Shown: in pieces, positions 1-64,000 of the stretch
Layout of the letters: each line of letters opens with the position of its first letter
Position numbering within the stretch: the first letter of the stretch is position 1
Assembly: GCF_024979315.1 (NCBI RefSeq)
Contig: NZ_JANLCK010000006.1
Coordinates: 1-64,000 of the forward strand
DNA length: 64,000 nt
Source of the DNA: Herbiconiux oxytropis
GTDB taxonomy: Bacteria > Actinomycetota > Actinomycetes > Actinomycetales > Microbacteriaceae
Direction of reading: 5' to 3'
The notes under the pieces: model-generated
The model's input: only the letters and a program-made list of their open reading frames with translations
What the model was told of the DNA's origin: nothing
Database searches by the model: none
Made by a program: the position numbers and the translations under genes

Positions 1-1
1 G

Positions 2-268
2 TGCGGGCGCCGGGCCGCCCGCTGCGAGCTCGATCACACGGTGGATTGGGCGCACGGGGGTCGGAGTACCGCGTCGAACCTCGCCCACCTCTGCACGGGC
101 CACCATCACCTGAAGCACGAGGGCGGCTGGCAGGTCGCCCGCCCACCCGATACCGGCCCGGCATCCCGCACCCTCGAGTGGCGATCACCACTCGGCGCCA
201 CCTGCCGCACGACGCCCACCGGCCCAGGCGACGACATTCGAGGTGGCGATGATCCGCCGCCATTCTGA
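2..268 (+). CDS. HNH endonuclease, C-terminal fragment (5' end outside window)
   Basis: The reading frame is open from the first bases and ends at the TGA at 266-268. It encodes a zinc-dependent HNH motif: CELDHTVDWAHGG (His-His part), then NLAHLCTGHHHLKHEGGW with a paired Cys and His run. This matches the C-terminal HNH domain of the DUF222/HNH family that is multicopy in Microbacteriaceae and relatives; the N-terminal part lies before the window. Function in the cell is not established for this family (mobile intron-like or phage-defence roles have been proposed). Frame choice rests on the motif; the overlapping frame starting at base 1 is Arg/Pro-rich and motif-free. Confidence 0.85.
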   Translation, partial: CGRRAARCELDHTVDWAHGGRSTASNLAHLCTGHHHLKHEGGWQVARPPDTGPASRTLEWRSPLGATCRTTPTGPGDDIRGGDDPPPF

Positions 269-290
269 CGATTCGTGCCGTGGCGGTGGG

Positions 291-611
291 TTAGAGACTG
301 CCCTGTTGCGGTGTGCCCACGGGCAGGGGAGTGAGCTCGGTGATGACAGGGATGGCCGACAGCAGAGGCGAGAGGCGCTCGGCCAACAGGGGGAGCGCGG
401 CGCTCGTGCTGCCGTGATGATCGGCATCCGCCTTCGAGGCCCACTTCTCGATGAAGAAGAGCGTGCCGTCGGAAGCCTCGTGCAGAGCGTAGAGAAGACA
501 GCCGGGCTCGGCCTGCACCATCTCGATGATCGGACCCAGGGCTTCGACCACATCGTCGCGCCGCCCCGGCAGCGGCAGGAACGACACGACCGCAACGAGC
601 GGATCAGGCAT
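291..611 (-). CDS. Putative quinol monooxygenase, ABM family
   Basis: A 106-residue protein of the antibiotic biosynthesis monooxygenase (dimeric alpha/beta ferredoxin-like) fold. Diagnostic stretches are VAVVSFLPLPGRRDDVVEAL at the start, EPGCLLYALHEA and FFIEKWASKADADHH, which correspond to the family pattern of PGC...Y.lh, E.W and H. Members such as YgiN oxidise quinols or aromatic substrates without cofactor; the substrate here cannot be told. The ATG at 611 has a good GAAGGAGAA ribosome site 4-5 nt upstream. The gene is divergent from the TetR gene at 711, so the operator at 661-695 could affect both. Confidence 0.8.
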   Translation of the reverse strand: MPDPLVAVVSFLPLPGRRDDVVEALGPIIEMVQAEPGCLLYALHEASDGTLFFIEKWASKADADHHGSTSAALPLLAERLSPLLSAIPVITELTPLPVGTPQQGSL

Positions 612-660
612 GGGTTCTCCTTCGAACGGGTAGAAGCATAACTGGCAGAAGGCTCACAGT

Positions 661-695
661 CTGACCGATCGTGCAGGCGCTGACCGATCGGTCAG
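661..695. promoter_or_regulatory. Tandem TetR-type operator: perfect palindrome plus degenerate copy
   Basis: Bases 680-695 read CTGACCGATCGGTCAG, a perfect 16-bp palindrome. Bases 661-676 repeat the first 11 positions (CTGACCGATCG) and then diverge, giving a second imperfect site 19 bp upstream. The palindrome ends just before a TAATCT -10 box (698-703), so binding would block the promoter of the TetR gene at 711. This is the usual autoregulatory arrangement of TetR-family repressors; binding itself is inferred. Confidence 0.75.
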
Positions 696-710
696 AATAA
701 TCTCGACATC

Positions 711-1295
711 GTGCCCACGCCCCAGCCGATCACCCGCCCGCAGACCGATGTCGCGGCCGAACTCCGATCCATCGCACTCGAGATGTTCGCCGAGCACGGC
801 TACACGGGCACGAGCCTGCAGCAGATCGCCGACGCCGCGGGCTACTCCAAGTCGAGCGTGCTCTACCACTTCCGCTCGAAGGAGGCGCTCTTCGAGGAGG
901 CACTCGCCCCGAGCGTGGCCGAGCTCGAGGAGTTCCTCGACTCCATCGTCGAGAAGGCCACTTCCGGCGACTCGCGCGCCCAGTTCACCGCCGACTTCGT
1001 CGACCTCCTGCTCGACCACCGTCTCGCCGCCCACATCATCATCAACCAGGGGCAGACCCTCTCCGACATCCCCACCGTCGACCGCGCCCGAGGCCTCATC
1101 GACCGGATCGGCGAGTCGTTCATGTCGGGCCTGCCCACCACCAAGCAGCGCATCCGCCTGGGTGTCGCCCTCGCCGGCGCAGCCTACGTGATGGTGGCCT
1201 CCCGCCCGAGCGCCACCGAGATCGACGACATCGACGAGGTCAGGGAAGCCCTCATCGACGTCGTCGGCGAACTCATCACCCCCCTGTCGAACTGA
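711..1295 (+). CDS. TetR/AcrR-family transcriptional repressor
   Basis: 194 residues. The N-terminal HTH is clear: IALEMFAEHGYTGTSLQQIA, then GYSKSSVLYHFRSKEALFEEAL, the canonical TetR recognition helix region (about residues 20-65). The rest is an all-helical ligand-binding domain that cannot be assigned to a ligand. The GTG at 711 lies 7 nt after a TAATCT -10 box at 698-703, so the mRNA may be leaderless. It precedes, by 49 nt, the MMPL and YhgE/Pip genes and has its own palindromic operator, so it most likely represses itself and the downstream export genes. Confidence 0.9.
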   Translation: MPTPQPITRPQTDVAAELRSIALEMFAEHGYTGTSLQQIADAAGYSKSSVLYHFRSKEALFEEALAPSVAELEEFLDSIVEKATSGDSRAQFTADFVDLLLDHRLAAHIIINQGQTLSDIPTVDRARGLIDRIGESFMSGLPTTKQRIRLGVALAGAAYVMVASRPSATEIDDIDEVREALIDVVGELITPLSN

Positions 1296-1344
1296 CACGA
1301 ACGCACGACACCCGAACACGACCGCACACCCGAGGAGCTTCCCT

Positions 1345-4300
1345 GTGGCCACCCTGCTCTACCGCATCGGCCGATTCGCCTACCGCAAGGCGTGGTACGT
1401 CGTGATCGCGTGGCTGTTGGGGCTCGCCGCCATCCTCGGCGGCGGACTCGCCCTGGGCGGCCAGACCGCCGAGAGCTTCACCATCCCCGGCACCGAATCC
1501 CAGCAGGCCATCGACAAGCTCGAGAACCTCTTCCCCTCCGCCGCCGGCGCCGCCGCCACGGTCGTGATCGTGGCCCCCGACGGCCAGAACGTGAACGACG
1601 ACGCCGTCGAACAGGAGATCACCGCGGTCTCGGACGACATCGCCGACCTCGACCAGGTCTCCGCCGTCATCTCCCCCTACTCCGAGTACGCCACCAACGC
1701 GATCTCGGAAGACGGCACCACAGCCCTCCTCAAGGTGCAGTTCGACGGCCCTGCCACCGACGTCACGGATGCCACCCTCGACGAGGTCATGACCGCCGGC
1801 GACACCCTCGAGAGCGAGGGCATGACCGTCTCCTTCGGCGGCGAGGTCTTCCAGAGCGTCGAGTTCGGCCTCACCCCCACCGAGGCCATCGGCGTGCTCT
1901 TCGCGGGCATCGTGCTCTTCATCACCTTCGGATCCCTGCTGGCCGCCGGCCTCCCTCTCTTGACCGCCCTCCTCGGCGTGGGCATCTCGATGGGCGGCAT
2001 CATCCTCGCCTCGGCCTTCACCACCGTCTCGAGCACCGCCCCCATGCTCGCGGTCATGATCGGCCTCGCGGTCGGTATCGACTACGCCCTCTTCATCCTC
2101 TCGAGACACCGCACCCAACTGGCCGCCGGGATCGACTCCGAGGAGTCGGCCGCACGCTCGGTCGCCACCGCGGGTGCCGCCGTCGTGTTCGCAGGCCTCA
2201 CCGTCATCATCGCGCTGCTGGGCCTCCTCGTGGTGGGCATCCCGTTCCTCTCGGTCATGGGTGTCGCCGCCGCGTTCGCCGTCTTCGTGGCCGTCGCGAT
2301 CGCCATCACGCTGCTGCCCGCCATCCTGGGCATCGCGAAGGGCAGGCTCATCCCGAAGCCGGGCTCCCGTGCCGCCCGCCGTGCACTTGCCGCGGCCGAG
2401 CACGACGCGCAGGGCGAGCACGAGCAGAAGCGCGGCCGGCAGGCGGCACCGGATGCGACAACACACGACGCCGCCGAACCCACCCGGCCAGCCAAGACCG
2501 ACACGCCCACCAAGACCGACAAGCCCACCAAGCCCCTCAAGCCCTCGATGGGCGGCCGGTGGGTGGCCCTCGTCATGAAGGCCCCGATCGTCTTCATCGT
2601 CGCCGTCGTCGGCCTGCTCGGCGTGGCCTCGATCCCCGTCGCGAGCCTCGACCTCAACCTCCCGACCGCCGCCTCCCAGCCCGAGGGCTCGACCGCCCGC
2701 ACGGCCTACGACACCGTGGCCGAGAAGTTCGGCGCCGGCTACAACGGCACCATCGTGGTGGTGGCCGACATCACGCAGACCACCGACATCCAGAACGATC
2801 TCGATGGCATCCGCAGCGACCTCGAGGCCGTCGACGGCGTCGCGACCGTGGGCCCGGGCCTCCCCGACGAGACGCTCGACACCGCCATCTTCCAGGTGGT
2901 GCCCACCACCGCCCCCGACTCGCACGACACCAAGGAGCTCGTCGAGCGCCTCCGCGACATGAAGGGCGAGATCGAGGCCGACTACGGCACCCCCGTCGTG
3001 GTGAGCGGCCAGACCGCCGTGGCCATCGACGTCTCCACGCAGCTCACCAACGCGCTCGTGCCGTTCGGCATCCTCGTGGTGGGACTCTCGATCCTGCTGC
3101 TCGCGATGGTCTTCCGCTCGATCGCCGTGCCCATCAAGGCGGCCCTCGGCTTCGTGCTCTCCGTGGGCGCCTCGTTCGGCGTCACCGTGGCCGTCTTCCA
3201 GTGGGGCTGGCTCGCCGACCTCCTGCACGTCAACGCCACGGGCCCCATCATCAGCTTCCTGCCGATCCTCCTGATGGCGATCCTCTTCGGCCTCGCCATG
3301 GACTACGAGGTGTTCCTCGTCTCCGGCATGCGCGAGGAGTACGTGAAGTCGAGGGATGCGCGACGCGCCATCCGGATCGGGTTCCAGCACGGCGCACGGG
3401 TCGTCACGGCTGCCGCCCTCATCATGTTCTTCGTCTTCTTCGCGTTCGTGCCCGAGGGTGACGGCCCCATCAAGGCCATCGCGCTCGCCCTCGCGGTGGG
3501 GGTCGCAGTCGACGCGTTCCTCGTGCGCATGACGCTCGTGCCCGCCATCATGACGTTGCTCGGCGACAAGGCCTGGTACCTGCCGAAGTGGCTCGACCGG
3601 CTGCTGCCCAACGTCGACGTCGAGGGTGAGAGCCTCCGCGAGCACATCGAGCAGCGCGCGTGGACCGAGCGGGCCACCGGCACGGGCACTGGCACTGGCA
3701 CGGGCACCCGCGCCGACGCCGTGAGCGCCGAGGGCCTCGAGGTCGAAGGCGCAGGACCGCCCGCGACCTTCCGCATCCCGCTGGGCGCCGTGGCCGTGCT
3801 CACGGGCCCCACCGCCTCCCGCCGTCTCGTGGGCGCCGCCATCGCCGGCCGCATCGCACCGGCCGCCGGTCACCTCCAGGTGCTCGGCCTCAGCGTGCCG
3901 TCGGAATCCGGAGCCGTGGCCAAGCTGGTGACCCTGGTCGACCTCGAGTCGCGGCGCCCCGACCTCTCCACCGCCGTCGGCGACGCCCTCAAGGAACGAC
4001 TCCGCCTCTCCCGCGGCTGGTTCCGGGCCGTGCCGCGGGGTGCCGCCGAGCATCTCGTCGACCGCGTCAACCGCGCTCTCGAGCCCATCGAGGGTGAACG
4101 GCCCATCAGCATCCACCGCACACTGGGTGAACTGAGCCCCATGGCGCAGTCGCTCGTGACCGTCGCCCTCGGGGTCGCCGACGGCGCCAGAGTGCTCGTG
4201 ATCGACGCCGGAGACGGCGACGTCCCGCACTCCACCACCCCGCACTCCACCACCCCGCACTCCACCACCCCCGAGTTCGTGCGGGCCGTCGCCGGCATCG

Positions 4301-4476
4301 CCGAACCGGATGCCACGGTGCTGTTCGGGGCCGCGACCCTGCACGCGGTGCACACGGCTCCGGATGCCTCCACGGGAGACCGGCCGCTCGTGCGCATCGA
4401 TCTGGCTGAACACACTCCCGTAGCTTCCCGCACGACGAACCGCACGACCGACCTGCCCGAGGAGGGCACCCGATGA
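1345..4476 (+). CDS. MMPL-family RND transporter with C-terminal ABC-ATPase-like domain
   Basis: 1,043 residues. Residues 1-760 form an MMPL transporter: a membrane helix at about 15-38, an extracytoplasmic loop, two transmembrane bundles (about 180-350 and 580-755) and the paired proton-relay motifs GLAVGIDYALF (near 240) and FGLAMDYEVF (near 650). Members export lipids or toxic amphiphiles. Unusual is residues 805-1010: VLTGPTASRR sits where a P-loop would be, LGELSPMAQ resembles an ABC signature and VLVIDAGD a Walker B, so this looks like a degenerate ABC nucleotide-binding domain fused to an MMPL pump. The P-loop lacks the GKS/T lysine, so ATP hydrolysis is doubtful. GTG start with GAGGAGC upstream. 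The next gene overlaps by 4 nt. Confidence 0.85.
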   Translation: MATLLYRIGRFAYRKAWYVVIAWLLGLAAILGGGLALGGQTAESFTIPGTESQQAIDKLENLFPSAAGAAATVVIVAPDGQNVNDDAVEQEITAVSDDIADLDQVSAVISPYSEYATNAISEDGTTALLKVQFDGPATDVTDATLDEVMTAGDTLESEGMTVSFGGEVFQSVEFGLTPTEAIGVLFAGIVLFITFGSLLAAGLPLLTALLGVGISMGGIILASAFTTVSSTAPMLAVMIGLAVGIDYALFILSRHRTQLAAGIDSEESAARSVATAGAAVVFAGLTVIIALLGLLVVGIPFLSVMGVAAAFAVFVAVAIAITLLPAILGIAKGRLIPKPGSRAARRALAAAEHDAQGEHEQKRGRQAAPDATTHDAAEPTRPAKTDTPTKTDKPTKPLKPSMGGRWVALVMKAPIVFIVAVVGLLGVASIPVASLDLNLPTAASQPEGSTARTAYDTVAEKFGAGYNGTIVVVADITQTTDIQNDLDGIRSDLEAVDGVATVGPGLPDETLDTAIFQVVPTTAPDSHDTKELVERLRDMKGEIEADYGTPVVVSGQTAVAIDVSTQLTNALVPFGILVVGLSILLLAMVFRSIAVPIKAALGFVLSVGASFGVTVAVFQWGWLADLLHVNATGPIISFLPILLMAILFGLAMDYEVFLVSGMREEYVKSRDARRAIRIGFQHGARVVTAAALIMFFVFFAFVPEGDGPIKAIALALAVGVAVDAFLVRMTLVPAIMTLLGDKAWYLPKWLDRLLPNVDVEGESLREHIEQRAWTERATGTGTGTGTGTRADAVSAEGLEVEGAGPPATFRIPLGAVAVLTGPTASRRLVGAAIAGRIAPAAGHLQVLGLSVPSESGAVAKLVTLVDLESRRPDLSTAVGDALKERLRLSRGWFRAVPRGAAEHLVDRVNRALEPIEGERPISIHRTLGELSPMAQSLVTVALGVADGARVLVIDAGDGDVPHSTTPHSTTPHSTTPEFVRAVAGIAEPDATVLFGAATLHAVHTAPDASTGDRPLVRIDLAEHTPVASRTTNRTTDLPEEGTR
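3676..3708 (+). repeat. Gly-Thr codon repeat in MMPL linker
   Basis: Alternating ACN and GGC codons encode an eleven-residue Thr-Gly run (TGTGTGTGTGT). It sits exactly between the transporter part and the ABC-like domain, as expected of a flexible linker; such 6-bp repeats can change length by slippage. Confidence 0.8.
4225..4269 (+). repeat. Three identical 15-bp repeats encoding PHSTT x3
   Basis: Three perfect tandem 15-bp units (4225-4239, 4240-4254, 4255-4269) encode PHSTT three times, directly after the Walker-B-like segment of the ABC-like domain. The perfect identity suggests recent expansion. In a true ABC ATPase this position would be followed by the D-loop, so the insertion supports loss of ATPase function. 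Confidence 0.85.
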
Positions 4477-6581
4477 GCACCCCGACCTCCATCCCCACCC
4501 CGCGATCCCGCCGCCGCACCAGGATCGTCCTCGTCGCCCTGACCGCGCTCGCCGTGGTGCTCACACCCTTCGCCGTCAACGGCCTGTTCTCCGGTGCGCT
4601 CGCGAACGCCGACACCAACCTCTCCTCGGTGCCGGCCGCCGTGGTCAACAACGACGAGATGACCACCACCACGAACCCCGACGGCACCGAGTCGGTCAAC
4701 TTCGCCGGCCGAGCCGTCGTGACCGAGCTCACCGGCAGCGGCGAGACCGGATTCGACTGGAACGTCACGAACTCGGCCGACGCCGAGAAGGGACTCGCCG
4801 ATGGCACCTACTATGCGGTGCTCACCATCCCGAAGACCTTCTCGGCCGACATCAACACCCTCGGCACCCCCACCCCCGAGCAGAGCCTCATCCACATCGA
4901 GACCGACGACTCGCACGGCTACCTCCAGGGCGTGCTCGCCTCGACCGTGGCCTCCGCCGTGCAGGCCGGCTTCGGCCAGCAGATCACGGCCCAGGTCGTG
5001 AACGGCATCTACACGAGCTTCGGCACCGTGGGCACGAGCCTCTCGGATGCCGCCGACGGCGCCTCGCAGCTCGCCACCGGAGCCGACGGACTCGCCTCGG
5101 GCGGCACCCAGCTCACCGATGGGCTCACCCAGCTGAGCTCGGGAGCCGCCTCGGCCACCACAGGGGCCTCGGAGCTCGCCGACGGCCTCGGCCAGCTCTC
5201 GTCGGGTGCTACCGACGCTGCCAACGGAGCGACGCAACTGAGCGTGGGCGTCACGCAGTACACGACGGGCGTAGACGAGCTCGCGACAGGGCTCGGCACG
5301 CTGCGCGACCAGACCACCGGTCTGGGTCAGCTCAGCACGGGGATCGCCGACTACACGGGTGGAGTTTCGCAGACCGCGGCCGCCGCGCAGCAGCTGTCAG
5401 ACGGAGCCGCCCTCGATCCTCGAATCCCCGAGGAGTACGTGACTGCACTCGGTCAGCTGTCGAGCGGACTGCAGGAGCTCGCGGCAGGCGGCACGGTTCT
5501 CACGAGCGAAGTCGCCGGCCTTCCTGAGCTCGAAGGCGGGATCGCCGATGCCGCGAACGGGGCGGCGCGGATCTCCACCGGCAGTGCCGACATCTCGTCA
5601 GGCGTTTCCGGCCTCGCCGACGGCGTGAGCCAGCTCGCCTCGGGCCTCTCGCAGACCGCACCCGGCGCCACCCAGCTCGCCGACGGCGTGGGCCAGCTCA
5701 GCACCGGCCTCGCGCAGACCGTGCCGGGCGCCCAGCAGATCGCATCCGGTGCCGGCCAGCTCGGCGACGGCGCCACCACCCTCGCCGATGGCCTCTCCAC
5801 CGGCGCAGACCAGCTCTCGGCGAACGTCTCGGACGATCCCGAGGCGGCGTCGAAGGTCATCGCCCAGCCCGTGACGGTCGACGTCACGAGCCAGAACCAG
5901 GTCGGCGAGATCGGGCAGGTCGTCTCCACGCTCCTGCTGCCCGTCGCACTCTGGCTCGGCGCACTGGCCCTGTTCCTGTGGCTCCGCCCGTTCTCGGCGG
6001 GCGTCCTCGCCTCCTCGGTGTCGACCGGCCGCCTGACCCTCCGCACTTTCGGGCGTGCCGCGGTGTTCGCCGCCCTGCAGGTCGTGCCGATCGTCGCGTT
6101 CCTGCACCTCGCGCTCGGCGTGGAGTGGAGCCTGCTGCCCGCCACTCTCGGCTTCTCCCTCGTGGTCGGCCTCGCGTTCACGGCCTTCCATCAGCTGCTC
6201 GCCACGGCCTTCGGCCGGATCGGCGCGATCGTCTCGCTCGTGCTGCTCGCGCTGCAGCTCGCCTCCACGGGAGGGCTCTACCCCATCGAGATCCTCTCCG
6301 GACCGTTCCAGGCCATCAGCGCCATCAGCCCGCTGAGCTACGCGGTGTCGGGCATCCAGGCCATCTTCACGGGCGGATCGGGCGGCACGGTCGTCACGGC
6401 CCTGCTCGTGATGGCCGTGCTGCTGCTGGTCAGTCTGCTGCTCTCGGCGGCGGCCCTGAGGCGCAGGCGCCGACCCGTCGAGATCGGCTGGGTCGTGCCC
6501 GCCCCCACGCCGGTGCAGGCCCCGGCCGCCCGCCGGAGCGGACCTCGACCTCAGACCGTGGTGATCGGCTCGCGCGCGTAG
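4473..6581 (+). CDS. YhgE/Pip domain membrane protein
   Basis: 702 residues. One transmembrane helix near residues 14-34 is followed by an extracellular part whose middle (about 190-450) is a long series of repeats of the form LADGxxQLSxG or ASGAxQL, the heptad-like signature of phage-infection-protein (Pip)/YhgE proteins. The C-terminus has about five hydrophobic segments (near 475-665) resembling an ABC-2-type permease, including the PLSYAVSGIQAIF stretch. The ATG at 4473 overlaps the MMPL stop by 4 nt (ATGA), so translation is probably coupled. Pip/YhgE genes often sit with MMPL or ABC genes and TetR regulators; the exported substrate is unknown. Confidence 0.88.
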   Translation: MSTPTSIPTPRSRRRTRIVLVALTALAVVLTPFAVNGLFSGALANADTNLSSVPAAVVNNDEMTTTTNPDGTESVNFAGRAVVTELTGSGETGFDWNVTNSADAEKGLADGTYYAVLTIPKTFSADINTLGTPTPEQSLIHIETDDSHGYLQGVLASTVASAVQAGFGQQITAQVVNGIYTSFGTVGTSLSDAADGASQLATGADGLASGGTQLTDGLTQLSSGAASATTGASELADGLGQLSSGATDAANGATQLSVGVTQYTTGVDELATGLGTLRDQTTGLGQLSTGIADYTGGVSQTAAAAQQLSDGAALDPRIPEEYVTALGQLSSGLQELAAGGTVLTSEVAGLPELEGGIADAANGAARISTGSADISSGVSGLADGVSQLASGLSQTAPGATQLADGVGQLSTGLAQTVPGAQQIASGAGQLGDGATTLADGLSTGADQLSANVSDDPEAASKVIAQPVTVDVTSQNQVGEIGQVVSTLLLPVALWLGALALFLWLRPFSAGVLASSVSTGRLTLRTFGRAAVFAALQVVPIVAFLHLALGVEWSLLPATLGFSLVVGLAFTAFHQLLATAFGRIGAIVSLVLLALQLASTGGLYPIEILSGPFQAISAISPLSYAVSGIQAIFTGGSGGTVVTALLVMAVLLLVSLLLSAAALRRRRRPVEIGWVVPAPTPVQAPAARRSGPRPQTVVIGSRA

Positions 6582-6728
6582 AGGCTCGCCATCCTGGCCG
6601 GGCTCGCGATCCTGCCCGTGCGCCGTCGGTCGTTGTCCGGCGTAAAGTGGGTCTCGCCCCGCACCACCCCCGCCGACGACGCTCCGCCGTGGGCGTCGGC
6701 GGCGCCCGGGAATGAGGACCTTCTCGCC

Positions 6729-8006
6729 ATGGATCGACCGAACCGCTCGGGCTTCCCGTGGCTGCTCGTGGCCGGCATCGTCTGCATCGGCTTCATCCTG
6801 CGCGGCCCGATCGTGGCGGTCGCACCCGTCTCGGGCGACATCGGCCAGGACCTCGTGCTCAGCGCCGCCCAGATCGGTCTGCTCACGAGCCTGCCCGTGC
6901 TGTGCTTCGCGGTGATGACGCCGTTCGCCTCGATCTTCGTGGGCAAGGCGGGGGCCAACGTCGCGACCACGGTCGCCATCCTCGGGGTGGGAATCGGCTC
7001 GATCGTGCGCTCGGCCGGCGGCGTGGAGGCCACGTTCGTCGGCACCATCGTGATGGGCGCCTTCATCACGATCGGCAACGTCGTCATCCCGGTGATCATC
7101 CGCCGCGACGTGCCGACCGCCCGGGTGGGCATCGTCACGGGCGCCTACACGTCGGCCATGAACGTGAGCTCGATGATCACGACCCTCGCCACCGTGCCGC
7201 TCGCAGCGGCGTTCGGCTGGCGCGGGGCACTCGCGGCCTGGATCGGCTTCGTCGTGCTCGCGGCCGCCGCATGGCTCGTGGCCACGGGCCGCGCCGCGTT
7301 CCGCTGGGGCCCGCTGAAGCCCGCCATCGAGACGGGCGCCTTCGACACCGTGGCCATCGACACCCGCGGCATCCCCGTCGCCGCACCCGAGCCGCGCACC
7401 TGGCGCAACCTCTCGGCGGTGCTGCTCGCCCTGGCCTTCGCCGGCCAGGCCTTCTCCTATTACGGGCTCACCGCGTGGCTGCCGAGCATCCTCGTCGACG
7501 AGGTCGGCTACTCGGCGTCGGCCGCGGGCACGAGCTCGTCGGTGTTCCAGATCGCCGCGGTGGTAGGGGCGCTCGGGGTGCCGCTGATCTCCCAGCGCAT
7601 CGGCATCCCGGTGACCTTCGGGGTGGTCGCCGCGCTCTGGATCAGCTTCCCGCTCGGCATGATCCTGGCCCCGGACGCCTGGCTGGCCTGGGGCTTCCTC
7701 GGCGGCGTGGCACAGGGCGGCGGCATCACGGTGGTGTTCATGCTCATCGTGCAGCTCGCCATGACGGGCACCCACGCCCGTCGGCTCTCGGCCATGGTGC
7801 AGGGCGTCGGCTACGCCCTGGGCGCCACCTCGCCGGCGCTCATCGGCGCCGTGCACGACGCCACGGGGGAGTGGACGCTGCCCGTGGGAGTCGTGCTCAT
7901 CGCCACCCTCGTCTTCACGGTCGCGGGGCTCGCGGGCGCCCTCCGCGCCACCGGGCCACGTGCGCGCCGGGATCCGCGCGACCCGCGGAACCGCCACCCG
8001 CGCTGA
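6729..8006 (+). CDS. MFS transporter, CynX/NimT family
   Basis: 425 residues with about 12 hydrophobic helices. N-terminal GFILRGPIVAVAPVSGDIGQ and the stretch ARVGIVTGAYTSAMNVSSM are typical of the CynX/NimT (COG2807) branch of the major facilitator superfamily, which includes cyanate and 2-nitroimidazole transporters; the real substrate is unknown. The ATG at 6729 is preferred over an in-frame GTG at 6618 because an AGGA lies about 11 nt upstream and the extra 37 residues would be Arg/Pro-rich and unlike the family. It is separated by 147 nt from the YhgE gene and probably has its own promoter. Confidence 0.85.
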   Translation: MDRPNRSGFPWLLVAGIVCIGFILRGPIVAVAPVSGDIGQDLVLSAAQIGLLTSLPVLCFAVMTPFASIFVGKAGANVATTVAILGVGIGSIVRSAGGVEATFVGTIVMGAFITIGNVVIPVIIRRDVPTARVGIVTGAYTSAMNVSSMITTLATVPLAAAFGWRGALAAWIGFVVLAAAAWLVATGRAAFRWGPLKPAIETGAFDTVAIDTRGIPVAAPEPRTWRNLSAVLLALAFAGQAFSYYGLTAWLPSILVDEVGYSASAAGTSSSVFQIAAVVGALGVPLISQRIGIPVTFGVVAALWISFPLGMILAPDAWLAWGFLGGVAQGGGITVVFMLIVQLAMTGTHARRLSAMVQGVGYALGATSPALIGAVHDATGEWTLPVGVVLIATLVFTVAGLAGALRATGPRARRDPRDPRNRHPR

Positions 8007-8068
8007 CGGCCGGATCCGCACCCACGGAGATCCCCGTGCCCGCCACCCGCGGCCGTGCTGCCCGTCGC

Positions 8069-8074
8069 TAGAGT
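8069..8074 (+). promoter_or_regulatory. -10 box TAGAGT
   Basis: TAGAGT matches the TANNNT actinobacterial -10 pattern that recurs in this window (also at 30320, 37592 and, on the minus strand, 52035-52040). It lies 55 nt before the GTG of the LAxTG surface protein. Confidence 0.5.
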
Positions 8075-8128
8075 CGAGGCGCGCCCGTGCCGCCCAGGCC
8101 GGGCATCGACTCCCGGGGGAGAGCTGCT

Positions 8129-10030
8129 GTGAAGCGACTGCGCGCCGTCCATGTGTCCAGGCAGGCCGCCTCGGCCGTCACGACGGCCCTCGCGGGTGCA
8201 CTCGCGAGCGCCCTCGTGCTCGCCGGTGCCGCGGGCCCCGCCCTCGCCGATCCGGCGCCTGGGCCCGACCCGTCGCCCACGGCCGGCTCGATCTCGGGTC
8301 TCCTCCTCACGGACCAGGGCGAGCCGCTCGCCGGTCACGTCTACGCCATCCCGCCCGAGGAGGGCTTCGAGTACCGCGGCACGGCCGGTGCCGACGGCGC
8401 CTATACGATCGAGAACGTGCCGGCCGGCGACTACGCCGTGCACTTCGAGCCTTTCCGCACCGAGACGGAGGCCGCCCCCTACGGCTACGGCCCCGCCTAC
8501 TACCCCGACGCGCTCCGCCTCGACGACGCCGAGCCCGTGCGCGTCAACCCCTCCTCCGACACCCTGTTCGTGAACTCCGCGCTGGCCCCTGGCGGCCAGA
8601 TCTCGGGAACGGTCGTGCTCGCGACCCTCACCGGGTCGACGCCCGCCGTCCACACCGTGGTGGTGCCCTTCACGGGTGAGGATGCGCCGCCCGAGGATCC
8701 GTTCGAGGCCGAGTACGGGGCCACGTTCGTGAACGACGACGGCACGTTCCGCGTGCACACCGCGGCCGGCGAGCACCGCCTCGCCTTCTACACGCGCTAC
8801 CACGGCCAGTGGATCATCGACGAGTACTGGCAGAACGCCTCCGCCGTCGCCGACGCGACCCCGCTCGAGGTCGTCCCGGCCGAGGACATCCCGGGCATCG
8901 CGGCCGAGCTGCTCGCGCCCGGCAGCCTGCAGTTCACGCTGACGGCGCCCGACGGCACCCCGCTTCCCGGCGTCGACGTCTCGCTCGTCGACCACGCCGA
9001 CACCCGCACGATGCTCGACCTCGTGACCGACGCGAGCGGCGTCGCGCTCGCAGGCGACCTGCCTCCCGGCTACTACGACCTCTCGGTCACGAACCCGCCC
9101 GCGGGCTACTCCGACGCGTTCATCCGCGGCGTGATGGTGTTCCCCGGCGAGACCTCTACGCTGCAGTCGGGCCTCGGCGACCCGCTCCCACGCGGTGCGA
9201 CTGCCACCCCGGCGCTCCCCACCGACGACGGCTGGCTGCTGCTCGAGGGCGACTCGGTCACCCTCACGGTCCCGGATGCGATCGATCTCGAGAGCGTCGG
9301 CTTCGTCTACTCCTCCAACGAGCAGGACGACCCGCGCCGAGGCGAGTTCACGCTCGACGGCTCGACCTGGACGGCGACCATCGACCTCGAGGGCCTCTGG
9401 GGCCACGGCGCCCTCGGCATCGAGTACCGCTACGACCTCGACCTCACCCACGTCGCCGTGCTCGACACCTCGATCGCCCGCGAGCCCGGTGCGGCCGAGC
9501 TGACGGACGGCTCGCGCGGCGATGTCGCGCTCGCCGGTACGTCGGCGGTCGCCGGAGGCGTGAAGGCGGGCGGGACGGCGACGGCGTCGGGCCTCGAGCC
9601 CAAATCCTGGTACCACGCCTGGTGGTTCTCCACGCCCACCGCGGCCGGTTGGGTGCAGGCGGATGCCACGGGTGCGGTCTCGGTGCCGGTTCCGGCCGGG
9701 CTCGTGCCGGCGGGTGCTGCCTCGGCGGAGCACTCGCTCGCGTTCGTGTCGGTGCAGGGAGCGCTTGCGGGGTGGACCCCGGTGACCGTGCTCGCAGCCG
9801 ACAACGGCGGAGGTGGCGGCGGGGGCGGCGGAGGTGGCGGCGGTGACAACGGCGGCGGAGGCTCCGGCGGGGACGGCTCCGGCGGGTCGTCCGGCCCGGC
9901 CGGCTCCGGTGCGGGAGCCACGCTCGCGGCCACCGGTTCGGAGCCCGCTCCATGGCTGGGTCTCGCCGCGCTCCTGGTGGCGGCCGGTGCGATGCCGGCG
10001 GCCCTGCGCATCCGTCGCCGGCCCGCCTAG
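8129..10030 (+). CDS. Secreted surface protein with Gly-rich stalk and LAATG sorting signal
   Basis: 633 residues. A signal peptide of about 42 residues ends near GPALADP. The body has a carboxypeptidase-regulatory/SpaA-like beta domain early (SGLLLTDQGEPLAGHVYAIP ... YTIENVPAGDYAVHFEPF) and at least one similar repeat later (LPGVDVSLVDHADTRTML ... DLPPGYYDLSV). A poly-Gly/Ser stalk follows at about 560-600, then LAATGSEPAPW, a hydrophobic helix and RIRRRPA: a class-E-sortase-type LAxTG wall anchor. The GTG at 8129 has GGGGGAG about 7 nt upstream and begins directly with the Lys/Arg signal-peptide n-region, which favours it over the in-frame start at 8087. No sortase gene lies in the window. 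Confidence 0.82.
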   Translation: MKRLRAVHVSRQAASAVTTALAGALASALVLAGAAGPALADPAPGPDPSPTAGSISGLLLTDQGEPLAGHVYAIPPEEGFEYRGTAGADGAYTIENVPAGDYAVHFEPFRTETEAAPYGYGPAYYPDALRLDDAEPVRVNPSSDTLFVNSALAPGGQISGTVVLATLTGSTPAVHTVVVPFTGEDAPPEDPFEAEYGATFVNDDGTFRVHTAAGEHRLAFYTRYHGQWIIDEYWQNASAVADATPLEVVPAEDIPGIAAELLAPGSLQFTLTAPDGTPLPGVDVSLVDHADTRTMLDLVTDASGVALAGDLPPGYYDLSVTNPPAGYSDAFIRGVMVFPGETSTLQSGLGDPLPRGATATPALPTDDGWLLLEGDSVTLTVPDAIDLESVGFVYSSNEQDDPRRGEFTLDGSTWTATIDLEGLWGHGALGIEYRYDLDLTHVAVLDTSIAREPGAAELTDGSRGDVALAGTSAVAGGVKAGGTATASGLEPKSWYHAWWFSTPTAAGWVQADATGAVSVPVPAGLVPAGAASAEHSLAFVSVQGALAGWTPVTVLAADNGGGGGGGGGGGGGDNGGGGSGGDGSGGSSGPAGSGAGATLAATGSEPAPWLGLAALLVAAGAMPAALRIRRRPA

Positions 10031-10039
10031 GCTGGGGGC

Positions 10040-10966
10040 GTGGACTTCAGAATCTTCACCGAACCCCAGCAGGGCGCCACCTACGACGATCTCCTCGCCG
10101 TGGCTCGAGCCACGGAGGAGCTCGGCTTCGACGCGTTCTTCCGTTCCGACCACTACCTGCGGATGGGCGACGGCGATCCGGGCCCCGGCCCCACCGACGC
10201 CTGGACGACGCTCGCCGGGCTCGCCCGCGAGACCTCGCGCATCCGGCTCGGCACGCTCGTGTCGTCGGTGACCTACCGCTACCCCGGCATCCTCGCGATC
10301 CAGGTGGCGCAGGTCGACCAGATGTCGGGCGGCCGGGTGGAGCTCGGGCTCGGCACGGGCTGGTTCGACGAGGAGCACCGGGCCTACGGGATCCCGTTCC
10401 CGCCGAAGCGCTTCGACCTGCTCGAGGAGCAGCTCGAGATCGTCACGAGCCTGTGGGCCACGGAGCCGGGAGAGACCTACTCGTTCCAGGGTGAGCACTA
10501 CTCGCTCGAGAACTCGCCGGCGCTGCCGAAGCCCGTGCAGTCTCCGCTGCCCGTGATCGTGGGCGGCAAGGGCGCCAAGCGCACTCCGCTCCTCGCGGCG
10601 CGGTTCGCGAGCGAGTTCAACGTGCCGTTCCCCGACCCGGGCACGCTGCCGGGGCTGTTCGAGAACGTGCGGCGCTCGTGCTCGGAGCTCGGCCGCGACC
10701 CGGATGACATCGTCTACTCGGCCGCGTTCGTGGCCGCGGCGGGTGCCTCCGAGGCGGAGTTCACCGCCCGCGCCTCGGCCATCGGGCGGGAGCCGGCGGA
10801 GCTGCGCGTGAACGGTCTCGCGGGCACGGCTGCGGAGGTCGTAGACAAGCTCGGGGCCCTGCGCGAGCAGGGGGTGGAGCGGGTGTACCTGCAGATGCTC
10901 GACCTGCACGACCTCGACCACCTCGACTTCTTCGCGCGCGAGGTCATCCCGCAGCTGGGGGAGTAG
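10040..10966 (+). CDS. LLM-class F420-dependent oxidoreductase
   Basis: 308 residues of the bacterial luciferase-like TIM-barrel fold. MDFRIFTEPQ at the start, FFRSDHYLRMG, RIRLGTLVSSVTYRYPG, GGRVELGLGTGWF and LPVIVGGKGAKRT follow the F420-dependent (TIGR03560-like) subgroup. These enzymes use coenzyme F420 or FMN for hydride transfer; the substrate is unknown. GTG start with CTGGGGG upstream, only 9 nt after the preceding gene. Confidence 0.85.
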   Translation: MDFRIFTEPQQGATYDDLLAVARATEELGFDAFFRSDHYLRMGDGDPGPGPTDAWTTLAGLARETSRIRLGTLVSSVTYRYPGILAIQVAQVDQMSGGRVELGLGTGWFDEEHRAYGIPFPPKRFDLLEEQLEIVTSLWATEPGETYSFQGEHYSLENSPALPKPVQSPLPVIVGGKGAKRTPLLAARFASEFNVPFPDPGTLPGLFENVRRSCSELGRDPDDIVYSAAFVAAAGASEAEFTARASAIGREPAELRVNGLAGTAAEVVDKLGALREQGVERVYLQMLDLHDLDHLDFFAREVIPQLGE

Positions 10967-11030
10967 CGGCAGCGGGCTACACGTCGCTCGCCGTTCGTCG
11001 CCCTCCACGTGCCTGCCCGGCAAAGAGCAT

Positions 11031-11039
11031 ATGTATGAT
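11031..11039 (+). promoter_or_regulatory. ATGTATGAT motif overlapping a -10 box, sugar-acid operon promoter
   Basis: ATGTATGAT contains TATGAT (11034-11039), a near-perfect -10 box. The same motif with TATGMT in the same register occurs at 13309-13317 and 17027-17035, all in front of genes of this catabolic cluster. It is a candidate operator of the FadR-type GntR regulator encoded at 16215-16964. Since a start here would place the TSS near 11046, the mutarotase must begin downstream, at 11074. Confidence 0.6.
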
Positions 11040-11073
11040 GTTGCCGAACGGTTTCGGGCGAAGGGGCATCGAC

Positions 11074-11412
11074 GTGGGGCAAGGCATCGAGCGGCACGCG
11101 CTCATCGTGGGCGTCGACCCGAGGCTCCGTGAGGAGTACCTCAGGCTGCATGCTGCGGTCTGGCCGCAGGTGGAGGCCACGCTCTCGGCCTGCAACGTCA
11201 CCAACTACACGATCTTCGTGCGCGGCGACCTCCTCGTGGCCTACTACGAATACACGGGAGCCGATCACGACGCCGACATGGCCCGGATCGGCGAGGATCC
11301 GGTGACCCGCGAGTGGTGGACCCGCACCGACCCCTGCCAGGTGCCCCTCTTCGCCGACCAGCCCGCGGGTGAGCGCTGGGCGCCGCTCACCGAGGTCTGG
11401 CACCTGCCGTGA
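11074..11412 (+). CDS. L-rhamnose/L-fucose mutarotase (COG3254)
   Basis: 112 residues of the RhaM-type ferredoxin-like fold. Family features seen: RHALIVGVDPRLREEYLRLHAAVWPQV near the start, the NYTIFVRGDLLVAYYEY core strand, and WWTRTDPCQVPL near the end. It interconverts alpha and beta anomers of a 6-deoxyhexose before dehydrogenation. The GTG at 11074 has AAGGGG (11061-11066) 7 nt upstream. Upstream ATGs at 11035 and 11038 lie inside the -10 box, so they are unlikely starts. It is the first gene of a tightly overlapped operon (next start overlaps by 4 nt). Confidence 0.85.
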   Translation: MGQGIERHALIVGVDPRLREEYLRLHAAVWPQVEATLSACNVTNYTIFVRGDLLVAYYEYTGADHDADMARIGEDPVTREWWTRTDPCQVPLFADQPAGERWAPLTEVWHLP

Positions 11413-12284
11413 CCGCACGCGCAGCCGCCGGCCGCGGCACGAGGCGCTCGATCGTCGACGCGCACGCCCACGTCTGGGATCGCGCCCGCACCCCCATCGA
11501 CTGGATCGACGAGTCGCTGCCCGAGATCGATCGCGACTTCTCGGTGGCGGAACTCCACGAGGTGGCGCGCGCGGCCGCGACCGCTCACGGGGTCGAGTTC
11601 GCGGGCGGCGTTCTCGTGCAGGCCCTGAACGACTCCGGTGAGACCGCCGACCTGCTCCGCGCCGCTCGAGGTCCGGTGGTGGGCTGGGCCGACCTCGACG
11701 CTCCCGGTCTCGACTCGCGCCTCGCCGAGCTCCGGCAGGGCCCCGGTGGTCACCGGCTCGCCGGACTCCGCCACCTGGCCCACGTCGATCCTGATCCCGA
11801 GTGGCTGCTGCGGCCCCAGGTGTCGCGGGGTCTCGACGTGCTCGCCGCATCCGGTCTCGTCTTCGACCTCGTGCTGCGGCCCTGGCAGCTCGAGCTCGCC
11901 GCGCGGGTCGCGGCGGACCACCCCGACGTGCTCTTCGTGCTCGACCATCTGGGCCAGCCGCCGGGAGCCGCCGCCCGCGACGAGGTGGCGACCTGGGAGC
12001 GCGACCTCCGCACCCTCGCCGACCTCCCGAACATGGTGGCGAAGATCTCGGGCATCGCCGTGCGCGGCGACCGTGCTCGGCTCGAGCGCCTCGGCGGATT
12101 CGCGCTGGACGCGTTCGGGGCGGATCGGCTGATGTTCGGCTCCGACTGGCCGCTCGTGCGCCTCGCCGACGACTACGGCTCCTGGCTCGGCGACCACCTC
12201 GCCTGGTCGGCCGCCCTCTCGCCCGACGAGCAGCTCGCCCTCGATTCCGCCACAGCCCGCCGCACCTACGGAGCGACCACATGA
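11409..12284 (+). CDS. L-fucono-/L-rhamnono-lactonase, amidohydrolase-2 family
   Basis: 291 residues. Metal-binding start motif IVDAHAHVWD, mid-barrel FVLDHLGQP and the C-terminal FGSDWPL characterise COG3618 lactonases, TIM-barrel amidohydrolases that open sugar 1,5- or 1,4-lactones. The context (mutarotase before, aldose dehydrogenase after) places it at the lactone-to-aldonate step. GTGA overlap of 4 nt with the mutarotase gene; ATGA overlap of 4 nt with the next gene. Confidence 0.85.
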   Translation: MTARAAAGRGTRRSIVDAHAHVWDRARTPIDWIDESLPEIDRDFSVAELHEVARAAATAHGVEFAGGVLVQALNDSGETADLLRAARGPVVGWADLDAPGLDSRLAELRQGPGGHRLAGLRHLAHVDPDPEWLLRPQVSRGLDVLAASGLVFDLVLRPWQLELAARVAADHPDVLFVLDHLGQPPGAAARDEVATWERDLRTLADLPNMVAKISGIAVRGDRARLERLGGFALDAFGADRLMFGSDWPLVRLADDYGSWLGDHLAWSAALSPDEQLALDSATARRTYGATT

Positions 12285-13297
12285 CCGCCGAGAACGCATC
12301 CGACTCCCGCCTGCCCGAGCGCGCCCTGCCGGGCGATGCGCTGCCCGAGCGCGCCCTGCCGGGCACGGCGCTGCGTCTCACCGAGCTGGGTTTCGGGGCG
12401 GCGAGTCTCGGCAACCTCTACCGCGAGACCTCCGACGTCGACGCCCGGGCGGCGGTCGACCGCGCGTGGGAGCGCGGCATCCGCTCCTTCGACACCGCGC
12501 CCCACTACGGCCTCGGCCTCTCCGAGCGCCGCCTCGGCGCCGCCCTCGCCGATCGCCCGCGTGACGAGTACGTGCTCTCGACCAAGGTGGGCCGCCTGCT
12601 CGTGCCCAACGAGAATCCGCAGGGCCAGGACCCCGACTTCGTGGTGCCCGACACCCTGCGCCGGCAGTGGGACTTCTCCCGCGACGGCATCCTGCGCTCG
12701 ATCGAGCAGAGCCTCGAGCGCCTCGGCACCGACCACGTCGACATCGTCTACGCCCACGACCCCGACCAGTTCGACGAGAAGGCCGCCTGGCAGGCCGCCG
12801 AGACCCTCACGGAGCTCCGCGACCAGGGCGTCATCGGCGCCCGCGGTGTCGGCACGAACGACGCGGGCCAGCTCGCCGCCCTGTTCGAGGCCGATGCGAT
12901 CGACGTCGCCATGCTCGCGGGCCGCTACACGCTGCTCGAGCGGGAGGCGGCGCTGCCGGCGCTCGAGGCGGCGGTGACCCACGGCAAGGCGGTGGTGGCG
13001 GTCGCCGTGTTCAACTCCGGGCTTCTCGCCACCGACCGCCCCGCCCCGGACGCCCGCTACGACTACGGCCCCGTGCCGCCCGAGCTGCGCGCCCGCACCG
13101 TGGCACTCGCCGAGCTGTGCGAAGCGCACGGGGTGACGCTGCCCCAGGCGGCCATCGCTTTCCCGCTCGCGCATCCGGCCGTGGTCGACGTGACCCTCGG
13201 CATGCGCACGGCCGAGCAGGTCGATCGCAACGCGGACCTCTACGCGGCCGCGGTGCCGCCCGAGTTGTGGGCAGCGCTGCTATCCCGTCTAGAATGA
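12281..13297 (+). CDS. Aldo/keto reductase, L-fucose (D-threo-aldose) 1-dehydrogenase type
   Basis: 338 residues of the aldo/keto reductase barrel. The catalytic tetrad is visible: Asp71 and Tyr76 in SFDTAPHYG, Lys102 in LSTKVGR and His159 in YAHDPD. The pattern SERRLGAAL and the long Q-N rich loop after Lys102 match the D-threo-aldose/L-fucose dehydrogenase subgroup (COG0667). It would oxidise the 6-deoxysugar to its lactone with NAD(P)+. The N-terminus carries a duplicated PERALPG segment (see repeat at 12311). Overlaps the lactonase stop by 4 nt. Rhamnose or another 6-deoxyhexose cannot be excluded as substrate. Confidence 0.83.
   Translation: MTAENASDSRLPERALPGDALPERALPGTALRLTELGFGAASLGNLYRETSDVDARAAVDRAWERGIRSFDTAPHYGLGLSERRLGAALADRPRDEYVLSTKVGRLLVPNENPQGQDPDFVVPDTLRRQWDFSRDGILRSIEQSLERLGTDHVDIVYAHDPDQFDEKAAWQAAETLTELRDQGVIGARGVGTNDAGQLAALFEADAIDVAMLAGRYTLLEREAALPALEAAVTHGKAVVAVAVFNSGLLATDRPAPDARYDYGPVPPELRARTVALAELCEAHGVTLPQAAIAFPLAHPAVVDVTLGMRTAEQVDRNADLYAAAVPPELWAALLSRLE
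12311..12364 (+). repeat. Duplicated 24-bp unit at aldose dehydrogenase N-terminus
   Basis: Bases 12311-12334 and 12341-12364 are identical 24-mers (period 30) and encode LPERALPG twice. The duplication lies before the first strand of the barrel, so it lengthens the N-terminal tail without touching the active site. Confidence 0.85.
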
Positions 13298-13308
13298 TAG
13301 AACATGTG

Positions 13309-13317
13309 ATGTATGCT
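13309..13317 (+). promoter_or_regulatory. ATGTATGCT motif overlapping a -10 box, dehydratase operon promoter
   Basis: ATGTATGCT includes TATGCT (13312-13317) as a -10 box, 37 nt before the ATG at 13355. It is preceded by ACATGTGATGT, so an ACAT-GTG-ATGT inverted repeat overlaps it. Second of three copies of the cluster motif. Confidence 0.55.
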
Positions 13318-13354
13318 CTTTCCTGACGTCGCTGCCGACAGACACGGGGAGAGC

Positions 13355-14494
13355 ATGAAGATCACAGGCTTCACCAGCCTCAGTACCGTGCACGACTGGG
13401 GCCGCCCCGTGGGCGACGTGAACGGCGTCATCGCCGGAGGCGTCACCGAGGTGGGCGTGCTGCTCGTGCACACCGACGGCGGTCTCACGGGTGTCGGCCT
13501 CGGAGCCCACTCCGACATCGCCCGGGTCTTCCCCGCGGTCGAGGGAGAGGACCCCCGCGCGGTCGTGGCCCTCTACGACCGGATGCTCGCCCACGTCTTC
13601 AAGACCGGTCACGCCGGCGCCACCTTCGGCGCCATCGGCGCGATCGACATGGCGCTCTGGGACCTCAAGGCCAAGATGGCCGATGAGCCGCTCTGGCGAA
13701 CGCTCGGCGCGCGCGACCGCTTCGTGCCCGGCTACGCCTCGGGTCTCGACATCTCTCTCGACGACGAGGCGCTCGTGGCCCTCTACGAGCGCTACGCCGA
13801 GCGCGGCTTCTCGAGCGCCAAGCTCAAGGGCGGTCTCGACGCCGACACCGACATCGCGCGCCTCAAGGCCGTGGGCGACGTTCTCCGCCGCAACTCGCCG
13901 AGGCCCGCCCTCATGCTCGACGCGAACGAGGCCTGGAACCGCAAGCAGGCCGTGCGCTACGTCTCCCAGGTCGAGGCCGAGGTGCCGCTGACCTGGATCG
14001 AGGAGCCCGTGCGCCGGTGGGACGCCGAGGGCCATGCCGTCGTCGGCCGGGCCGTGCGCGCCTCCGTGGCCACGGGCGAGAACCTCGTGGGGCTCGAGCA
14101 GTACGGCCCGCTGCTCGCCGCGGGTGCGGTTGACATCGTGCAGACCGGCATGGTCTGGGGCATCACGCACTTCCTGCGCGTGGCGGCGATCGCGCACGGC
14201 CGCGACCTGCCGGTCAGTCCCGTCGGCTACAACGGCAACCCGGTGGCGCACGCCTCTGCCGCCGTGCCCAACCACCTCACCACCGAGGTGCAGGATCTCG
14301 GCGCGCCCGTGGGACTCACGATCGACCAGACGATCGCCGACGGCGGCATCGTGCTGGGCGACACCCCCGGCCTCGGCATCGTCGTCGACCTCGAGGCCAT
14401 CGCCGCACTCGACTCGGCCGAGGGCTGGCGCGTTCCGGCGGGCCCGCACGTGCGACCCGAGCGCGCGGGGCTTCGGCTCGTGCCCGGCCCGTGA
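13355..14494 (+). CDS. Enolase-superfamily (mandelate racemase type) sugar-acid dehydratase
   Basis: 379 residues. N-terminal capping domain then barrel. Visible: the KxK catalytic motif in SSAKLKGG, and three metal ligands, Asp in LMLDANEAW, Glu in TWIEEPV and Glu in ATGENL. By position it should dehydrate L-fuconate (or a similar aldonate) to the 2-keto-3-deoxy acid. Odd: where mandelate-racemase members carry the His-Asp dyad (a PD motif after barrel strand 6, an H after strand 7), this protein reads DIVQTG and SPVGYNG, so both residues seem absent. The ATG at 13355 has GGGGAGAG upstream; the in-frame ATG at 13313 overlaps the -10 box. Confidence 0.8.
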   Translation: MKITGFTSLSTVHDWGRPVGDVNGVIAGGVTEVGVLLVHTDGGLTGVGLGAHSDIARVFPAVEGEDPRAVVALYDRMLAHVFKTGHAGATFGAIGAIDMALWDLKAKMADEPLWRTLGARDRFVPGYASGLDISLDDEALVALYERYAERGFSSAKLKGGLDADTDIARLKAVGDVLRRNSPRPALMLDANEAWNRKQAVRYVSQVEAEVPLTWIEEPVRRWDAEGHAVVGRAVRASVATGENLVGLEQYGPLLAAGAVDIVQTGMVWGITHFLRVAAIAHGRDLPVSPVGYNGNPVAHASAAVPNHLTTEVQDLGAPVGLTIDQTIADGGIVLGDTPGLGIVVDLEAIAALDSAEGWRVPAGPHVRPERAGLRLVPGP

Positions 14495-14543
14495 CACCCC
14501 TCCTTCAGAAGCCCGCCCGCCCCGAGTACAGAAAGCAGCTCGC

Positions 14544-15395
14544 ATGAAGTTCCAACGCCGTGGCCCGTCGGGCCACGAGATCCCCGCCGTGCTCGTCGAC
14601 GGGGTCGCCTACGACCTCTCGTCGGTGACGGGCGACATCGACGGTGACTTCCTCGCCGGTGACGGCCCGGCGCGGGCGCAGTCGGCCCTCGACGTGGGCT
14701 CCCTCCCGGCGCTCGCCGACCAGGAGGCCCGGCTCGGCGCGCCGCTCGCGCAGCCCACGAAGATCGTCTGCATCGGCCTCAACTACCGCGACCACGCCGA
14801 CGAGACCGGTGCGCCGTATCCGCCCGAGCCCGTCGTGTTCATGAAGGATCCGTCGACGCTCGGTGGGGCATCCGACACCGTGCCCATCCCGCGCGGATCG
14901 GAGAAGACAGACTGGGAGGTCGAGCTCGGCATCGTGATCGGCCGCACCGCCCGCTACCTCGACTCGGTGGACGAGGCCCGCGAGCACATCGCGGGCTACG
15001 TGCTCTCGCACGACGTCTCGGAGCGCCGGTTCCAGCTCGAGCTCGGCGGCACCTGGGACAAGGGCAAGAGCTGCGAGGGCTTCAACCCGCTCGGCCCGTG
15101 GGTGGCCACCGCCGACGAGTTCGACGACCCGCAGAACCTCGGCCTCCGCCTCTGGGTGAACGGCGAGCTGCGGCAAAACGGCTCCACCGCCAACCAGATC
15201 TTCGGGGTCGCGCACGTGGTCTGGTACCTCAGCCAGTTCATGGTGCTGCGGCCGGGCGACATCATCAACACCGGCACCCCCGCGGGAGTCGCCATGGGCA
15301 TGGAGGGGCAGCCCTACCTCCGGGTGGGCGACGTCGTGGAGCTCGAGATCGACGGCCTCGGCCGTGCACGCCAGGAGTTCGTGAGCCATGAGTGA
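14544..15395 (+). CDS. FAH-family 2,4-diketo-3-deoxy-L-fuconate/rhamnonate hydrolase
   Basis: 283 residues of the fumarylacetoacetate hydrolase fold. KIVCIGLNYRDHADE, metal-binding TDWEVELGIVIG (two Glu) and YVLSHDVSER (Asp), then NTGTPAGVAMG near the C-terminus are all family hallmarks. In the oxidative deoxysugar pathway this enzyme cleaves the 2,4-diketo acid to pyruvate and L-lactate. The ATG at 14544 is chosen because the residues before it (an open frame from 14034) are a shadow of the dehydratase gene. The SDR gene overlaps its end by 8 nt. Confidence 0.85.
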   Translation: MKFQRRGPSGHEIPAVLVDGVAYDLSSVTGDIDGDFLAGDGPARAQSALDVGSLPALADQEARLGAPLAQPTKIVCIGLNYRDHADETGAPYPPEPVVFMKDPSTLGGASDTVPIPRGSEKTDWEVELGIVIGRTARYLDSVDEAREHIAGYVLSHDVSERRFQLELGGTWDKGKSCEGFNPLGPWVATADEFDDPQNLGLRLWVNGELRQNGSTANQIFGVAHVVWYLSQFMVLRPGDIINTGTPAGVAMGMEGQPYLRVGDVVELEIDGLGRARQEFVSHE

Positions 15396-16188
15396 CGCGC
15401 AGAACGCCGGATCGCCCGGATCGCCCGGATCGCCTGCCGGGGAGCTCCAGGGCCTGACCGCCATCGTCACGGGCGGTGCCTCGGGCATCGGCCTCGCGAC
15501 CTCCCTGCTCCTCGCCTCGCGGGGCGCCCGGGTGGCCGTGCTCGACCTCAACGCCGAGGGCCTCCCCGAGGGGCTCACGGGCTTCGCCGCCGACGTCACC
15601 TCGCGCGAGTCGGTGGATGCGGCGGTCGCCGCTGTGGCCGAGTGGGCGGGCGGGATCGACATCGTCGTGAACAACGCCGGCGTCAGCGCCATCGGCACCG
15701 TCGAGGCCAACAGCGACGACGACTGGCGGCGGGTGCTCGACATCAACGTCATCGGCGTGGCCCGGGTCTCGGCGGCCGCACTCCCATGGCTCCGGCGCTC
15801 GGAGCACGCCGCGATCGTCAACACCTGCTCGGTGTCGGCGAACAACGGCATCCCCGAACGCGCCCTCTACAGCGCCTCGAAGGGCGCTGTGCTCGCGCTC
15901 ACCTACGGCATGGCGGTCGACCACGTGCGGGAGGGCGTGCGGGTCAACTGCGTGCGCCCCGGCACCGTCGACACGCCCTTCGTGTCGAACTACCTCAAGA
16001 AGTACGACGACCCGGTGGCCGAGCGTGCCGCCCTGGACGCCCGTCAGCCGACAGGCCGCATGGTCACGCCCGAGGAGGTCGCGCACGCGATCGCCTACCT
16101 GGCGAGCCCCGCGGCTTCCTCGACCACGGGCACCGCGCTCGACGTCGACGGCGGCCTCACGACCCTCCGCATCCGCCCGCAGAGCTGA
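15388..16188 (+). CDS. SDR dehydrogenase, 2-keto-3-deoxy-L-fuconate 4-dehydrogenase type
   Basis: 266 residues. Rossmann motif TGGASGIGLA, NNAG in IVVNNAGVSA, catalytic Ser in NTCSVSANNG and the YSASKGAV Tyr-Lys pair are intact; the C-terminal GTALDVDGGLTT is typical of SDRs. It most likely oxidises C4 of the 2-keto-3-deoxy acid, giving the substrate of the FAH-type hydrolase. The N-terminal tail holds a triple 9-bp repeat (about 15413-15439) encoding GSP three times. The ATG overlaps the previous gene by 8 nt. Confidence 0.85.
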   Translation: MSDAQNAGSPGSPGSPAGELQGLTAIVTGGASGIGLATSLLLASRGARVAVLDLNAEGLPEGLTGFAADVTSRESVDAAVAAVAEWAGGIDIVVNNAGVSAIGTVEANSDDDWRRVLDINVIGVARVSAAALPWLRRSEHAAIVNTCSVSANNGIPERALYSASKGAVLALTYGMAVDHVREGVRVNCVRPGTVDTPFVSNYLKKYDDPVAERAALDARQPTGRMVTPEEVAHAIAYLASPAASSTTGTALDVDGGLTTLRIRPQS

Positions 16189-16214
16189 ATGCCGCGGGTC
16201 GTGGGCGAGAACTC

Positions 16215-16964
16215 CTAGCGGGGCAGGCGGCGGCGTTCCCACGACTGCGCGATGTGCTCGCGCATGGCCGAGCCCGCCGCCTCGGCGTCTCCCGCCACGA
16301 CCGCGTCGAGCACCTGCTGGTGCTCCACGAGGGTGAGCGCGAGCGCCTCGGGGCCGGGTTCGCCGTGGAACCGGGCGTACTCGCTCGCGCGCTGCACGAG
16401 GGTGTGGGCGATCGACTCGGCGAGACGGCTGCCGGAGGTCTCCATGATGACGTCGTGGAAGGCCCGGTCGAGCGCCTGGAAGGCATCCAGGTCGCCGAGC
16501 GCGTCGCGCTGCACCTGGAGCGCCTCGCGGAGGGCCACGACGTCGTCGTCGGTGCGTCGCCTCGCAGCCTCCGCGGTCATCGACGACTCCAGGTCGCCGC
16601 GCACCTGCGCGAGCTCGTCCAGGATGCCGAGGGTCTCGTCGTTCTCGATCATCGACGAGATCACGACCCGGTCGAGCAGATTCCACTCCGAGGGCTGGGT
16701 GACCACGGTGCCGCGGCCCTGCGCCACGGTCACCATGCCCTTCTCCTCGAGTCGCTTCACGGATTCGCGGATGACGGTGCGGCTCACGCCGAACGCGTTC
16801 ACGAGCTCGCCCTCGGGCGGCAGCGGGTCGCCGGGCTTCACCGAGCCGGTCACGATCGCCGTGACGAGGTCGTGCACCACCGCGACACCGAGCCGGGTGG
16901 CGGGCGCCCGGCGCTCGCCGCTCGCGGGGATCCCGGTGCGGGAGGGGGTGCTCGACAGGGTCAT
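16215..16964 (-). CDS. FadR-type GntR transcriptional regulator
   Basis: 249 residues. An N-terminal winged HTH (GDPLPPEGELVNAFGVSRTV, then IRESVKRLEEKGMVTVAQGRG) is followed by an FCD ligand-binding domain with the conserved Asp/His pattern FHDVIMETSGS and EHQQVLDAVVAGDAEAA. FCD-type GntR proteins usually sense sugar acids or other carboxylates, fitting the flanking pathway. The ATG at 16964 has AGGA 7 nt upstream (or a TAGGAT -10 box 6 nt upstream); an in-frame GTG at 16970 is less well placed. It is divergent from the ABC transporter operon and convergent to the SDR gene. Confidence 0.87.
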   Translation of the reverse strand: MTLSSTPSRTGIPASGERRAPATRLGVAVVHDLVTAIVTGSVKPGDPLPPEGELVNAFGVSRTVIRESVKRLEEKGMVTVAQGRGTVVTQPSEWNLLDRVVISSMIENDETLGILDELAQVRGDLESSMTAEAARRRTDDDVVALREALQVQRDALGDLDAFQALDRAFHDVIMETSGSRLAESIAHTLVQRASEYARFHGEPGPEALALTLVEHQQVLDAVVAGDAEAAGSAMREHIAQSWERRRLPR

Positions 16965-17026
16965 GCGCACATCCTAGTAAACTGCCGTCCGCGGCATGGC
17001 AGCGCTAACTATTGCTCATACGTAAG

Positions 17027-17035
17027 ATGTATGAT
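17027..17035 (+). promoter_or_regulatory. ATGTATGAT motif overlapping a -10 box, ABC importer promoter
   Basis: ATGTATGAT includes TATGAT (17030-17035) as -10. Just upstream CATAC (17017-17021) forms a CATAC-N7-GTATG inverted repeat with 17029-17033. It lies between the divergent GntR regulator and the importer genes, the usual place for an operator serving both. Confidence 0.6.
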
Positions 17036-17097
17036 CTGATAGCTCCACCGCTCGACCACAGCGGATCGACAACGACGCCGACATGAAGGACTCGCTC

Positions 17098-18453
17098 ATG
17101 GCAGGACAGCACCGCCGCAAGGCCGCCCGCATACTCGCGACCGCTACGGCCGCCCTCACGGTGGCGGCTCTCGCCGGCTGTGCCGGCGGATCCGGCGAGG
17201 TCAACAGCGACTACGGCTTCGCCACCGCCGACCAGGAGGATGGCAGCACCATCACCGTCTGGGTCGACGCCGCGCGCGAGCCCGTCGCCAAGGCCTTCGA
17301 GGAGGCCAACCCCGACGTGCCGATCTCGATCGAGACCTACGACGGCAACGCCGGCGGCTCCGGCTCGTTCCAGACCAAGGTCGCGCTCTTCGACCAGTCG
17401 GGCGAGGGCTGGCCCGACGTCGTGTTCTCCACCCAGACCAACGACGCGTCGTGGGCCGCCAAGGAGACCAACGGCGTGCAGGCCTTCGCGGCCCCGCTGA
17501 ACAAGGGTTACTTCAGCGACGACTTCCTCGCCGGGTTCACGGATGGCGCCAACGACCCCATGACGGTCGACGGCTCGGTCTACGGTCTGCGCAACGACCT
17601 CGCGCCCGTGGTGCTCTGGTACAACCAGAAGCTCCTCGACGAGTTCGGCTACGAGATCCCCACCACGTGGGAGGAGTACGAGGCAATGGGCGAGAAGCTC
17701 GCCGCCGAGCACCCCGGCTACATCCTCGGCTCGATCGGCGACTCGTTCGTGGGCACCTACGTCTACTACTGGGGAGCACAGGCCCCCATCTTCGCCCTCG
17801 ACGGCAACACCTTCTCCTCCGACTTCGACGACCCGCACTCGGTCGCCATGACGGAGCTGCTCGACGGCATGGCCGCCAACGGCACCCTCGTGCAGGACAG
17901 CGTGTTCAGCGCCCCGTTCGTGGAGAACTACTCCGACAAGATCGTCGCCATGCCGGGGCCGGCATGGTACGCCGGGGCCCTCTTCCAGAACCCCGACAGC
18001 GTCAACGCCGAGCCCGGTACGTTCGGTGCAGCCGATCCGCTCTACTGGGAGGGCGAGGACGAGGTCACCGGCAACGTCGGCGGCGGCGTCTGGTACGCCT
18101 CCAGCCACTCGAAGAACCTCGACGCCGTCGAGACCTTCCTCGAGTTCGCCACCTCCTCCGAGGAGTCGGCCGAGCTGAACTCCGGTCTCCCCGCCTACGA
18201 CGAGGCCGCCTCCACCTGGCTCGACGCCCAGGCCGAGAGCGCTTTCTTCGCCGGCGACTTCAAGGCCGCCGTGCAGAAGGCCGCGGGCAGTGTCTGGGGA
18301 GGCTGGGGCTTCCCGAGCTTCAGCCCGGAGACCGCGTACGCGGCGGTCGTCGTGCCCGCGCTCGCCGAGGGCAAGACCATCGCGGACGTCGTGCCCGAGT
18401 GGCAGGAGCAGATCCTCAACGAGGCCCAGGTCCAGGGCTACACGGTCGAGTAG
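17098..18453 (+). CDS. CUT1 ABC transporter sugar-binding lipoprotein
   Basis: 451 residues. Signal peptide of lipoprotein type with lipobox AALAGCAGG (Cys28 as lipidation site). The mature part is a family-1 extracellular solute-binding protein: TITVWVDAAREPVAKAFEEANPDV at the start and VYGLRNDLAPVVLWYNQKLLDEFG, IPTTWEEYEAMGEKL further on. Expected to bring a mono- or disaccharide to the permeases that follow. The ATG at 17098 has AAGGA (17086-17090) 7 nt upstream; the ATG at 17083 has no ribosome site. No ATPase gene is present, so a shared MsiK-type ATPase encoded elsewhere is likely. Confidence 0.87.
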   Translation: MAGQHRRKAARILATATAALTVAALAGCAGGSGEVNSDYGFATADQEDGSTITVWVDAAREPVAKAFEEANPDVPISIETYDGNAGGSGSFQTKVALFDQSGEGWPDVVFSTQTNDASWAAKETNGVQAFAAPLNKGYFSDDFLAGFTDGANDPMTVDGSVYGLRNDLAPVVLWYNQKLLDEFGYEIPTTWEEYEAMGEKLAAEHPGYILGSIGDSFVGTYVYYWGAQAPIFALDGNTFSSDFDDPHSVAMTELLDGMAANGTLVQDSVFSAPFVENYSDKIVAMPGPAWYAGALFQNPDSVNAEPGTFGAADPLYWEGEDEVTGNVGGGVWYASSHSKNLDAVETFLEFATSSEESAELNSGLPAYDEAASTWLDAQAESAFFAGDFKAAVQKAAGSVWGGWGFPSFSPETAYAAVVVPALAEGKTIADVVPEWQEQILNEAQVQGYTVE

Positions 18454-18498
18454 CCGCACGGTCCAGCAGCCATACGGTCCAGAAGATAGGCGAGCATC

Positions 18499-19446
18499 AT
18501 CACCACGACAGCCCAGATCACGGCCCCGGCCGTCGAGCCCCTCCAGGAGGAGGCTCGGCGGCCGGGCCGCCGGCGCCGCAAGCCCGACGCGAGCCAGACC
18601 CGCATCGGCTACATCTTCTCCAGCGGCTACGCCATCCTGCTCGTCGCGTTCGGCATCGTGCCCGCGATCTACGCGGTCGTGCTCGCGTTCACGAAGAACG
18701 GCGCCTTCGTCGGCATCGACAACTTCGTGAAGGTGTTCGCCGACTACCGCTTCTGGCCCGCGGTGCAGCACGTGGCGCTGTTCGTGGCGATCTGGCTCGT
18801 CTCGCTCACGCTGCTCGTGGTGCTGCTGGCGCTGCTCGTGCACGCCATCCGGGTGCGCTGGCTGTCGTCGGCGTCGCGGTTCCTGTTCTACATCCCCGGC
18901 GCGCTGGCCGGAGCCTCGAGCGTCATGCTCTGGCTGTTCCTGCTCGACCCCGCGGTGAGCCCGGTCGCGGGCATCCTGCAGCTGTTCGGGTTCGAAACCT
19001 TCGTGCAGACCGTCTCGATCGACAACCTGCCCGTCATCTTCACGCTCATCGCCTTCTGGGCGGGAGCGGGTGGCTGGATCATCATCATGTACGGCGCGCT
19101 CAACAACATCCCCGTCGAGGTGATGGAGGCGGCGCGCATCGACGGAGCCGGCCCCATCGGCACCGCCTGGCACATCCAGATCCCGCTCATGCGCAAGTGG
19201 ATCTCCTACATGGCGGTCATGTCGCTCGCCGCCGGCACCCAGCTGTTCGTCGAGCCGCGCGTGCTCTCGCAGGCGTCCAAGGGCGTCGTGCCGCCGGACT
19301 ACTCGCTCAACCAGCTGGCCTATCTCTTCGCCTTCCGCCAGAACGACTTCAACGGATCCGCGGCCATCTCGCTGCTGCTCCTCGTGGTCGCGGCCGGCCT
19401 GTCGGCGCTGTTCGTCTTCCGTGGAGGTCTCTTTGAGCGCGAGTGA
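18499..19446 (+). CDS. CUT1 ABC transporter permease 1, with no conventional start codon
   Basis: About 315 residues if read from 18499. Six hydrophobic segments and the EAA loop EAARIDGAGPIGTAWHIQIP identify a MalF-like permease. The frame is open from 18490 (after TAG at 18487) but has no ATG, GTG or TTG until GTG 18658, which falls inside membrane helix 1 (GYIFSSGYAILLVAFGIVPA). Residues encoded before it (TTTAQITAPAVEP... RRRRKPDASQTRIGY) look like a normal cytoplasmic tail, so translation probably begins near the two ATC codons at 18496-18501, with AGGCGAG just upstream, or the sequence carries an ATG-to-ATC change. Overlaps the next gene. Confidence 0.75.
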   Translation: MTTTAQITAPAVEPLQEEARRPGRRRRKPDASQTRIGYIFSSGYAILLVAFGIVPAIYAVVLAFTKNGAFVGIDNFVKVFADYRFWPAVQHVALFVAIWLVSLTLLVVLLALLVHAIRVRWLSSASRFLFYIPGALAGASSVMLWLFLLDPAVSPVAGILQLFGFETFVQTVSIDNLPVIFTLIAFWAGAGGWIIIMYGALNNIPVEVMEAARIDGAGPIGTAWHIQIPLMRKWISYMAVMSLAAGTQLFVEPRVLSQASKGVVPPDYSLNQLAYLFAFRQNDFNGSAAISLLLLVVAAGLSALFVFRGGLFERE

Positions 19447-20365
19447 ACGACTCACCGTGAAAACGGATGCGCCGCGCGGCTCGCGCAGCCTGACCCCCGG
19501 CCCCGGCCGGTGGATCGGGCGGGTGCTCGCCTGGAGCGTCATCGGCGTGTTCCTGCTGTTCTTCGTGGTGCCGATCGCGTGGCTCATCCTGGCGCCCACC
19601 AAGACCGCCAGGCAGCTGCTGCTCGACAACCCGTTCAGTTTCGGCGGCTTCGAGACCCTCGCCGCCAACTGGGGCGAGCTCATGGCGTTCCAGAACGGCA
19701 TCGTCTGGGTCTGGCTCGGCAACGCCACCCTCTACACGGGCGTCGCGCTCGTGATCACCCTCGTCGTGAGCATCCCCGCCGGCTACGCGCTCGCCATGGT
19801 GGAGTTCCGGTTCCGCCGGGCGCTGCTCGTCACGACGCTCATCGTCATGCTCATCCCGAACACGGCGCTCGTGCTGCCGATCTTCCTCGAGCTCAGCGCA
19901 CTGAAGCTCGTGGGCACGCCGCTGTCGGTCATCCTGCCGTTCTCGTTCTTCCCGTTCGGGGTGTACCTCACCTACATCTACTTCTCCACGGCGGTCTCGC
20001 GCGATCTGCTGAACGCCGCGCGCATCGACGGCGCGGGGGAGTTCAGGGTGTTCGCGCAGGTGGCGATGCCGCTCGCGACGCCCGTGATCGCGCTCGTGGG
20101 CTTCTTCAGCCTCGTCGGCAACTGGAACAACTACTTCCTGCCGTTCGTCATGGTGCCTGGTCGCAAGTCGCCCATCCAGGTGGGGCTCGCGGAGCTGCTG
20201 TCGAATGTGCCGCTGTTCAATCCCACGACCGCCGGATCGGTCACGATCTCGCTGCCGGTGCTGGCTCTCGCGACCATCCTGTCGGTCGCGCCCGTGCTCG
20301 TGATCTTCTTGTTCTCGCAGCGCTTCCTCGTGAGCGGCCTCACGGCTGGCGGCACGAAGGAGTAG
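19433..20365 (+). CDS. CUT1 ABC transporter permease 2
   Basis: About 310 residues with six membrane helices. The EAA loop reads NAARIDGAGEFRVFAQVAMP and the end QRFLVSGLTAGGTKE is the standard MalG-type C-terminus. The TTG at 19433 is favoured: GGAGG lies 5 nt before it and the reading overlaps the stop of permease 1 by 14 nt. A GTG at 19457 is an alternative, whereas the GTG at 19421 overlaps that ribosome site. Partner of the lipoprotein at 17098 and permease 1. Confidence 0.83.
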   Translation: MSASERLTVKTDAPRGSRSLTPGPGRWIGRVLAWSVIGVFLLFFVVPIAWLILAPTKTARQLLLDNPFSFGGFETLAANWGELMAFQNGIVWVWLGNATLYTGVALVITLVVSIPAGYALAMVEFRFRRALLVTTLIVMLIPNTALVLPIFLELSALKLVGTPLSVILPFSFFPFGVYLTYIYFSTAVSRDLLNAARIDGAGEFRVFAQVAMPLATPVIALVGFFSLVGNWNNYFLPFVMVPGRKSPIQVGLAELLSNVPLFNPTTAGSVTISLPVLALATILSVAPVLVIFLFSQRFLVSGLTAGGTKE

Positions 20366-20408
20366 CGGCACTGGATTCTCGGGGGTGGATTCCCCGCGCT
20401 GGGTCGTG

Positions 20409-20619
20409 TAATGTTGGTCAGTCGGCTCTGGACACCGCGAGTTGCATCGCGGAAGGGTTTGTAAGTCTGGTGGGCCGGTTTCCCAGTCAGTGCGCAGATG
20501 CGCTGGTCACTGGTGAACGTCGCGTACGACACGGCCCCGGATAGCAGATAGCCGGGTTCTGGAAATCACTCCCAGCGAGCGCTGGGGTGTGCGCACTTCG
20601 AGATAACCCGGAAAGAACC
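20409..20619 (+). promoter_or_regulatory. Promoter and ~200-nt structured leader of the DEAD-box helicase
   Basis: A TAATGT -10 box at 20409-20414 would start transcription near 20421, leaving about 200 nt of untranslated leader. The leader has strong hairpins: CCGCGA/TCGCGG at 20435-20452 with a 6-nt loop, and CCCAGCG/CGCTGGG at 20571-20586 with a 2-nt loop, the latter ending 33 nt before the ATG. Long leaders are common on cold-induced RNA helicase genes; I do not recognise a named RNA family here. Confidence 0.55.
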
Positions 20620-23064
20620 ATGCCCAAGAACAACAAGTCCGGCGGCTTCAAGCCCGCCAAGAACTACGAGCCCCGCACCCCCGGCAAGGGCGGCCCCAAG
20701 GCCGGCAGCCGGAGCCCCAGCCACCGCGGCTACCGCCCCGAGTCCGACGAGTCACCGCGCAAGCAGCGCTGGAGTGCCGACGACCGGTCGGCTCGCGGTG
20801 CTGCCCCGAGCAGCCGCGGCACCGACCGCCCGGAGCGTGGTGGCTACGGCGATCGTCCCGAGCGTGGCGGCTACCGCGGCAACGATCGCAGCGAGCGCAG
20901 TGAGCGTCCGTCGTACGGCGACCGTCCGGCGCGTGGTGGCTACGGCGACCGCCCGGCGCGCGGTGGCTACGGCGACCGCCCGGAGCGCGGTGGGTTCCGC
21001 GGCAACGACCGCAGCGACCGCAATGACCGCAGCGAGCGTCCGTCGTACGGTGACCGCCCTGAGCGCGGCTCGTACGGTGATCGCCCGGCCCGCGGTGGCT
21101 ACGAGCGCCCGAACCGCGAGAACGGCTTCAACAAGTCGGGCACCGGTACCGGCCGCTCCGAGCGTCCCGCCTACGAGCGCGGCGACCGCGGCGAGCGCCC
21201 GGCGTACAACCGCGGCGAGCGTCCCTCCTACGAGCGCGGCGAGCGCCCCGCGTACAACCGCGACGAGCGTCCGGCGTACGGCCGCGACGAGCGCGGCGGG
21301 CGCGGCGGCGCCCCGGCCCGCACCGACCGCCAGAAGTGGAACGACGCCCGCAACGAGGAGCGTCGCGCCGCCGTGGCGGCCGAGCGCGCTGCCGGCAAGA
21401 CCGGCAAGGCCCCTCGCGTCGACGAGAACGGCTTCAACCGTTCGACCCGCCCCGAGAAGGACTTCCGCCCCGCCGAGCGCACCGAGCGCCCCAAGCGCTC
21501 GTGGGACCGCGACGACCGCGCCCCGCGCACCAACGACTACCAGCGCCCTTCGGTCGACCGCACCGAGCGCCCGTCGCGTTCGTTCGATGATCGCCCGAAG
21601 CGCAGCTTCGACCGCGACGACCGCGCGCCGCGCACGAGTGGGTACGACCGTCCGGCGCGCCGCGACGACGACCGGCCCGCGCGCTCGTTCGACGACCGCC
21701 CGAAGCGCTCGTTCGACCGCGACGACCGCGCATCCGGAGCCGACCGCGCCGACCGCTCGTCGAACTTCTACCCGAGCCGCGACTCCAAGCCCGTCTACGG
21801 CAGCAACCACGGCGACGACGACGTGGTGCTCGAGCGCCTCGAGGCCACGGCCACGCTCGCCGAGGAGGTCGAGGGTGTGAGCTTCGGCGATCTCGGTCTC
21901 GGCGGCAACATCGTGAAGGTGCTCGCCGAGCTCGGCGCCGAGAGCCCGTTCCCCATCCAGGCCGCCACCATCCCCATGGTGCTGCAGGGCAAGGACGTCC
22001 TCGGCCGAGGCCGCACCGGCTCCGGCAAGACCATCGCGTTCGGCGCCCCCCTCGTGGAGCGCCTGCTCGAGAACGGCGGCGGCGCCAACCGCAAGCCGGG
22101 CCGCAAGCCCCGCGCGCTCATCCTCGCCCCCACCCGCGAGCTCGCCCTGCAGATCGACCGCACGGTGCAGCCCATCGCCCGCTCGGTCGGCCTCTTCACC
22201 ACCCAGATCTACGGCGGCGTCTCGCAGCACCGCCAGGTGGGCGCGCTGCAGCGCGGCGTCGACATCATCATCGGCACCCCCGGCCGCATCGAGGATCTCA
22301 TCGAGCAGCGCCGGCTCGACCTCTCCGAGGTCACCATCACGGTGCTCGACGAGGCCGACCACATGTGCGACCTCGGGTTCCTCGAGCCGGTGCAGCGCAT
22401 CCTCCGCCGCACCAAGGACGGCGGCCAGAAGCTGCTCTTCTCCGCGACACTCGACAAGGGCGTGGCGAAGCTCGTCGAGGAGTTCCTCGTGGAGCCGAGC
22501 GTGCACGAGGTCGCGGGTGAGGACCAGGCGTCCTCCACCATCGACCACCGCGTGCTCATCGTCGAGAGCCGCGACAAGAGCGACGTCATCAAGCAGCTCG
22601 CCGACCGCGAGGGCAAGACGCTCATCTTCTCCCGCACCCGCGCCTACGCCGAGATGCTCGCCGAGCAGCTCGAAGACGCCGGGTTCCCGGCGACGAGCCT
22701 GCACGGCGACCTCAACCAGGCCAAGCGCACCCGCAACCTGCAGATGCTCACCTCTGGCCGGGTCAACGTGCTCGTGGCCACGGATGTCGCAGCCCGCGGC
22801 ATCCACGTCGACGACATCGACCTCGTCATCCAGGCGGATGCCCCGGACGAGTACAAGACCTACCTGCACCGCGCCGGCCGCACCGGCCGCGCCGGCAAGA
22901 AGGGCACCGTCGTGACGCTGATCGGCCGCAGCCGCGGTCGCCGCATGCACGAGCTGCTCGGCCGCGCCGAGATCGAGGCCGAGATGGTCACGGTCGTGCC
23001 GGGCGACGAGATCCTGCGCGACATCTCCGCCGACACCGACGTGACCTCGCAGGGCACGAAGTAG
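20620..23064 (+). CDS. DEAD-box RNA helicase with long disordered Arg-rich N-terminus
   Basis: 814 residues. The core (about 420-800) has all superfamily-2 motifs: Q motif (FPIQAATIP), motif I GRTGSGKT near 465, APTRELALQ, GTPGRIEDL, DEAD near 577, FSATLDKG, IFSRTRAYAE, ATDVAARGIHVDDIDLVI and HRAGRTGRAG. It should remodel structured RNA (ribosome assembly or mRNA decay). The first ~415 residues are low-complexity, built of RPERGGYGDR-, RPAYNRGER- and SFDRDDRAPR-like repeats, rich in Arg, Asp, Gly and Tyr. RGG-like tails are usually C-terminal in RhlE-type enzymes; here the tail is N-terminal. ATG 20620 with GGAAAG upstream. Confidence 0.9.
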   Translation: MPKNNKSGGFKPAKNYEPRTPGKGGPKAGSRSPSHRGYRPESDESPRKQRWSADDRSARGAAPSSRGTDRPERGGYGDRPERGGYRGNDRSERSERPSYGDRPARGGYGDRPARGGYGDRPERGGFRGNDRSDRNDRSERPSYGDRPERGSYGDRPARGGYERPNRENGFNKSGTGTGRSERPAYERGDRGERPAYNRGERPSYERGERPAYNRDERPAYGRDERGGRGGAPARTDRQKWNDARNEERRAAVAAERAAGKTGKAPRVDENGFNRSTRPEKDFRPAERTERPKRSWDRDDRAPRTNDYQRPSVDRTERPSRSFDDRPKRSFDRDDRAPRTSGYDRPARRDDDRPARSFDDRPKRSFDRDDRASGADRADRSSNFYPSRDSKPVYGSNHGDDDVVLERLEATATLAEEVEGVSFGDLGLGGNIVKVLAELGAESPFPIQAATIPMVLQGKDVLGRGRTGSGKTIAFGAPLVERLLENGGGANRKPGRKPRALILAPTRELALQIDRTVQPIARSVGLFTTQIYGGVSQHRQVGALQRGVDIIIGTPGRIEDLIEQRRLDLSEVTITVLDEADHMCDLGFLEPVQRILRRTKDGGQKLLFSATLDKGVAKLVEEFLVEPSVHEVAGEDQASSTIDHRVLIVESRDKSDVIKQLADREGKTLIFSRTRAYAEMLAEQLEDAGFPATSLHGDLNQAKRTRNLQMLTSGRVNVLVATDVAARGIHVDDIDLVIQADAPDEYKTYLHRAGRTGRAGKKGTVVTLIGRSRGRRMHELLGRAEIEAEMVTVVPGDEILRDISADTDVTSQGTK

Positions 23065-23080
23065 GCCTCCGCCGCACCGC

Positions 23081-24055
23081 ATGACCTCCGTCAGCACGCC
23101 GATCGCCGGCCGCCTGCCCCTCTGGGCGGCGGTCGGCGTCGCCGTCGGGTGCGGCGTGCTCATGGCCACCCAGTCGCGCGTCAACGGCGAGTTCGGCCGG
23201 CGGCTCGGCGACGGCTACACCGCCGCTGCCCTCAGTTTCACGGTGGGGCTCGTGATCGTGGTGGTCATCGTGGCGCTCACGCCCTCGGCGCGGCACGGGG
23301 TGCGGCAGGCCTTCGCCGAGGTGCGTGCCGGGCGGCTTCCCGGCTGGATGCTGCTCGGTGGTGTCGGCGGAGCCGTCTTCGTGCTCACGCAGAGCCTCGC
23401 CTCAGCTCTCGTCGGCGTCTCGCTCTTCACGATCGCGTTCATCGGCGGCCAGACCATGAGCGGTCTCGTGGTCGACCGGATCGGATTCGGGCCGGGCGGC
23501 CGACGCTACCTCACGGTGCGCCGTGTGCTCGGCGCGGGGATCGCGCTGGCCGTGGTGGTGTGGTCGGTGGCCGCGCACATCGATCCCGAGGTCCCGGTGT
23601 GGCTCCTCCTGCTGCCGTTCGGAGCCGGCGTCGTGCAGTCGGTGCAGCAGGCCGCCAACGGGCGGGTCGCCGCAGCCGCCGGATCGGCCGTGAGCTCGAC
23701 GCTCTTCAACTTCGTCGCCGGGGCGAGCGTGCTCGTGCTGGTCGCGCTGGTGCACGCGCTCCTCGTGGGCGGGTTCCCGGCCTCGCTCCCCGCGCTCGTG
23801 TCGGCCGACTGGTGGCTCTACCTGGGCGGTCCGCTCGGCGTCACCTTCATCTTCGGGCTGGCCACCGCCGTGCGCGTCACGGGGGTGCTGCTGCTCGGGC
23901 TGTGCTCGATCTCGGGGCAGCTCGTCGGCTCGATCGCCATCGATCTCATCGCCCCCGGCCAGGGCCACGGCGTCGACTGGACCACCCCCATCGCGGCGGC
24001 GCTCGTGGTGGTCGCGGTGCTCGTGGTCTCGCTGCCCTCCCGCGGCCGCCCCTAG
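23081..24055 (+). CDS. DMT-superfamily transporter, YdcZ/DUF606 type
   Basis: 324 residues with about ten helices arranged as two similar halves. Each half starts with a small-residue helix holding an N.R or N.. motif: GVLMATQSRVNGEFGRRLG and GVVQSVQQAANGRVAAAAG; both are followed by the LSFTVGL or LFNFVAG type helix. This pattern is the duplicated DUF606 (YdcZ) branch of the drug/metabolite transporters. Substrate unknown. It begins 16 nt after the helicase stop and may be transcribed with it. Confidence 0.82.
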   Translation: MTSVSTPIAGRLPLWAAVGVAVGCGVLMATQSRVNGEFGRRLGDGYTAAALSFTVGLVIVVVIVALTPSARHGVRQAFAEVRAGRLPGWMLLGGVGGAVFVLTQSLASALVGVSLFTIAFIGGQTMSGLVVDRIGFGPGGRRYLTVRRVLGAGIALAVVVWSVAAHIDPEVPVWLLLLPFGAGVVQSVQQAANGRVAAAAGSAVSSTLFNFVAGASVLVLVALVHALLVGGFPASLPALVSADWWLYLGGPLGVTFIFGLATAVRVTGVLLLGLCSISGQLVGSIAIDLIAPGQGHGVDWTTPIAAALVVVAVLVVSLPSRGRP

Positions 24056-24070
24056 GGGCGCGGGCGGGGG

Positions 24071-24925
24071 TCAGCCGGCGGCGGCGTGGCCTACGCGCCA
24101 GTAGCCGACGAAGCTGATGTCGCTCTTCGCCATGCCCTGCGCCACCAGGTGGCGGCGGAGACCCGTGGCGAGAGCCGACTCGCCTGCGAGGTAGGCGTAG
24201 CCGCGACCCTCGGGGAGGGTGAGCGCGCTCGCCGCCTCGAGCGCGAGCCGCCCGGGCACGTGATCGTGGGACGCACCCGCACCCGCACCCGCACCCGCAT
24301 CCGCTGCTCGGGGGAGCCAGTGCACCTCGACGCCGGCGGGGGCGTCGAGGTGCTGCGCGTCGGCGGCGTTGGGCAGCTCCACGAAGGCGTGCCCGCGCGC
24401 GTCTCGGGGGAGCGAGGCGAGGATGCCGGCGGCCGCGGGCAGTCCCGTCTCGTCGACGGCGATCAGGTGCCAGGCGGGTTCGTGCGCCGGCGGGTAGGCG
24501 ACGCCCTGGTCGAGGATGCCCGCGGTGTCGCCGGGCGCGGCCGACGCGGCCCAGTCGCTGGCCGGGCCCGATCCGGAACCGTGCACCACGAAGTCGACGT
24601 CGAGCTCCGGATGCGCGAGCGCGGCACCCGCGGGGCGGAAGGCGCGCACGGTGTAGTTGCGCACGTAGGGCCGCTGGTCCTTGGGCATGCGCAGGAACTG
24701 GGCGTACCAGAGAACGCTCGAGCGGGTCGGCAGCCGCAGCGCCTGCTGCCCGGCGCGCGGCAGGAACAGCCGGAACCACTGGTCGTGCCCGAGCGGCTCG
24801 AACAGCCGCAGCGACTCGCCGCCGAAGGTCACGCGCACCATGTTCGGGGTGACCCGCTCGGTGCGCACCACCTCGGCGAGGATGACGTGCGGATCCTTCG
24901 GCTTGGCCTGCTTGAAACGACTCAC
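24071..24925 (-). CDS. Siderophore-interacting protein (FAD-dependent ferric reductase)
   Basis: 284 residues. N-terminal FAD-binding barrel with the flavin motif VRNYTVRAF, preceded by PNMVRVTFGGESLRLFEPLGHDQW-type strands; a C-terminal NAD(P)H-binding half contains AGESALATGLRRHLV and ends with FVGYWRVGHAAA, the usual SIP ending. SIPs reduce ferric siderophores in the cytoplasm to release iron. An Ala-Gly repeat occurs before the last third (AGAGAGAGAS). GTG 24925 with GGAGG 5 nt upstream overlaps the EcfT stop by 4 nt, so it is translated with the ECF transporter and shares its iron-box promoter. Confidence 0.88.
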   Translation of the reverse strand: MSRFKQAKPKDPHVILAEVVRTERVTPNMVRVTFGGESLRLFEPLGHDQWFRLFLPRAGQQALRLPTRSSVLWYAQFLRMPKDQRPYVRNYTVRAFRPAGAALAHPELDVDFVVHGSGSGPASDWAASAAPGDTAGILDQGVAYPPAHEPAWHLIAVDETGLPAAAGILASLPRDARGHAFVELPNAADAQHLDAPAGVEVHWLPRAADAGAGAGAGASHDHVPGRLALEAASALTLPEGRGYAYLAGESALATGLRRHLVAQGMAKSDISFVGYWRVGHAAAG

Positions 24926-25779
24926 GATGCCTCCAGGAAGGGGAACGGGCGAAGGATGCCGGCCGTCACCACGATGGCGGTGACGAGCCAGAAGACGATC
25001 ACGAAGACGCCGTCGCGCACCCGGAACGGCACGAGGTGCCGCTCGGTGCGGGTGCGATGGGCGCCGAAGGCGCGGGAGTCCATGGCGAGGGCCACCCGCT
25101 CGGCATGGCGGATGCCACCGGCCAGGAGCGGCACCACGTAACCGATCCAGCGGCGCACGGCGGCCACGGGCCCGCGCCCGGCGGCCATGCCGCGCACCCG
25201 GTGGGCCTGGCGGATGACCTCGAGCTCGTGCCCGAATCGTGGCACGAAGCGATAGGCGGCGAGGGCCGTGTAGCCCACCCGGTAGGGCACCCGCAGCTGC
25301 TGCACGAGCGCGCGCACGAGATCGGGGCCGGAGGAGGTGAGGCCCGCGACGAGAGACAGCACGAGGATGGCGACGAGCCGCAGCGAGGTCGCGGTGCCGA
25401 CGGCGAGTGAGCCGAGGTGGAAGCGGTAGTCGCCGAGCCGGAAGAGCACTGGGGTGGTGTCGACGCGGCTCGCGTCGGCCCAGAGGCCGAAGCTCACCGC
25501 GAGCACGGCGGCCGCGACCGGCAGCACCACGAACAGGCCGAGCAGCGCACGACCGGTGAGGTGCGCCCCCACGAGCAGCAGCACGAGCGCGATCAGGATG
25601 AAGGCGAGCGGCACCGCGATGTCCCGCGACACGATGAGCGCCACGATGGCCGGAAGCGGCGCCGCGATCTTCGCGAGCGGGTTGAGCCGGTGCAGGAACC
25701 GCACCGGGCCGTGGTCGGGTGCGTCGGCGTAGGGATCGACGGGCCCGCGCCGCGCGCGTGTCGCCGCGGCCGCGCTCAC
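24922..25779 (-). CDS. ECF transporter transmembrane component (EcfT/YkoC type)
   Basis: 285 residues. Five or so helices, and the two Ala-Arg-Gly coupling motifs of EcfT appear as VRGMAAGRG and MDSRAFGAH, which dock onto the ATPase. FLHRLNPLAKIAAPLPA near the N-terminus is also typical. It transmits ATPase movement to a substrate-binding S component. Overlaps the ATPase stop by 4 nt and the SIP start by 4 nt, so the three proteins are probably made in coordinated amounts. Confidence 0.87.
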   Translation of the reverse strand: MSAAAATRARRGPVDPYADAPDHGPVRFLHRLNPLAKIAAPLPAIVALIVSRDIAVPLAFILIALVLLLVGAHLTGRALLGLFVVLPVAAAVLAVSFGLWADASRVDTTPVLFRLGDYRFHLGSLAVGTATSLRLVAILVLSLVAGLTSSGPDLVRALVQQLRVPYRVGYTALAAYRFVPRFGHELEVIRQAHRVRGMAAGRGPVAAVRRWIGYVVPLLAGGIRHAERVALAMDSRAFGAHRTRTERHLVPFRVRDGVFVIVFWLVTAIVVTAGILRPFPFLEAS

Positions 25780-27530
25780 GGGGCCTCCTCCGCGGGGGAC
25801 CGGGACGCGGACGGGGCGTCGAGGTCGGCGAGGCGGGTGAGGGCGTGCCAGGCGGGATCGCCGGCCGCGCGGAACGCACGCACGAGGGGCGGGGGCGCGA
25901 GGCCGGCCGCCTCGAGGGCGCCCGAGGCGAGCACCGCGGCCGTGCGGTCGTAGGCGGCCACGCGGCCGGCGTCGAGCACGAGCACGTGCGAGGCGTGGTC
26001 GGCCACGAGCTGCAGGTCGTGGGTCACCACCAGCACCGTCGTGCCGCCCGCGTTCAGCCCGTTCAGGATGTCGAGGAGCTCGGCTGCGCGCTCGCGATCC
26101 TGACCGAAGGTGGGCTCGTCGAGCGCGAGCACCGGCGCGCCCGCGATGAGCGCCGTGCCCACCGACAGCCGCCGCTTCTGCCCGCCCGAGAGCAGGAACG
26201 GATGCACGTCGCGCTGCGCCGTGAGCCCGAACCGCTCGAGCATCCGCCCCACCTGCCGCTCGATCTCGGCCGGCCCCGTCTTCTGCAGCTCGAGCCCGTG
26301 CGCGAGCTCGTCGGCCACGGTGCCGCGGATGAACTGGTGCTCGGGATTCTGGAACACGAACCCCACGGTGCGCGCGAGCCGCCGCACGTCCACTCGCGCC
26401 GGATCGATGCCCAGCACCTCGACCGTGCCGCGCGGAGGCGCCGCGACGCCCGCGATCGACTGCAGCAGCGTGGTCTTCCCGGCCCCGTTCGTGCCCACGA
26501 TCGCCACGAACGCACCCCGTTCGATCTCGAGATCGACGCCGTGCAGGATCTCACTCCGGCCCTTCACCACGCGGAGCCCCCGCACCGAGACGGCGTTCCC
26601 GGCGGGTGCGAGCTCGACCGCGCCGTCGATCTCCGTGCTGCCCGCCGCGGCGCCGACCGGCACGGCCGATGCCGGCGGCACCAGCGTGTCGAGCAGGGCA
26701 GTGAGCTCGGTGGGCGTGAGGGGGAGCTCCGGCACCGGGTGGCCCGCGGCCCGCAGTCGCCGCCCCGCGAGCATCGCCGACGGCAGCCACACCCCCATGC
26801 CGACCAGCGCCTCCATGTTGTCGCGCAGCACGGAGCGCGTGGGGCCGTCGAAGGCGGGGCGACCGTCCCGATCGATCACGACCACGCGGTCGACGAGTCC
26901 GATGGCCGCATCGAGATTGTGCTCCACGAGCACGAGGGCGTGTTCGCCCGTCTGCACCAGCCGCTCGAGCACGGCGTAGACCTCGTCGATTCCGACGGGG
27001 TCGAGGTTGGCGGTCGGCTCGTCGAGCACCATCACCGCGGAGTCGAGCGCGAGTGCGCACGCGATGGCGAGACGCTGCCGCCCTCCGCCGGAGAGCCGAT
27101 CGGGATTCTCGTGTCGCCGCTCCCAGAGGCCCACCTGCCTGAGCGCCGCCTCGGCACGCGCGAGCACCGCCTCCACGGGCACGAGCAGGTTCTCGGGCCC
27201 GAAGCAGACCTCGTCGAGCAGGGTGCCCGTGACGATCTGCGCGTCGGGATCCTGGAACACCATCGACACCCGCCTGCTCAGTTCAGCCACCGTGGTCGAC
27301 GCGGTCTCGACGCCGTCGACCACGATGCTGCCCTCGAGGGTCGCGGGCACGGCGTGCGGCACGAGGCCGTTGAGTGCGAGCACGAGCGTCGACTTGCCGC
27401 TCCCGGACGGCCCGAGAACGAGGACCACCTCGCCCGGCCGCACCTCGAGCCCGACCCCGTCGGGGGTGGTGCGCTCGCTGCCGTCGTGCCGGATGCGCAC
27501 ACCGCGGGCACGGAGCACGGGCGCGGTCAT
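25776..27530 (-). CDS. ECF transporter ATPase, EcfA1-EcfA2 fusion (YkoD type)
   Basis: 584 residues with two complete ABC nucleotide-binding domains. Domain 1 (about 1-240): LGPSGSGKST, Q-loop FQDPDAQI, signature LSGGGRQRLA, Walker B VMVLDEPTANLDP. Domain 2 (about 315-545): VGTNGAGKTT, FQNPEHQF, LSGGQKRRLS, VLALDEPTFGQD, VVTHD. The tandem fusion is the YkoD arrangement. ATG 27530 is 6 nt after a TAAGCT -10 box (27537-27542, minus strand), and an iron-box-like palindrome overlaps this promoter. No S component follows; the best candidate is the YkoE-like gene at 28998-29543. Confidence 0.9.
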   Translation of the reverse strand: MTAPVLRARGVRIRHDGSERTTPDGVGLEVRPGEVVLVLGPSGSGKSTLVLALNGLVPHAVPATLEGSIVVDGVETASTTVAELSRRVSMVFQDPDAQIVTGTLLDEVCFGPENLLVPVEAVLARAEAALRQVGLWERRHENPDRLSGGGRQRLAIACALALDSAVMVLDEPTANLDPVGIDEVYAVLERLVQTGEHALVLVEHNLDAAIGLVDRVVVIDRDGRPAFDGPTRSVLRDNMEALVGMGVWLPSAMLAGRRLRAAGHPVPELPLTPTELTALLDTLVPPASAVPVGAAAGSTEIDGAVELAPAGNAVSVRGLRVVKGRSEILHGVDLEIERGAFVAIVGTNGAGKTTLLQSIAGVAAPPRGTVEVLGIDPARVDVRRLARTVGFVFQNPEHQFIRGTVADELAHGLELQKTGPAEIERQVGRMLERFGLTAQRDVHPFLLSGGQKRRLSVGTALIAGAPVLALDEPTFGQDRERAAELLDILNGLNAGGTTVLVVTHDLQLVADHASHVLVLDAGRVAAYDRTAAVLASGALEAAGLAPPPLVRAFRAAGDPAWHALTRLADLDAPSASRSPAEEAP

Positions 27531-27539
27531 GCCCCTAGC

Positions 27540-27556
27540 TTAGGTGACCCTTACTT
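27540..27556 (-). promoter_or_regulatory. DtxR/IdeR-like iron box over the ECF-SIP promoter
   Basis: The plus-strand bases TTAGGTGACCCTTACTT agree at 13 of 19 positions (allowing the two bases after it) with the DtxR/IdeR consensus TTAGGTTAGCCTAACCTAA. The site overlaps the minus-strand -10 box TAAGCT (27537-27542) of the ATPase gene, an arrangement expected of iron-dependent repression. The presence of a siderophore-interacting protein in the operon supports the reading. Confidence 0.65.
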
Positions 27557-27709
27557 GCCGCGGTGGTGCGGCAAGACGATGCATCCGGATGGACTTCTCG
27601 TCTGCTCTGGGGTTTTCCAGCGTCATTTGTTAAGCTGGCTGCACCCCTGGTCGTGAATCGCCGCCTTCTGCGTGCGCCACCCCCCGCTCCACCCGAAAGT
27701 TCTTGACGT

Positions 27710-28990
27710 TTGACCACTCCGGATCCCCGCGCTGACGGCCTGCCGTCCAGCGACGCGAAAGACGCTCCGGACGCACCCCTCACCCGACGCCAGCTGCGGG
27801 AACTGCGTCAGGCCGAGATCGCCGCCGCCGAGGCCGCCGCCTCGCAGGCCGCAGGCATCCCGGCTCCTCTCACCCGTCGGCAGCTGCGCGAGCGGGAGCT
27901 CGCCCTCCGTGCCGAGGAGATCGCCGACCTCGAGATCGCGCCCGCCGGCACCGCGCCCCTCGATCCCCACGTCGACCTCCCGCTCGTGCACCTCGAGACG
28001 GGCCAGGCCCTCGACGTTCAGGCACCTGTCGTTGCAGAGACCGTGGCGACCCGGCGCGATGCCCGGATCGCCGCGCAGTCGGCCGCTCCCGCCGCGCGTC
28101 GAGAGCTCGCTCGGCCGCCGGCATCCGGCCCGCGCAGTTCGAAGAGGCCCGGCACCACGAAGTCCGGCACCACGAACCCCGGCACCACGAAGCCCGGAGC
28201 CACCCGCCGCGCCCGCGCCAAGGCCGGTCTCAGCGCTGTGGCCATGGCCTTCGTGGTGGGCATCACCGCCGTCATCGCACTCCCCACGACCGTCTCGGCC
28301 GACCCCGACGACGCCAACGTGGTGAACCTCAGCCTCTCCACCGCGGCACCGGCCACCCAGCAGCTCGTCACCGCCGCCGACTCCTCGACCGAGTTCGTCG
28401 ACCGCGACGGCTACAGCGTCTCGGATGCCGGCGAGCTGCAGGCCGCCGGCTACTCCACCGCGCAGCTGCTCGTGGGCCGCTCGCTCGCCCAGGAGCTTGT
28501 CGACGCCATGGACTCGGGCAAGCTCATCGGTTCGGTCCCGGATCACATGAAGGAGATCCGCTGGATCGCCCAGGGCGTCACGGTGCCCGACTGCGGAGTC
28601 GACTACCGCGTGCTCGAGATCATCGCGATCGCCGTGCGCAACTTCGACCAGGTGGGCGTGAGCGACATCAACCGCAAGTGCACCGGCCAGATCGAGGGCG
28701 CGGGCACGAGCTCGTCGCACTACATCGACGGCGGCGGCCACGCGGTCGACTTCTACCTGCTCGACAACAAGAGCCTCAACGGCGCAGACCCCGGCACGCT
28801 CAAGATGATCCAGCTGCTCGACCCCGTGATGCCCGTCGGCTCACGGGTGGGCCAGGCCGGCTGCCGGGCCTCCGCCGGCGTCTCGGTGAGTCTCACCAAC
28901 TGGACCGAGTTCGACGACACCTGCAGCCACATGCACGTCGACGTGCCGGTCACCGACGCCCCGCTGCTCATGCCGAGCGCGGGCGAGTAA
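27710..28990 (+). CDS. Membrane-anchored protein with M15-like (VanY-type) zinc peptidase domain
   Basis: 426 residues. A cytoplasmic N-terminal part contains two LTRRQLRE motifs followed by Ala/Glu helices; a stretch with three related GTTK/N-PG repeats leads to one membrane helix (about 175-198, AVAMAFVVGITAVIALPTTVSA). Outside the membrane, TSSSHYIDGGGHAVDF and CSHMHVDV place His, Asp and His as in M15-type LD/DD-carboxypeptidases, so a peptidoglycan-trimming role is possible. TTG start at 27710; a TAAGCT -10 box lies at 27631-27636. It is antiparallel to its ECF neighbours and shows the same layout as the M23 protein at 48759 (xRRxLR motifs, then a helix, then RDGYxVxDxxxLQAA). Confidence 0.7.
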   Translation: MTTPDPRADGLPSSDAKDAPDAPLTRRQLRELRQAEIAAAEAAASQAAGIPAPLTRRQLRERELALRAEEIADLEIAPAGTAPLDPHVDLPLVHLETGQALDVQAPVVAETVATRRDARIAAQSAAPAARRELARPPASGPRSSKRPGTTKSGTTNPGTTKPGATRRARAKAGLSAVAMAFVVGITAVIALPTTVSADPDDANVVNLSLSTAAPATQQLVTAADSSTEFVDRDGYSVSDAGELQAAGYSTAQLLVGRSLAQELVDAMDSGKLIGSVPDHMKEIRWIAQGVTVPDCGVDYRVLEIIAIAVRNFDQVGVSDINRKCTGQIEGAGTSSSHYIDGGGHAVDFYLLDNKSLNGADPGTLKMIQLLDPVMPVGSRVGQAGCRASAGVSVSLTNWTEFDDTCSHMHVDVPVTDAPLLMPSAGE

Positions 28991-28997
28991 CAGACTC

Positions 28998-29543
28998 TCA
29001 GCGCCTGCGGTCGAGGCCGCGGGTGACGCCGGTGGCCTCGAGAGCCCGCCCCAGCACGAGCGCCAGCAGCGTGAAGGCCACCGGCGACAGCACCGAGCCG
29101 GCGATCAGGATGCCCGCCCCCACCGCGTCAAGGGCGTGCGCCCCGACGAGGCGGTACATCCCGATCGCGAGCACGACGCCGGAGAGCACCGATCCGGCCA
29201 CGAACAGCCACGCGGGCCACCGGCGGTAGCGGAAGAGGAGGAACGGCAGCTCCTGCACGAGTCCGATGCCCACCGCGATGAGCGCCGCCCCGAAGCCGAG
29301 CGGCTGGAAGGCGGCCGAGACGAGCCCCGAGATCGCGGCCACGAGGAGCGCGACGCCCCCGCGCCGGAACAGCCGCTGCGCGATGGCGCCCGGCATGAAG
29401 TACACGCCGAGCGTGAGGCCGTAGAGCACGGGCAGCACCGCGTTGACGGTGCCGCCGAGGTAGGAGTTGACGATGAAGAGGAGGCCACCGGCCACCCCGA
29501 TGGCCGCGCAGCTCAGCAGCAGGCGTGTGCTCGTGTTCTTCAT
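28998..29543 (-). CDS. ECF transporter S component, YkoE family
   Basis: 181 residues, about six helices. The stretches GGLLFIVNSYLGGTVNAVLP, LYGLTLGVYFMPGAIAQRL and ELPFLLFRYRRWPAW are the conserved core of YkoE-type substrate-binding components. In Bacillus YkoE works with YkoD and YkoC in HMP/thiamin uptake. Here no TPP riboswitch is visible; instead a palindrome overlaps the TAAGCT -10 box exactly as at the ATPase promoter. It ends 8 nt from the convergent peptidase-like gene, which separates it from the fused ATPase and EcfT. ATG 29543 has GGAGGG upstream. Confidence 0.8.
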   Translation of the reverse strand: MKNTSTRLLLSCAAIGVAGGLLFIVNSYLGGTVNAVLPVLYGLTLGVYFMPGAIAQRLFRRGGVALLVAAISGLVSAAFQPLGFGAALIAVGIGLVQELPFLLFRYRRWPAWLFVAGSVLSGVVLAIGMYRLVGAHALDAVGAGILIAGSVLSPVAFTLLALVLGRALEATGVTRGLDRRR

Positions 29544-29561
29544 CAGCCCTCCGCCACAAGC

Positions 29562-29576
29562 TTAGGCGCGCCTCAG
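29562..29576 (-). promoter_or_regulatory. Iron-box-like palindrome at the S-component promoter
   Basis: TTAGGCGCGCCTCAG (plus strand) is part of a near-perfect 16-bp palindrome and overlaps the minus-strand -10 box TAAGCT at 29559-29564. The first site (27537-27554) and this one (29559-29576) share AGCTTAGG, a G, CCT and an A in the same spacing, 13 of 18 bases. Agreement with the DtxR consensus alone is weaker (11 of 19), so the assignment rests on the matched placement. Confidence 0.5.
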
Positions 29577-29869
29577 AACAGGATGAGCAGCGCGAGCACC
29601 CCGCCGATCACGGCAGTGGCGATGATGAGCGCTGTGATGCGCACGAGAGGCGTCCAGGCTCCCCGGCGCCCGCGTCCCGTGAAGAGCATCACCCCGCCGC
29701 CCACGGCGACCGCGCCGGCCACGAGTGTGCCGATCAGGAAGCCGCTGCGCAGGCACGCGAACGCCACGACGAGCGCCACCATCGAGGTCGAGAGCGCCGT
29801 GCGCTGCCACGCCAGCGCGGTGCGCTCGGGCTGCAGTCCGGGATCTCGGGCAACGGGATCGCGGCTCAC
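29573..29869 (-). CDS. DUF202 membrane protein 2
   Basis: 98 residues. LQPERTALAWQRTALSTSM is the DUF202 signature (ERT.LAW.RT), followed by three membrane helices. Found as a tandem pair with the 138-residue DUF202 protein in many actinobacteria; function unknown. GTG 29869 overlaps the stop of the upstream DUF202 gene by 4 nt (GTGA). Confidence 0.8.
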   Translation of the reverse strand: MSRDPVARDPGLQPERTALAWQRTALSTSMVALVVAFACLRSGFLIGTLVAGAVAVGGGVMLFTGRGRRGAWTPLVRITALIIATAVIGGVLALLILF

Positions 29870-30282
29870 AGGTCGCCCGCGAGCTCGAACACGGCGTAGG
29901 CGGCGAGCACGAGCGCGAGCACCACGACCCCGCCCACGAGCCAGGGCAGCGCGGCGGGGGCGGGCAGCGAGCGCCCCTCGCGGAGCGCGCGTTCGGCACG
30001 CCGCCAGGAGAACAGAGCGGATGCGGCGAGCAGTCCGCCGGCGAGACACGCCACGAGGGCCACAGCATCGATCACCCAGGGCAGGTCGGCGAGGGCGGCG
30101 AGCGTCGTGAGCGCGACTCCTCCCGCCACGAGGGCGAGCCCCGTGCGCACCCACGCGAGGGCCGTGCGCTCGTTGGCGAGACTGAACCGCACATCCGGAT
30201 CGCTGCCCACGCCGTACACGGAACGCGGGCGGCGGGCGTCGGGCTCCGCATCGCCGGTCGGGGATTCCGGCCGCTCGCTCAT
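29866..30282 (-). CDS. DUF202 (YidH-like) membrane protein 1
   Basis: 138 residues. A charged N-terminal tail precedes RFSLANERTALAWVRTGLALV, the DUF202/YidH signature, then three hydrophobic helices. Function unknown. ATG 30282 lies 6 nt after a TAGGCT -10 box (minus strand, 30289-30294), so the transcript is probably leaderless. Confidence 0.82.
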   Translation of the reverse strand: MSERPESPTGDAEPDARRPRSVYGVGSDPDVRFSLANERTALAWVRTGLALVAGGVALTTLAALADLPWVIDAVALVACLAGGLLAASALFSWRRAERALREGRSLPAPAALPWLVGGVVVLALVLAAYAVFELAGDL

Positions 30283-30319
30283 GGGGCCAGCCTAATGCGG
30301 CCCTCGAGGGGTGCCGGGT

Positions 30320-30325
30320 TAGAGT
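30320..30325 (+). promoter_or_regulatory. -10 box TAGAGT of the mini LASTG gene
   Basis: TAGAGT lies 45 nt before the GTG at 30371; between them GGAG at 30361-30364 is a good ribosome site. The pair supports expression of the small gene. Confidence 0.5.
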
Positions 30326-30370
30326 GGGCGGGAACTCCGTTCGCCCCGCACCACTCCAGAGGAGCTCCAC

Positions 30371-30511
30371 GTGACTTTCGCATCAGAACTCGCCTCCACC
30401 GGCGCCAATGGCCAGATCGCCCTCATCATCGGCGGCATCGCCGTGGCCGTGCTGCTCGTGGGCGGCATCGTGCTCTTCGTGGCCCGCCGCCGCCGCTCGA
30501 ACAACGGCTGA
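30371..30511 (+). CDS. 46-residue LASTG mini-protein (stand-alone sorting signal)
   Basis: The GTG at 30371 opens a 47-codon frame ending in TGA 30509-30511. Residues 1-11 include ELASTG, then a hydrophobic helix (about 15-38) and ARRRRSNNG. This is exactly the architecture of a LAxTG cell-wall sorting signal but with no mature protein and no signal peptide. GGAG 6 nt upstream and a TAGAGT -10 box support it as a gene. The Arg-rich end predicts an N-out topology, so the LASTG could be presented to a sortase. Function unknown; it may be a small membrane protein in its own right. Confidence 0.72.
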   Translation: MTFASELASTGANGQIALIIGGIAVAVLLVGGIVLFVARRRRSNNG

Positions 30512-30532
30512 CGCAGCTCGCCAGACGGCGGA

Positions 30533-31816
30533 TCAGCCGAAGGCCTCCACGATGGGCCGGAACTTCATCTTGGTCTCGAGGTACTCCCTCTCGGCATCCG
30601 AGTCGGCCACGATGCCGCAGCCGGCGTAGGCCGTGATGTCGCCCGCGGCATCGACCTGCGCCGAGCGCAGCGCCACCGCCCACTCCCCGTCGCCGTCGGC
30701 ACCCACCCAGCCCACGGGCCCGGCGTAGCGCCCGCGGTCGAAGGGCTCGAGCTCGGCGATCAGCGCGAGCGCCGAGTCGCGCGGTGTGCCCGCGACCGCC
30801 GCCGTGGGGTGCAGCGCGGCGATGAGGTCGAGCGAGGTCGAGCCGTCGCTCAGCGTGCCCTCCACATCGCTCGCGAGGTGCCACAGGTTCGGCAGCTTGA
30901 GGGTGAAGGGGATCTCGCTCGTGGTGAGGCTGCGGCTGTGCGGAGCGAGCGCGGTCAGCACGCTCGTCACCGCGAAGCCGTGCTCGTCGAGGTCCTTGGC
31001 CGAGGTGGCGAGGGCCACGGCCTTGTCGTGATCGGCCTCCGCATCCGTGCCCCGAGAGGTGGTGCCGGCGAGCACGCGCGCGCTCACGGTGCCGTGCGAG
31101 ACCCGCACGAGAGTCTCGGGGCTCGAGCCGAGGAAGCCGTCGACCGCGTAGGTCCAGCAGTCGGGGTAGCCCAATGCGAGGTCGGTGAGCGGCCGGCGGA
31201 GGTCGGAGCCCGCCGGGAGGTGCCCCACGAGATCGCGCGCGAGCACGACCTTGTCGAGCTCCTGGGCCGCGATGCGGTGCACGGCGTCGTCGACCGAGCG
31301 GCGGAAGGCGTCGGCGCTCATGGCGCCGGGCAGAAGAGACAGGCGGTACTCGGAGCCGAGCGGCCGGGGAGTGGGCAGGACGGTGCGCCCAGCCGCACCC
31401 GCACCGGATCCGGAATCGTCGCCGGCTTCGGAACCCTCGACCGTGAAGGTCGTCACCCAGTAGCGGCCGTCGCGCTTGCCGAGCAGCAGCCGCGGCACGA
31501 TCAGCACGCTCGAGGCGGCGGAGTGGTCGGCGAAGGCGAAGCTGCCGAACGCCACGAGCCCGGTCCCGGGGATCTTGAGGGGGTCGGTGACGACGGCCTT
31601 CTCGGCCACGTCCTTCCAGGCCGCGCACGCGTCGAGCATGCGGTCGGGGCCGCTGAACTCGAGCCGCAGCGCCTCGCCCACTCCGGCGATGCCCTGGCCC
31701 TTGCGCATCCAGATCAGGGGCCGTGCCGGATCGATCAGGGGAAGGAGGAGCTTCAGCTCGTCGACCGGCTTGGTCTCGACCCGCAGGACGGGAACGGGAC
31801 GTGCAGTTGCGCTCAC
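30533..31816 (-). CDS. menF: Isochorismate synthase
   Basis: 427 residues of the chorismate-utilising (ADCS-like) fold. Conserved C-terminal catalytic part: ELDKVVLARDL, FLGSSPETLVRVS, LAGTTSRG, LHPTAAVAGTP, PFDRGRYAGPVGWVGADGDGEW and YAGCGIVADSDAEREYLET. It converts chorismate to isochorismate, the first step to menaquinone; menG and a polyprenyl synthase are adjacent, which favours MenF over siderophore-type EntC. GTG 31816 lies 6 nt after a TAAGCT -10 box (minus strand, 31823-31828). Divergent from menG. Confidence 0.9.
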   Translation of the reverse strand: MSATARPVPVLRVETKPVDELKLLLPLIDPARPLIWMRKGQGIAGVGEALRLEFSGPDRMLDACAAWKDVAEKAVVTDPLKIPGTGLVAFGSFAFADHSAASSVLIVPRLLLGKRDGRYWVTTFTVEGSEAGDDSGSGAGAAGRTVLPTPRPLGSEYRLSLLPGAMSADAFRRSVDDAVHRIAAQELDKVVLARDLVGHLPAGSDLRRPLTDLALGYPDCWTYAVDGFLGSSPETLVRVSHGTVSARVLAGTTSRGTDAEADHDKAVALATSAKDLDEHGFAVTSVLTALAPHSRSLTTSEIPFTLKLPNLWHLASDVEGTLSDGSTSLDLIAALHPTAAVAGTPRDSALALIAELEPFDRGRYAGPVGWVGADGDGEWAVALRSAQVDAAGDITAYAGCGIVADSDAEREYLETKMKFRPIVEAFG

Positions 31817-31906
31817 GGTTTCAGCTTACGCCCGCACTTCCCGCTCCTAGGCGGCCCGGGAACGGCTCCGGCTCCACTGCCAGCCAACTGAACGTAAACT
31901 GTGACG

Positions 31907-32620
31907 GTGACCAAGGCAGACCTCACCAAGCGACCCGAGCAGGTCTCCGCCATGTTCGATCAGGTCGCGGCCAACTACGACCGCACCAACGACGTGCTGT
32001 CGGTGGGGAACGCCGTGCTCTGGCGGGTCGCCACCACGCGCGCCGTCGGCCCTCGACCCGGCGAGAAGGTGCTCGACCTGGCCGCCGGCACCGGCACCTC
32101 GAGCGCTTCGCTGGCGCGAAGCGGGGCCCACGTGGTGGCCGCCGACTTCTCGCCCGGCATGATCGACGTCGGCCGTCGCCGCCAGGCCGCGGTGCCGAAC
32201 ATCGAGTTCGTCGTGGCCGACGGCATGGACCTGCCGTTCGCCGACGCCGAATTCGACGCCGTCACGATCTCGTTCGGCCTCCGCAACATCGCCGACCCCA
32301 AGGTCGCGCTCGCCGAGCTGTTCCGGGTCACCAAGCCCGGTGGCCGCATCGTCATCTGCGAGTTCTCGCAGCCCGTGAAGCCGCTCCGCCAGGCCTACTT
32401 CTGGTATCTGCGCCGCGTCATGCCGGCGCTCGCGAAGGCCGTCTCCTCCAACGACGCGGCCTACGACTACCTGTTCGAGTCGATCGCCTCGTGGCCCGAC
32501 CAGAAGACCCTCGCGGGCTGGCTCCGAGAGACGGGCTTCCGCTCGGTGCGCCACCGCGACCTGAGCGCAGGCATCGTGGCGCTGCACAAGGGCGTCAAGC
32601 CCGAATCCCCGGAAAAGTAG
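31907..32620 (+). CDS. menG: Demethylmenaquinone methyltransferase
   Basis: 237 residues. SAM-dependent methyltransferase of the UbiE/MenG family: PEQVSAMFDQVAANYDRTND near the N-terminus, SAM motif LDLAAGTGTSS, FGLRNIADPKVALAELFRVTKPGG and YDYLFESIASWPDQ, all diagnostic. It performs the last step of menaquinone synthesis at the membrane. A TAAACT -10 box at 31895-31900 puts the transcription start on the GTG at 31907, so a leaderless message is likely; an in-frame GTG at 31901 is the alternative. Confidence 0.92.
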   Translation: MTKADLTKRPEQVSAMFDQVAANYDRTNDVLSVGNAVLWRVATTRAVGPRPGEKVLDLAAGTGTSSASLARSGAHVVAADFSPGMIDVGRRRQAAVPNIEFVVADGMDLPFADAEFDAVTISFGLRNIADPKVALAELFRVTKPGGRIVICEFSQPVKPLRQAYFWYLRRVMPALAKAVSSNDAAYDYLFESIASWPDQKTLAGWLRETGFRSVRHRDLSAGIVALHKGVKPESPEK

Positions 32621-32630
32621 GCTAGAGACC

Positions 32631-33674
32631 GTGACCCCCAGCCTGCGCCGCTCGAACGCGCTCTCGCTCGCCGACCGCCTCTTCTCCACGGGGGAGGACA
32701 GGCGCACCGCCCGGCTGATCGAAGACAGCATCCAGACCCTGGAGGCGCGGCTCGCCGAAGAGACGAAGTTCTCCGGCGGACTCGTCGACGTGGTCGCCCG
32801 CTACCTCCTCGAGGCGGGCGGCAAGCGCGTGCGCCCGGTGCTGGCGTTCCTCACGGCCCAGCTCGGCGAGGGCGTGAACGACGACGTCGTCACAGCCGCC
32901 ACCTCGATCGAGCTCACCCACCTCGCCTCGCTCTACCACGACGACGTGATGGATGTCGCCGACCAGCGCCGCGGGGTCCCGAGCGCCCAGATGGTGTGGG
33001 GCAACTCCGTCGCGATCCTCACCGGAGACCTGCTCTTCGCCCGGGCCAGCGCCCTGCTCGCCATCCTGGGCGAACGGGCCATCCGCCTGCAGGCCGACAC
33101 CTTCGAGCGGCTCTGCCTCGGCCAGCTCAAGGAGACGATCGGCCCGGCCGACGACGAGGATCCCGTGGAGCACTACCTCGCGGTGCTCGCCGACAAGACC
33201 GGATCGCTCATCGCGGCGTCGGCCCAGCTCGGCGTGATCTTCGGCGGAGCAGACCCGACATTGGAGCAGCCCGTCCGCGAGTTCGGCGAGAAGGTGGGCA
33301 TCGCGTTCCAGCTCGTCGACGACGTGATCGACATCGCACCCAGCGATGAGGACTCGGGCAAGACGCCTGGCACCGACATCCGCGCCGGCGTCGCCACCCT
33401 GCCGGTGCTCCTGCTGCGCCGTGCCGCCGTGACCGACGTCGGAGCGGCCGCACTGCTCGCCCGGCTCACCCCCGAGGCGCTCTCCGCTGCCGGCACCGAC
33501 GAGTCGGCCGACGTGATCCGCCTGCTCCGCGAGCACGCCGTCACCGCCGAGACCGTGAGCGAGGCCCGCCGCTACGCGCACGAGGCCATCGCCGCGTTGG
33601 CGCCGCTGCCCGAAGGAACCGTCAAGAAGACCCTCACCCGTTTCGCCGAGACCGTGGTGGAACGCACCAACTGA
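32631..33674 (+). CDS. Polyprenyl diphosphate synthase (menaquinone side chain)
   Basis: 347 residues of the trans-prenyltransferase fold. GGKRVRPVLAFL, first Asp-rich motif LYHDDVMDVADQRRG and second Asp-rich motif FQLVDDVIDIAPS bind the Mg2+ and diphosphates. Its place directly after menG suggests it makes the long isoprenoid tail of menaquinone (hepta- to nonaprenyl). GTG 32631 is 11 nt after the menG stop. Chain length cannot be read confidently from sequence here. Confidence 0.88.
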   Translation: MTPSLRRSNALSLADRLFSTGEDRRTARLIEDSIQTLEARLAEETKFSGGLVDVVARYLLEAGGKRVRPVLAFLTAQLGEGVNDDVVTAATSIELTHLASLYHDDVMDVADQRRGVPSAQMVWGNSVAILTGDLLFARASALLAILGERAIRLQADTFERLCLGQLKETIGPADDEDPVEHYLAVLADKTGSLIAASAQLGVIFGGADPTLEQPVREFGEKVGIAFQLVDDVIDIAPSDEDSGKTPGTDIRAGVATLPVLLLRRAAVTDVGAAALLARLTPEALSAAGTDESADVIRLLREHAVTAETVSEARRYAHEAIAALAPLPEGTVKKTLTRFAETVVERTN

Positions 33675-33705
33675 ACAACGCAACCCGAACAAAGGATCCC
33701 CACCC

Positions 33706-35064
33706 GTGACCAAGCTCCGTTTGGCCATCGTCGGAGCCGGCCCCGCCGGCATCTACGCCGCAGACCTCCTCGTGAAGGCGGAGCGCAAGTTCGACGTCTC
33801 GATCGACCTGTTCGAGCAGCTCCCCGCCCCGTACGGGCTCGTGCGCTACGGCGTCGCGCCCGACCACCCGCGCATCAAGGGCATCATCACGGCCCTCCGC
33901 GAGGTGCTCGACTCGGGCGTCATCCGCTTCTTCGGCAACGTGCGCTACGGCGTCGACATCACGCTCGACGACCTCAAGAAGCACTACAACGCCGTCATCT
34001 TCTCCACCGGCGCCATCCGCGACGCCTCGCTCGAGATCCCCGGCATCGACCTCGAGGGCTCCTACGGGGCCGCCGACTTCGTGAGCTGGTTCGACGGGCA
34101 TCCGGATGTGCCGCGCACCTGGCCGCTCGAGGCGCAGTCGGTGGCCGTGATCGGCAACGGCAACGTGGCGCTCGACATCTCGCGCATCCTCGCCAAGCAC
34201 GCCGACGACCTGCTGCCCACCGAGATCCCCTCCAACGTCTACGACGGGCTCAAAGCCTCGCCGGTCACCGATGTGCACGTGTTCGGGCGCCGTGGTCCCG
34301 CACAGGTCAAGTTCACGCCGCTCGAGCTCCGCGAGCTCGGCGAGATGAACGACGTCGACATGATCGTGCACGACGAGGACTTCGACCTCGACGAGGCCTC
34401 GAAGGCCGCGATCGCGTCGAACAAGCAGGTCTTCGTGATCAACAAGGTGCTGAACCAGTGGCGCGAGCGCCCGGTGGGACAGGCGTCCAGGCGGCTGCAC
34501 CTGCACTTCTGGGCGAAGCCGCTCGAGGTCGTGGGCGACGAGAACGGCCGGGTCGCCGCGATCCGCTTCGAGCGCACCGAGCCCGACGGCGCCGGCAGTG
34601 TGCGGGGCACGGGCGAGATCCGCGAGATCCCCATCCAGGCCATCTACCGCGCCGTGGGCTACTTCGGCTCGCCGCTGGACGGCATCCCGTTCGACGAGCA
34701 GCACGGCGTCATCCCGAACCACGAGGGCCAGGTGCTCGACGACCACAACGACGTCCTCCCCGGCGTCTACGCCACGGGCTGGATCAAGCGCGGCCCGGTC
34801 GGCCTCATCGGCCACACCAAGTCGGATGCGATGGAGACCGTCTCGCACGTCATCAACGACCAGGCCAACTGGTGGGCCCCTGCCGCCCCCGAGGAGTCGG
34901 CCGTGCCGGAGCTCCTCCAGTCGCGCGGCGTGGAGTACACCGACATCGAGGGCTGGCACAAGCTCGACGAGCACGAGCTCGCCCTGGGCGCTGCGGATGC
35001 CCACCCCCGCGTGCGCGTGAAGGTCGTCCCCCGCGACGAGATGGTGAGAGTCTCCCGGGCCTAA
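33706..35064 (+). CDS. fprA: Ferredoxin-NADP+ reductase, adrenodoxin-reductase type
   Basis: 452 residues. FAD-binding IVGAGPAGIYAADLL at the N-terminus, APYGLVRYGVAPDHP (substrate/FAD contact), NADP-binding VIGNGNVALDISRIL near 145, and YATGWIKRGPVGLIGHTKSDA, which is specific to this family. It transfers electrons between NADPH and ferredoxin, for example for P450s or biosynthetic iron-sulfur enzymes. GTG 33706 with AAAGGA upstream. It ends at the large palindrome at 35092. Confidence 0.9.
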   Translation: MTKLRLAIVGAGPAGIYAADLLVKAERKFDVSIDLFEQLPAPYGLVRYGVAPDHPRIKGIITALREVLDSGVIRFFGNVRYGVDITLDDLKKHYNAVIFSTGAIRDASLEIPGIDLEGSYGAADFVSWFDGHPDVPRTWPLEAQSVAVIGNGNVALDISRILAKHADDLLPTEIPSNVYDGLKASPVTDVHVFGRRGPAQVKFTPLELRELGEMNDVDMIVHDEDFDLDEASKAAIASNKQVFVINKVLNQWRERPVGQASRRLHLHFWAKPLEVVGDENGRVAAIRFERTEPDGAGSVRGTGEIREIPIQAIYRAVGYFGSPLDGIPFDEQHGVIPNHEGQVLDDHNDVLPGVYATGWIKRGPVGLIGHTKSDAMETVSHVINDQANWWAPAAPEESAVPELLQSRGVEYTDIEGWHKLDEHELALGAADAHPRVRVKVVPRDEMVRVSRA

Positions 35065-35091
35065 GCACCCCCCACCACTACCCTCAGCTCA

Positions 35092-35147
35092 CGAGACGTC
35101 ACTTTCCACACGAAGATCATGTTTTTCGCGCGGAAAGTGACGTCTCG
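35092..35147. repeat. Perfect 16-bp-arm inverted repeat between convergent genes
   Basis: CGAGACGTCACTTTCC (35092-35107) and its exact reverse complement (35132-35147) flank 24 bases that continue to pair in part (CGAAGA with TTTTCG), giving a very long hairpin on either strand. It lies between fprA and the convergent EamA gene and covers the last codons of the latter (stop 35117-35119). It might serve as a bidirectional terminator, but a T-run follows only inside the loop. Its form also fits a REP-like intergenic palindrome. Confidence 0.85.
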
Positions 35148-36109
35148 GCTGTCTTGACGCGGGCTCGCACCGCCAGGGCCGCGCAGGCTATCACCGCGAG
35201 GGCACCCAGGAGGGTGAGGGGGGTGAGGGGCTCGGCCAGGAGGAGGGCCGCCCAGACCAGGGTGAGCACGGGCTGGAGGAGCTGCATCTGGCTGACGGTC
35301 GCGATGGGGCCGATGGCGAGGCCCCGGTACCAGGCGAAGAAGCCGAGGAACATGCTGATCGCCGCCACATAGGCGAACGAGAGCCACGCGGCGGGCGATA
35401 CCGCCGCGACGTCGAGCGGATGCGTGACGAGCGAGACGCCGCTCAGCACGATCATCACGGGCGAGGCCGCCACGAGCGCCCAGCAGATGACCTGCCAGGA
35501 GCCGATCTCGCGGGCCAGCAGCCCGCCCTCGGCGTAGCCCGTGGCGGCGGCGACCACGGCTCCGAGCAGCAGCAGGTCCGAGAGGTGGAGGCCGCCGAAG
35601 CCGCCTCCCGACAGCACGGTGAACGTCACCACCGCGGCCGCTCCCGCGAGCGAGGCCACCCAGAACAGCCGGCTCGGGCGCTCGCGTCCGCGCAGCACGG
35701 CCACGGCGGCCGTGGCGGCGGGCAGCAGGCCGATCACGACGGCGCCGTGCGAGGCGGGCGAGGTCTGCAGCGCGAACGACGTGAGGAACGGGAAGCCGAG
35801 CACGACGCCCGCCGCCACCACGAATATGCGTGGCCACAGCCGCCGGGCCGGTGGGCGCGTGCGGGTCACGGCGAGCACGGCCACGGCGAGGGAGGCCGCC
35901 ACGACCGCGCGGCCCGCTCCCACGAGCAGCGGATCGAACTCGGTCACCGCCACGCGCGTGAACGGCAGCGTGAACGAGAAGGCCAGCACCCCCACGAACC
36001 CCCAGAGAAGACCGGCGGGCACCCTGGAGCGTGAGCCAGACACGGCACCGGCGCCCTGAGAGGATAGCGGTGCGGTCACCGATGGAGTAGCGCTACTATC
36101 ATGCTTCAT
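35117..36109 (-). CDS. EamA-family (DMT) exporter
   Basis: 330 residues from ATG 36109, ten helices in two EamA halves: LLWGFVGVLAFSFTLPFTRVA and FGGLHLSDLLLLGAVVAAATGY; the second half ends SQMQLLQPVLTLVWAALLLAEP, a typical EamA ending. The last residues (SLSARKT) are encoded by the inverted repeat, so the repeat replaced or extended the C-terminus. ATG 36109 overlaps the divergent MocR ATG at 36108 on the other strand; an in-frame GTG at 36079 is the alternative start. Probably exports a small metabolite under MocR control. Confidence 0.8.
   Translation of the reverse strand: MKHDSSATPSVTAPLSSQGAGAVSGSRSRVPAGLLWGFVGVLAFSFTLPFTRVAVTEFDPLLVGAGRAVVAASLAVAVLAVTRTRPPARRLWPRIFVVAAGVVLGFPFLTSFALQTSPASHGAVVIGLLPAATAAVAVLRGRERPSRLFWVASLAGAAAVVTFTVLSGGGFGGLHLSDLLLLGAVVAAATGYAEGGLLAREIGSWQVICWALVAASPVMIVLSGVSLVTHPLDVAAVSPAAWLSFAYVAAISMFLGFFAWYRGLAIGPIATVSQMQLLQPVLTLVWAALLLAEPLTPLTLLGALAVIACAALAVRARVKTAETSLSARKT
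36086..36097. promoter_or_regulatory. 12-bp palindrome between divergent EamA and MocR genes
   Basis: AGTAGCGCTACT is a perfect palindrome directly before the TACTAT -10 box (36094-36099) of the MocR gene; the box shares its last bases. A related TAGC half-site occurs at 36117-36120 inside the MocR gene. A good candidate for the operator of the MocR protein. Confidence 0.55.
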
Positions 36110-37517
36110 GAACAACGGTAGCAGTGCAGAGCGGATCGCGACAGAGCTGCGCGCCGAGCTCGCGGGTGCGCCCGTGGGTTCGCGCGTGCCCTCCACCCGC
36201 GCGCTCACCGAGCGCTTCGGCGCGAGCCCCGTGACCGTGCAGCAGGCGATGCGCCTGCTCGTGCGCCAGGGCCTCGTGGAGTCCCGGCCCGGTGCGGGGA
36301 CCTTCGTGCGGCCGAGCGCTCCCGCCCCGCGCGCCGACTTCGGCTGGCAGACCGCCGCCCTCGGGCCGGTGCCGAGCGGTGGCGCAGAGGTGGGCTCCAC
36401 GCTGCAGAATCCCACCGACGACGTGATCGCCCTGCACAGCGGCTATCCCGCCGACGACCTGCTGCCCGTGCGCGCCGTGCGGGCCGCCCTCGCGCGGGCG
36501 TCGCGGTCGCGCTCGGCGATCGACCGCCCCCCGGCCGCCGGGCTGCCCGAGCTCCGCACCTGGTTCGCCCACGAGGTCGCCGAGTCGGCTCCGGCCGGCG
36601 GGGCGGCGGGTGGTGCGCCGGCGGCATCCGACGTCGTGGTCATGCCGGGTGGGCAGAGCGCGCTGTCGTCGGTGTTCCGCGCGCTCGCCCGCCCGGGCGA
36701 CACCGTGCTCATGGAGTCGCCCGGCTACTGGGGCGCCATCGCCGCCGCGCTCCAGGCCGGCCTCGTGGTGGTGCCGGTGCCGCGCACCGGCGACGGTGCC
36801 GTCGATCCGGTGGTGCTCGCCGAGGCCTTCGAACGCACCCGCGCCCGTCTCTTCTACGCCATGCCCCACTTCGCCAACCCCACCGGCAGCGCCTGGTCCC
36901 CGCGCGAGGCCTCCGCGATCCTCGACGTCGTGCGCCAGAACGCCGCGTTCCTCGTGGAGGACGACTGGGCCCACGACTTCGCGCTCGACGTGCCGGTGCG
37001 GCCGCTCGTGGCAGGGGATCCGGACGGCCACGTCGTCTACGTGCGCTCGCTCACCAAGAGCCTGTCGCCGGCTGTGCGCATCGCGGCCGTGATCGCCCGC
37101 GGGCCCGCGGGATCCCGCATCCGCACCGACCGCGTGATCGACGGCCTCTACGTCAGCGGCGTGCTGCAGACCGCGGCGCTCGAGGTCGTGACCGCGCCAG
37201 GTTGGCCGGCGCACGGCCGGCGCATGCGGGAGCAGCTGAGGCGACGGCGCGATGCGCTCGTGGCGCTCGTCGAGGCGCATCTGCCCGGCACGCTCACGGC
37301 GGTGCCGGCCGGCGGGCTCAACCTGTGGCTGCGGCTGCCCGACGGCTCCGACGCCGAGCGGTTCACCGCCGAGGCCGCCGTGCGGGGCGTGCTCGTGTCG
37401 CCGGGGGCCGAGTGGTTCCCGGCCGAGCCGACGGGCCCGTTCGTGCGCCTGAACTACTCGGGCCCCGATCCGTCCCGCTTCGGCGAGGCCGTCCGCACGC
37501 TCGCCGACTGCCTCTGA
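36108..37517 (+). CDS. MocR/PdxR-family regulator (GntR HTH fused to aminotransferase fold)
   Basis: 469 residues. Winged HTH (about 1-65: RVPSTRALTERFGASPVTVQ, then LVRQGLVESRPGAGTFV) and a class-I aminotransferase-like domain (about 105-465) with DVVVMPGGQSALSSVFRAL, ESPGYWGA and the PLP lysine in RSLTKSLSPAVRIA. Such proteins sense PLP or an amino compound and usually control the divergent gene, here an EamA exporter. ATG 36108 shares bases with the ATG of that gene on the other strand. TACTAT -10 box (36094-36099) 8 nt upstream, so leaderless. Confidence 0.87.
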   Translation: MNNGSSAERIATELRAELAGAPVGSRVPSTRALTERFGASPVTVQQAMRLLVRQGLVESRPGAGTFVRPSAPAPRADFGWQTAALGPVPSGGAEVGSTLQNPTDDVIALHSGYPADDLLPVRAVRAALARASRSRSAIDRPPAAGLPELRTWFAHEVAESAPAGGAAGGAPAASDVVVMPGGQSALSSVFRALARPGDTVLMESPGYWGAIAAALQAGLVVVPVPRTGDGAVDPVVLAEAFERTRARLFYAMPHFANPTGSAWSPREASAILDVVRQNAAFLVEDDWAHDFALDVPVRPLVAGDPDGHVVYVRSLTKSLSPAVRIAAVIARGPAGSRIRTDRVIDGLYVSGVLQTAALEVVTAPGWPAHGRRMREQLRRRRDALVALVEAHLPGTLTAVPAGGLNLWLRLPDGSDAERFTAEAAVRGVLVSPGAEWFPAEPTGPFVRLNYSGPDPSRFGEAVRTLADCL

Positions 37518-37591
37518 GAGGCGCTCGCGGCCGAGGGTGAACCGGAGGGTGAAGACGCCCCCCGCCGCCCTCCGCGGCGACAGCCGGTCCC

Positions 37592-37597
37592 TAGAGT
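37592..37597 (+). promoter_or_regulatory. -10 box TAGAGT of the giant surface-protein gene
   Basis: TAGAGT, identical to the boxes at 8069 and 30320 that precede the other two LAxTG genes. It leaves about 95 nt of leader before GTG 37699. Confidence 0.5.
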
Positions 37598-37698
37598 GAC
37601 AGCGATTCAGTAGAGAGCCGGTACTCCGCGCGCTCGCCCGGTGCGTTTCCTGCATGCCGCCCTCTGCTGGCTGAAGACCGCAAAAAGGGGATCCGATC

Positions 37699-40600
37699 GT
37701 GAAGCACCGCAGTACAACTCCGTCATCCGGCAAGCGCTGGTACCAGCGCCTCGGCCTCACCGCCTCCGCCCTCACCGTCGCGCTCCTCGGCGCGATGCTC
37801 GTGGTGGTTCCGGCGACCTCGGCGGCCGCGGCCGACCCGAGCTTCCTCGCCATCGACAAGTCGGTCAACGGCCAGGAGGCCGTGACCATCGACCCCGGTG
37901 AGGAGTTCACCTACACGATCTCGGTCAGCTGCAGCGACGAGGACTGCACCGACGCCGTGCTCACCGACGCCCTGCCGGCCGAGTTCGGCCTGCCCGGTCA
38001 GGGCTTCGAGATCCTCGCCACGAACACCGTGCCCTCAGGTGTCGCCACGATCGCCTTCGACGGGTGCTCGACGACCGTGACCGACCCCTGCATCCTCACC
38101 GCCACCTACACGCAGGACCTCGGCGCCGGTGCCGTGGGCATCGTCGCGGGCGAGTCGGTCGACGTGCAGGTGACCTTGAAGGCGCCGCAGAACCTCCCGG
38201 CCAGCTGGCCCTCCAACGGTGTCGCCGTCACGAACACCGCCTCGGTCTTCGCCACGAACGCCATGAATCAGCCCGAGGACGGCGCCGACGTCACCGTCGC
38301 CATCCCCGTCTCGGTCGGCACCGACGTCACGAAGACCTGGCAGCCGGCCACCCAGCCGTTCGCGCCCGGCAGCGACTCGGCCGTCACCCTCACCTCGCAG
38401 AACACCTCCAACGTGGCGGCCTCGAGCCTCGTCTTCCAGGATCCGACCTCGGCCACCGACGACGCGACGGCTCTCGGCGACGACAACCCGTTCCTCGTGA
38501 CCGACTTCGCCGGGTTCGGCGCCGTCTCGCTTCCCGCGGGCGCCACCATGGTGCAGGTCGACGCCTATGTCTTCGACGCGGGCTCCGGCTCCTACGTCTG
38601 GGTTCCCGGATCGCCTCGCGGCCCGAGCGACATCGCTCTGCCCGACGGCATCACCGAGGCCGACGTCGTGGGTCTCCGCTTCACCTACGCGGCCGCCGAC
38701 GGCGCCGCAGCTCTCGCCCCGAACGGTGCGGCCGGCAGCGTCGTGCTCGAGCTCGAGCAGCGTGCCACCGACCGCCGCTCCGGCGACTCCCTCGTGGGCG
38801 GCGCGAACGTCGTCAACACCGTGAACGGATCCGTGAACGTGCCGGGTGAGGAGCCCGCGTTCGACAACGCCGCCGCGCCGTACGCGATCGGCAGCGTCTC
38901 GGTCGCCGTCGACGCCGCCAAGTCGATCAGCCCCTCCCGCGTGCCCGCCGGGGTGCCCGCCACCGCGGTGATCACCGGTCAGAACTCCTCCAATGCCCCG
39001 CTCGAGGTCTTCACCCTCGAGGATCGCGACTTCTTCACCGAGAACGTGCGGTTCTCCGGCTTCCTCGCCCCCCTGGCCTACCCCACGGGCGCCACCGCAG
39101 GCACCATCACCTGGTTCTCCGCCGACGGAGCCCCCGTCTCGGCGCCGTTCGCCAACGGAGACACGCCCACGGCGCCCACCCCGGCGGCCGGCGACCACCT
39201 CACCGGCTTCTCGATCTCGTTCACCGGATCGATCCCGCCGAACGCCCAGGCCGGTGCCCAGTTCTCCGTGACACCCGGCGTCGGCCTCGTGACCGACCCC
39301 GCCGCCTCGGTCGAGCTCGTCAACACCCTCGTCGTCTCCGGCACCAACCCCGGCGGCTCGGCCGACGACTCCGCCACCGCCCCGCTCGAGGTCTTCTTCC
39401 CCGACATCGAGCTCGCGATCACGAAGACCATCCAGCCCGGAGGCGCCATCGCCCCCGGCGCCACCGCGGTGGTGCAGCTGCCGACCTCGACCTCGACCGA
39501 CTCGGCGTTCGTGAACCCCCACACCATCGTGGTGGAGGACCTCTACCGCGACGGCGTCGCCGACGACTTCTGGAACGCGTTCCAGCCGATCGCGATCGCC
39601 CCCACCCAGGTGCTCGCGGGCTCCACGCTCACCATCGAGTACACCGTCGACGGCAGCACCTGGACGACCTTCGAGGTCGTCGGCCCCTCCGACACCACCG
39701 AGGTCTACTCCGGCAACCTGCCCGCCGGTGCGATCGCCGGCATCGTGGGCCTCCGCTTCACCTTCGAGAACCCCGAGGGCTTCCCGCAGGGCACGACCGT
39801 GAGCCCGAACGCCGTCTTCCAGGCGCTCCCCACCACCCGCTACGAGGGCACCCCCACCTCGGTCGTGAACGGCCCCGCCTCCTCCTACACCGACATCGCC
39901 ACCGCGCAGGGCGAGGGATCCGTCGCCGGCGGCACCGTGCCCGTCGTGAGCGACGTGGTGCAGGACGACGCCGTGGCCCAGATCCGCAGCGAGTCGGGCA
40001 TCGGCACGCTGATGGGCGCCAAGGCCTGGCGCACCACCGACTTCGGCGCCGACCTCGACCTGCTGAGCTCGCAGTCGGCCGAGCGCGCCGGAACCCGCCT
40101 GAGCTGGGGCGTCACCGCCACCGGCTACAGCGAGGTCACGGTCACCGACCCCGCAGGCGACCACGCGCAGCCCGCCGAGACCGTCTTCCAGGCATTCGAC
40201 CTCAAGCAGATCCCGGCCATCATCTACGCCATCGACCCGCTGCTGCGCTGGGACAGCGTGACGGCCGTCGAGCTGTGGCGCTCGGGCGCCTGGGTCGAGG
40301 TCGCGCCGCCCGGCGGTGACTGGATGGGCTCGAACGGCTTCAAGGGCTACACGCTCTCCGGCCAGGAGTCGGCCGAGACCACGGGCGTGCGCTTCACCGT
40401 GGAGCCGAACGACGACGCGCGGGCCGCGAGCACGAACCCCGTCACCCCGCCCGTGGGCTCGGGTGTCGCCACGAGCGCCTTCGACAGCCCGCGCGAGTTC
40501 CGCCTCGTCTACGAGCTCCGCAACACGCTCCGGGTGCCCGCCGCGAACCCCTCCTACCCCTGGGTGACCGCCACGCAGTCGTTCAACGACCCCGCTCCGG

Positions 40601-43600
40601 GTTCGATCGTCAACACGGTCGCCGTGGCGGGCGTGCAGAACGGCTCGGACGTCGGCCCCCGCATCGCGAGCGACACCATCGCGCTGATCAACCAGCCGCC
40701 GGGTGTCGACATCGTCAAGTCGACCCAGAAGACCCAGATGGTGGTCCCGAACCTCGGTGACGTGCCGGCTTCTGGCTACCCCACCAACGACTTCACGCTC
40801 ACGGCGAAGAACACCTCGTCGTCGCGCGCCTCCTACCTGCGGGTCACCGATCCGATGCCGTGCTCGAACGTCGCCGAGTGCGCGAGCCCCGCGGACGCCT
40901 GGGGCGCGAACCCCTACGCGGCCGCCGCGTACGACCCGGCCACCAACCCGTTCGAGCGCTTCACGCTCACCGGTCTCGTGTTCGCGGTCAACACCAACCA
41001 GATCAGCCCGGCCGACTCGGTCGTCACGCTCTGGGACCGCGCGGCGAACGGCGCCCTCAGCTCCCGCACCACCACGGTCGCGGCAGCGGGAGCACTCGCC
41101 GCCGCCGACCTGCAGACCGTGGTCGGCGTGAGCGTGACCTACCAGGGCACGAACCCGGCCGTGAACGGCGGATCCATCGTGTCGGGCACCGAGGCGAAGC
41201 TCACGCTGAAGACCCAGCTGCGCACCACCCTCCGCAGCGACAGCACGGTGGCGGTCGCTCCCTTCACCGTGGAGAACTACGCCTTCGCACAGGGCTACGA
41301 CCCGGTGCTCTACCCGGCCGGCACCCCCGGTGACACGCCCTTCGACAGCGACAACAAGGCGATCACCCTCATCCAGGGCAGCCTCGACGTCACGGCCGCC
41401 AAGGCGTTCGACCCCGACGTGCTGCTCGAGAAGGATCGTGGAGCACTCGTGACCGCGACCCTCCGCGCCACCCAGGGCTCCTCGACGGTTCCGACCAACC
41501 AGGTGACGATCTCCGACACCGACGCCGAGTTCTTCAACCAGTACCGCCTCGACGGCCTCACCGCCGCCGACGTGACGCTGCCCACCGGCGCCGACCGCGT
41601 GCGTGTCGACGTGCAGCTCGACGGCAGCACCGACTGGATCGCGGGCACCGCCGCGGCGACGGCCTCGCTGCCGACCCTCCCGAACGGGAAGTCGGCCGCC
41701 GACGTCACGGGCATCCGCTTCGTCTTCGACCGCGCCGACGGCGGGCTCTTCTCGAACACGGCCATCCCGGCGAACTACACCGCCACGGCCCTGCTGAAGG
41801 TGCGCCTGCTCGAGGTGGCGAGGAACGGCGACCCGATCGTGTTCCCGAGTTCGCTCGAGAACACGGTGCAGACGAACTCGCACCGCACGGACGACCCCGC
41901 GGTCTACCCGGACGCGAACGCCGAGGCCACCGACGGCATCGCCCTCGAGGCGGGCACCTTCGCCCTCGACGTGTCGAAGACGCCGTTCGGCAACGTGCAC
42001 ACGGTGACCCCGCTCACCGACAACGAGTGGACGCTGACCTTCCGCAACTCCGGCTCCGGCATCCTCACCATCGCCGACCTCGTCGACACCCTCCCGGAGA
42101 AGCTGAACTGGGACGGCGAGGAGCCCGTGTTCTCCACGAGCACCGGCGGCACCCTGTCGACCGACGTGGCCGTGGTCTACGACGCTCCCACGAAGAAGCT
42201 CACGCTCAGCTGGCCCGAGGACGGTCAGCGGATGCAGCCAGGCGAGACCTTCACGGTCAAGCTCGGCATCGTGCTCGACGTGGGACTCACGAGCGGCCAG
42301 CGGGCCACCAACCAGATCGTGGTCTCGACCGGACAGACCCTCCAGGCCTGCACCAACACCTCGGGCAACGGTCAGGGCACCCTCGCAGGCGTCGCCGCCA
42401 ACGAGTGCGGCACCACCAACTACGTGGGACCGCAGCCCGGCAGCGCGATGATCTCGACCAAGTCGGTCAAGGGCGACGTGGTGGAGCCGCTCGTCTCGGG
42501 CGCCGTCAACACCACCGACCCGACCCTGCCCTGCCTCGCCGACGCCGAGGGCTACTTCCGCTCGCCGTGCGCCGCGAACACGCGGGTCGGGGGCACCGAC
42601 AGCTGGAAGCTCGTGCCGGTGAACAACGGCACGATCGCCTCGACCTCGCTCACCGTCGTCGACGCGCTGCCGTTCGCCGGCGACCGCCGCCTCGCCACGG
42701 GCGTCTCCCGCGGCTCGACCTTCCAGCCCGTGCTCTCGGCCGACTCCGTGACCGTCTCCGCCCCGGCCGGTGCCTCGAGCACCGTCGAGGTCACGACCGC
42801 GGCCGACGTCTGCCTCGGCTCGGGATCGACGTCGGCCTGGCCGACCGACCCCACCTGCTCCACGCATCCGGTGGCCTCGGAGTGGTCGGCGATCGCCGAC
42901 TACGACGGCGACTGGGCCGACATCACGGGCCTCCGGGTCACCGTGGACTTCGCCGGCGCAGCCGACGGAGTGCTGGCACCCGGCGGTTCGGTCACCGTGC
43001 GCTACGACACGGTGAACCAGCCGGTCACGGCCGATGAGGCGGGGCTCGCTCCGGTGGTTGTGCCCGTGGGCGCCGAGTTCGCCTGGAACCAGATCGGCGT
43101 CTTCGCGCAGTTCGTCTCGGGGGCTCCCAAGAGCGCCGCCTCGAACTACGCGGGCGTCACGCTCCAGGGCGGACCGCTCCAGGTCACGAAGACGATCACG
43201 GGCGACGGCGCGCAGTTCGCGCCCGACTCCTTCGACGCCACCGTGGCCTGCACCGTGGTCGGTGCCGACGTGCAGTTCGATTCGGACCAGCTGAGCTTCG
43301 ACGAGGAGAACGGGTACACCGTGCGCGTCGACGGCATCCCGCTCGGGGCATCCTGCTCGGTCGTCGAGAACGGCGATCCCGGATCGTACGGCGAGAGCAG
43401 CCGGTCGGTGACCCCCGCCTCGGTGAGCATCCTCACCCCGGCTGCGGGAACCGATCCGGTGCCCACCACGCAGAGCGTCGCCATCACGAACGACTACGCG
43501 CTCGCCTCGCTCACGGTCTCCAAGGCCGTCGAGACCGTCGCGACCGTGGGCTCGTTCGGGCCGTTCGACTACACCGTGAGCTGCATCGCGGCCGACGGAT

Positions 43601-45396
43601 CGCCGGTCGAGCTCGCCGAGGGCGACGCGGAGTTCAGCCTCGAGGCGGGTGCCTCGCGCACGATCGGCGGCATCCCCGTGCTGGCCGACTGCACGGTCAC
43701 CGAGACCGGTGTCGACCACGCGCTCGACGCGGGCAACTCGGTCACGGTGTCGGTCGACGGCGCCGCGGGCAGCACCGGCGCCACGGTCTCCGTCCCCGTG
43801 GGCCCCGACGGCGCGACGGCCGCGTACACGAACACCTACGCCGCCGGCACGCTGACCGTGTGGAAGGGCCTCGCCGGCGACGGCGCGGGCGACGGATCGG
43901 GAACCCCCTCACCCGAGGACGGCTATGGCCAGGGACCTTTCACCATCGCGGTGGAGTGCACCTACGACGGCCAGACGCTCTACGACGACTCCTTCGAGAT
44001 CGTCGGCGACGAGTCGCACCTCGTGGAGGAGATCTTCCCGATCGGCACCCTGTGCGCCGTGTCGGAGACGGTCGACGGCGGAGCCACCTCCACCACGATC
44101 TCGGACGCCTCGGTGCTCATCGTCGGCCCCTCCGACGACACGCAGCCCTACGGCAACGTGCAGGTCGACGTGACCAACACCTTCGGCCTCGGCGAGGTGG
44201 AGGTCGTCAAGACCATCGAGGGCTCGGGTGCCGAGACCTACGGCGCCGGACCGTTCACCGCGGTCGTCACCTGCACCTGGGTGAAGGACGGCGAGACGCT
44301 CACCATCCCGCTGCCCGGCGGCGGCGTGGTCGAGCTCTCGGCCGAGAACGGCTACCGCGCCGTGGTGTCCGGCCTCATCGCCGGAGCCGAGTGCACGATC
44401 GTCGAGACCGTGACCGGAGGCGCGACGTCGACGACGTACTCTCCCGAGAACGGCAGTGGTGTCGGCGGCACGGTCGTCGTGCCTGACGGCTCGCCGGTCG
44501 AGGCCACCGTCACCAACACCTTCCACACCGGATCGCTCGAGATCGTCAAGGAGCGCGTCGGAAGCGGCGTCTCCCGCTTCGGCGACGGGCCCTTCACCGC
44601 GCAGGTCACCTGCACGTGGGAGAAAGACGGCGTGCTCACACCGATCGCGCTCGACGACGACGGCGTGGTGGTGCTCTCCGAGGAGAACGGCTACCGGGCC
44701 GCGATCGACGACCTCATCGCGGGCGCCGTCTGCGTGGTCGTCGAGACCGACCAGGGCCTCGCCACCGACTCGTCGGTCTCGCCCGAGGACGGCATCACGA
44801 TCGTCGCCGACGGCGACGAGGCGGGGCCGGCCACGGTCACGATCACGAACACGTTCGACGTGGGCCAGCTGCAGATGTCGAAGACCGTGGACAAGAAGGC
44901 CGCGACCGTGGGCGACACCCTCGTCTACACGATCACGCTCGAGAACATCGGCGAGATCGACGCGACCGACCTCACGGTGACCGACTACCTGCCGGCCGCG
45001 CTCACGGTGGTCTCCACCGACCCGCCTGCCACGGCGGGAGCGGACGGCGAACTGACCTGGACGGTCGACTCGCTGCCGGTCGGAGCGACGCGCACCTTCG
45101 TGATCACCGCCACGGTGACCTCCGCAGGCACGGTCGCGAACCTCGCCGACGTCACCAACCCGCCCGGCCCGTGGGGCGAGGTGTCCCACGAGGGTGACAC
45201 CTCTCCGGACGGCGACTCGCAGGCGGTCACCGAGGTCAGCGTGCCGGTTCTGCCCGGCGTGCCGTCCGGCCCCGGCGGCCTCGCGAGCACGGGATCGGGC
45301 CTCGCGCTCGGCCTCGGTGGCGGCGCCGCAGTGCTGCTGCTCGGCCTCGCACTGGTGCTCGTGCGACGCCGGTCGGCTGCTCTGCAGAGCGAGTAG
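37699..45396 (+). CDS. Giant LASTG-anchored repeat protein (DUF11/DUF5979)
   Basis: 2,565 residues. Signal peptide 1-46 (ends SAAAADPS). Residues ~50-1810 are tandem beta-sandwich modules of DUF11-like type, with recurrent cores such as FTYTISVSC, VVNTVNGSVNVPG and TVFQAFDLKQIPAI. Five DUF5979-type domains follow (starting at nt ~43168, 43501, 43849, 44191, 44531), each beginning LQVTKTI or EIVKERV-like and carrying paired Cys and ENGYRA. A last DUF11 (GQLQMSKTVDKKAATVGDTL) precedes LASTGSGLALGLGG, a helix and RRRS, a LAxTG wall anchor. Lys at domain starts and Asn at ends (VTNTF) resemble isopeptide-bond pairs of adhesins. Likely a stalk-like surface adhesin. GTG start with AAAAGGGG 8 nt upstream. 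Confidence 0.88.
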   Translation: MKHRSTTPSSGKRWYQRLGLTASALTVALLGAMLVVVPATSAAAADPSFLAIDKSVNGQEAVTIDPGEEFTYTISVSCSDEDCTDAVLTDALPAEFGLPGQGFEILATNTVPSGVATIAFDGCSTTVTDPCILTATYTQDLGAGAVGIVAGESVDVQVTLKAPQNLPASWPSNGVAVTNTASVFATNAMNQPEDGADVTVAIPVSVGTDVTKTWQPATQPFAPGSDSAVTLTSQNTSNVAASSLVFQDPTSATDDATALGDDNPFLVTDFAGFGAVSLPAGATMVQVDAYVFDAGSGSYVWVPGSPRGPSDIALPDGITEADVVGLRFTYAAADGAAALAPNGAAGSVVLELEQRATDRRSGDSLVGGANVVNTVNGSVNVPGEEPAFDNAAAPYAIGSVSVAVDAAKSISPSRVPAGVPATAVITGQNSSNAPLEVFTLEDRDFFTENVRFSGFLAPLAYPTGATAGTITWFSADGAPVSAPFANGDTPTAPTPAAGDHLTGFSISFTGSIPPNAQAGAQFSVTPGVGLVTDPAASVELVNTLVVSGTNPGGSADDSATAPLEVFFPDIELAITKTIQPGGAIAPGATAVVQLPTSTSTDSAFVNPHTIVVEDLYRDGVADDFWNAFQPIAIAPTQVLAGSTLTIEYTVDGSTWTTFEVVGPSDTTEVYSGNLPAGAIAGIVGLRFTFENPEGFPQGTTVSPNAVFQALPTTRYEGTPTSVVNGPASSYTDIATAQGEGSVAGGTVPVVSDVVQDDAVAQIRSESGIGTLMGAKAWRTTDFGADLDLLSSQSAERAGTRLSWGVTATGYSEVTVTDPAGDHAQPAETVFQAFDLKQIPAIIYAIDPLLRWDSVTAVELWRSGAWVEVAPPGGDWMGSNGFKGYTLSGQESAETTGVRFTVEPNDDARAASTNPVTPPVGSGVATSAFDSPREFRLVYELRNTLRVPAANPSYPWVTATQSFNDPAPGSIVNTVAVAGVQNGSDVGPRIASDTIALINQPPGVDIVKSTQKTQMVVPNLGDVPASGYPTNDFTLTAKNTSSSRASYLRVTDPMPCSNVAECASPADAWGANPYAAAAYDPATNPFERFTLTGLVFAVNTNQISPADSVVTLWDRAANGALSSRTTTVAAAGALAAADLQTVVGVSVTYQGTNPAVNGGSIVSGTEAKLTLKTQLRTTLRSDSTVAVAPFTVENYAFAQGYDPVLYPAGTPGDTPFDSDNKAITLIQGSLDVTAAKAFDPDVLLEKDRGALVTATLRATQGSSTVPTNQVTISDTDAEFFNQYRLDGLTAADVTLPTGADRVRVDVQLDGSTDWIAGTAAATASLPTLPNGKSAADVTGIRFVFDRADGGLFSNTAIPANYTATALLKVRLLEVARNGDPIVFPSSLENTVQTNSHRTDDPAVYPDANAEATDGIALEAGTFALDVSKTPFGNVHTVTPLTDNEWTLTFRNSGSGILTIADLVDTLPEKLNWDGEEPVFSTSTGGTLSTDVAVVYDAPTKKLTLSWPEDGQRMQPGETFTVKLGIVLDVGLTSGQRATNQIVVSTGQTLQACTNTSGNGQGTLAGVAANECGTTNYVGPQPGSAMISTKSVKGDVVEPLVSGAVNTTDPTLPCLADAEGYFRSPCAANTRVGGTDSWKLVPVNNGTIASTSLTVVDALPFAGDRRLATGVSRGSTFQPVLSADSVTVSAPAGASSTVEVTTAADVCLGSGSTSAWPTDPTCSTHPVASEWSAIADYDGDWADITGLRVTVDFAGAADGVLAPGGSVTVRYDTVNQPVTADEAGLAPVVVPVGAEFAWNQIGVFAQFVSGAPKSAASNYAGVTLQGGPLQVTKTITGDGAQFAPDSFDATVACTVVGADVQFDSDQLSFDEENGYTVRVDGIPLGASCSVVENGDPGSYGESSRSVTPASVSILTPAAGTDPVPTTQSVAITNDYALASLTVSKAVETVATVGSFGPFDYTVSCIAADGSPVELAEGDAEFSLEAGASRTIGGIPVLADCTVTETGVDHALDAGNSVTVSVDGAAGSTGATVSVPVGPDGATAAYTNTYAAGTLTVWKGLAGDGAGDGSGTPSPEDGYGQGPFTIAVECTYDGQTLYDDSFEIVGDESHLVEEIFPIGTLCAVSETVDGGATSTTISDASVLIVGPSDDTQPYGNVQVDVTNTFGLGEVEVVKTIEGSGAETYGAGPFTAVVTCTWVKDGETLTIPLPGGGVVELSAENGYRAVVSGLIAGAECTIVETVTGGATSTTYSPENGSGVGGTVVVPDGSPVEATVTNTFHTGSLEIVKERVGSGVSRFGDGPFTAQVTCTWEKDGVLTPIALDDDGVVVLSEENGYRAAIDDLIAGAVCVVVETDQGLATDSSVSPEDGITIVADGDEAGPATVTITNTFDVGQLQMSKTVDKKAATVGDTLVYTITLENIGEIDATDLTVTDYLPAALTVVSTDPPATAGADGELTWTVDSLPVGATRTFVITATVTSAGTVANLADVTNPPGPWGEVSHEGDTSPDGDSQAVTEVSVPVLPGVPSGPGGLASTGSGLALGLGGGAAVLLLGLALVLVRRRSAALQSE

Positions 45397-45446
45397 AGAC
45401 GTGCGCCCTGGTCCGTTCGAGAGAGCGGGCCCGGGTGTGCGGCAAC

Positions 45447-45487
45447 AAGGCCCGGATCGTGTGTCCCCACCCTCGATCCGGGCCTTT
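45447..45487 (+). terminator. Rho-independent terminator after the giant surface protein
   Basis: AAGGCCCGGATCG (45447-45459) pairs perfectly with 45474-45486 around a 14-nt loop, a 13-bp stem ending in TTT. It lies 51 nt after the stop at 45396 and 42 nt before the end of the convergent nudK gene, so it may serve both. Confidence 0.8.
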
Positions 45488-45528
45488 CGTGCGCCTCCGC
45501 GGGGCGGCTCGCCCGGTCGCGGGTGACC

Positions 45529-46209
45529 TCAGCGGGCGAAGGGGCCGCGGAGGGCTGCCCACTGCAGGAGCATGATGGTCTTCGCGTCGACGATGTCGGT
45601 GCCGATTCGGGCCAGCGCGTCGTCGATGTCGAGCTCGACCAGCTCGATGTCCTCGCCCTCGTCAGCGAGCCCGCCTCCGGCATCCGCCCGGTCGGCCGCG
45701 TCGTAGGGAGCCGCGAAGAAGTGGATCTTCTCGGTGATCGACCCCGGGCTCATGTAGGCCTCGAAGAGGGTCTCGACCTCGCCCACGGCGTAGCCGGTCT
45801 CCTCCCGCGCCTCTCGTCGGATGGCGGTCTCGGCGTCGTCCTCGTCGAGCAGGCCCGCCGGGGTCTCCAGGAGCTCGCCGTCGGGGTGGCCGTTGACGTA
45901 GGCCGGGTAGCGGAACTGCCGGATCAGCAGCACGGTGCGCCTGCGGGCGTCGTGGAGCAGGATCGTGGCGCCGTTGCCGCGGTCGTAGGTCTCGCGATCC
46001 TCGGTCGACCAGTGGCCGTCGCGGTGCCGGAAGCGGATGCGTGTGGTGCGCGTGATGTACCAGTTCGAGCTCAGGAGCGTCACCGACTCGACCTTCACGC
46101 GGGGGTTGCCCGTGAGGTCGAGGCCCGTGCGGTCGAGACCGGTGCGGCCGCGGCGGTCGGGGACGTCGACGCCGGGGATGCCGGTGCGGGCCTCGTCGGC
46201 CGTCGTCAC
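45529..46209 (-). CDS. NudK-like GDP-mannose/ADP-sugar pyrophosphatase (Nudix)
   Basis: 226 residues. [33 protein letters not shown] and [20 protein letters not shown], then REETGY form a Nudix box with NudK-type spacing (one residue shorter than the ADP-ribose pyrophosphatase box); a conserved [16 protein letters not shown] stretch follows. NudK hydrolyses GDP-mannose to GMP and mannose-1-phosphate. An N-terminal tail of about 35 residues with [12 protein letters not shown] is not part of the fold. GTG 46209 overlaps the yajQ stop by 4 nt. Confidence 0.82.
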
Positions 46210-46694
46210 CGGAAGTTGATGAACTGCAGCGCCACGTCGAGATCGGCGCCCTTCAGCAGCGCCATCGTCGCCTGCAGGTCGTCGCGGCTCTTCGACGACA
46301 CCCGCAGCTCGTCGCCCTGGATCTGCGACTTGACGCCCTTGGGGGCCTCGTCGCGGATGAGCTTGTTGATCTTCTTCGCGTCGTCCTGGGCGATGCCCTC
46401 CTTCATGGAGGCCTCGAGCCGGTATTCCTTGCCGCTCGCGTAGGGCTCGCCCGCATCCAGCGACCGGAGCGAGATGCCGCGCTTGATGAGCTTCGACTCG
46501 AACACCTCGAGGATCGCCTTCACGCGCTCCTCGGAGTTCGCCTTCATCATCACCTTCTCGCCGCTCCACTCGATCGACGCGCCGATGTTCTTGAAGTCGT
46601 AGCGCTGCGCCACTTCCTTCTGCGCCTGGTTGAGGGCGTTGTCCGCCTCCATCTTGTCGACCTTGCTGACCACGTCAAACGATGAATCTGCCAT
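46206..46694 (-). CDS. YajQ-family nucleotide-binding protein
   Basis: 162 residues. [20 protein letters not shown] at the start, [14 protein letters not shown] and [18 protein letters not shown] are the family hallmarks (two ferredoxin-like subdomains; some members bind cyclic di-GMP). The ATG at 46694 lies 7 nt downstream of a TAAAAT -10 box (minus strand, 46702-46707), so the message is likely leaderless; the ATG at 46703 overlaps that box. Translationally coupled to the NudK-like gene. Confidence 0.9.
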
Positions 46695-46701
46695 GCCCCG
46701 C

Positions 46702-46711
46702 ATTTTACGCT
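46702..46711. promoter_or_regulatory. Overlapping divergent -10 boxes
   Basis: TAAAAT on the minus strand (46707-46702) serves yajQ and TACGCT on the plus strand (46706-46711) serves the lytic transglycosylase gene. The two share bases 46706-46707, so RNA polymerase cannot occupy both promoters at once. Confidence 0.5.
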
Positions 46712-46735
46712 GTCCCGACTGTCAGGGGGGTCTGC

Positions 46736-47518
46736 TTGAGTGGAGGCATGCGCTTCAGCCTGTCGTCCCGGTCCGGTCCCGGTGCGGTCGCGCGGGTGGC
46801 GACGGTGCTGGCGGCGGCGGCGGGAGTGCTGGTTCTCGGCGGGTGCGCGGCGGCACCCGGGGGCGATGGCGGGGCGGATGCGACGTACGCGGTGTTCGCC
46901 GAGGCTCCCGCGGCGAGCGGTGCCGGCAGCTACGCCGACGGCACGCCGACCGCCCTGCTGGCCGATCCCGCCTGGCTCGACGAGGTGGCCGAGGCCACCG
47001 GCATCCCGCGCCGTGCCCTGCAGGGGTACGCGGGCGCCGCCCTCGTGAGCGCCGAGGTGCGGCCCGAGTGCCACCTCGGCTGGAACACGCTCGCGGGCAT
47101 CGGCTGGGTGGAGTCGCACCACGGCACGATCTTCGGCGGGGCGATCCAGGAGAACGGGATCACGAGCGACCTCATCATCGGGGTGCCGCTCGACGGCGTC
47201 GGCTTCCAGGAGATCCCCGACACCGATGCGGGGGCCGTCGACGGCGACACCGAGTGGGACCGCGCGGTCGGCCCCATGCAGTTCGTGCCCGCCACCTGGG
47301 CGGCCTGGGCCACGGAGGCCAACGGCGACGGGGTGCCCGACATCCACAACATCGACGACTCCTCCCTCTCGGCCGCCGAGTACCTCTGCTACTCCGGTGG
47401 CGACCTCGGCACCGAGGAGGGCTGGCAGGCCGCCGTGGCGGGCTACAACGAGTCGCCCGCCTACCTCGACGAGGTGCTCGAGTACGCCGACCGGTATGCG
47501 AGCGAAGCGGCCGGCTGA
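46736..47518 (+). CDS. Lytic murein transglycosylase lipoprotein
   Basis: 260 residues. Lipobox VLGGCA (Cys37) after a hydrophobic signal. Catalytic core: LAGIGWVESHHG with the Glu general acid, AVGPMQFVPATWAAW and AEYLCYSGGD, AAVAGYNESPAY, as in SLT/MltB-type enzymes. It cleaves glycan strands of peptidoglycan. The TTG at 46736 is favoured: AGGGGGG (46724-46730) lies 5 nt upstream, whereas the ATG at 46748 has its only ribosome site 1 nt away. Divergent from yajQ with overlapping -10 boxes. Confidence 0.82.
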   Translation: MSGGMRFSLSSRSGPGAVARVATVLAAAAGVLVLGGCAAAPGGDGGADATYAVFAEAPAASGAGSYADGTPTALLADPAWLDEVAEATGIPRRALQGYAGAALVSAEVRPECHLGWNTLAGIGWVESHHGTIFGGAIQENGITSDLIIGVPLDGVGFQEIPDTDAGAVDGDTEWDRAVGPMQFVPATWAAWATEANGDGVPDIHNIDDSSLSAAEYLCYSGGDLGTEEGWQAAVAGYNESPAYLDEVLEYADRYASEAAG

Positions 47519-47609
47519 GCCCTCTGGGGCGCGATTTCGCGGCGGGGCCTCCGCCGGGTATCCTTGACCAGCGCCTTCGGTTGTGTGATGAACGTGGTCG
47601 GGTGCGCCT

Positions 47610-47694
47610 GGCGAGTTACCCAAGCGGCCAAAGGGATCTGACTGTAAATCAGACTGCTCAGCATTCGGGGGTTCGAATCCCTCACTCGCCACCA
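47610..47694 (+). tRNA. tRNA-Tyr (GTA)
   Basis: Acceptor stem GGCGAGT/ACTCGCC, anticodon loop CTGTAAA with GTA, a long variable arm (class II) and T-arm GGGGGTTCGAATCCCT. Discriminator A at 47691 and encoded CCA at 47692-47694. Confidence 0.95.
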
Positions 47695-47712
47695 GAACAT
47701 CACGGAGAAGCC

Positions 47713-48597
47713 ATGCCCGGTGCATCGACCTCGTCCCCTTCCGAGTCCTTCGATTCAGGGTCTCAGGCAGCAGAGCTGCTCGCGATCGCCCGTGCGATCG
47801 GCGTCGAAGCCGGCTCCCTGATCGCGCACCGCCGAGCCGAAGGCGTCACGATCGCCGCCTCCAAGTCGGCTCCGGAAGACGTCGTGACCTTCGCCGACCG
47901 GGAGAGCGAGGACTTCATCCGCGCCCGCCTCGCCGAGCTCCGCCCCGAAGACGGCTTCCTCGGCGAGGAGTCGACGGGCTCCGCCACCCCGGGCACTTCG
48001 GGCATCGTGTGGGTCGTCGACCCCATCGACGGAACCGTCAACTACCTCTACGACATCCCCGCCTACGCCGTGAGCATCGCCGCCGTGGCCGTGACCCCCG
48101 GCGACCCCATCGACGCCGAGCACTGGCAGGCCCTCGCCGGCGTCGTGGTCAACCCCGTGCTCGGCGAGGTCTTCTCGGCGAGCCTCGGCGGGGGCGCGCA
48201 CCTCGGCGACCGGCGGCTGCAGGCCAACACAGGCGTCGAGCTCTCGCAGGCCCTCGTGGGCACCGGCTTCGCCTACAGTGCCGAGCTGCGGGTGAAGCAG
48301 GCCGCCGTGGTGCAGGGGCTCGTGGGTCGGGTGCGCGACATCCGCCGCGCCGGATCGGCCGCGCTCGACCTCTGCTCGGTGGCCGCCGGCCGTCTCGACG
48401 CCTACGGGGAGCGCGGGCTGAACGCCTGGGACCACGCCGCCGGTGCGCTCATCGCGCGCGAGGCCGGAGCCCGCGTGAGCGGATTCGAGGGTGCGGCCGA
48501 GAGCACGATCATGACGTTCGCTGCGGCACCGGATCTGGCCGACCAGCTCGAGCCGCTCTTCTTCGACCTGCACAAGGCCGCCGGGCTGCCGCTCTGA
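47713..48597 (+). CDS. Inositol monophosphatase family protein
   Basis: 294 residues. Metal-binding motifs are intact: GFLGEES with the Glu pair, VVDPIDGTVNYLY (the signature DP-DGT) and the C-terminal AWDHAAGALIAREAG with the third Asp. Family members hydrolyse inositol phosphate, histidinol phosphate or FBP; the substrate here cannot be assigned. An N-terminal Ser-rich tail of about 18 residues precedes the fold. ATG 47713 with GGAG upstream, 18 nt after tRNA-Tyr, so the gene may be expressed from the tRNA transcript. Confidence 0.88.
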   Translation: MPGASTSSPSESFDSGSQAAELLAIARAIGVEAGSLIAHRRAEGVTIAASKSAPEDVVTFADRESEDFIRARLAELRPEDGFLGEESTGSATPGTSGIVWVVDPIDGTVNYLYDIPAYAVSIAAVAVTPGDPIDAEHWQALAGVVVNPVLGEVFSASLGGGAHLGDRRLQANTGVELSQALVGTGFAYSAELRVKQAAVVQGLVGRVRDIRRAGSAALDLCSVAAGRLDAYGERGLNAWDHAAGALIAREAGARVSGFEGAAESTIMTFAAAPDLADQLEPLFFDLHKAAGLPL

Positions 48598-48758
48598 TCT
48601 GGACTTCTCCCGGGCCTGCCCGTCGTGCCCGTGCGGTGGCGCTCCCGGACGGCACCCGTCCTGTGGCAATCCCCAGGAACGGTCGGTAGCCTTGACCGAT
48701 CCGTGATCTCGCACCCCCGAGACGCTGCCCGACGATCGACCCGGAGATTTCTACGCCC

Positions 48759-50255
48759 GTGCCACGCCCGACTTCACGCCAGGATGACGACGCATCTGAA
48801 CGCGAGGCCTCCGGTTCGACGACGCACCAGACACCCTCTTCCCGTGGCGGATCTGCTCTGCCGTCGCGCCGCAGCCTCCGGGCGGGCGGGCCGGTGACCG
48901 CCGACTCCGCAGCGGAAGCCGCATCGCCTTCTCCCGCCGCCCGTCGGCGCCGCGACCTGCGAGGAGCAGGCGCTCCGGTCGAGGGGAAGCCGGCTGACGC
49001 CGCTGTTTCCGCCGAGACCGCTGTTTCCGCCGAGACCGCTGTGCCTGCCGAGACTGCCGTGCCTGCCGATCCCACCGTGTCGGCACGCCGTGCGGCGCGG
49101 CTCGCGGCTGCCAGCACCATCGCGGCGCCGCGCCCCCACGCTCAGCCACTCACCTTCGAGCAGCAGGTCATCACCGTCGAGGGCACCGTCGCCGAGGGCG
49201 ACACCGCCGCGGCCAGGCGGAAGGCCGGCCGACGCGCCGCTGCGGCCTTCTCCGACTCGATCGAGCGCCCGTCGGGCGGCCGCCGTGCCATCGTGCCCGT
49301 CGCCACGACCGTCGTGCCGATCGAGCCGCTCGACGAGGTCGCGATCGTGCCCGCCGCCGACTCCGCCCCCGCCCTCGCTCCCGTCGTGTCCAAGCCCGTG
49401 AGCCGGCGCTCGCTGCGCACGGCCTCGCCCGCCGTGCCCGTCGCCGACGCGCCATCCGTGTCCGCTGCACCGGCCGCATCCGGCGCTTCGGTCTCGCCCA
49501 CGGGCCGACGCAGCAGGCGCGGCCCCGGCGGCTCAGGCGCCAAGGGCGCCTTCAGCATCATCGCCATGCTCTTCGCCACCGGCATCGCCGTGGCCACCAC
49601 CATGCCCGCCACCGCCCTGCACGCGGCCTCGGGCGCTCCGAGCACCTCGGCCGAGACCGTGCTCGCCGACGTGGCCCCGCTCGAGGCCCAGGAGCTCACC
49701 ACGAGTTCCGACGTGGTGCTCGGCACGGTGGCCCGCGACGGCTACGGCGTCACCGACCCCCGCATCCTGCAGGCTGCTGCGCGTGCGAGCGGCATGCGCG
49801 TGGCCGACACCTTCTCGAACAACCCCGTCGCCGCGGTGCAGTGGCCCTTCCCGGTCGGCGTGCCGATCTCGAGCCGCTTCGGCCCGCGCGAGTCGCCCGG
49901 CGGAATCGGCAGCACCGACCACAAGGGCGTCGACTTCACGCCCGGCGAGGGCACGATCATCCAGTCGATCGCCGACGGCGTCGTGCGCGAGGTCGTGCCG
50001 AACGACAACGGCGGCCTCGGCGTGCACGTGATCGTCGACCACGTGGTGAACGGCCAGGCCGTCTCGAGCGTCTACGGTCACATGCTCACCGGATCGATCG
50101 AGGTCGAGGAGGGCCAGGTCATCAAGGTCACGCAGGCCCTCGGCCGCGTCGGCAACACGGGAACCTCCACGGGCGCGCACCTGCACCTCGAGATCCGCCT
50201 CGACGGCACCACGCCCGTCGACCCCTTCGCCTGGCTCGAGGCCAACGCCGGCTGA
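48759..50255 (+). CDS. Membrane-anchored M23 (LytM) peptidoglycan peptidase
   Basis: 498 residues. A ~260-residue cytoplasmic region is Ala/Pro/Arg-rich with several xRRSLR/RRDLR motifs and a SAETAV repeat (about 83-102). One membrane helix (about 262-288) follows, then RDGYGVTDPRILQAAARASG and a C-terminal M23 domain: FPVGVPISSRFGPR, zinc motif DHKGVDF (His/Asp), VYGHM and HLHLEI (HxH). It should cut stem-peptide cross-links outside the membrane. GTG 48759; TAGCCT at 48687-48692 is a possible -10. It shares its whole layout with the M15-like protein at 27710. Confidence 0.88.
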   Translation: MPRPTSRQDDDASEREASGSTTHQTPSSRGGSALPSRRSLRAGGPVTADSAAEAASPSPAARRRRDLRGAGAPVEGKPADAAVSAETAVSAETAVPAETAVPADPTVSARRAARLAAASTIAAPRPHAQPLTFEQQVITVEGTVAEGDTAAARRKAGRRAAAAFSDSIERPSGGRRAIVPVATTVVPIEPLDEVAIVPAADSAPALAPVVSKPVSRRSLRTASPAVPVADAPSVSAAPAASGASVSPTGRRSRRGPGGSGAKGAFSIIAMLFATGIAVATTMPATALHAASGAPSTSAETVLADVAPLEAQELTTSSDVVLGTVARDGYGVTDPRILQAAARASGMRVADTFSNNPVAAVQWPFPVGVPISSRFGPRESPGGIGSTDHKGVDFTPGEGTIIQSIADGVVREVVPNDNGGLGVHVIVDHVVNGQAVSSVYGHMLTGSIEVEEGQVIKVTQALGRVGNTGTSTGAHLHLEIRLDGTTPVDPFAWLEANAG

Positions 50256-50263
50256 GCCGCGCG

Positions 50264-52027
50264 TCAGGCCAGCCAGACCGTCGTGTCGGCGGGCAGCGCG
50301 GCCTCGTGCAGCTCCTCCGAAGAGAGCAGCAGCTCGCCGACCGGCAGCTCCACGGGAGTCGATCCGAGGTTCGAGATCACCGTCACGCCGTTGTTGCGGA
50401 GCGCGATCACGTCGTCCCCGTAGCCCGGCAGCCACTCCACGGATCCCGTGCCGAGCGCGGAGCGGGCCCGCAGCGAGAGCGCGAGCCTGTAGAGCTCGAG
50501 CGTCGAGCCCGGCACGCCCTGCTGCGCGGCGCGCGCGAAGGCATCCCAGTCGCCGGGCTGCGGCAGCCAGCTGGCGGTCGAGCCGGCCGGACCGAAGCCG
50601 TAGGTGGGTGAACCCGTCTCCCAGGGGATGGGCACGCGGCAGCCGTCGCGGCCGTACTTCTCATGGTTCGTGCGGAACCAGGTCGGGTCCTGGCGCGCGT
50701 CGTCCGGGAGGTCGATGGCCTCGGGCAGGCCGAGCTCCTCGCCCTGGTAGACGTAGGCGCTGCCCGGCAGGGCGAGCATGAGCGCCGTGGCCGCTCGGGC
50801 GCGGCGGAGGCCGAGCACGGGGTCGGGGAGGCCGGGGGAGTCCGGCCCGATGCCGGCGCCCTGCGGGTTCTCCGCCGTGAGCGCGAGGCGGGAGGCGTGC
50901 CGCACCACGTCGTGGTTCGACAGCACCCAGGTGGAGGGCGCCCCCACCGTTCCGAAGGCGTGGATGGAGGTGTCGATCACCGTGCGAAGCTCCGGCGCCG
51001 ACCAGCCTGCCGAGAGGTAGGTGAAGTTGAAGGCCTGGTGCATCTCGTCCGGTCGCACCCAGCGTGCGAGCTTCGTGAGCGGCTCCACCCAGGCCTCGGC
51101 GCAGAGCACGCGGTCGCCCTCGTACTCGGCGAGCACGTCGTGCCAGGCGCGGTAGATCTCGTGCACGCCGTCCTGCGCCCAGTAGGGCGGGGTGGGCGGG
51201 TCGTCGTCGGCGTGGGCGTCGATGCCCGGCTCGAGGCCGACAGGGCCGCCCGTGCCGCCGCCCATGCTGCCCGCGTCGGCCGGGGGCGTGTAGTCGGGGA
51301 GGCCGGCCTCCTTGATGAGCCCGTGCGCGACATCCACCCGGAACCCGTCGACCCCGCGGTCGAGCCAGAACCGCAGGATGTCGTGGAAGCGCTCGCGCAC
51401 CCACGGGTTCTCCCAGTTGAGGTCGGGCTGGGACTTGTCGAAGATGTGCAGGTACCACTGGCCGAGCGTGCCGTCGGCGCGGATCTCGCGCTCCCACATG
51501 GGGCCGCCGAACACCGACTCCCAGTTGTTGGGCATCTCGTCGCCGTTCGGGCCCAGGCCGTCGCGGAACATGTAGCGGTCGCGCTCCGGGCTGCCCGGCT
51601 CCGCGGCGAGGGCCTCCTTGAACCACTCGTGGTCCCACGAGGTGTGGTTCGGCACGAGGTCGACGATCACCTTGAGGCCGAGCTCGTGCGCCCGCGCCAG
51701 CAGGAGATCGAAGTCGGCCAGGGTGCCGAAGATCGGATCGACGTCGCAGTAGTCGGCCACGTCGTAGCCCGCGTCGTGCTGGGGGCTCGTCATGAAGGGG
51801 GAGAGCCACACGGCGTCGACACCGAGCTCGGCCAGGGCGGTGAGGCGGGAGGTGATTCCGGGCAGGTCGCCGATGCCGTCGCCGTTCGCATCGGCGAACG
51901 AGCGGGGGTAGATCTGGTAGATGACGGCCGAGCGCCACCACTCGCCACCGGTGCCGACGAGGGTCGGGGTGGTCTCGGTGACAGGGGCGTCCGGGGTCTC
52001 GGGATCAGGAACGGTCTCGATGGTCAT
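50264..52027 (-). CDS. GH13 alpha-glucosidase / oligo-1,6-glucosidase
   Basis: 587 residues. Barrel motifs: region I DLVPNHTSWDH, region II GFRVDVAHG (nucleophile Asp), region III LCAEAWVEP (acid Glu), region IV LSNHDVVRHA, plus QIYPRSFADANGDGIGDLPG and QGEELGLPEA. This suite marks the GH13 exo-glucosidases (oligo-1,6-glucosidase, alpha-glucosidase, some trehalose-related enzymes). A poorly conserved 25-residue N-terminal tail is rich in Thr/Pro. ATG 52027 lies 7 nt after a TAGAGT -10 box (minus strand, 52035-52040), so leaderless. Convergent with the M23 gene, divergent from tRNA-Thr. Confidence 0.9.
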   Translation of the reverse strand: MTIETVPDPETPDAPVTETTPTLVGTGGEWWRSAVIYQIYPRSFADANGDGIGDLPGITSRLTALAELGVDAVWLSPFMTSPQHDAGYDVADYCDVDPIFGTLADFDLLLARAHELGLKVIVDLVPNHTSWDHEWFKEALAAEPGSPERDRYMFRDGLGPNGDEMPNNWESVFGGPMWEREIRADGTLGQWYLHIFDKSQPDLNWENPWVRERFHDILRFWLDRGVDGFRVDVAHGLIKEAGLPDYTPPADAGSMGGGTGGPVGLEPGIDAHADDDPPTPPYWAQDGVHEIYRAWHDVLAEYEGDRVLCAEAWVEPLTKLARWVRPDEMHQAFNFTYLSAGWSAPELRTVIDTSIHAFGTVGAPSTWVLSNHDVVRHASRLALTAENPQGAGIGPDSPGLPDPVLGLRRARAATALMLALPGSAYVYQGEELGLPEAIDLPDDARQDPTWFRTNHEKYGRDGCRVPIPWETGSPTYGFGPAGSTASWLPQPGDWDAFARAAQQGVPGSTLELYRLALSLRARSALGTGSVEWLPGYGDDVIALRNNGVTVISNLGSTPVELPVGELLLSSEELHEAALPADTTVWLA

Positions 52028-52119
52028 GGGGAGAACTCTAATGCGGGGCGGGGCGGCAAAAGCTGGGCCGGAGGGATGCTATTCTCTACTGGTGCCAAAA
52101 GCCGCTTGCGGCTGTGCGC

Positions 52120-52191
<72 letters not shown>

Positions 52192-52241
52192 CCGGCTTCC
52201 GGCCGGCTGCCACCCTCGCGGGTGCGGCGACACGGAGGCAT

Positions 52242-52315
52242 GGCGGGGTAGCTCAGTTGGTTAGAGCACACGGCTCATAATCGTGGGGTCGCGGGTTCAA
52301 GTCCCGCTCCCGCTA
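52242..52315 (+). tRNA. tRNA-Met (CAT), elongator type
   Basis: Acceptor GGCGGGG/TCCCGCT (G-T pairs at both ends), D-arm TAGCTCAGTTGGTTAGAGCA, anticodon loop CTCATAA with CAT, T-arm GCGGGTTCAAGTCCCGC. Discriminator A, no encoded CCA. CAT could also be tRNA-Ile2; overall sequence resembles elongator tRNA-Met. Confidence 0.88.
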
Positions 52316-52317
52316 CG

Positions 52318-52352
52318 AAAACCCCCAAGATCTCGCCATCTTGGGGGTTTTT
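52318..52352 (+). terminator. Rho-independent terminator after tRNA-Met
   Basis: AAAACCCCCAAGAT (52318-52331) pairs perfectly with 52338-52351 around a 6-nt loop and ends in a T-run, closing the tRNA-Thr/tRNA-Met transcript. The A-run at its start allows use in the reverse direction for the DUF2277 gene. Confidence 0.88.
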
Positions 52353-52375
52353 GCTTTCCCGGGGGCGGGGGTGGG

Positions 52376-52672
52376 TCAGGCGGGGGCGGTGCGCAGGCGG
52401 ACCTCGCGTTGCATGCGGGCCTCGTGGCGGGCTCGGCCCTTGAGGGCCTCGGCCTCTCGGGACTTCGGCGGGGCGGAGGTGGTGAGGCCGTCGAGGAGGC
52501 GGCGGGTGGCCGCCGCGATCTCGTCGATGGCCTCATCGAACGCCTCGGCGTTCGCGCGGGAGGGACGGGTGGATCCGCTCACCTTGCGCACGAACTGGAG
52601 GGCGGCCTCACGCACCTCTTCGTCGGTGGTGGGCGGGTCGAAGTTGTGGAGCACACGGATGTTCCTGCACAT
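52376..52672 (-). CDS. DUF2277 family protein
   Basis: 98 residues beginning MCRNIRVLHNFDPPTTDEE, the invariant start of DUF2277, followed by VREAALQFVRKVSG and a helical rest. Function unknown; the Cys at position 2 is conserved in the family. It ends near the tRNA-Met terminator, which could terminate it too. Confidence 0.85.
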   Translation of the reverse strand: MCRNIRVLHNFDPPTTDEEVREAALQFVRKVSGSTRPSRANAEAFDEAIDEIAAATRRLLDGLTTSAPPKSREAEALKGRARHEARMQREVRLRTAPA

Positions 52673-52691
52673 GCCCGCGAGGATACTCCGC

Positions 52692-53033
52692 TCACAGGTC
52701 GTCGGGCCAGCCGTCCTGCTGCGGCACCTCGTCGGCCGCCACCGGGGTGATGACGTCGCCGCGACGGAGCTCCTCCGCGTCGTACCTGAGCTTCTGCACG
52801 ACCTCGTCGTCGACGAGCTCCTCGTGCTCGCTCTCCTCGGCGTCGCTGATGAGCTGACTGGCCGGCCCGATCAGGATCGTGGAACGGCTGAGGGCACCGT
52901 CGTCGCCCACCGTAGGGATGTCGACCGTGGCCGACGTGTCGTGCTCGGCGAGCACGTGCGCGTACTCGAGGAGAGCTCGGGCGATCTCGGTGCCGGTGAC
53001 CACGGAGTCCCCGGCGTAGTGAATGCGGTCCAT
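52692..53033 (-). CDS. Hypothetical protein, acidic, 113 aa
   Basis: 113 residues starting MDRIHYAGDSVVTGTEIARA, then an Asp/Glu-rich middle (DAEESEHEELVDDEVV). The N-terminus looks like a small strand-helix unit (ALLEYAHVLAEHDTSATVDIPTV) as in short ATP-dependent or antitoxin-like proteins; I do not recognise the family. ATG 53033 has GGGA about 8 nt upstream. It is 19 nt upstream of DUF2277 on the same strand, so the two may be co-transcribed. Confidence 0.6.
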   Translation of the reverse strand: MDRIHYAGDSVVTGTEIARALLEYAHVLAEHDTSATVDIPTVGDDGALSRSTILIGPASQLISDAEESEHEELVDDEVVQKLRYDAEELRRGDVITPVAADEVPQQDGWPDDL

Positions 53034-53152
53034 GATGAAATCCCTACCTCGACTCCGCGCGCCACGCCAGACGGCCGACTGCGGACGAACACGGCGCGAA
53101 CGCATCGACACCGATTCAACCCTGTCCCGATCCCGGCCGCACGGCCTCGGGC

Positions 53153-53158
53153 TTGACA
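53153..53158 (+). promoter_or_regulatory. Isolated perfect -35 TTGACA
   Basis: TTGACA occurs in the 233-nt gap between divergent genes 53033 and 53267. No convincing -10 lies 16-18 nt downstream (AGAATC is the nearest), so it is only suggestive. Nothing else was seen in this gap. Confidence 0.3.
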
Positions 53159-53266
53159 GATGCCGGGGATGCCCGAGAATCGCTGAGCGAGGCGGGTGAT
53201 GGATCAAGTGCCTGAGCCAAAATCAAGCCCCTGCCGAGATCCGGGCCGGGGTGTTCGCTGGGAAGC

Positions 53267-53452
53267 ATGCACCACGCAGCGCCGCAGCTCACCACCCGGA
53301 ACCGTCTCGCCCCGCGCGACGACTGGCGCCGGCCGTGCAAGAACGCAGCGTGTGCCCTGACCGTGACGATGCGCCGGAGCCGTGCCGCCGGCCACCCCGG
53401 GTACTGCTCGGAGGCCTGCGCCGATGCCGCCGCCCGGCGCCGCGCGGGCTGA
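53267..53452 (+). CDS. Small Cys-rich (treble-clef-like) protein, 61 aa
   Basis: 61 residues. CKNAAC near position 24 and YCSEAC near 47 form two Cys pairs separated by about 18 basic residues, like a zinc-binding treble-clef/CGNR-type knuckle. Arg-rich throughout, so nucleic-acid binding is conceivable. Ribosome site weak (GGGAAG close to the ATG). The next gene begins inside it or directly after it. Real gene likely but function unknown. Confidence 0.5.
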   Translation: MHHAAPQLTTRNRLAPRDDWRRPCKNAACALTVTMRRSRAAGHPGYCSEACADAAARRRAG

Positions 53453-53813
53453 CCAGGACGTGAGCGCCGCCGGGGATCAGGCCGCCGTGGAGCGGCGGGC
53501 CGAGCTCGAGCGCCACGCCGCCGTGCTCTTCGTGGGTGCCGTGCTGTGCGTGGCTGTGGTGTGCGGCGGCGTGATCGTCTCGGGCTGGTTCGCAGGCGTG
53601 CTCGTCGACTCCTGGGAGCGGCTGTTCTGGCTGGGCTTCGTGCTCGCCATCGTCATGGTAGGGGTCTTCGCGGCCGCGGCGGCACCGGGCGGTCGGGATG
53701 CGCATCGCGCGAGCATCCGCATCGCCTGGTTGCTGCGGGTGGGCCTGGTGCTGTTCGTGCTGTCGCCGGCCCTGTGCATCCTGGCCCTCGTGGGCGACTT
53801 CTACCGACTCTGA
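53424..53813 (+). CDS. Small membrane protein, about three helices
   Basis: 129 residues from ATG 53424 (GGAGG 9 nt upstream; GTG 53460 is an alternative start just after the previous stop). Hydrophobic helices at about 35-57, 66-87 and 101-124 (AAVLFVGAVLCVAVVCGGVI, LFWLGFVLAIVMVGVFAAAA, LLRVGLVLFVLSPALCILAL). No family recognised. Overlaps the Cys-rich gene by 29 nt. Confidence 0.6.
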   Translation: MPPPGAARADQDVSAAGDQAAVERRAELERHAAVLFVGAVLCVAVVCGGVIVSGWFAGVLVDSWERLFWLGFVLAIVMVGVFAAAAAPGGRDAHRASIRIAWLLRVGLVLFVLSPALCILALVGDFYRL

Positions 53814-53824
53814 GCTGGCCCGTT

Positions 53825-53845
53825 CACCAGGCGCCGCACCTGGTG
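53825..53845. terminator. Hairpin between convergent genes
   Basis: CACCAGG and CCTGGTG form a perfect 7-bp stem with a 7-nt loop 12 nt after the membrane-protein stop. There is no T-run, so its role as terminator is uncertain. Confidence 0.35.
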
Positions 53846-53888
53846 ATCCTGCATCCTCTGCAGGGCTTCACGTGGCAGATGAAGTCGA

Positions 53889-55241
53889 TCACGAGGTGCG
53901 ACGAGACGTCGTGAACCTCCGGATGGCGTAGAGGATGCAGCCGAGCACGACGAACCCGCCGCCGAACGCCCACACGATCGGCTCCTGCTGCGTGAGCAGG
54001 AGGAGGCAGGAGAGCACGCCGAGCACCGGCACGAACGTCCAGACCCGGAAGTGCTCGTGCTCCACCTCGTCCTTCCGCAGCACGAGCACGGCCACGTTGG
54101 TGCTGATGAACACGAACAGCAGCAGGAGCACCACGGCTGAGGCGAGCGTCTCGAGATCGCCGACGAGAGTGAGGAGCATCGCCACGACGGTGGTGGCGAC
54201 GATGGCGACCCAAGGGGTCCTCCGGCGCGGCAGCACGCGGCCGAGCACGGCGGGCAGCAGTCCCTGCTCGGCCATGCCGAAGGTCACCCGGCTGGTCATG
54301 ATCATGGTCAGGAGCGCGCCGTTGGCGACGGCGATGAGCGCGATCAGGCCGAACAGCCAGGGCGGCACGGGGAACCCGGTGGCGGCGACGACCGCCAGGA
54401 GGGGCCCCGACGACTCCGTGAGCTCGTCGGCGGGGAGCGCGATGGCCGAGGCGAGACCCACGAGCAGGTAGACGACGCCGGCGGTGACGAGTGCTCCCAG
54501 AAGGGCCTTCGGGTAGACCCGGGAGGGATCCCGCACCTCCTCGGCCACGTTGGCCGAGGTCTCGAACCCCACGAAGGAGTAGTAGGCGATGATCGCGCCG
54601 CCCAGCACGGCGAGCCCGGGTGAGGCTCCCGCCGGGAACTCCGTGACCCGGGAGACGTCTCCTCCTCCGCCGCCGAGCATGGCGGCCACCGCGACCACCA
54701 CGATCACGAGACCCGAGACCTCGATCACCGTCATCACGACGTTGCCCTTGAGCGACTCGCTGATGCCGCGGGCGTTGAGTGCCGCCACGAGCAGCAGGAA
54801 CACCATGGCGGCGGGGATCGGGGGCACCGCGAGGAAGGCCTGCAGGTACTCCCCAGCGAAGGCGAGAGCGAGACCGGCCGCGCTCACGACCCCGGCCGAG
54901 AGCATGCAGAAGCCCACGAGGAACGAGATGAGGGGCGGCTTGTAGGCGCGCTGGGCGAACACGGCGGCTCCGCCGGCGCGCGGATACTTGGTGACCAGCT
55001 CGGCGTAGGAGCCTGCGGTGAGCAGCGCGAGCAGCAGCGCCAGTGCGAGCGGCGCCCAGAGGGCCCCGCCGACCTCGCCGGCGAGCACACCCATGAGGGC
55101 GTAGATGCCGGCCCCGAGCACGTCGCCGAGGATGAAGAGGAACAGCAGCGGTCCGGTGATGCGCCGCTTCAGCTTGGTCTCGCCTGCCGTCACCCCTGCG
55201 TCCAGCGGGGCGGATGGGGACACGGATCGATCGGCGCTCAT
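53889..55241 (-). CDS. APC-superfamily amino acid permease
   Basis: 450 residues, about 12 helices. LFLFILGDVLGAGIYALMG holds the helix-1 G-(A/S)-G-I substrate motif of APC transporters; IAYYSFVGFETSANVAEEVRD is the conserved helix-6/loop region, and TWVAIV-like segments follow. A cationic amino acid or a related amine is a likely substrate. ATG 55241 lies 7 nt after a TAGGCT -10 box (minus strand, 55249-55254). Divergent from an amidase gene; the pair may feed each other. Confidence 0.87.
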   Translation of the reverse strand: MSADRSVSPSAPLDAGVTAGETKLKRRITGPLLFLFILGDVLGAGIYALMGVLAGEVGGALWAPLALALLLALLTAGSYAELVTKYPRAGGAAVFAQRAYKPPLISFLVGFCMLSAGVVSAAGLALAFAGEYLQAFLAVPPIPAAMVFLLLVAALNARGISESLKGNVVMTVIEVSGLVIVVVAVAAMLGGGGGDVSRVTEFPAGASPGLAVLGGAIIAYYSFVGFETSANVAEEVRDPSRVYPKALLGALVTAGVVYLLVGLASAIALPADELTESSGPLLAVVAATGFPVPPWLFGLIALIAVANGALLTMIMTSRVTFGMAEQGLLPAVLGRVLPRRRTPWVAIVATTVVAMLLTLVGDLETLASAVVLLLLFVFISTNVAVLVLRKDEVEHEHFRVWTFVPVLGVLSCLLLLTQQEPIVWAFGGGFVVLGCILYAIRRFTTSRRTS

Positions 55242-55395
55242 CTGCGCGAGCCTAGGCCGGTCGTGCTCTCGCCCCTTGGGGCTTGACAAGTGCAGGGCCG
55301 ACGCACCAGCAGTGCCGTCCTCGGGGGGAGGGCGTGCGAGAGAGGGGAATGACGCGCCCGGGCTGAGAGGATGGACCAGACGAGAGGGGTGCGGC

Positions 55396-57387
55396 ATGGA
55401 ACGGATCGACGTCGTGGAGCTGGGCATCGGCGAGATGCTCGAGATGCTCGAGGCGGGCACGGTGACGAGCGTCGAGCTGGTCACCGCCTACCTCAATCGC
55501 ATCGCCTATTACGACCGCACGGGGCTGTGCCTGCACGCTATCGCGGTGCTCGACCCGACCTGCCTCGAGCAGGCCGCTGCGTCGGATGCCCGCCGCCGGG
55601 CGGGCGCGGCCGGCCCGCTCGAGGGCGTGCCGTTCACGGTCAAGGACAGCTACAAGGTGAAGGGCCTCACGGTCGCCTCGGGGAGCCCGGCCCTCGCCGA
55701 GCTGGTGGCGAACGACGACGCCGCATCCGTCGCCCAGCTGCGCGCCGCCGGAGCTGTGCTGATCGGCAAGACGAACATGCCGCCGATGGCGGCGGGCGGC
55801 ATGCAGCCCGGCATCTACGACTACGCCCGCAGCCCCTACCACCCGCAGTACCTCACGGCGGCCTACGGCTCCGGTTCGTCGAACGGGTCGGGCACCGCCA
55901 CGGCCGCGAGCTTCAGCGCCTTCGGGATGGCCGAGGAGACGGTGTCGTCTGGCCGAGCGCCGGCCTCCAACAACAGCCTCGTGGCGTACACCCCCTCTCG
56001 CGGCGTGCTCTCGATCCGGGGCAACTGGCCCCTCCGGCCCACCTGCGACGTGGTGGTGCCGCACACCCGCACGGTCGCCGACCTGCTGCGGGTGCTCGAC
56101 GTGCTCGCCGTCGACGACCCCGACCGCTCGGGCGACTTCTGGCGGCAGCAGAGCGCGGTCGCGCTCCCCGCCCCCGAGTCGGTGCTGCCGAAGCCGGTCT
56201 CGCGGCGGCGACCGGATCGGCTCGACGGGCTGCGGATCGGCGTGCCCCGCCTCTACATCGGCGAGGACACAGAGCCCATCGATCCGCCGGTCATCCGGCC
56301 GAGCGTGCGGGCCCTGTGCGACCGGGCGGCCGACGACCTGCGCGCGCTCGGCGCCGAGGTGGTCGTGGTCGACTTCCCGGTGGTGTCGAACTACGAGGAG
56401 GATCGTCCCTCGGCGGAAGGGCTCCCCGCGCGCGGCCTCGTGCCCGCGGACTGGCGGGCGCTCGAGGGCGGCACGGTCACGGCGATGGCGCTCGACGGGT
56501 TCCTCCGCGACAACGCGGATCCCCGGCTCTCGAGCTGGGCCGACGTCGACGGCGACACGGTCTTCCCGGTCGCCGATGCCCCGGTGCCGGTGTGGATCAC
56601 TCGCGCCCGCGGCGGCTTCGACTGGCAGCGCCTGGCCGAGCTCGTGAAGCAGGGGCTGCCCGAGACCTTCGACGACGTGCCGGGCCTCGACCACCTGCTG
56701 CGCGGGCTCGAGCGCGCGCGCAAGCAGGACTTCGAGGACTGGATGGCGGCCTCCGGGCTCGACCTCGTCGTGTTCCCGGCGGCGGGCGACGTGGGGCGGG
56801 TCGACCTGTTCGAGCGGCCGGAGAGCCTCGAGGCGGCCTCGCGGAACGGCGTGGTGTACTCCAACGGCAATCGCGTCATCCGGCACCTCGGCATTCCGAC
56901 CGTGACGGTGCCGATGGGGTTCATGGCCGACATCCAGATGCCCGTGGGCCTCACCTTCGCGGGCGCCGCCTACAGCGACGACGCGCTGCTCGACCACGCG
57001 TCGGCCTACGAGCGGGCCACGAGGCGGCGGCAGCCGGCGTTCCTCACGCCCACGTTGCCCAGTAACCAGATCGAGCCGGGTGACCAGATCGAACCCGGCG
57101 ACCGGATCGAGCCGGGGGATGAGCTGGCCGACGCGACCGCCACCGTCGAGATCGAGGCGCGCGGCCGGTCGTGGGAGGTGGAGGTGCGGGTGCCGTCGGG
57201 CTCAGCACCCGAGGCCCGGGTCTGGGCCGACGGTCACATCCTCCGCCAGGTGGCCGACGAGCCCGGGTTGTTCCGCGGCCGGGTCTCGCTGTCGCGGAAG
57301 CGCCTCACCGACGAGATGATGATCGTCGTGCGGGCCGGTCGCTCGAGCGCGTCGTTCCAGCTGGTCGCTCTGCCACCCCTTGCCTGA
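55396..57387 (+). CDS. Amidase-signature enzyme with extra C-terminal domain
   Basis: 663 residues. The Ser-cisSer-Lys triad is visible: VKDSYKVKG (Lys), GSGSSNGSGTATAASF (cis-Ser) and EETVSSGRAPAS (nucleophile Ser). AGAVLIGKTNMP and the C-terminal IPTVTVPMGF, GLTFAGAAYSDDALL are family hallmarks. It hydrolyses an amide to acid and ammonia; substrate unknown. After the amidase fold (~555) come three QIEPGD-like repeats and a ~90-residue beta-rich domain that the family usually lacks. ATG 55396 with GAGAGGGG upstream. Divergent from the APC permease. Confidence 0.85.
   Translation: MERIDVVELGIGEMLEMLEAGTVTSVELVTAYLNRIAYYDRTGLCLHAIAVLDPTCLEQAAASDARRRAGAAGPLEGVPFTVKDSYKVKGLTVASGSPALAELVANDDAASVAQLRAAGAVLIGKTNMPPMAAGGMQPGIYDYARSPYHPQYLTAAYGSGSSNGSGTATAASFSAFGMAEETVSSGRAPASNNSLVAYTPSRGVLSIRGNWPLRPTCDVVVPHTRTVADLLRVLDVLAVDDPDRSGDFWRQQSAVALPAPESVLPKPVSRRRPDRLDGLRIGVPRLYIGEDTEPIDPPVIRPSVRALCDRAADDLRALGAEVVVVDFPVVSNYEEDRPSAEGLPARGLVPADWRALEGGTVTAMALDGFLRDNADPRLSSWADVDGDTVFPVADAPVPVWITRARGGFDWQRLAELVKQGLPETFDDVPGLDHLLRGLERARKQDFEDWMAASGLDLVVFPAAGDVGRVDLFERPESLEAASRNGVVYSNGNRVIRHLGIPTVTVPMGFMADIQMPVGLTFAGAAYSDDALLDHASAYERATRRRQPAFLTPTLPSNQIEPGDQIEPGDRIEPGDELADATATVEIEARGRSWEVEVRVPSGSAPEARVWADGHILRQVADEPGLFRGRVSLSRKRLTDEMMIVVRAGRSSASFQLVALPPLA
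57067..57120 (+). repeat. Three 18-bp repeats encoding QIEPGD x3 linker
   Basis: Three imperfect 18-bp units (57067-57084, 57085-57102, 57103-57120) encode QIEPGD, QIEPGD and RIEPGD. They join the amidase fold to the extra C-terminal domain. Confidence 0.8.
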
Positions 57388-57405
57388 TCCGGCGTCTCGT
57401 GTTTA

Positions 57406-57424
57406 TATGTACTAGTCGTACATA
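57406..57424. promoter_or_regulatory. Palindromic operator TATGTAC-N5-GTACATA
   Basis: Perfect 7-bp inverted repeat with a 5-nt spacer, 17 nt before the ATG at 57441. The downstream operon is SDR plus TetR, so this is the likely autoregulatory TetR site. AT-rich against a GC-rich background. Confidence 0.7.
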
Positions 57425-57440
57425 AACGAGAGGACGCATC

Positions 57441-58169
57441 ATGGGCAACAAGACGGTCGCCATCGTCACCGGGGCCTCGGGCGGGATCGGCCGCGCCGTG
57501 GCCGAGCGCTTCGGCTCCCTCGGCCACGACGTGGTCGTGCACTACGGCGGCGGCGCCGAGCGAGCTGCCGAGGTCGTCGAGGCGGTGCGCGCGGCGGGCG
57601 GCCGGGCGATCGCCGTGCGCGCCGACGTGGCCGACGGGGCCGAAGTCGCGGCGCTGTTCGCGCGGGCGCAGGAGGAGTTCGGCGGGGTCGACGTGGTGGT
57701 GCACACCGCCGGCATCATGCCGCTCGCGCCGATCGCCGAGATGGATCTCGCCGACTTCGACCGCGTGCAGCGGGTGAACGTGCGCGGCACCTTCGTGGTC
57801 GACCAGGCCGCGGCCCGCTCGGTGCGCGCCGGGGGCGCCATCGTGAACTTCTCCACCTCGGTCACCCGACTGCAGCAGCCGGGCTACGGCGCCTACGCCG
57901 CGTCGAAGGGGGCGGTCGAGTCGCTCACGCTCATCCTGGCCCGCGAGCTCCGGGGGAGGGATGTCACGGTCAACGCCGTGGCACCCGGCCCCACAGCGAC
58001 TCCGCTGTTCCTCGAGGGCAAGACGCCGCAGGCCATCGAGCACATCGCCTCGCTCGCGCCGCTCGGGAGGCTCGGCGAGCCCGCCGACATCGCCGACGCC
58101 GTGGTGGGCCTCGTCGCCTCGCGCTGGATCAACGGCCAGGTGGTCTACGTCAACGGCGGGATCGCGTGA
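57441..58169 (+). CDS. SDR-family oxidoreductase
   Basis: 242 residues. TGASGGIGRAVAERF cofactor motif, VVVHTAGIMP (NAG variant, HTAG), NFSTSVTRLQQPGYGAY (catalytic Ser), then AASKGAVESL (YxxxK with Tyr before it) and QVVYVNGGIA at the end. NAD(P)-dependent; substrate unknown. ATG 57441 has GAGAGGA 6 nt upstream. The TetR gene overlaps its end by 4 nt, which together with the operator suggests an inducible SDR controlled by its own operon partner. Confidence 0.87.
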   Translation: MGNKTVAIVTGASGGIGRAVAERFGSLGHDVVVHYGGGAERAAEVVEAVRAAGGRAIAVRADVADGAEVAALFARAQEEFGGVDVVVHTAGIMPLAPIAEMDLADFDRVQRVNVRGTFVVDQAAARSVRAGGAIVNFSTSVTRLQQPGYGAYAASKGAVESLTLILARELRGRDVTVNAVAPGPTATPLFLEGKTPQAIEHIASLAPLGRLGEPADIADAVVGLVASRWINGQVVYVNGGIA

Positions 58170-58765
58170 CCGAGGCGGTCGCGCGGCCGGGGAGGGGCAG
58201 GCGGCCGAGCGCCGAGGTGCGCCGCGACGTGCTCGCCGCGGCCACCGAGCTGCTTCTGGCTGACGGTGTCGCGGCGGTGACGTTCGAACGGGTGGCCCAG
58301 GCGGCGCCGGCGAGCAAGGTGACGCTCTACAAGTGGTGGCCCACCCCCGGGGCGCTCGCCGCCGAGGCCTACTTCGCCCACGTCGAGTCCGGTCTGCGCT
58401 TCGACGACTCCGGCGATCTCACCGCCGACCTGCGCGCGCAGCTGCACGCCTTCGTGGCGACCCTCACCGACGAGCGGATAGGCCCGGTCATCGCGGGCTT
58501 CATCGGGGCGGCGCAGGCGGATGCGGCACTCGCGGAGGCCTGGTCGGCCGGCTACTCGCTCGAGCGCCGGCGCCTCGCCGTCGAGCGGTTCGCCCGCGCC
58601 GAGGAGGCGGGTCAGCTGCGCACCGGTCTCGACCTCGAGGTGCTCGTCGACCAGCTCTGGGGCGCCTGCTACCACCGCCTCCTCGTGCGCGACCAGCCGC
58701 TCACGCCGGCCTTCGCCGACGCGATCCTCGACAACCTGCTGCGAGGGGTCGCCACTGCGCCCTAG
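58166..58765 (+). CDS. TetR/AcrR-family regulator
   Basis: 199 residues. HTH: VLAAATELLLADGVAAVTFE, then RVAQAAPASKVTLYKWWPTPGAL, with a WWP in place of the common HYF after the recognition helix (as in the AcrR-C/TetR subgroup). The rest is helical. GTG 58166 overlaps the SDR stop by 4 nt. Probably binds the palindrome at 57406-57424. Confidence 0.87.
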   Translation: MTEAVARPGRGRRPSAEVRRDVLAAATELLLADGVAAVTFERVAQAAPASKVTLYKWWPTPGALAAEAYFAHVESGLRFDDSGDLTADLRAQLHAFVATLTDERIGPVIAGFIGAAQADAALAEAWSAGYSLERRRLAVERFARAEEAGQLRTGLDLEVLVDQLWGACYHRLLVRDQPLTPAFADAILDNLLRGVATAP

Positions 58766-58801
58766 GAGCCGACGCCGGACTCGGTCTCCGGATGCGACCG
58801 G

Positions 58802-59323
58802 TCAGGAGGGATCGACGAAGTGCACGCCCCACTTGGCCGAGGCGGCCAGGATGCGCTCCATGTCGGGTGGCCCGGCCATGCCGGGGGCGTACCAGAGGTC
58901 GGTGACGTCGCCGATGTCCTCGAAGAAGCGGTCGAGCCCGCCGGGAGTCGAGATCACGAACACCTTCGACTGGTCGAGGCCCACGTTCTTGAAGGTGTGC
59001 ACGACCGATCCGGGGATGGAGGCGATCGATCCGGGCCCGCCCGTGACGAGTTGCGGGCCGGAGTCGGTGACGTGCATGAACTGCACCTCGCCCGAGAGCA
59101 CATAGAACAGCTCCGCCTGGGGGTGGTGGTGCGGGGGCGGGCCGCCGTTCGGCGGGGTCAGCTCCTCGAAGGCGCAGAACAGGTCGCCGGTCGAGGAGGA
59201 GGGCACCTTGATGGTGACCAGGTCGCCCACCACGTTGCGGGTGGGGCCCACGGCCTCACCGGGCAGGATGTGCCCGAACGGCATCGCGAGCGGCGTGCCG
59301 AGGGCCAGCTCCGGGTCAGACAT
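58802..59323 (-). CDS. Cupin-domain protein (quercetin-dioxygenase-like)
   Basis: 173 residues. Cupin motif 1 is PPPHHHPQAELFYVLSGE with His residues for metal, and motif 2 is IPGSVVHTFKNVG. Many such cupins are dioxygenases or sugar/acid isomerases; substrate unknown. The last residues contain Trp and Tyr rich WYAPGMAGPPDMERILA. ATG 59323 overlaps the tautomerase stop by 8 nt, so the two are translated together. Confidence 0.82.
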   Translation of the reverse strand: MSDPELALGTPLAMPFGHILPGEAVGPTRNVVGDLVTIKVPSSSTGDLFCAFEELTPPNGGPPPHHHPQAELFYVLSGEVQFMHVTDSGPQLVTGGPGSIASIPGSVVHTFKNVGLDQSKVFVISTPGGLDRFFEDIGDVTDLWYAPGMAGPPDMERILAASAKWGVHFVDPS

Positions 59324-59567
59324 CGGCCGTGACCGGAGCCGCCGCCTCGTTGCCGGCGGCGATGGCGCCGAGCACGAGCTCCGTCGTGATGCGGTCGCCG
59401 CCGCCGCCCCAGTCGCCGCTGTCGACCTCGTTGAGCAGCACGGTGACGAAGGGGCGAACGCCCTCTCCCTTCACGGCGACGACCGCGTTCGTGAAGCCCG
59501 CGATGAGCGCGCCCTTCTCGGCGGCGTCGTACGTTCCCGCAACCACGGTTGCGTTGATGACCGGCAT
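59316..59567 (-). CDS. 4-oxalocrotonate tautomerase-family protein
   Basis: 83 residues. Mature N-terminus MPVINATVVAG gives the catalytic Pro after Met removal; the core KGALIAGFTNAVVAVKGEGV and VTVLLNEVDSGDWG follow the tautomerase fold. Tautomerases of this group isomerise enol/keto acids, often within aromatic or keto-acid pathways. ATG 59567 with AAGGAGAG 5 nt upstream; the in-frame residues before it (from 59657) are unconserved. Divergent from the XRE-OsmC gene. Confidence 0.82.
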   Translation of the reverse strand: MPVINATVVAGTYDAAEKGALIAGFTNAVVAVKGEGVRPFVTVLLNEVDSGDWGGGGDRITTELVLGAIAAGNEAAAPVTADV

Positions 59568-59640
59568 GTTCTCTCCTTCTGCTGAACGGGATCGTCGCTG
59601 CACCGGCGGGCGGAGGAACCCTCGTCGCCAGCCCGGATCC

Positions 59641-59752
59641 AGCTTGTCGACGAACATACCCTGCGAGACGAAAGGGCGACAAGAGGCCCGGAATCCAGGG
59701 TGTTACAGTTGTGTTTCCTCATCGTCGCCAAGGCCGTTCCGCTTTGTCGCCG
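59641..59752. promoter_or_regulatory. Repeated TTGTCG-type sites in the tautomerase/XRE-OsmC intergenic region
   Basis: Three copies of a TTGTCG[A/C]C octamer lie in this 209-nt divergent gap: 59644-59651 forward, 59675-59682 reverse (GGCGACAA), 59744-59751 forward (TTGTCGCC). A fourth (GTCGACAA) is at 60568-60575 before the esterase gene. Candidate operator of the XRE-OsmC regulator. Confidence 0.45.
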
Positions 59753-59776
59753 ACCCTCGATCACGCGGAGGTGCTC

Positions 59777-60466
59777 ATGGCGCACGACGACACTCTCGAG
59801 CAGGAGGTCGCGGTCACCGGCGAGCCCGTGACCGATCGCTTCGCGGCCAAGCTCCGCGCCCTCCGCGCCCAGCGCGAATGGTCGCTCTCCCGCCTCGCCG
59901 CCGCCACCGACCTCTCGAAGGCCTACGTCTCCCGCCTCGAGCTCGGCGAGCGCCAGCCCTCGCTGCCCGCCCTCGTGGCGCTGGCCCGCGCCTACGGCCT
60001 CAGCGTGGGCGACCTGGTCGACGAGGAGCCGGCCTCGTCGAACATCACGCGCACCGGATCGTTCGACTGGAACGCCGACGCCGCCACCCCGCACGGCCGC
60101 CTCGTGGGCGGAAGCGGCGCCCTCGACGCCGACTTCTCCTTCGACGGGCGCATGCTCGCCGAAGGGTCGAGCCCCGAGGAGATGGTGGCGTGCGCCCAAG
60201 CCGCGTGCGCCGCCATGAGCCTCAACACCCTCCTCACGACCGCCGGCTACGAGCCCCGTGCCATCGGCACGCGGGTGTCGGTCACGATGGAGGTGTTCGA
60301 CAGCAGCGCCGCCACTCTCCAGTCGATCGACATCGAGCTGCAGGCGGACGTGCCGGGCATGTCGTCGACGGAGTTCGGGCAGCTCGCCCAGCGGGTCGCA
60401 CGCAACTCCACCATCGCCAAGGCGCTCGCGGTCGACATCCATATCGCCTCCACGCTCGTGGCCTGA
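59777..60466 (+). CDS. XRE-HTH / OsmC fusion regulator
   Basis: 229 residues with two domains. Residues ~20-80 are an XRE helix-turn-helix (FAAKLRALRAQREWSLSRLA, DLSKAYVSRLELGERQPSLP). Residues ~100-229 are an OsmC/Ohr fold: DFSFDGRMLAEGSSPEEMVA, then CAQAACAAMSLNTLL with the peroxidatic-type Cys144, and VPGMSSTEFGQLAQRVARNS. In peroxidase members the resolving Cys follows in a (N)C(P) motif; here it is Ser211 (RNSTIAKAL). The fold could sense organic peroxides or a thiol-reactive compound and steer the HTH. XRE proteins commonly carry cupins at this place; an OsmC domain is unusual. ATG 59777 has GGAGG 5 nt upstream, better than GTG 59711. Confidence 0.85.
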   Translation: MAHDDTLEQEVAVTGEPVTDRFAAKLRALRAQREWSLSRLAAATDLSKAYVSRLELGERQPSLPALVALARAYGLSVGDLVDEEPASSNITRTGSFDWNADAATPHGRLVGGSGALDADFSFDGRMLAEGSSPEEMVACAQAACAAMSLNTLLTTAGYEPRAIGTRVSVTMEVFDSSAATLQSIDIELQADVPGMSSTEFGQLAQRVARNSTIAKALAVDIHIASTLVA

Positions 60467-60633
60467 AGCCCGGCTCGTTCATTACGGGGCCGTGACGACA
60501 GAAACGCAACCGTAACAAACGCTTAACAAGCTCGTCCCATGAGCGGGTGCACCCCGACTGTAGTGTCGTCGACAAGCGAGATCGGGTTTGGCGACGACCA
60601 CCCTCCCGAACCGGATCCGCGTCCCTGTCCGAC

Positions 60634-61677
60634 ATGACGACGCCGAACGGATCCCCCATGGAACGCTCGATCGACCTGGCAGCATCCGCCGCTCCGCACG
60701 AGCGCGCCGGCGTCTCCGCGGTCACGGTGCGAAGCGGGCAGTTCTGGATCCCCGGTGACGTCACCCAGGTCGGGGTCACCGTGCAGAGCGGGCCGATGTA
60801 CGTCTACTGGGAGGCGCCCGAGGTCGTCACCCGGCCGCATCCGGTCATCTTCGTGCACGGCGGCGGATCGCAGGGCACCGACTGGCTCGGCACGGTCGAC
60901 GGCAGGCCCGGGTGGGCCCGCCGGTTCGTGGAGGCCGGTTTCGCGGTCTACGTGGTCGACCGCCCTGGGCACGGCCGCTCGGCCTTCCACCCCGACGTCA
61001 TCGGCGCGATGGGCCCGCAGTTCGGCTACGAGCCGGCCATGGGCCTGTTCATCGACTCCGCCACCGACGAGCCCCACTCGGCCTGGCCGTGGGGATCGGC
61101 GCCTGGAGACCCCGAGATGGACCAGATGCTCGCCGCGGTCGGACCGCTGCCGGCCGACCTCGGCCTGAGCGAGGAGCTCGACAGCGCCCGCCTCGCGAAG
61201 CTCCTCGACCTCACGGGACCGGCAGTTCTCGTGACCCACTCCGCGGGCGGCCCCTCGGGCTGGCTCGCCGCGGCGCTCCGGCCCGGCCTCGTGGCGGCGA
61301 TCGCCGCGATCGAGCCGATGGGCCCGGCCTTCGCCGAGTTCCCCGGTCTCGGCACCCTCACCTGGGGTCTCACGGCCGCGCCCCTCGCCTACGACGCGGG
61401 CTACGGGACCCCCGCCGAGGTCGAGGCCGCGCCGGCCGACGCACGCACCGTCGCCGCTCTCGCGGGCCTGCCGATCGCCGTCTTCACCGGGGGCAGCTCG
61501 CCGTTCTCGCACGTCGCGCCGGCGGTGGTCGAGTTCCTCGGGCACGCCGGGGCCGCCGCCGAGTGGGTGCACCTGCCCGACCTCGGCATCCACGGCAACG
61601 GCCACGGCCTCATGTACGAACTCAATTCGGACGACACCGTGCGCCCCGTCGTCGACTGGATCGCCGCGCTCGACTGA
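60634..61677 (+). CDS. Esterase-713-like alpha/beta hydrolase
   Basis: About 347 residues. Oxyanion loop VIFVHGGGSQGTDW, nucleophile VTHSAGGPSGW (GxSxGG-type), acid region VVDRPGHGRSAF and catalytic His in GIHGNGHGLMYE; the ending VVDWIAALD matches esterase-713-type enzymes of Alcaligenes. Substrate unknown. Start uncertain (ATG 60634 or ATG 60658); a TAGTGT -10 box lies at 60561-60566. Follows the XRE-OsmC gene by 167 nt with a TTGTCG-type site between. Confidence 0.78.
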   Translation: MTTPNGSPMERSIDLAASAAPHERAGVSAVTVRSGQFWIPGDVTQVGVTVQSGPMYVYWEAPEVVTRPHPVIFVHGGGSQGTDWLGTVDGRPGWARRFVEAGFAVYVVDRPGHGRSAFHPDVIGAMGPQFGYEPAMGLFIDSATDEPHSAWPWGSAPGDPEMDQMLAAVGPLPADLGLSEELDSARLAKLLDLTGPAVLVTHSAGGPSGWLAAALRPGLVAAIAAIEPMGPAFAEFPGLGTLTWGLTAAPLAYDAGYGTPAEVEAAPADARTVAALAGLPIAVFTGGSSPFSHVAPAVVEFLGHAGAAAEWVHLPDLGIHGNGHGLMYELNSDDTVRPVVDWIAALD

Positions 61678-61795
61678 TCCGGATCCATCGCACCGCCTGC
61701 TCCACCCCGTTCCACCGCACCGCCCGCACCGCCAGCTCCGCCGCACCGACTGCTCCGCCAGCCCCGCCCGCGCCACCGAACGAGAGAGAGCCGCC

Positions 61796-62995
61796 ATGCC
61801 GGTCAGCACCGCCCCCCACACCGCGGCCCCCCGCACCGCGCTCCATGTCAGCGATGACTTCGAGCCCCTGATGGAGCGCCTCGACGCGATCCTGCCGCTG
61901 ATCGCCGAGAGCGGCGCCCAGAACGACCTCGACGGCCGGCTCACCCCCGAGGTCGAGGAGGCCCTCGCCGCCACGGGCATCTACGGCATGACCGTGCCGG
62001 CCGAGCTCGGCGGCTACGAGTTCTCGCCCACCCAGGTCATCAAGGCGGTCGAGCGGATCGCGGCCGCCGACGCCTCGACCGCGTGGGTCACGATGGCCCT
62101 CCAGATGGAGACCGGGAGCACCGCGGCCTACCTCGACCCCGCCGCCGCCCGGGAGCTCTACGCCCACGGCTTGCCGTTGCACGCCGGACAGGGCACCAAG
62201 CCCGGCACCGCGGTGCCGGTCGAGGGCGGCTACCGCCTCTCGGGCTCGTGGTCGTTCGCCTCGGGAATGCACCAGGCCACCCGCCTCCAGACGGCGGCGC
62301 TCGTGCGCGAGACGGGCGAGTCGCTCATGATCACGGTGCCCGCCGGATCCGCGACCCTCATCGACAACTGGGACGTGATGGGGCTGAAAGCGACCGGCAG
62401 CATCGACTACGACCTCGACGACGTGTTCGTGCCCGCCGAGCACGCCTGGCCCGCCGCCACCATGGAGCCGCGCACGGGTGGTGCCCTCTACCGCATCGGC
62501 ATCGTGAACCTCTCGGGGCTCGGCCACGCGGGCTGGGCGCTCGGTGTGGCGCGCCGCATGCTCGACGAGATGGCCGAGCTCGCCCGCCGCAAGACGGGAT
62601 CGCGCGGCGCGACCGTCGACTCCGCCCACTTCTACGCCGATTACGCGAAGGCCGAGGCGAAGGCGCGCTCGGCCCGCGCCTGGCTCCTGGAGGTGTGGGC
62701 AGACAACGAGGCCACGCTCGCCGCCGGGCTCCCGCTCTCGGCCGAGCAGGAGACGCTCATCCGGCTCGCCCTCAGCAACGCCACCTGGATGGCCCACGAG
62801 GTCACGATGACCGTCTACACGTGGGCCGGCACGGCAGCGCTCCGCTCGGGCGACCTGCAGCGCTACTTCCGTGACATGCACGCCGGAACCCAGCACGTGA
62901 CGAGCGGGCCGGGGGTGGTGCAGGGCTGCGGGCAGATGCTCGCGGGCCTCGCCCCCGGCAAGCGGTGGATGTTCCTCGACCTCGTACCCGCCTGA
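61796..62995 (+). CDS. Acyl-CoA dehydrogenase-fold flavin oxidoreductase (HsaA/DszC-like)
   Basis: 399 residues. FEPLMERLDAILPLIAESGA, EEALAATGIYGMTVPAELGG, IAAADASTAWVTMALQM, WSFASGMHQATRL and WDVMGLKATGSIDYDLDDVF follow the group-D flavin monooxygenase branch (HsaA, DszC, SfnB) more than true acyl-CoA dehydrogenases, as the C-terminal YFRDMHAGTQH replaces the usual RD-GAxxI and catalytic Glu region. It probably hydroxylates or desulfurises a small molecule with a separate flavin reductase. ATG 61796 with GAGAGAGAG upstream. Confidence 0.75.
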   Translation: MPVSTAPHTAAPRTALHVSDDFEPLMERLDAILPLIAESGAQNDLDGRLTPEVEEALAATGIYGMTVPAELGGYEFSPTQVIKAVERIAAADASTAWVTMALQMETGSTAAYLDPAAARELYAHGLPLHAGQGTKPGTAVPVEGGYRLSGSWSFASGMHQATRLQTAALVRETGESLMITVPAGSATLIDNWDVMGLKATGSIDYDLDDVFVPAEHAWPAATMEPRTGGALYRIGIVNLSGLGHAGWALGVARRMLDEMAELARRKTGSRGATVDSAHFYADYAKAEAKARSARAWLLEVWADNEATLAAGLPLSAEQETLIRLALSNATWMAHEVTMTVYTWAGTAALRSGDLQRYFRDMHAGTQHVTSGPGVVQGCGQMLAGLAPGKRWMFLDLVPA

Positions 62996-63084
62996 CCCGT
63001 CCGTCCCGCCTGACCCGTCCATCCCGCCCACCCGTTCCGTTCCCCGCCCCTCCCCATCCCGATCCACTCGCAGCACGACGAAGC
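62996..63084 (+). other. C-rich, G-poor spacer with 18-bp tandem repeat
   Basis: Mostly C/T on this strand; a CTGACCCGTCC-N-TCCCGC unit occurs twice (62993-63010 and 63011-63028). A similar C-rich spacer lies at 61681-61780. Such unstructured C-rich RNA resembles Rho-binding (rut) sites. Confidence 0.4.
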
Positions 63085-63096
63085 AAAGGACGCACC

Positions 63097-64000
63097 ATGA
63101 GAAACCGCAGACCGGCCGCCGTCGCCGCCGTCCTGGCCACCGCCACCGCCGTGGCCCTCGCCCTGACCGGCTGTGCCACGTCGTCGACCGCCACGCCCGA
63201 CTCCACGAGCGAAGGCTCGGCCGAGGGCGAGACCAAGACCGTCACGGTCGGCATCGACATCCCGTTCCACCCGCTCTACGCCTACCTCACCGCCAAGAGC
63301 GACGAGATCTTCGCCGATTCCGGCTACGACATCGACTTCGAGGTGCTCGACGCCACGACCCTCGTGCCGAGCTTCGGGCGCGGCGACATCGACATCGTCA
63401 CGACCGTGCCGTCGTTCCAGCCCCGGATCAAGGACCAGTACGGCATCGACACCCAGTTCTTCTACCCGATGGCCCGCTGGACCCCGGGCTCCGAGCTCTA
63501 CGTCGCGGGCGACTCCGACATCCAGTCGATCGAGGACCTCGCGGGCAAGAAGGTCGCCATCCCGCCGCTCGCCACCCGCTTCGGCGCCGAGGAGGCCGCG
63601 GTGCTCGCCACCACCGGCGAGACCATCCAGGACTACTTCGAACTCACCGAGACCGACGCCGCGGCCCAGGAGCTCACCCTCGGCCGGGCCGACGCCGCGT
63701 TCATCGAGGCCCCCGCCACGGCGCCGCTGATCGAGGCGGGTTTCCGCCCGGTCTACAACGTGCAGGAGGCCTTCGAGGAGGAGTTCGGCGACCCCGCGGT
63801 GCTGAGCGGCGGGTTCATCGCGAGCAACGAGTTCGCCGAGGCCAACCCCGAGGTGATCGACCTCATCGTGCAGGCCACCCAGGATGTCTGGACCCAGTTC
63901 CAGGAGGATCCCGAATCGGTGCTCACCGTGGCGAGCGACGAGACCGGCATCCCGGTCGAGCAGCTCGAGCTCGTCTCCCAGATCCTCAACCTCGCCGAGA
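63097..64000 (+). CDS. SsuA/TauA-like ABC substrate-binding lipoprotein, partial (3' end outside window)
   Basis: At least 301 residues, open at the right edge. Lipobox LALTGCATS (Cys26). Mature part: VTVGIDIPFHPLYAYLTAKS, then FADSGYDIDFEVLDATTLVPSFGRGDIDIVTTVPS, SIEDLAGKKVAIPP and LGRADAAFIEAPATAPLI, the pattern of NMT1/SsuA-type binding proteins for sulfonates, nitrate or pyrimidine precursors. The preceding FMO-like enzyme may act on the imported compound. ATG 63097 with AAAGGA 6 nt upstream. Confidence 0.85.
   Translation, partial: MRNRRPAAVAAVLATATAVALALTGCATSSTATPDSTSEGSAEGETKTVTVGIDIPFHPLYAYLTAKSDEIFADSGYDIDFEVLDATTLVPSFGRGDIDIVTTVPSFQPRIKDQYGIDTQFFYPMARWTPGSELYVAGDSDIQSIEDLAGKKVAIPPLATRFGAEEAAVLATTGETIQDYFELTETDAAAQELTLGRADAAFIEAPATAPLIEAGFRPVYNVQEAFEEEFGDPAVLSGGFIASNEFAEANPEVIDLIVQATQDVWTQFQEDPESVLTVASDETGIPVEQLELVSQILNLAE

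Follow-up and report, generated by a model that had tools for sequence, protein, structure and literature searches.

A rare XRE-OsmC fusion in Herbiconiux lacking the OsmC resolving cysteine is a candidate autoregulated one-component regulator of flanking genes

The window analyzed here, the first 64,000 nucleotides of contig NZ_JANLCK010000006.1 of Herbiconiux oxytropis, encodes a 229-residue protein (59777..60466 on the plus strand including the stop codon, with coding sequence to 60463) that joins two domains. An XRE/Cro-CI helix-turn-helix (HTH; residues 21-82, plus strand 59837..60022) is followed by an OsmC domain (residues ~90-229, plus strand 60044..60463), and the assignment of the gene as an XRE-OsmC fusion was based on its open reading frame, Pfam and NCBIfam models, PDB sequences and orthologues. 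A GGAGG stretch precedes the ATG at 59777, and a longer form beginning at a GTG is disfavored because of a one-base indel just upstream relative to one relative. Divergent from the fusion gene, on the minus strand, are genes for a tautomerase (59316..59567; Pfam Tautomerase, 1.8e-7) and a cupin (58802..59323; Pfam Cupin_2, 4.4e-12), which overlap by 8 bases and putatively share a transcript, and a TetR gene identified by Pfam lies at 58166-58765. On the plus strand after the fusion gene are an alpha/beta hydrolase gene (60658..61677; Pfam Abhydrolase_1, 9.1e-9), whose start was picked by conservation with relatives, a gene for the oxygenase component of an HsaA-like flavin-dependent monooxygenase (61796..62995; NCBIfam HsaA, 1.8e-35, far under its cut-off) and a gene for an ABC substrate-binding lipoprotein (63094..64000, continuing to 64134 past the window; Pfam NMT1, 6.2e-9, and Phosphonate-bd, 5.4e-10). 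Elsewhere in the window, at 55390-57384, is an amidase that scored 686.7 bits against a cut-off of 575 for NCBIfam PRK06565 and has ~110 residues past the match at its C-terminal end.

The original prediction had read this open frame as an XRE-type HTH at residues ~20-80 joined to an OsmC fold, and both domains were recovered by profile searches. Pfam matched HTH_31 to residues 21-82 (E 2.5e-14) and HTH_3 to residues 26-80 (E 1.4e-13), both above their gathering scores, such that the protein carries the Cro/CI-type HTH by which XRE-family transcriptional regulators are recognized. The profile search that had been named as the test of the C-terminal fold identified OsmC on residues 129-222 (E 7.2e-11, 42.8 bits against a cut-off of 27.5), and the OsmC subfamily model TIGR03562 of NCBIfam matched residues 92-221 (E 1.5e-22) at 80.2 bits, below its cut-off of 85.8. 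In comparisons with PDB sequences the OsmC part matched Thermus thermophilus OsmC (1ukk, 9.8e-15) and also Escherichia coli OsmC (1qwi and 1nye), and no cupin was found in the fusion protein by Pfam at E values up to 1. An AlphaFold model, for which the input alignment had six rows, three of these OsmC only, was weak (mean pLDDT 60.9, with ten-residue blocks of 62-87 from residue 131 on and mostly 42-56 in the HTH). The best Foldseek match of this weak model was E. coli OsmC 1qwi (E 5.4e-8, TM-score by target 0.62, rmsd 13.8).

Orthologous fusions were present in two other genomes, at 99% and 90% identity, which rules out an assembly artefact. Comparison with the 90% relative gave dN/dS values of 0.014 for the HTH and 0.114 for the OsmC domain, showing that both domains are under purifying selection.

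The distribution of the fusion was narrow. It was found in three of 16 genomes of the genus, and a search of a family sample with the protein as query returned 1 of 398 genomes, the window's own. In the phylum sample the same query at 1e-15 had any match in 11 of 396 genomes; both domains were matched in the window's own genome only, with OsmC alone matched in seven and the HTH alone in three. A composite HTH-OsmC profile, built with artificial chimera rows, matched 116 of 197 genomes in the class sample at 1e-22, and at 1e-45 it matched 1 of 396 in the order sample (the window's own) and 33 of 396 in the phylum sample. Among the matches listed for the class, order and phylum, none but the window's own spanned both domains, and the OsmC matches began no earlier than model position 53, in most cases near position 69. 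These large samples overlap, are drawn from the window's phylum, and had just 7 to 15 candidates scored per genome.

Since a fusion with a different linker could appear in such searches as an OsmC match only, the open frames around the OsmC matches of the fetched loci were checked for an HTH. Seventeen frames that are copies of the three fusion genes had one at ~120 bits, and three frames were edge fragments of the fusion; the other 38 OsmC frames, some of them duplicates, had none (best E 0.02). A scan of contigs by N-terminal peptide patterns, the reach of which is limited to close fusions, returned 30 stretches and two relatives. Searches of mobile elements gave 38 plasmid records by tblastn, none covering 80% of the fusion query, no match to the fusion in phages, and no fusion and three stand-alone OsmC proteins in viral contigs. 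The first-listed plasmid match, which starts from residue 62, was rejected, being a separate annotated peroxiredoxin gene with no HTH in its open frame. The original prediction had also known of no described one-component regulator with this architecture. This held among the literature matches listed (titles and the starts of abstracts, with most subscription journals outside the scope), where no HTH-OsmC protein was described, and the rarity of the domain combination held within the sampled phylum and for fusions visible to such profiles. Together, these data indicated that the fusion is real, conserved and apparently rare.

The PDB sequence comparison with T. thermophilus and E. coli OsmC placed Cys144 (60206-60208) on the peroxidatic and Ser211 (60407-60409) on the resolving Cys; together with an alignment of 30 distinct stand-alone OsmC proteins from the fetched loci, it agreed with the predicted positions of these residues and of Cys139 (60191-60193; all codons on the plus strand). 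Cys144, Arg125 (60149-60151), Glu134, Glu135, Met147 and Gly130 are unchanged in the fusion and all 30 stand-alone proteins. By contrast, column 211 is Cys in all 30 stand-alone proteins and Ser in the fusion, and the fusion further differs at columns 214 (Ser in 30 of 30; Ala in the fusion), 212 (Pro in 28 of 30; Thr), 139 (Ala in 30 of 30; Cys), 145 (Phe in 25 and Tyr in five; Ala) and 141 (His in 28 of 30; Gln). These counts indicated that the C-P-x-S resolving motif has been lost and that the reactive Cys now sits in a rebuilt environment, whereas the residues supporting its reactivity have been kept. The predicted absence of a second catalytic Cys was thus confirmed at the aligned position, though the fusion has gained a new Cys at 139. 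The Cys-Arg-Glu set of the OsmC thiol is intact in all three fusion sequences; the invariance of Cys144 carries little weight by itself as there are just three sequences, all at least 90% identical. With Ser in place of its resolving Cys, the OsmC domain is probably unable to finish the peroxidase cycle. The host genome has three other OsmC/Ohr-family proteins.

The equivalent change has been made in the laboratory. In Corynebacterium glutamicum Ohr, substitution of the resolving Cys by Ser (C124S) abolished activity with cumene hydroperoxide, while some H2O2 activity was left and sulfenic acid was detectable (PMC4486171). In simulations of Xylella Ohr, the mobility of the loop that carries the catalytic Arg varies with the condition of the peroxidatic Cys, the loop moving when this Cys is oxidized or protonated; in OsmC the Arg is described as sitting in the Gly-rich loop (PMC5962072).

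The two intergenic regions that flank the fusion gene contain three copies of a 32-bp palindrome with the pattern TCGTCGMCAR-N12-YTGKCGMCGA, which were spotted by eye after both regions had been aligned for the three genomes, so that the statistics given below are after the fact. O1 (59622..59653) lies before the divergent tautomerase gene, a putative target, and in both relatives departs from the pattern by one mismatch. O2 (59722..59753) has its end 23 bp upstream of the fusion gene's start codon and is exact on the plus strand in the three genomes. O3 (60566..60597), before the alpha/beta hydrolase gene, likewise a putative target, is exact to the pattern in the three genomes. GATC is at the center of O1, O3 and the O2 of one relative. 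By eye, a -10-like TATGTT on the minus strand abuts O1 and a -10-like TAGTGT abuts O3; a strict sigma-70 scan returned no promoters. Two other conserved stretches were seen outside the palindromes. One, just upstream of O2 at 59698-59721 (GGGTGTTACAGTTGTGTTTCCTCA), is identical in the three genomes and is perhaps the regulator's own promoter, and the other, a block between the fusion stop codon and O3 at ~60490-60530 (CCGTGACGACAGAAACGCAACnGTAACAAACGCTTAACAAG), may belong to the hydrolase promoter or be a site for a second factor.

Several comparisons set the palindromes apart from their surroundings. Across 85 kb of the contig there are four occurrences of the 10-mer TCGTCGMCAA, all within these two intergenic regions. 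When scored for inverted repeats repeated at equal spacing, the regions had a score of 3, whereas 1000 dinucleotide shuffles never exceeded 1 and 1000 pairs of stretches drawn at random from the window never exceeded 2 (11 of 1000). Relative to the 90% relative, the palindrome arms were identical at 59 of 60 positions, compared to 29 of 36 in the spacers and 197 of 280 in the remaining intergenic bases (arms against the rest, Fisher p 2.5e-7). Other measures were less specific: by a looser motif statistic the region could not be told apart from random stretches of the window (score 5 in 9 of 200), the 12-mer half-site by itself was frequent there, with 37 occurrences where 11.7 were expected, and a 13-mer with 74 genome matches within one mismatch, compared to 39 for a reversed control, was not discriminating.

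The co-distribution of sites and fusion is independent of the after-the-fact discovery of the motif. In a scan of the 16 genus genomes that allowed one mismatch, every fusion genome had three sites next to the gene, and the 13 genomes without the fusion (one of which is just 88% complete) had none at this threshold; ten of the 13 had two-mismatch matches only and three had none, and a reversed-pattern control had 0 to 3 matches per genome at up to two mismatches. An extra one-mismatch palindrome is located within an SDR gene at another place in the window's genome and is common to two fusion genomes; it was taken as chance. On this comparative evidence, O1-O3 are strong candidate operators, putatively for the protein encoded by the fusion gene, and the genes beside them a strong candidate local regulon.

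The placement of these sites bears on the further proposal that the neighboring genes form a regulon. This was supported for the tautomerase-cupin pair, the fusion gene itself and the hydrolase, each of which is preceded by a conserved palindrome, and the flavin enzyme and the ABC lipoprotein would come under such control at most indirectly, from their position downstream of the hydrolase. After the hydrolase the same-strand order is the HsaA-like monooxygenase, the ABC binding protein, a permease and an ATPase (overlapping genes), a cupin and a SnoaL-like protein, followed on the same strand by a second HsaA-like enzyme, a carboxylesterase, a PaaK-like CoA ligase, an FAH-family hydrolase and a glyoxalase-fold protein. 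The HsaA-like and PaaK-like proteins are best considered relatives of their namesakes rather than named equivalents, as their scores were far under the model cut-offs. The same-strand transport and catabolic run spans 63094 to 72376 in contig coordinates, of which the part past 64000 is outside the window. Based on these annotations, the cluster reads as one that imports and degrades an aromatic or cyclic compound. No peroxide-detoxifying gene was recognized in it, so that a peroxide signal is not obvious.

Synteny of the hydrolase, first monooxygenase and binding protein is kept in both relatives, and among the 16 genus genomes a monooxygenase orthologue (at least 87% identity) is confined to the three with the fusion. 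Paralogues at 44-48% identity are present in five other genus genomes and as a second copy in one fusion genome, and no XRE-OsmC match was found in the 9-16 kb stretches around them.

The three palindromes, their conservation and their co-distribution with the fusion are the new observations here, and they support a local autoregulated one-component regulator. From the comparative data it is very probable that the fusion protein is a regulator acting on O1-O3, and we consider it likely that it is a local, autoregulated transcription factor at these sites for which OsmC is the sensor, a function that is plausible for this domain. OsmC proteins are reported to be homodimers (PMC8945050), and we infer that a dimer held by OsmC would set two XRE HTH domains on half-sites 22 bp apart (~two helical turns). 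Protein bound at O1-O3, directly next to the putative promoters of the tautomerase-cupin pair, the fusion gene and the hydrolase, would block them, the hydrolase being the putative start of the run through the flavin monooxygenase, ABC transporter, cupin, SnoaL, second flavin monooxygenase, esterase, CoA ligase and FAH genes. Repression is suggested by the position of the sites, and it would be lifted once a signal reached the old active-site pocket.

The signal that we favor is thiol chemistry at Cys144, either oxidation by a hydroperoxide or attack on a pathway electrophile such as an enone or a quinone formed by the monooxygenases. Modified Cys144 would loosen the Arg125 loop, and the change would be passed through the short linker to the HTH; the movement of the Arg loop with Cys state in the Xylella Ohr simulations (PMC5962072) suggests that a ready switch was on offer. 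Given a regulator on these sites, thiol chemistry at Cys144 would have about an even chance of being its mode of sensing, plain ligand binding a smaller but appreciable one, and an absence of sensing would be rather unlikely. More tentatively, and with somewhat less than an even chance of being correct, we propose that the OsmC domain is frozen half-way in its catalytic cycle and has been taken over by an XRE DNA-binding domain as a one-Cys switch that responds to peroxides or to electrophiles of the pathway, which would be a new sensor class. The frozen step is suggested by the Ser at the resolving position, which matches the Ohr variant made in the laboratory for which sulfenic acid was detected (PMC4486171).

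The most serious alternative retains the same regulator and operators but has the OsmC pocket bind a hydrophobic pathway compound, such as an aromatic acid, ester or CoA thioester, with Cys144 a leftover that performs no thiol chemistry. It is a possible reading, in keeping with the catabolic appearance of the cluster (two HsaA-like monooxygenases, a PaaK-like ligase, an FAH hydrolase and an ABC importer) and with changes at near-invariant neighbors of Cys144 (His141 to Gln and Phe/Tyr145 to Ala) that fit a reshaped pocket, and BzdR, the nearest analogue, is reported to sense benzoyl-CoA with a dead enzyme domain (PMC3602430). However, the Cys-Arg-Glu set is intact in the three sequences and there is a new Cys139 where all 30 stand-alone proteins have Ala. 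On balance, thiol chemistry is slightly ahead of an unreactive pathway compound as the signal.

It is unlikely that the OsmC domain acts as a dimer holder that does no sensing, with the protein repressing either constitutively or according to its own abundance, though OsmC proteins are reported to form homodimers (PMC8945050) and half-sites spaced 22 bp apart would suit a wide dimer. The retained Cys-Arg-Glu set speaks against such a role, and the OsmC dN/dS of 0.114 indicates constraint that does not separate structure from sensing. In addition, catabolic clusters are usually induced, which argues against a repressor that responds to no signal.

More improbable still is that the palindromes belong to another regulator, either the TetR protein or a factor encoded elsewhere, and that the fusion gene is one of its targets. 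A 32-bp palindrome with 10-bp arms would suit other dimeric regulators and the TetR gene is nearby, but genus sites with at most one mismatch lie beside the fusion gene only, save the one in the SDR gene. TetR as the owner is thought unlikely, as the 90% relative keeps all three sites and has no TetR match in 15 kb around its locus. Least probable is a trigger enzyme with two functions, binding DNA and still working as a one-Cys thiol peroxidase: the peroxidatic Cys, Arg and Glu are retained and Ohr C124S is described as having partial H2O2 activity, but C-P-x-S is gone, loss of the Cys in that Ohr relative abolished cumene-hydroperoxide activity (PMC4486171), and the genome has its three other OsmC/Ohr-family proteins.

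If an autoregulated factor with a sensor derived from OsmC is the correct reading, it bears on how enzymes become transcription factors, an idea that the authors of the BzdR study describe as widely held with few direct tests (PMC3602430). The question is directly testable here because the fusion is rare in the samples, the parent enzyme family is well characterized, it is known which residue was lost, and the candidate operators are short, precisely defined sequences. A frozen OsmC sensor, if true, would be a further natural dead-enzyme regulator beside BzdR, perhaps young enough for its confinement to part of one genus, and the protein could be the basis of a compact biosensor, made of one protein, that reports hydroperoxides, electrophiles or aromatic compounds.

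Relative to characterized proteins, the fusion has the fold and the peroxidatic Cys, Arg and Glu positions in common with the OsmC subfamily (E. coli 1nye, T. thermophilus 1ukk), but differs in its attached HTH, its resolving Cys changed to Ser, its altered pocket residues and its score under the TIGR03562 cut-off. YhfA proteins are described as keeping both Cys with Arg and Glu absent (PMC8945050), and based on that description the fusion OsmC domain is their mirror image, having kept Arg/Glu and the peroxidatic Cys and lost the resolving Cys. Among the fetched loci the closest relatives of the HTH were three XRE-cupin regulators (52-57% identity over the HTH), the cupin being confirmed by Pfam in two of the three. 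These have the same domain order and a similar length, but their C-terminal sensor is a cupin where the fusion has OsmC, and the closeness of the HTHs suggests that the fusion may have arisen by a sensor swap from the XRE-cupin type.

MsrR of Corynebacterium glutamicum, an XRE thiol sensor reported to act through a single Cys62 that forms an intermolecular disulfide (PMC7532634), resembles the fusion in being XRE-family and actinobacterial and in the thiol-based sensing proposed here, and shows that XRE regulators can sense through thiols; its Cys62 disulfide mechanism is different, and in the text of that paper OsmC appears just in the reference list (PMC7532634). Closest in kind is BzdR of Azoarcus sp. 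CIB, in which an XRE HTH is joined to an inactive shikimate-kinase-like domain that senses benzoyl-CoA, and whose authors consider the loss of enzyme activity essential for becoming a regulator (PMC3602430). The NCBIfam BzdR/BoxR model PRK08154 matched residues 6-88 of the fusion only (35 bits against a cut-off of 204), in line with the fusion having the XRE HTH of that family and OsmC in place of its shikimate-kinase-like C-terminal domain. As described (PMC3602430), BzdR differs from the fusion, which is known from sequence, in its shikimate kinase fold, its linker of some 40 residues and its experimental characterization with benzoyl-CoA as inducer, and it shares with the fusion the XRE HTH and an enzyme-derived domain, dead in BzdR and probably so in the fusion; its several operator regions in the promoter under control and its link to aromatic catabolism resemble the candidate operators and the putative aromatic-type cluster seen here.
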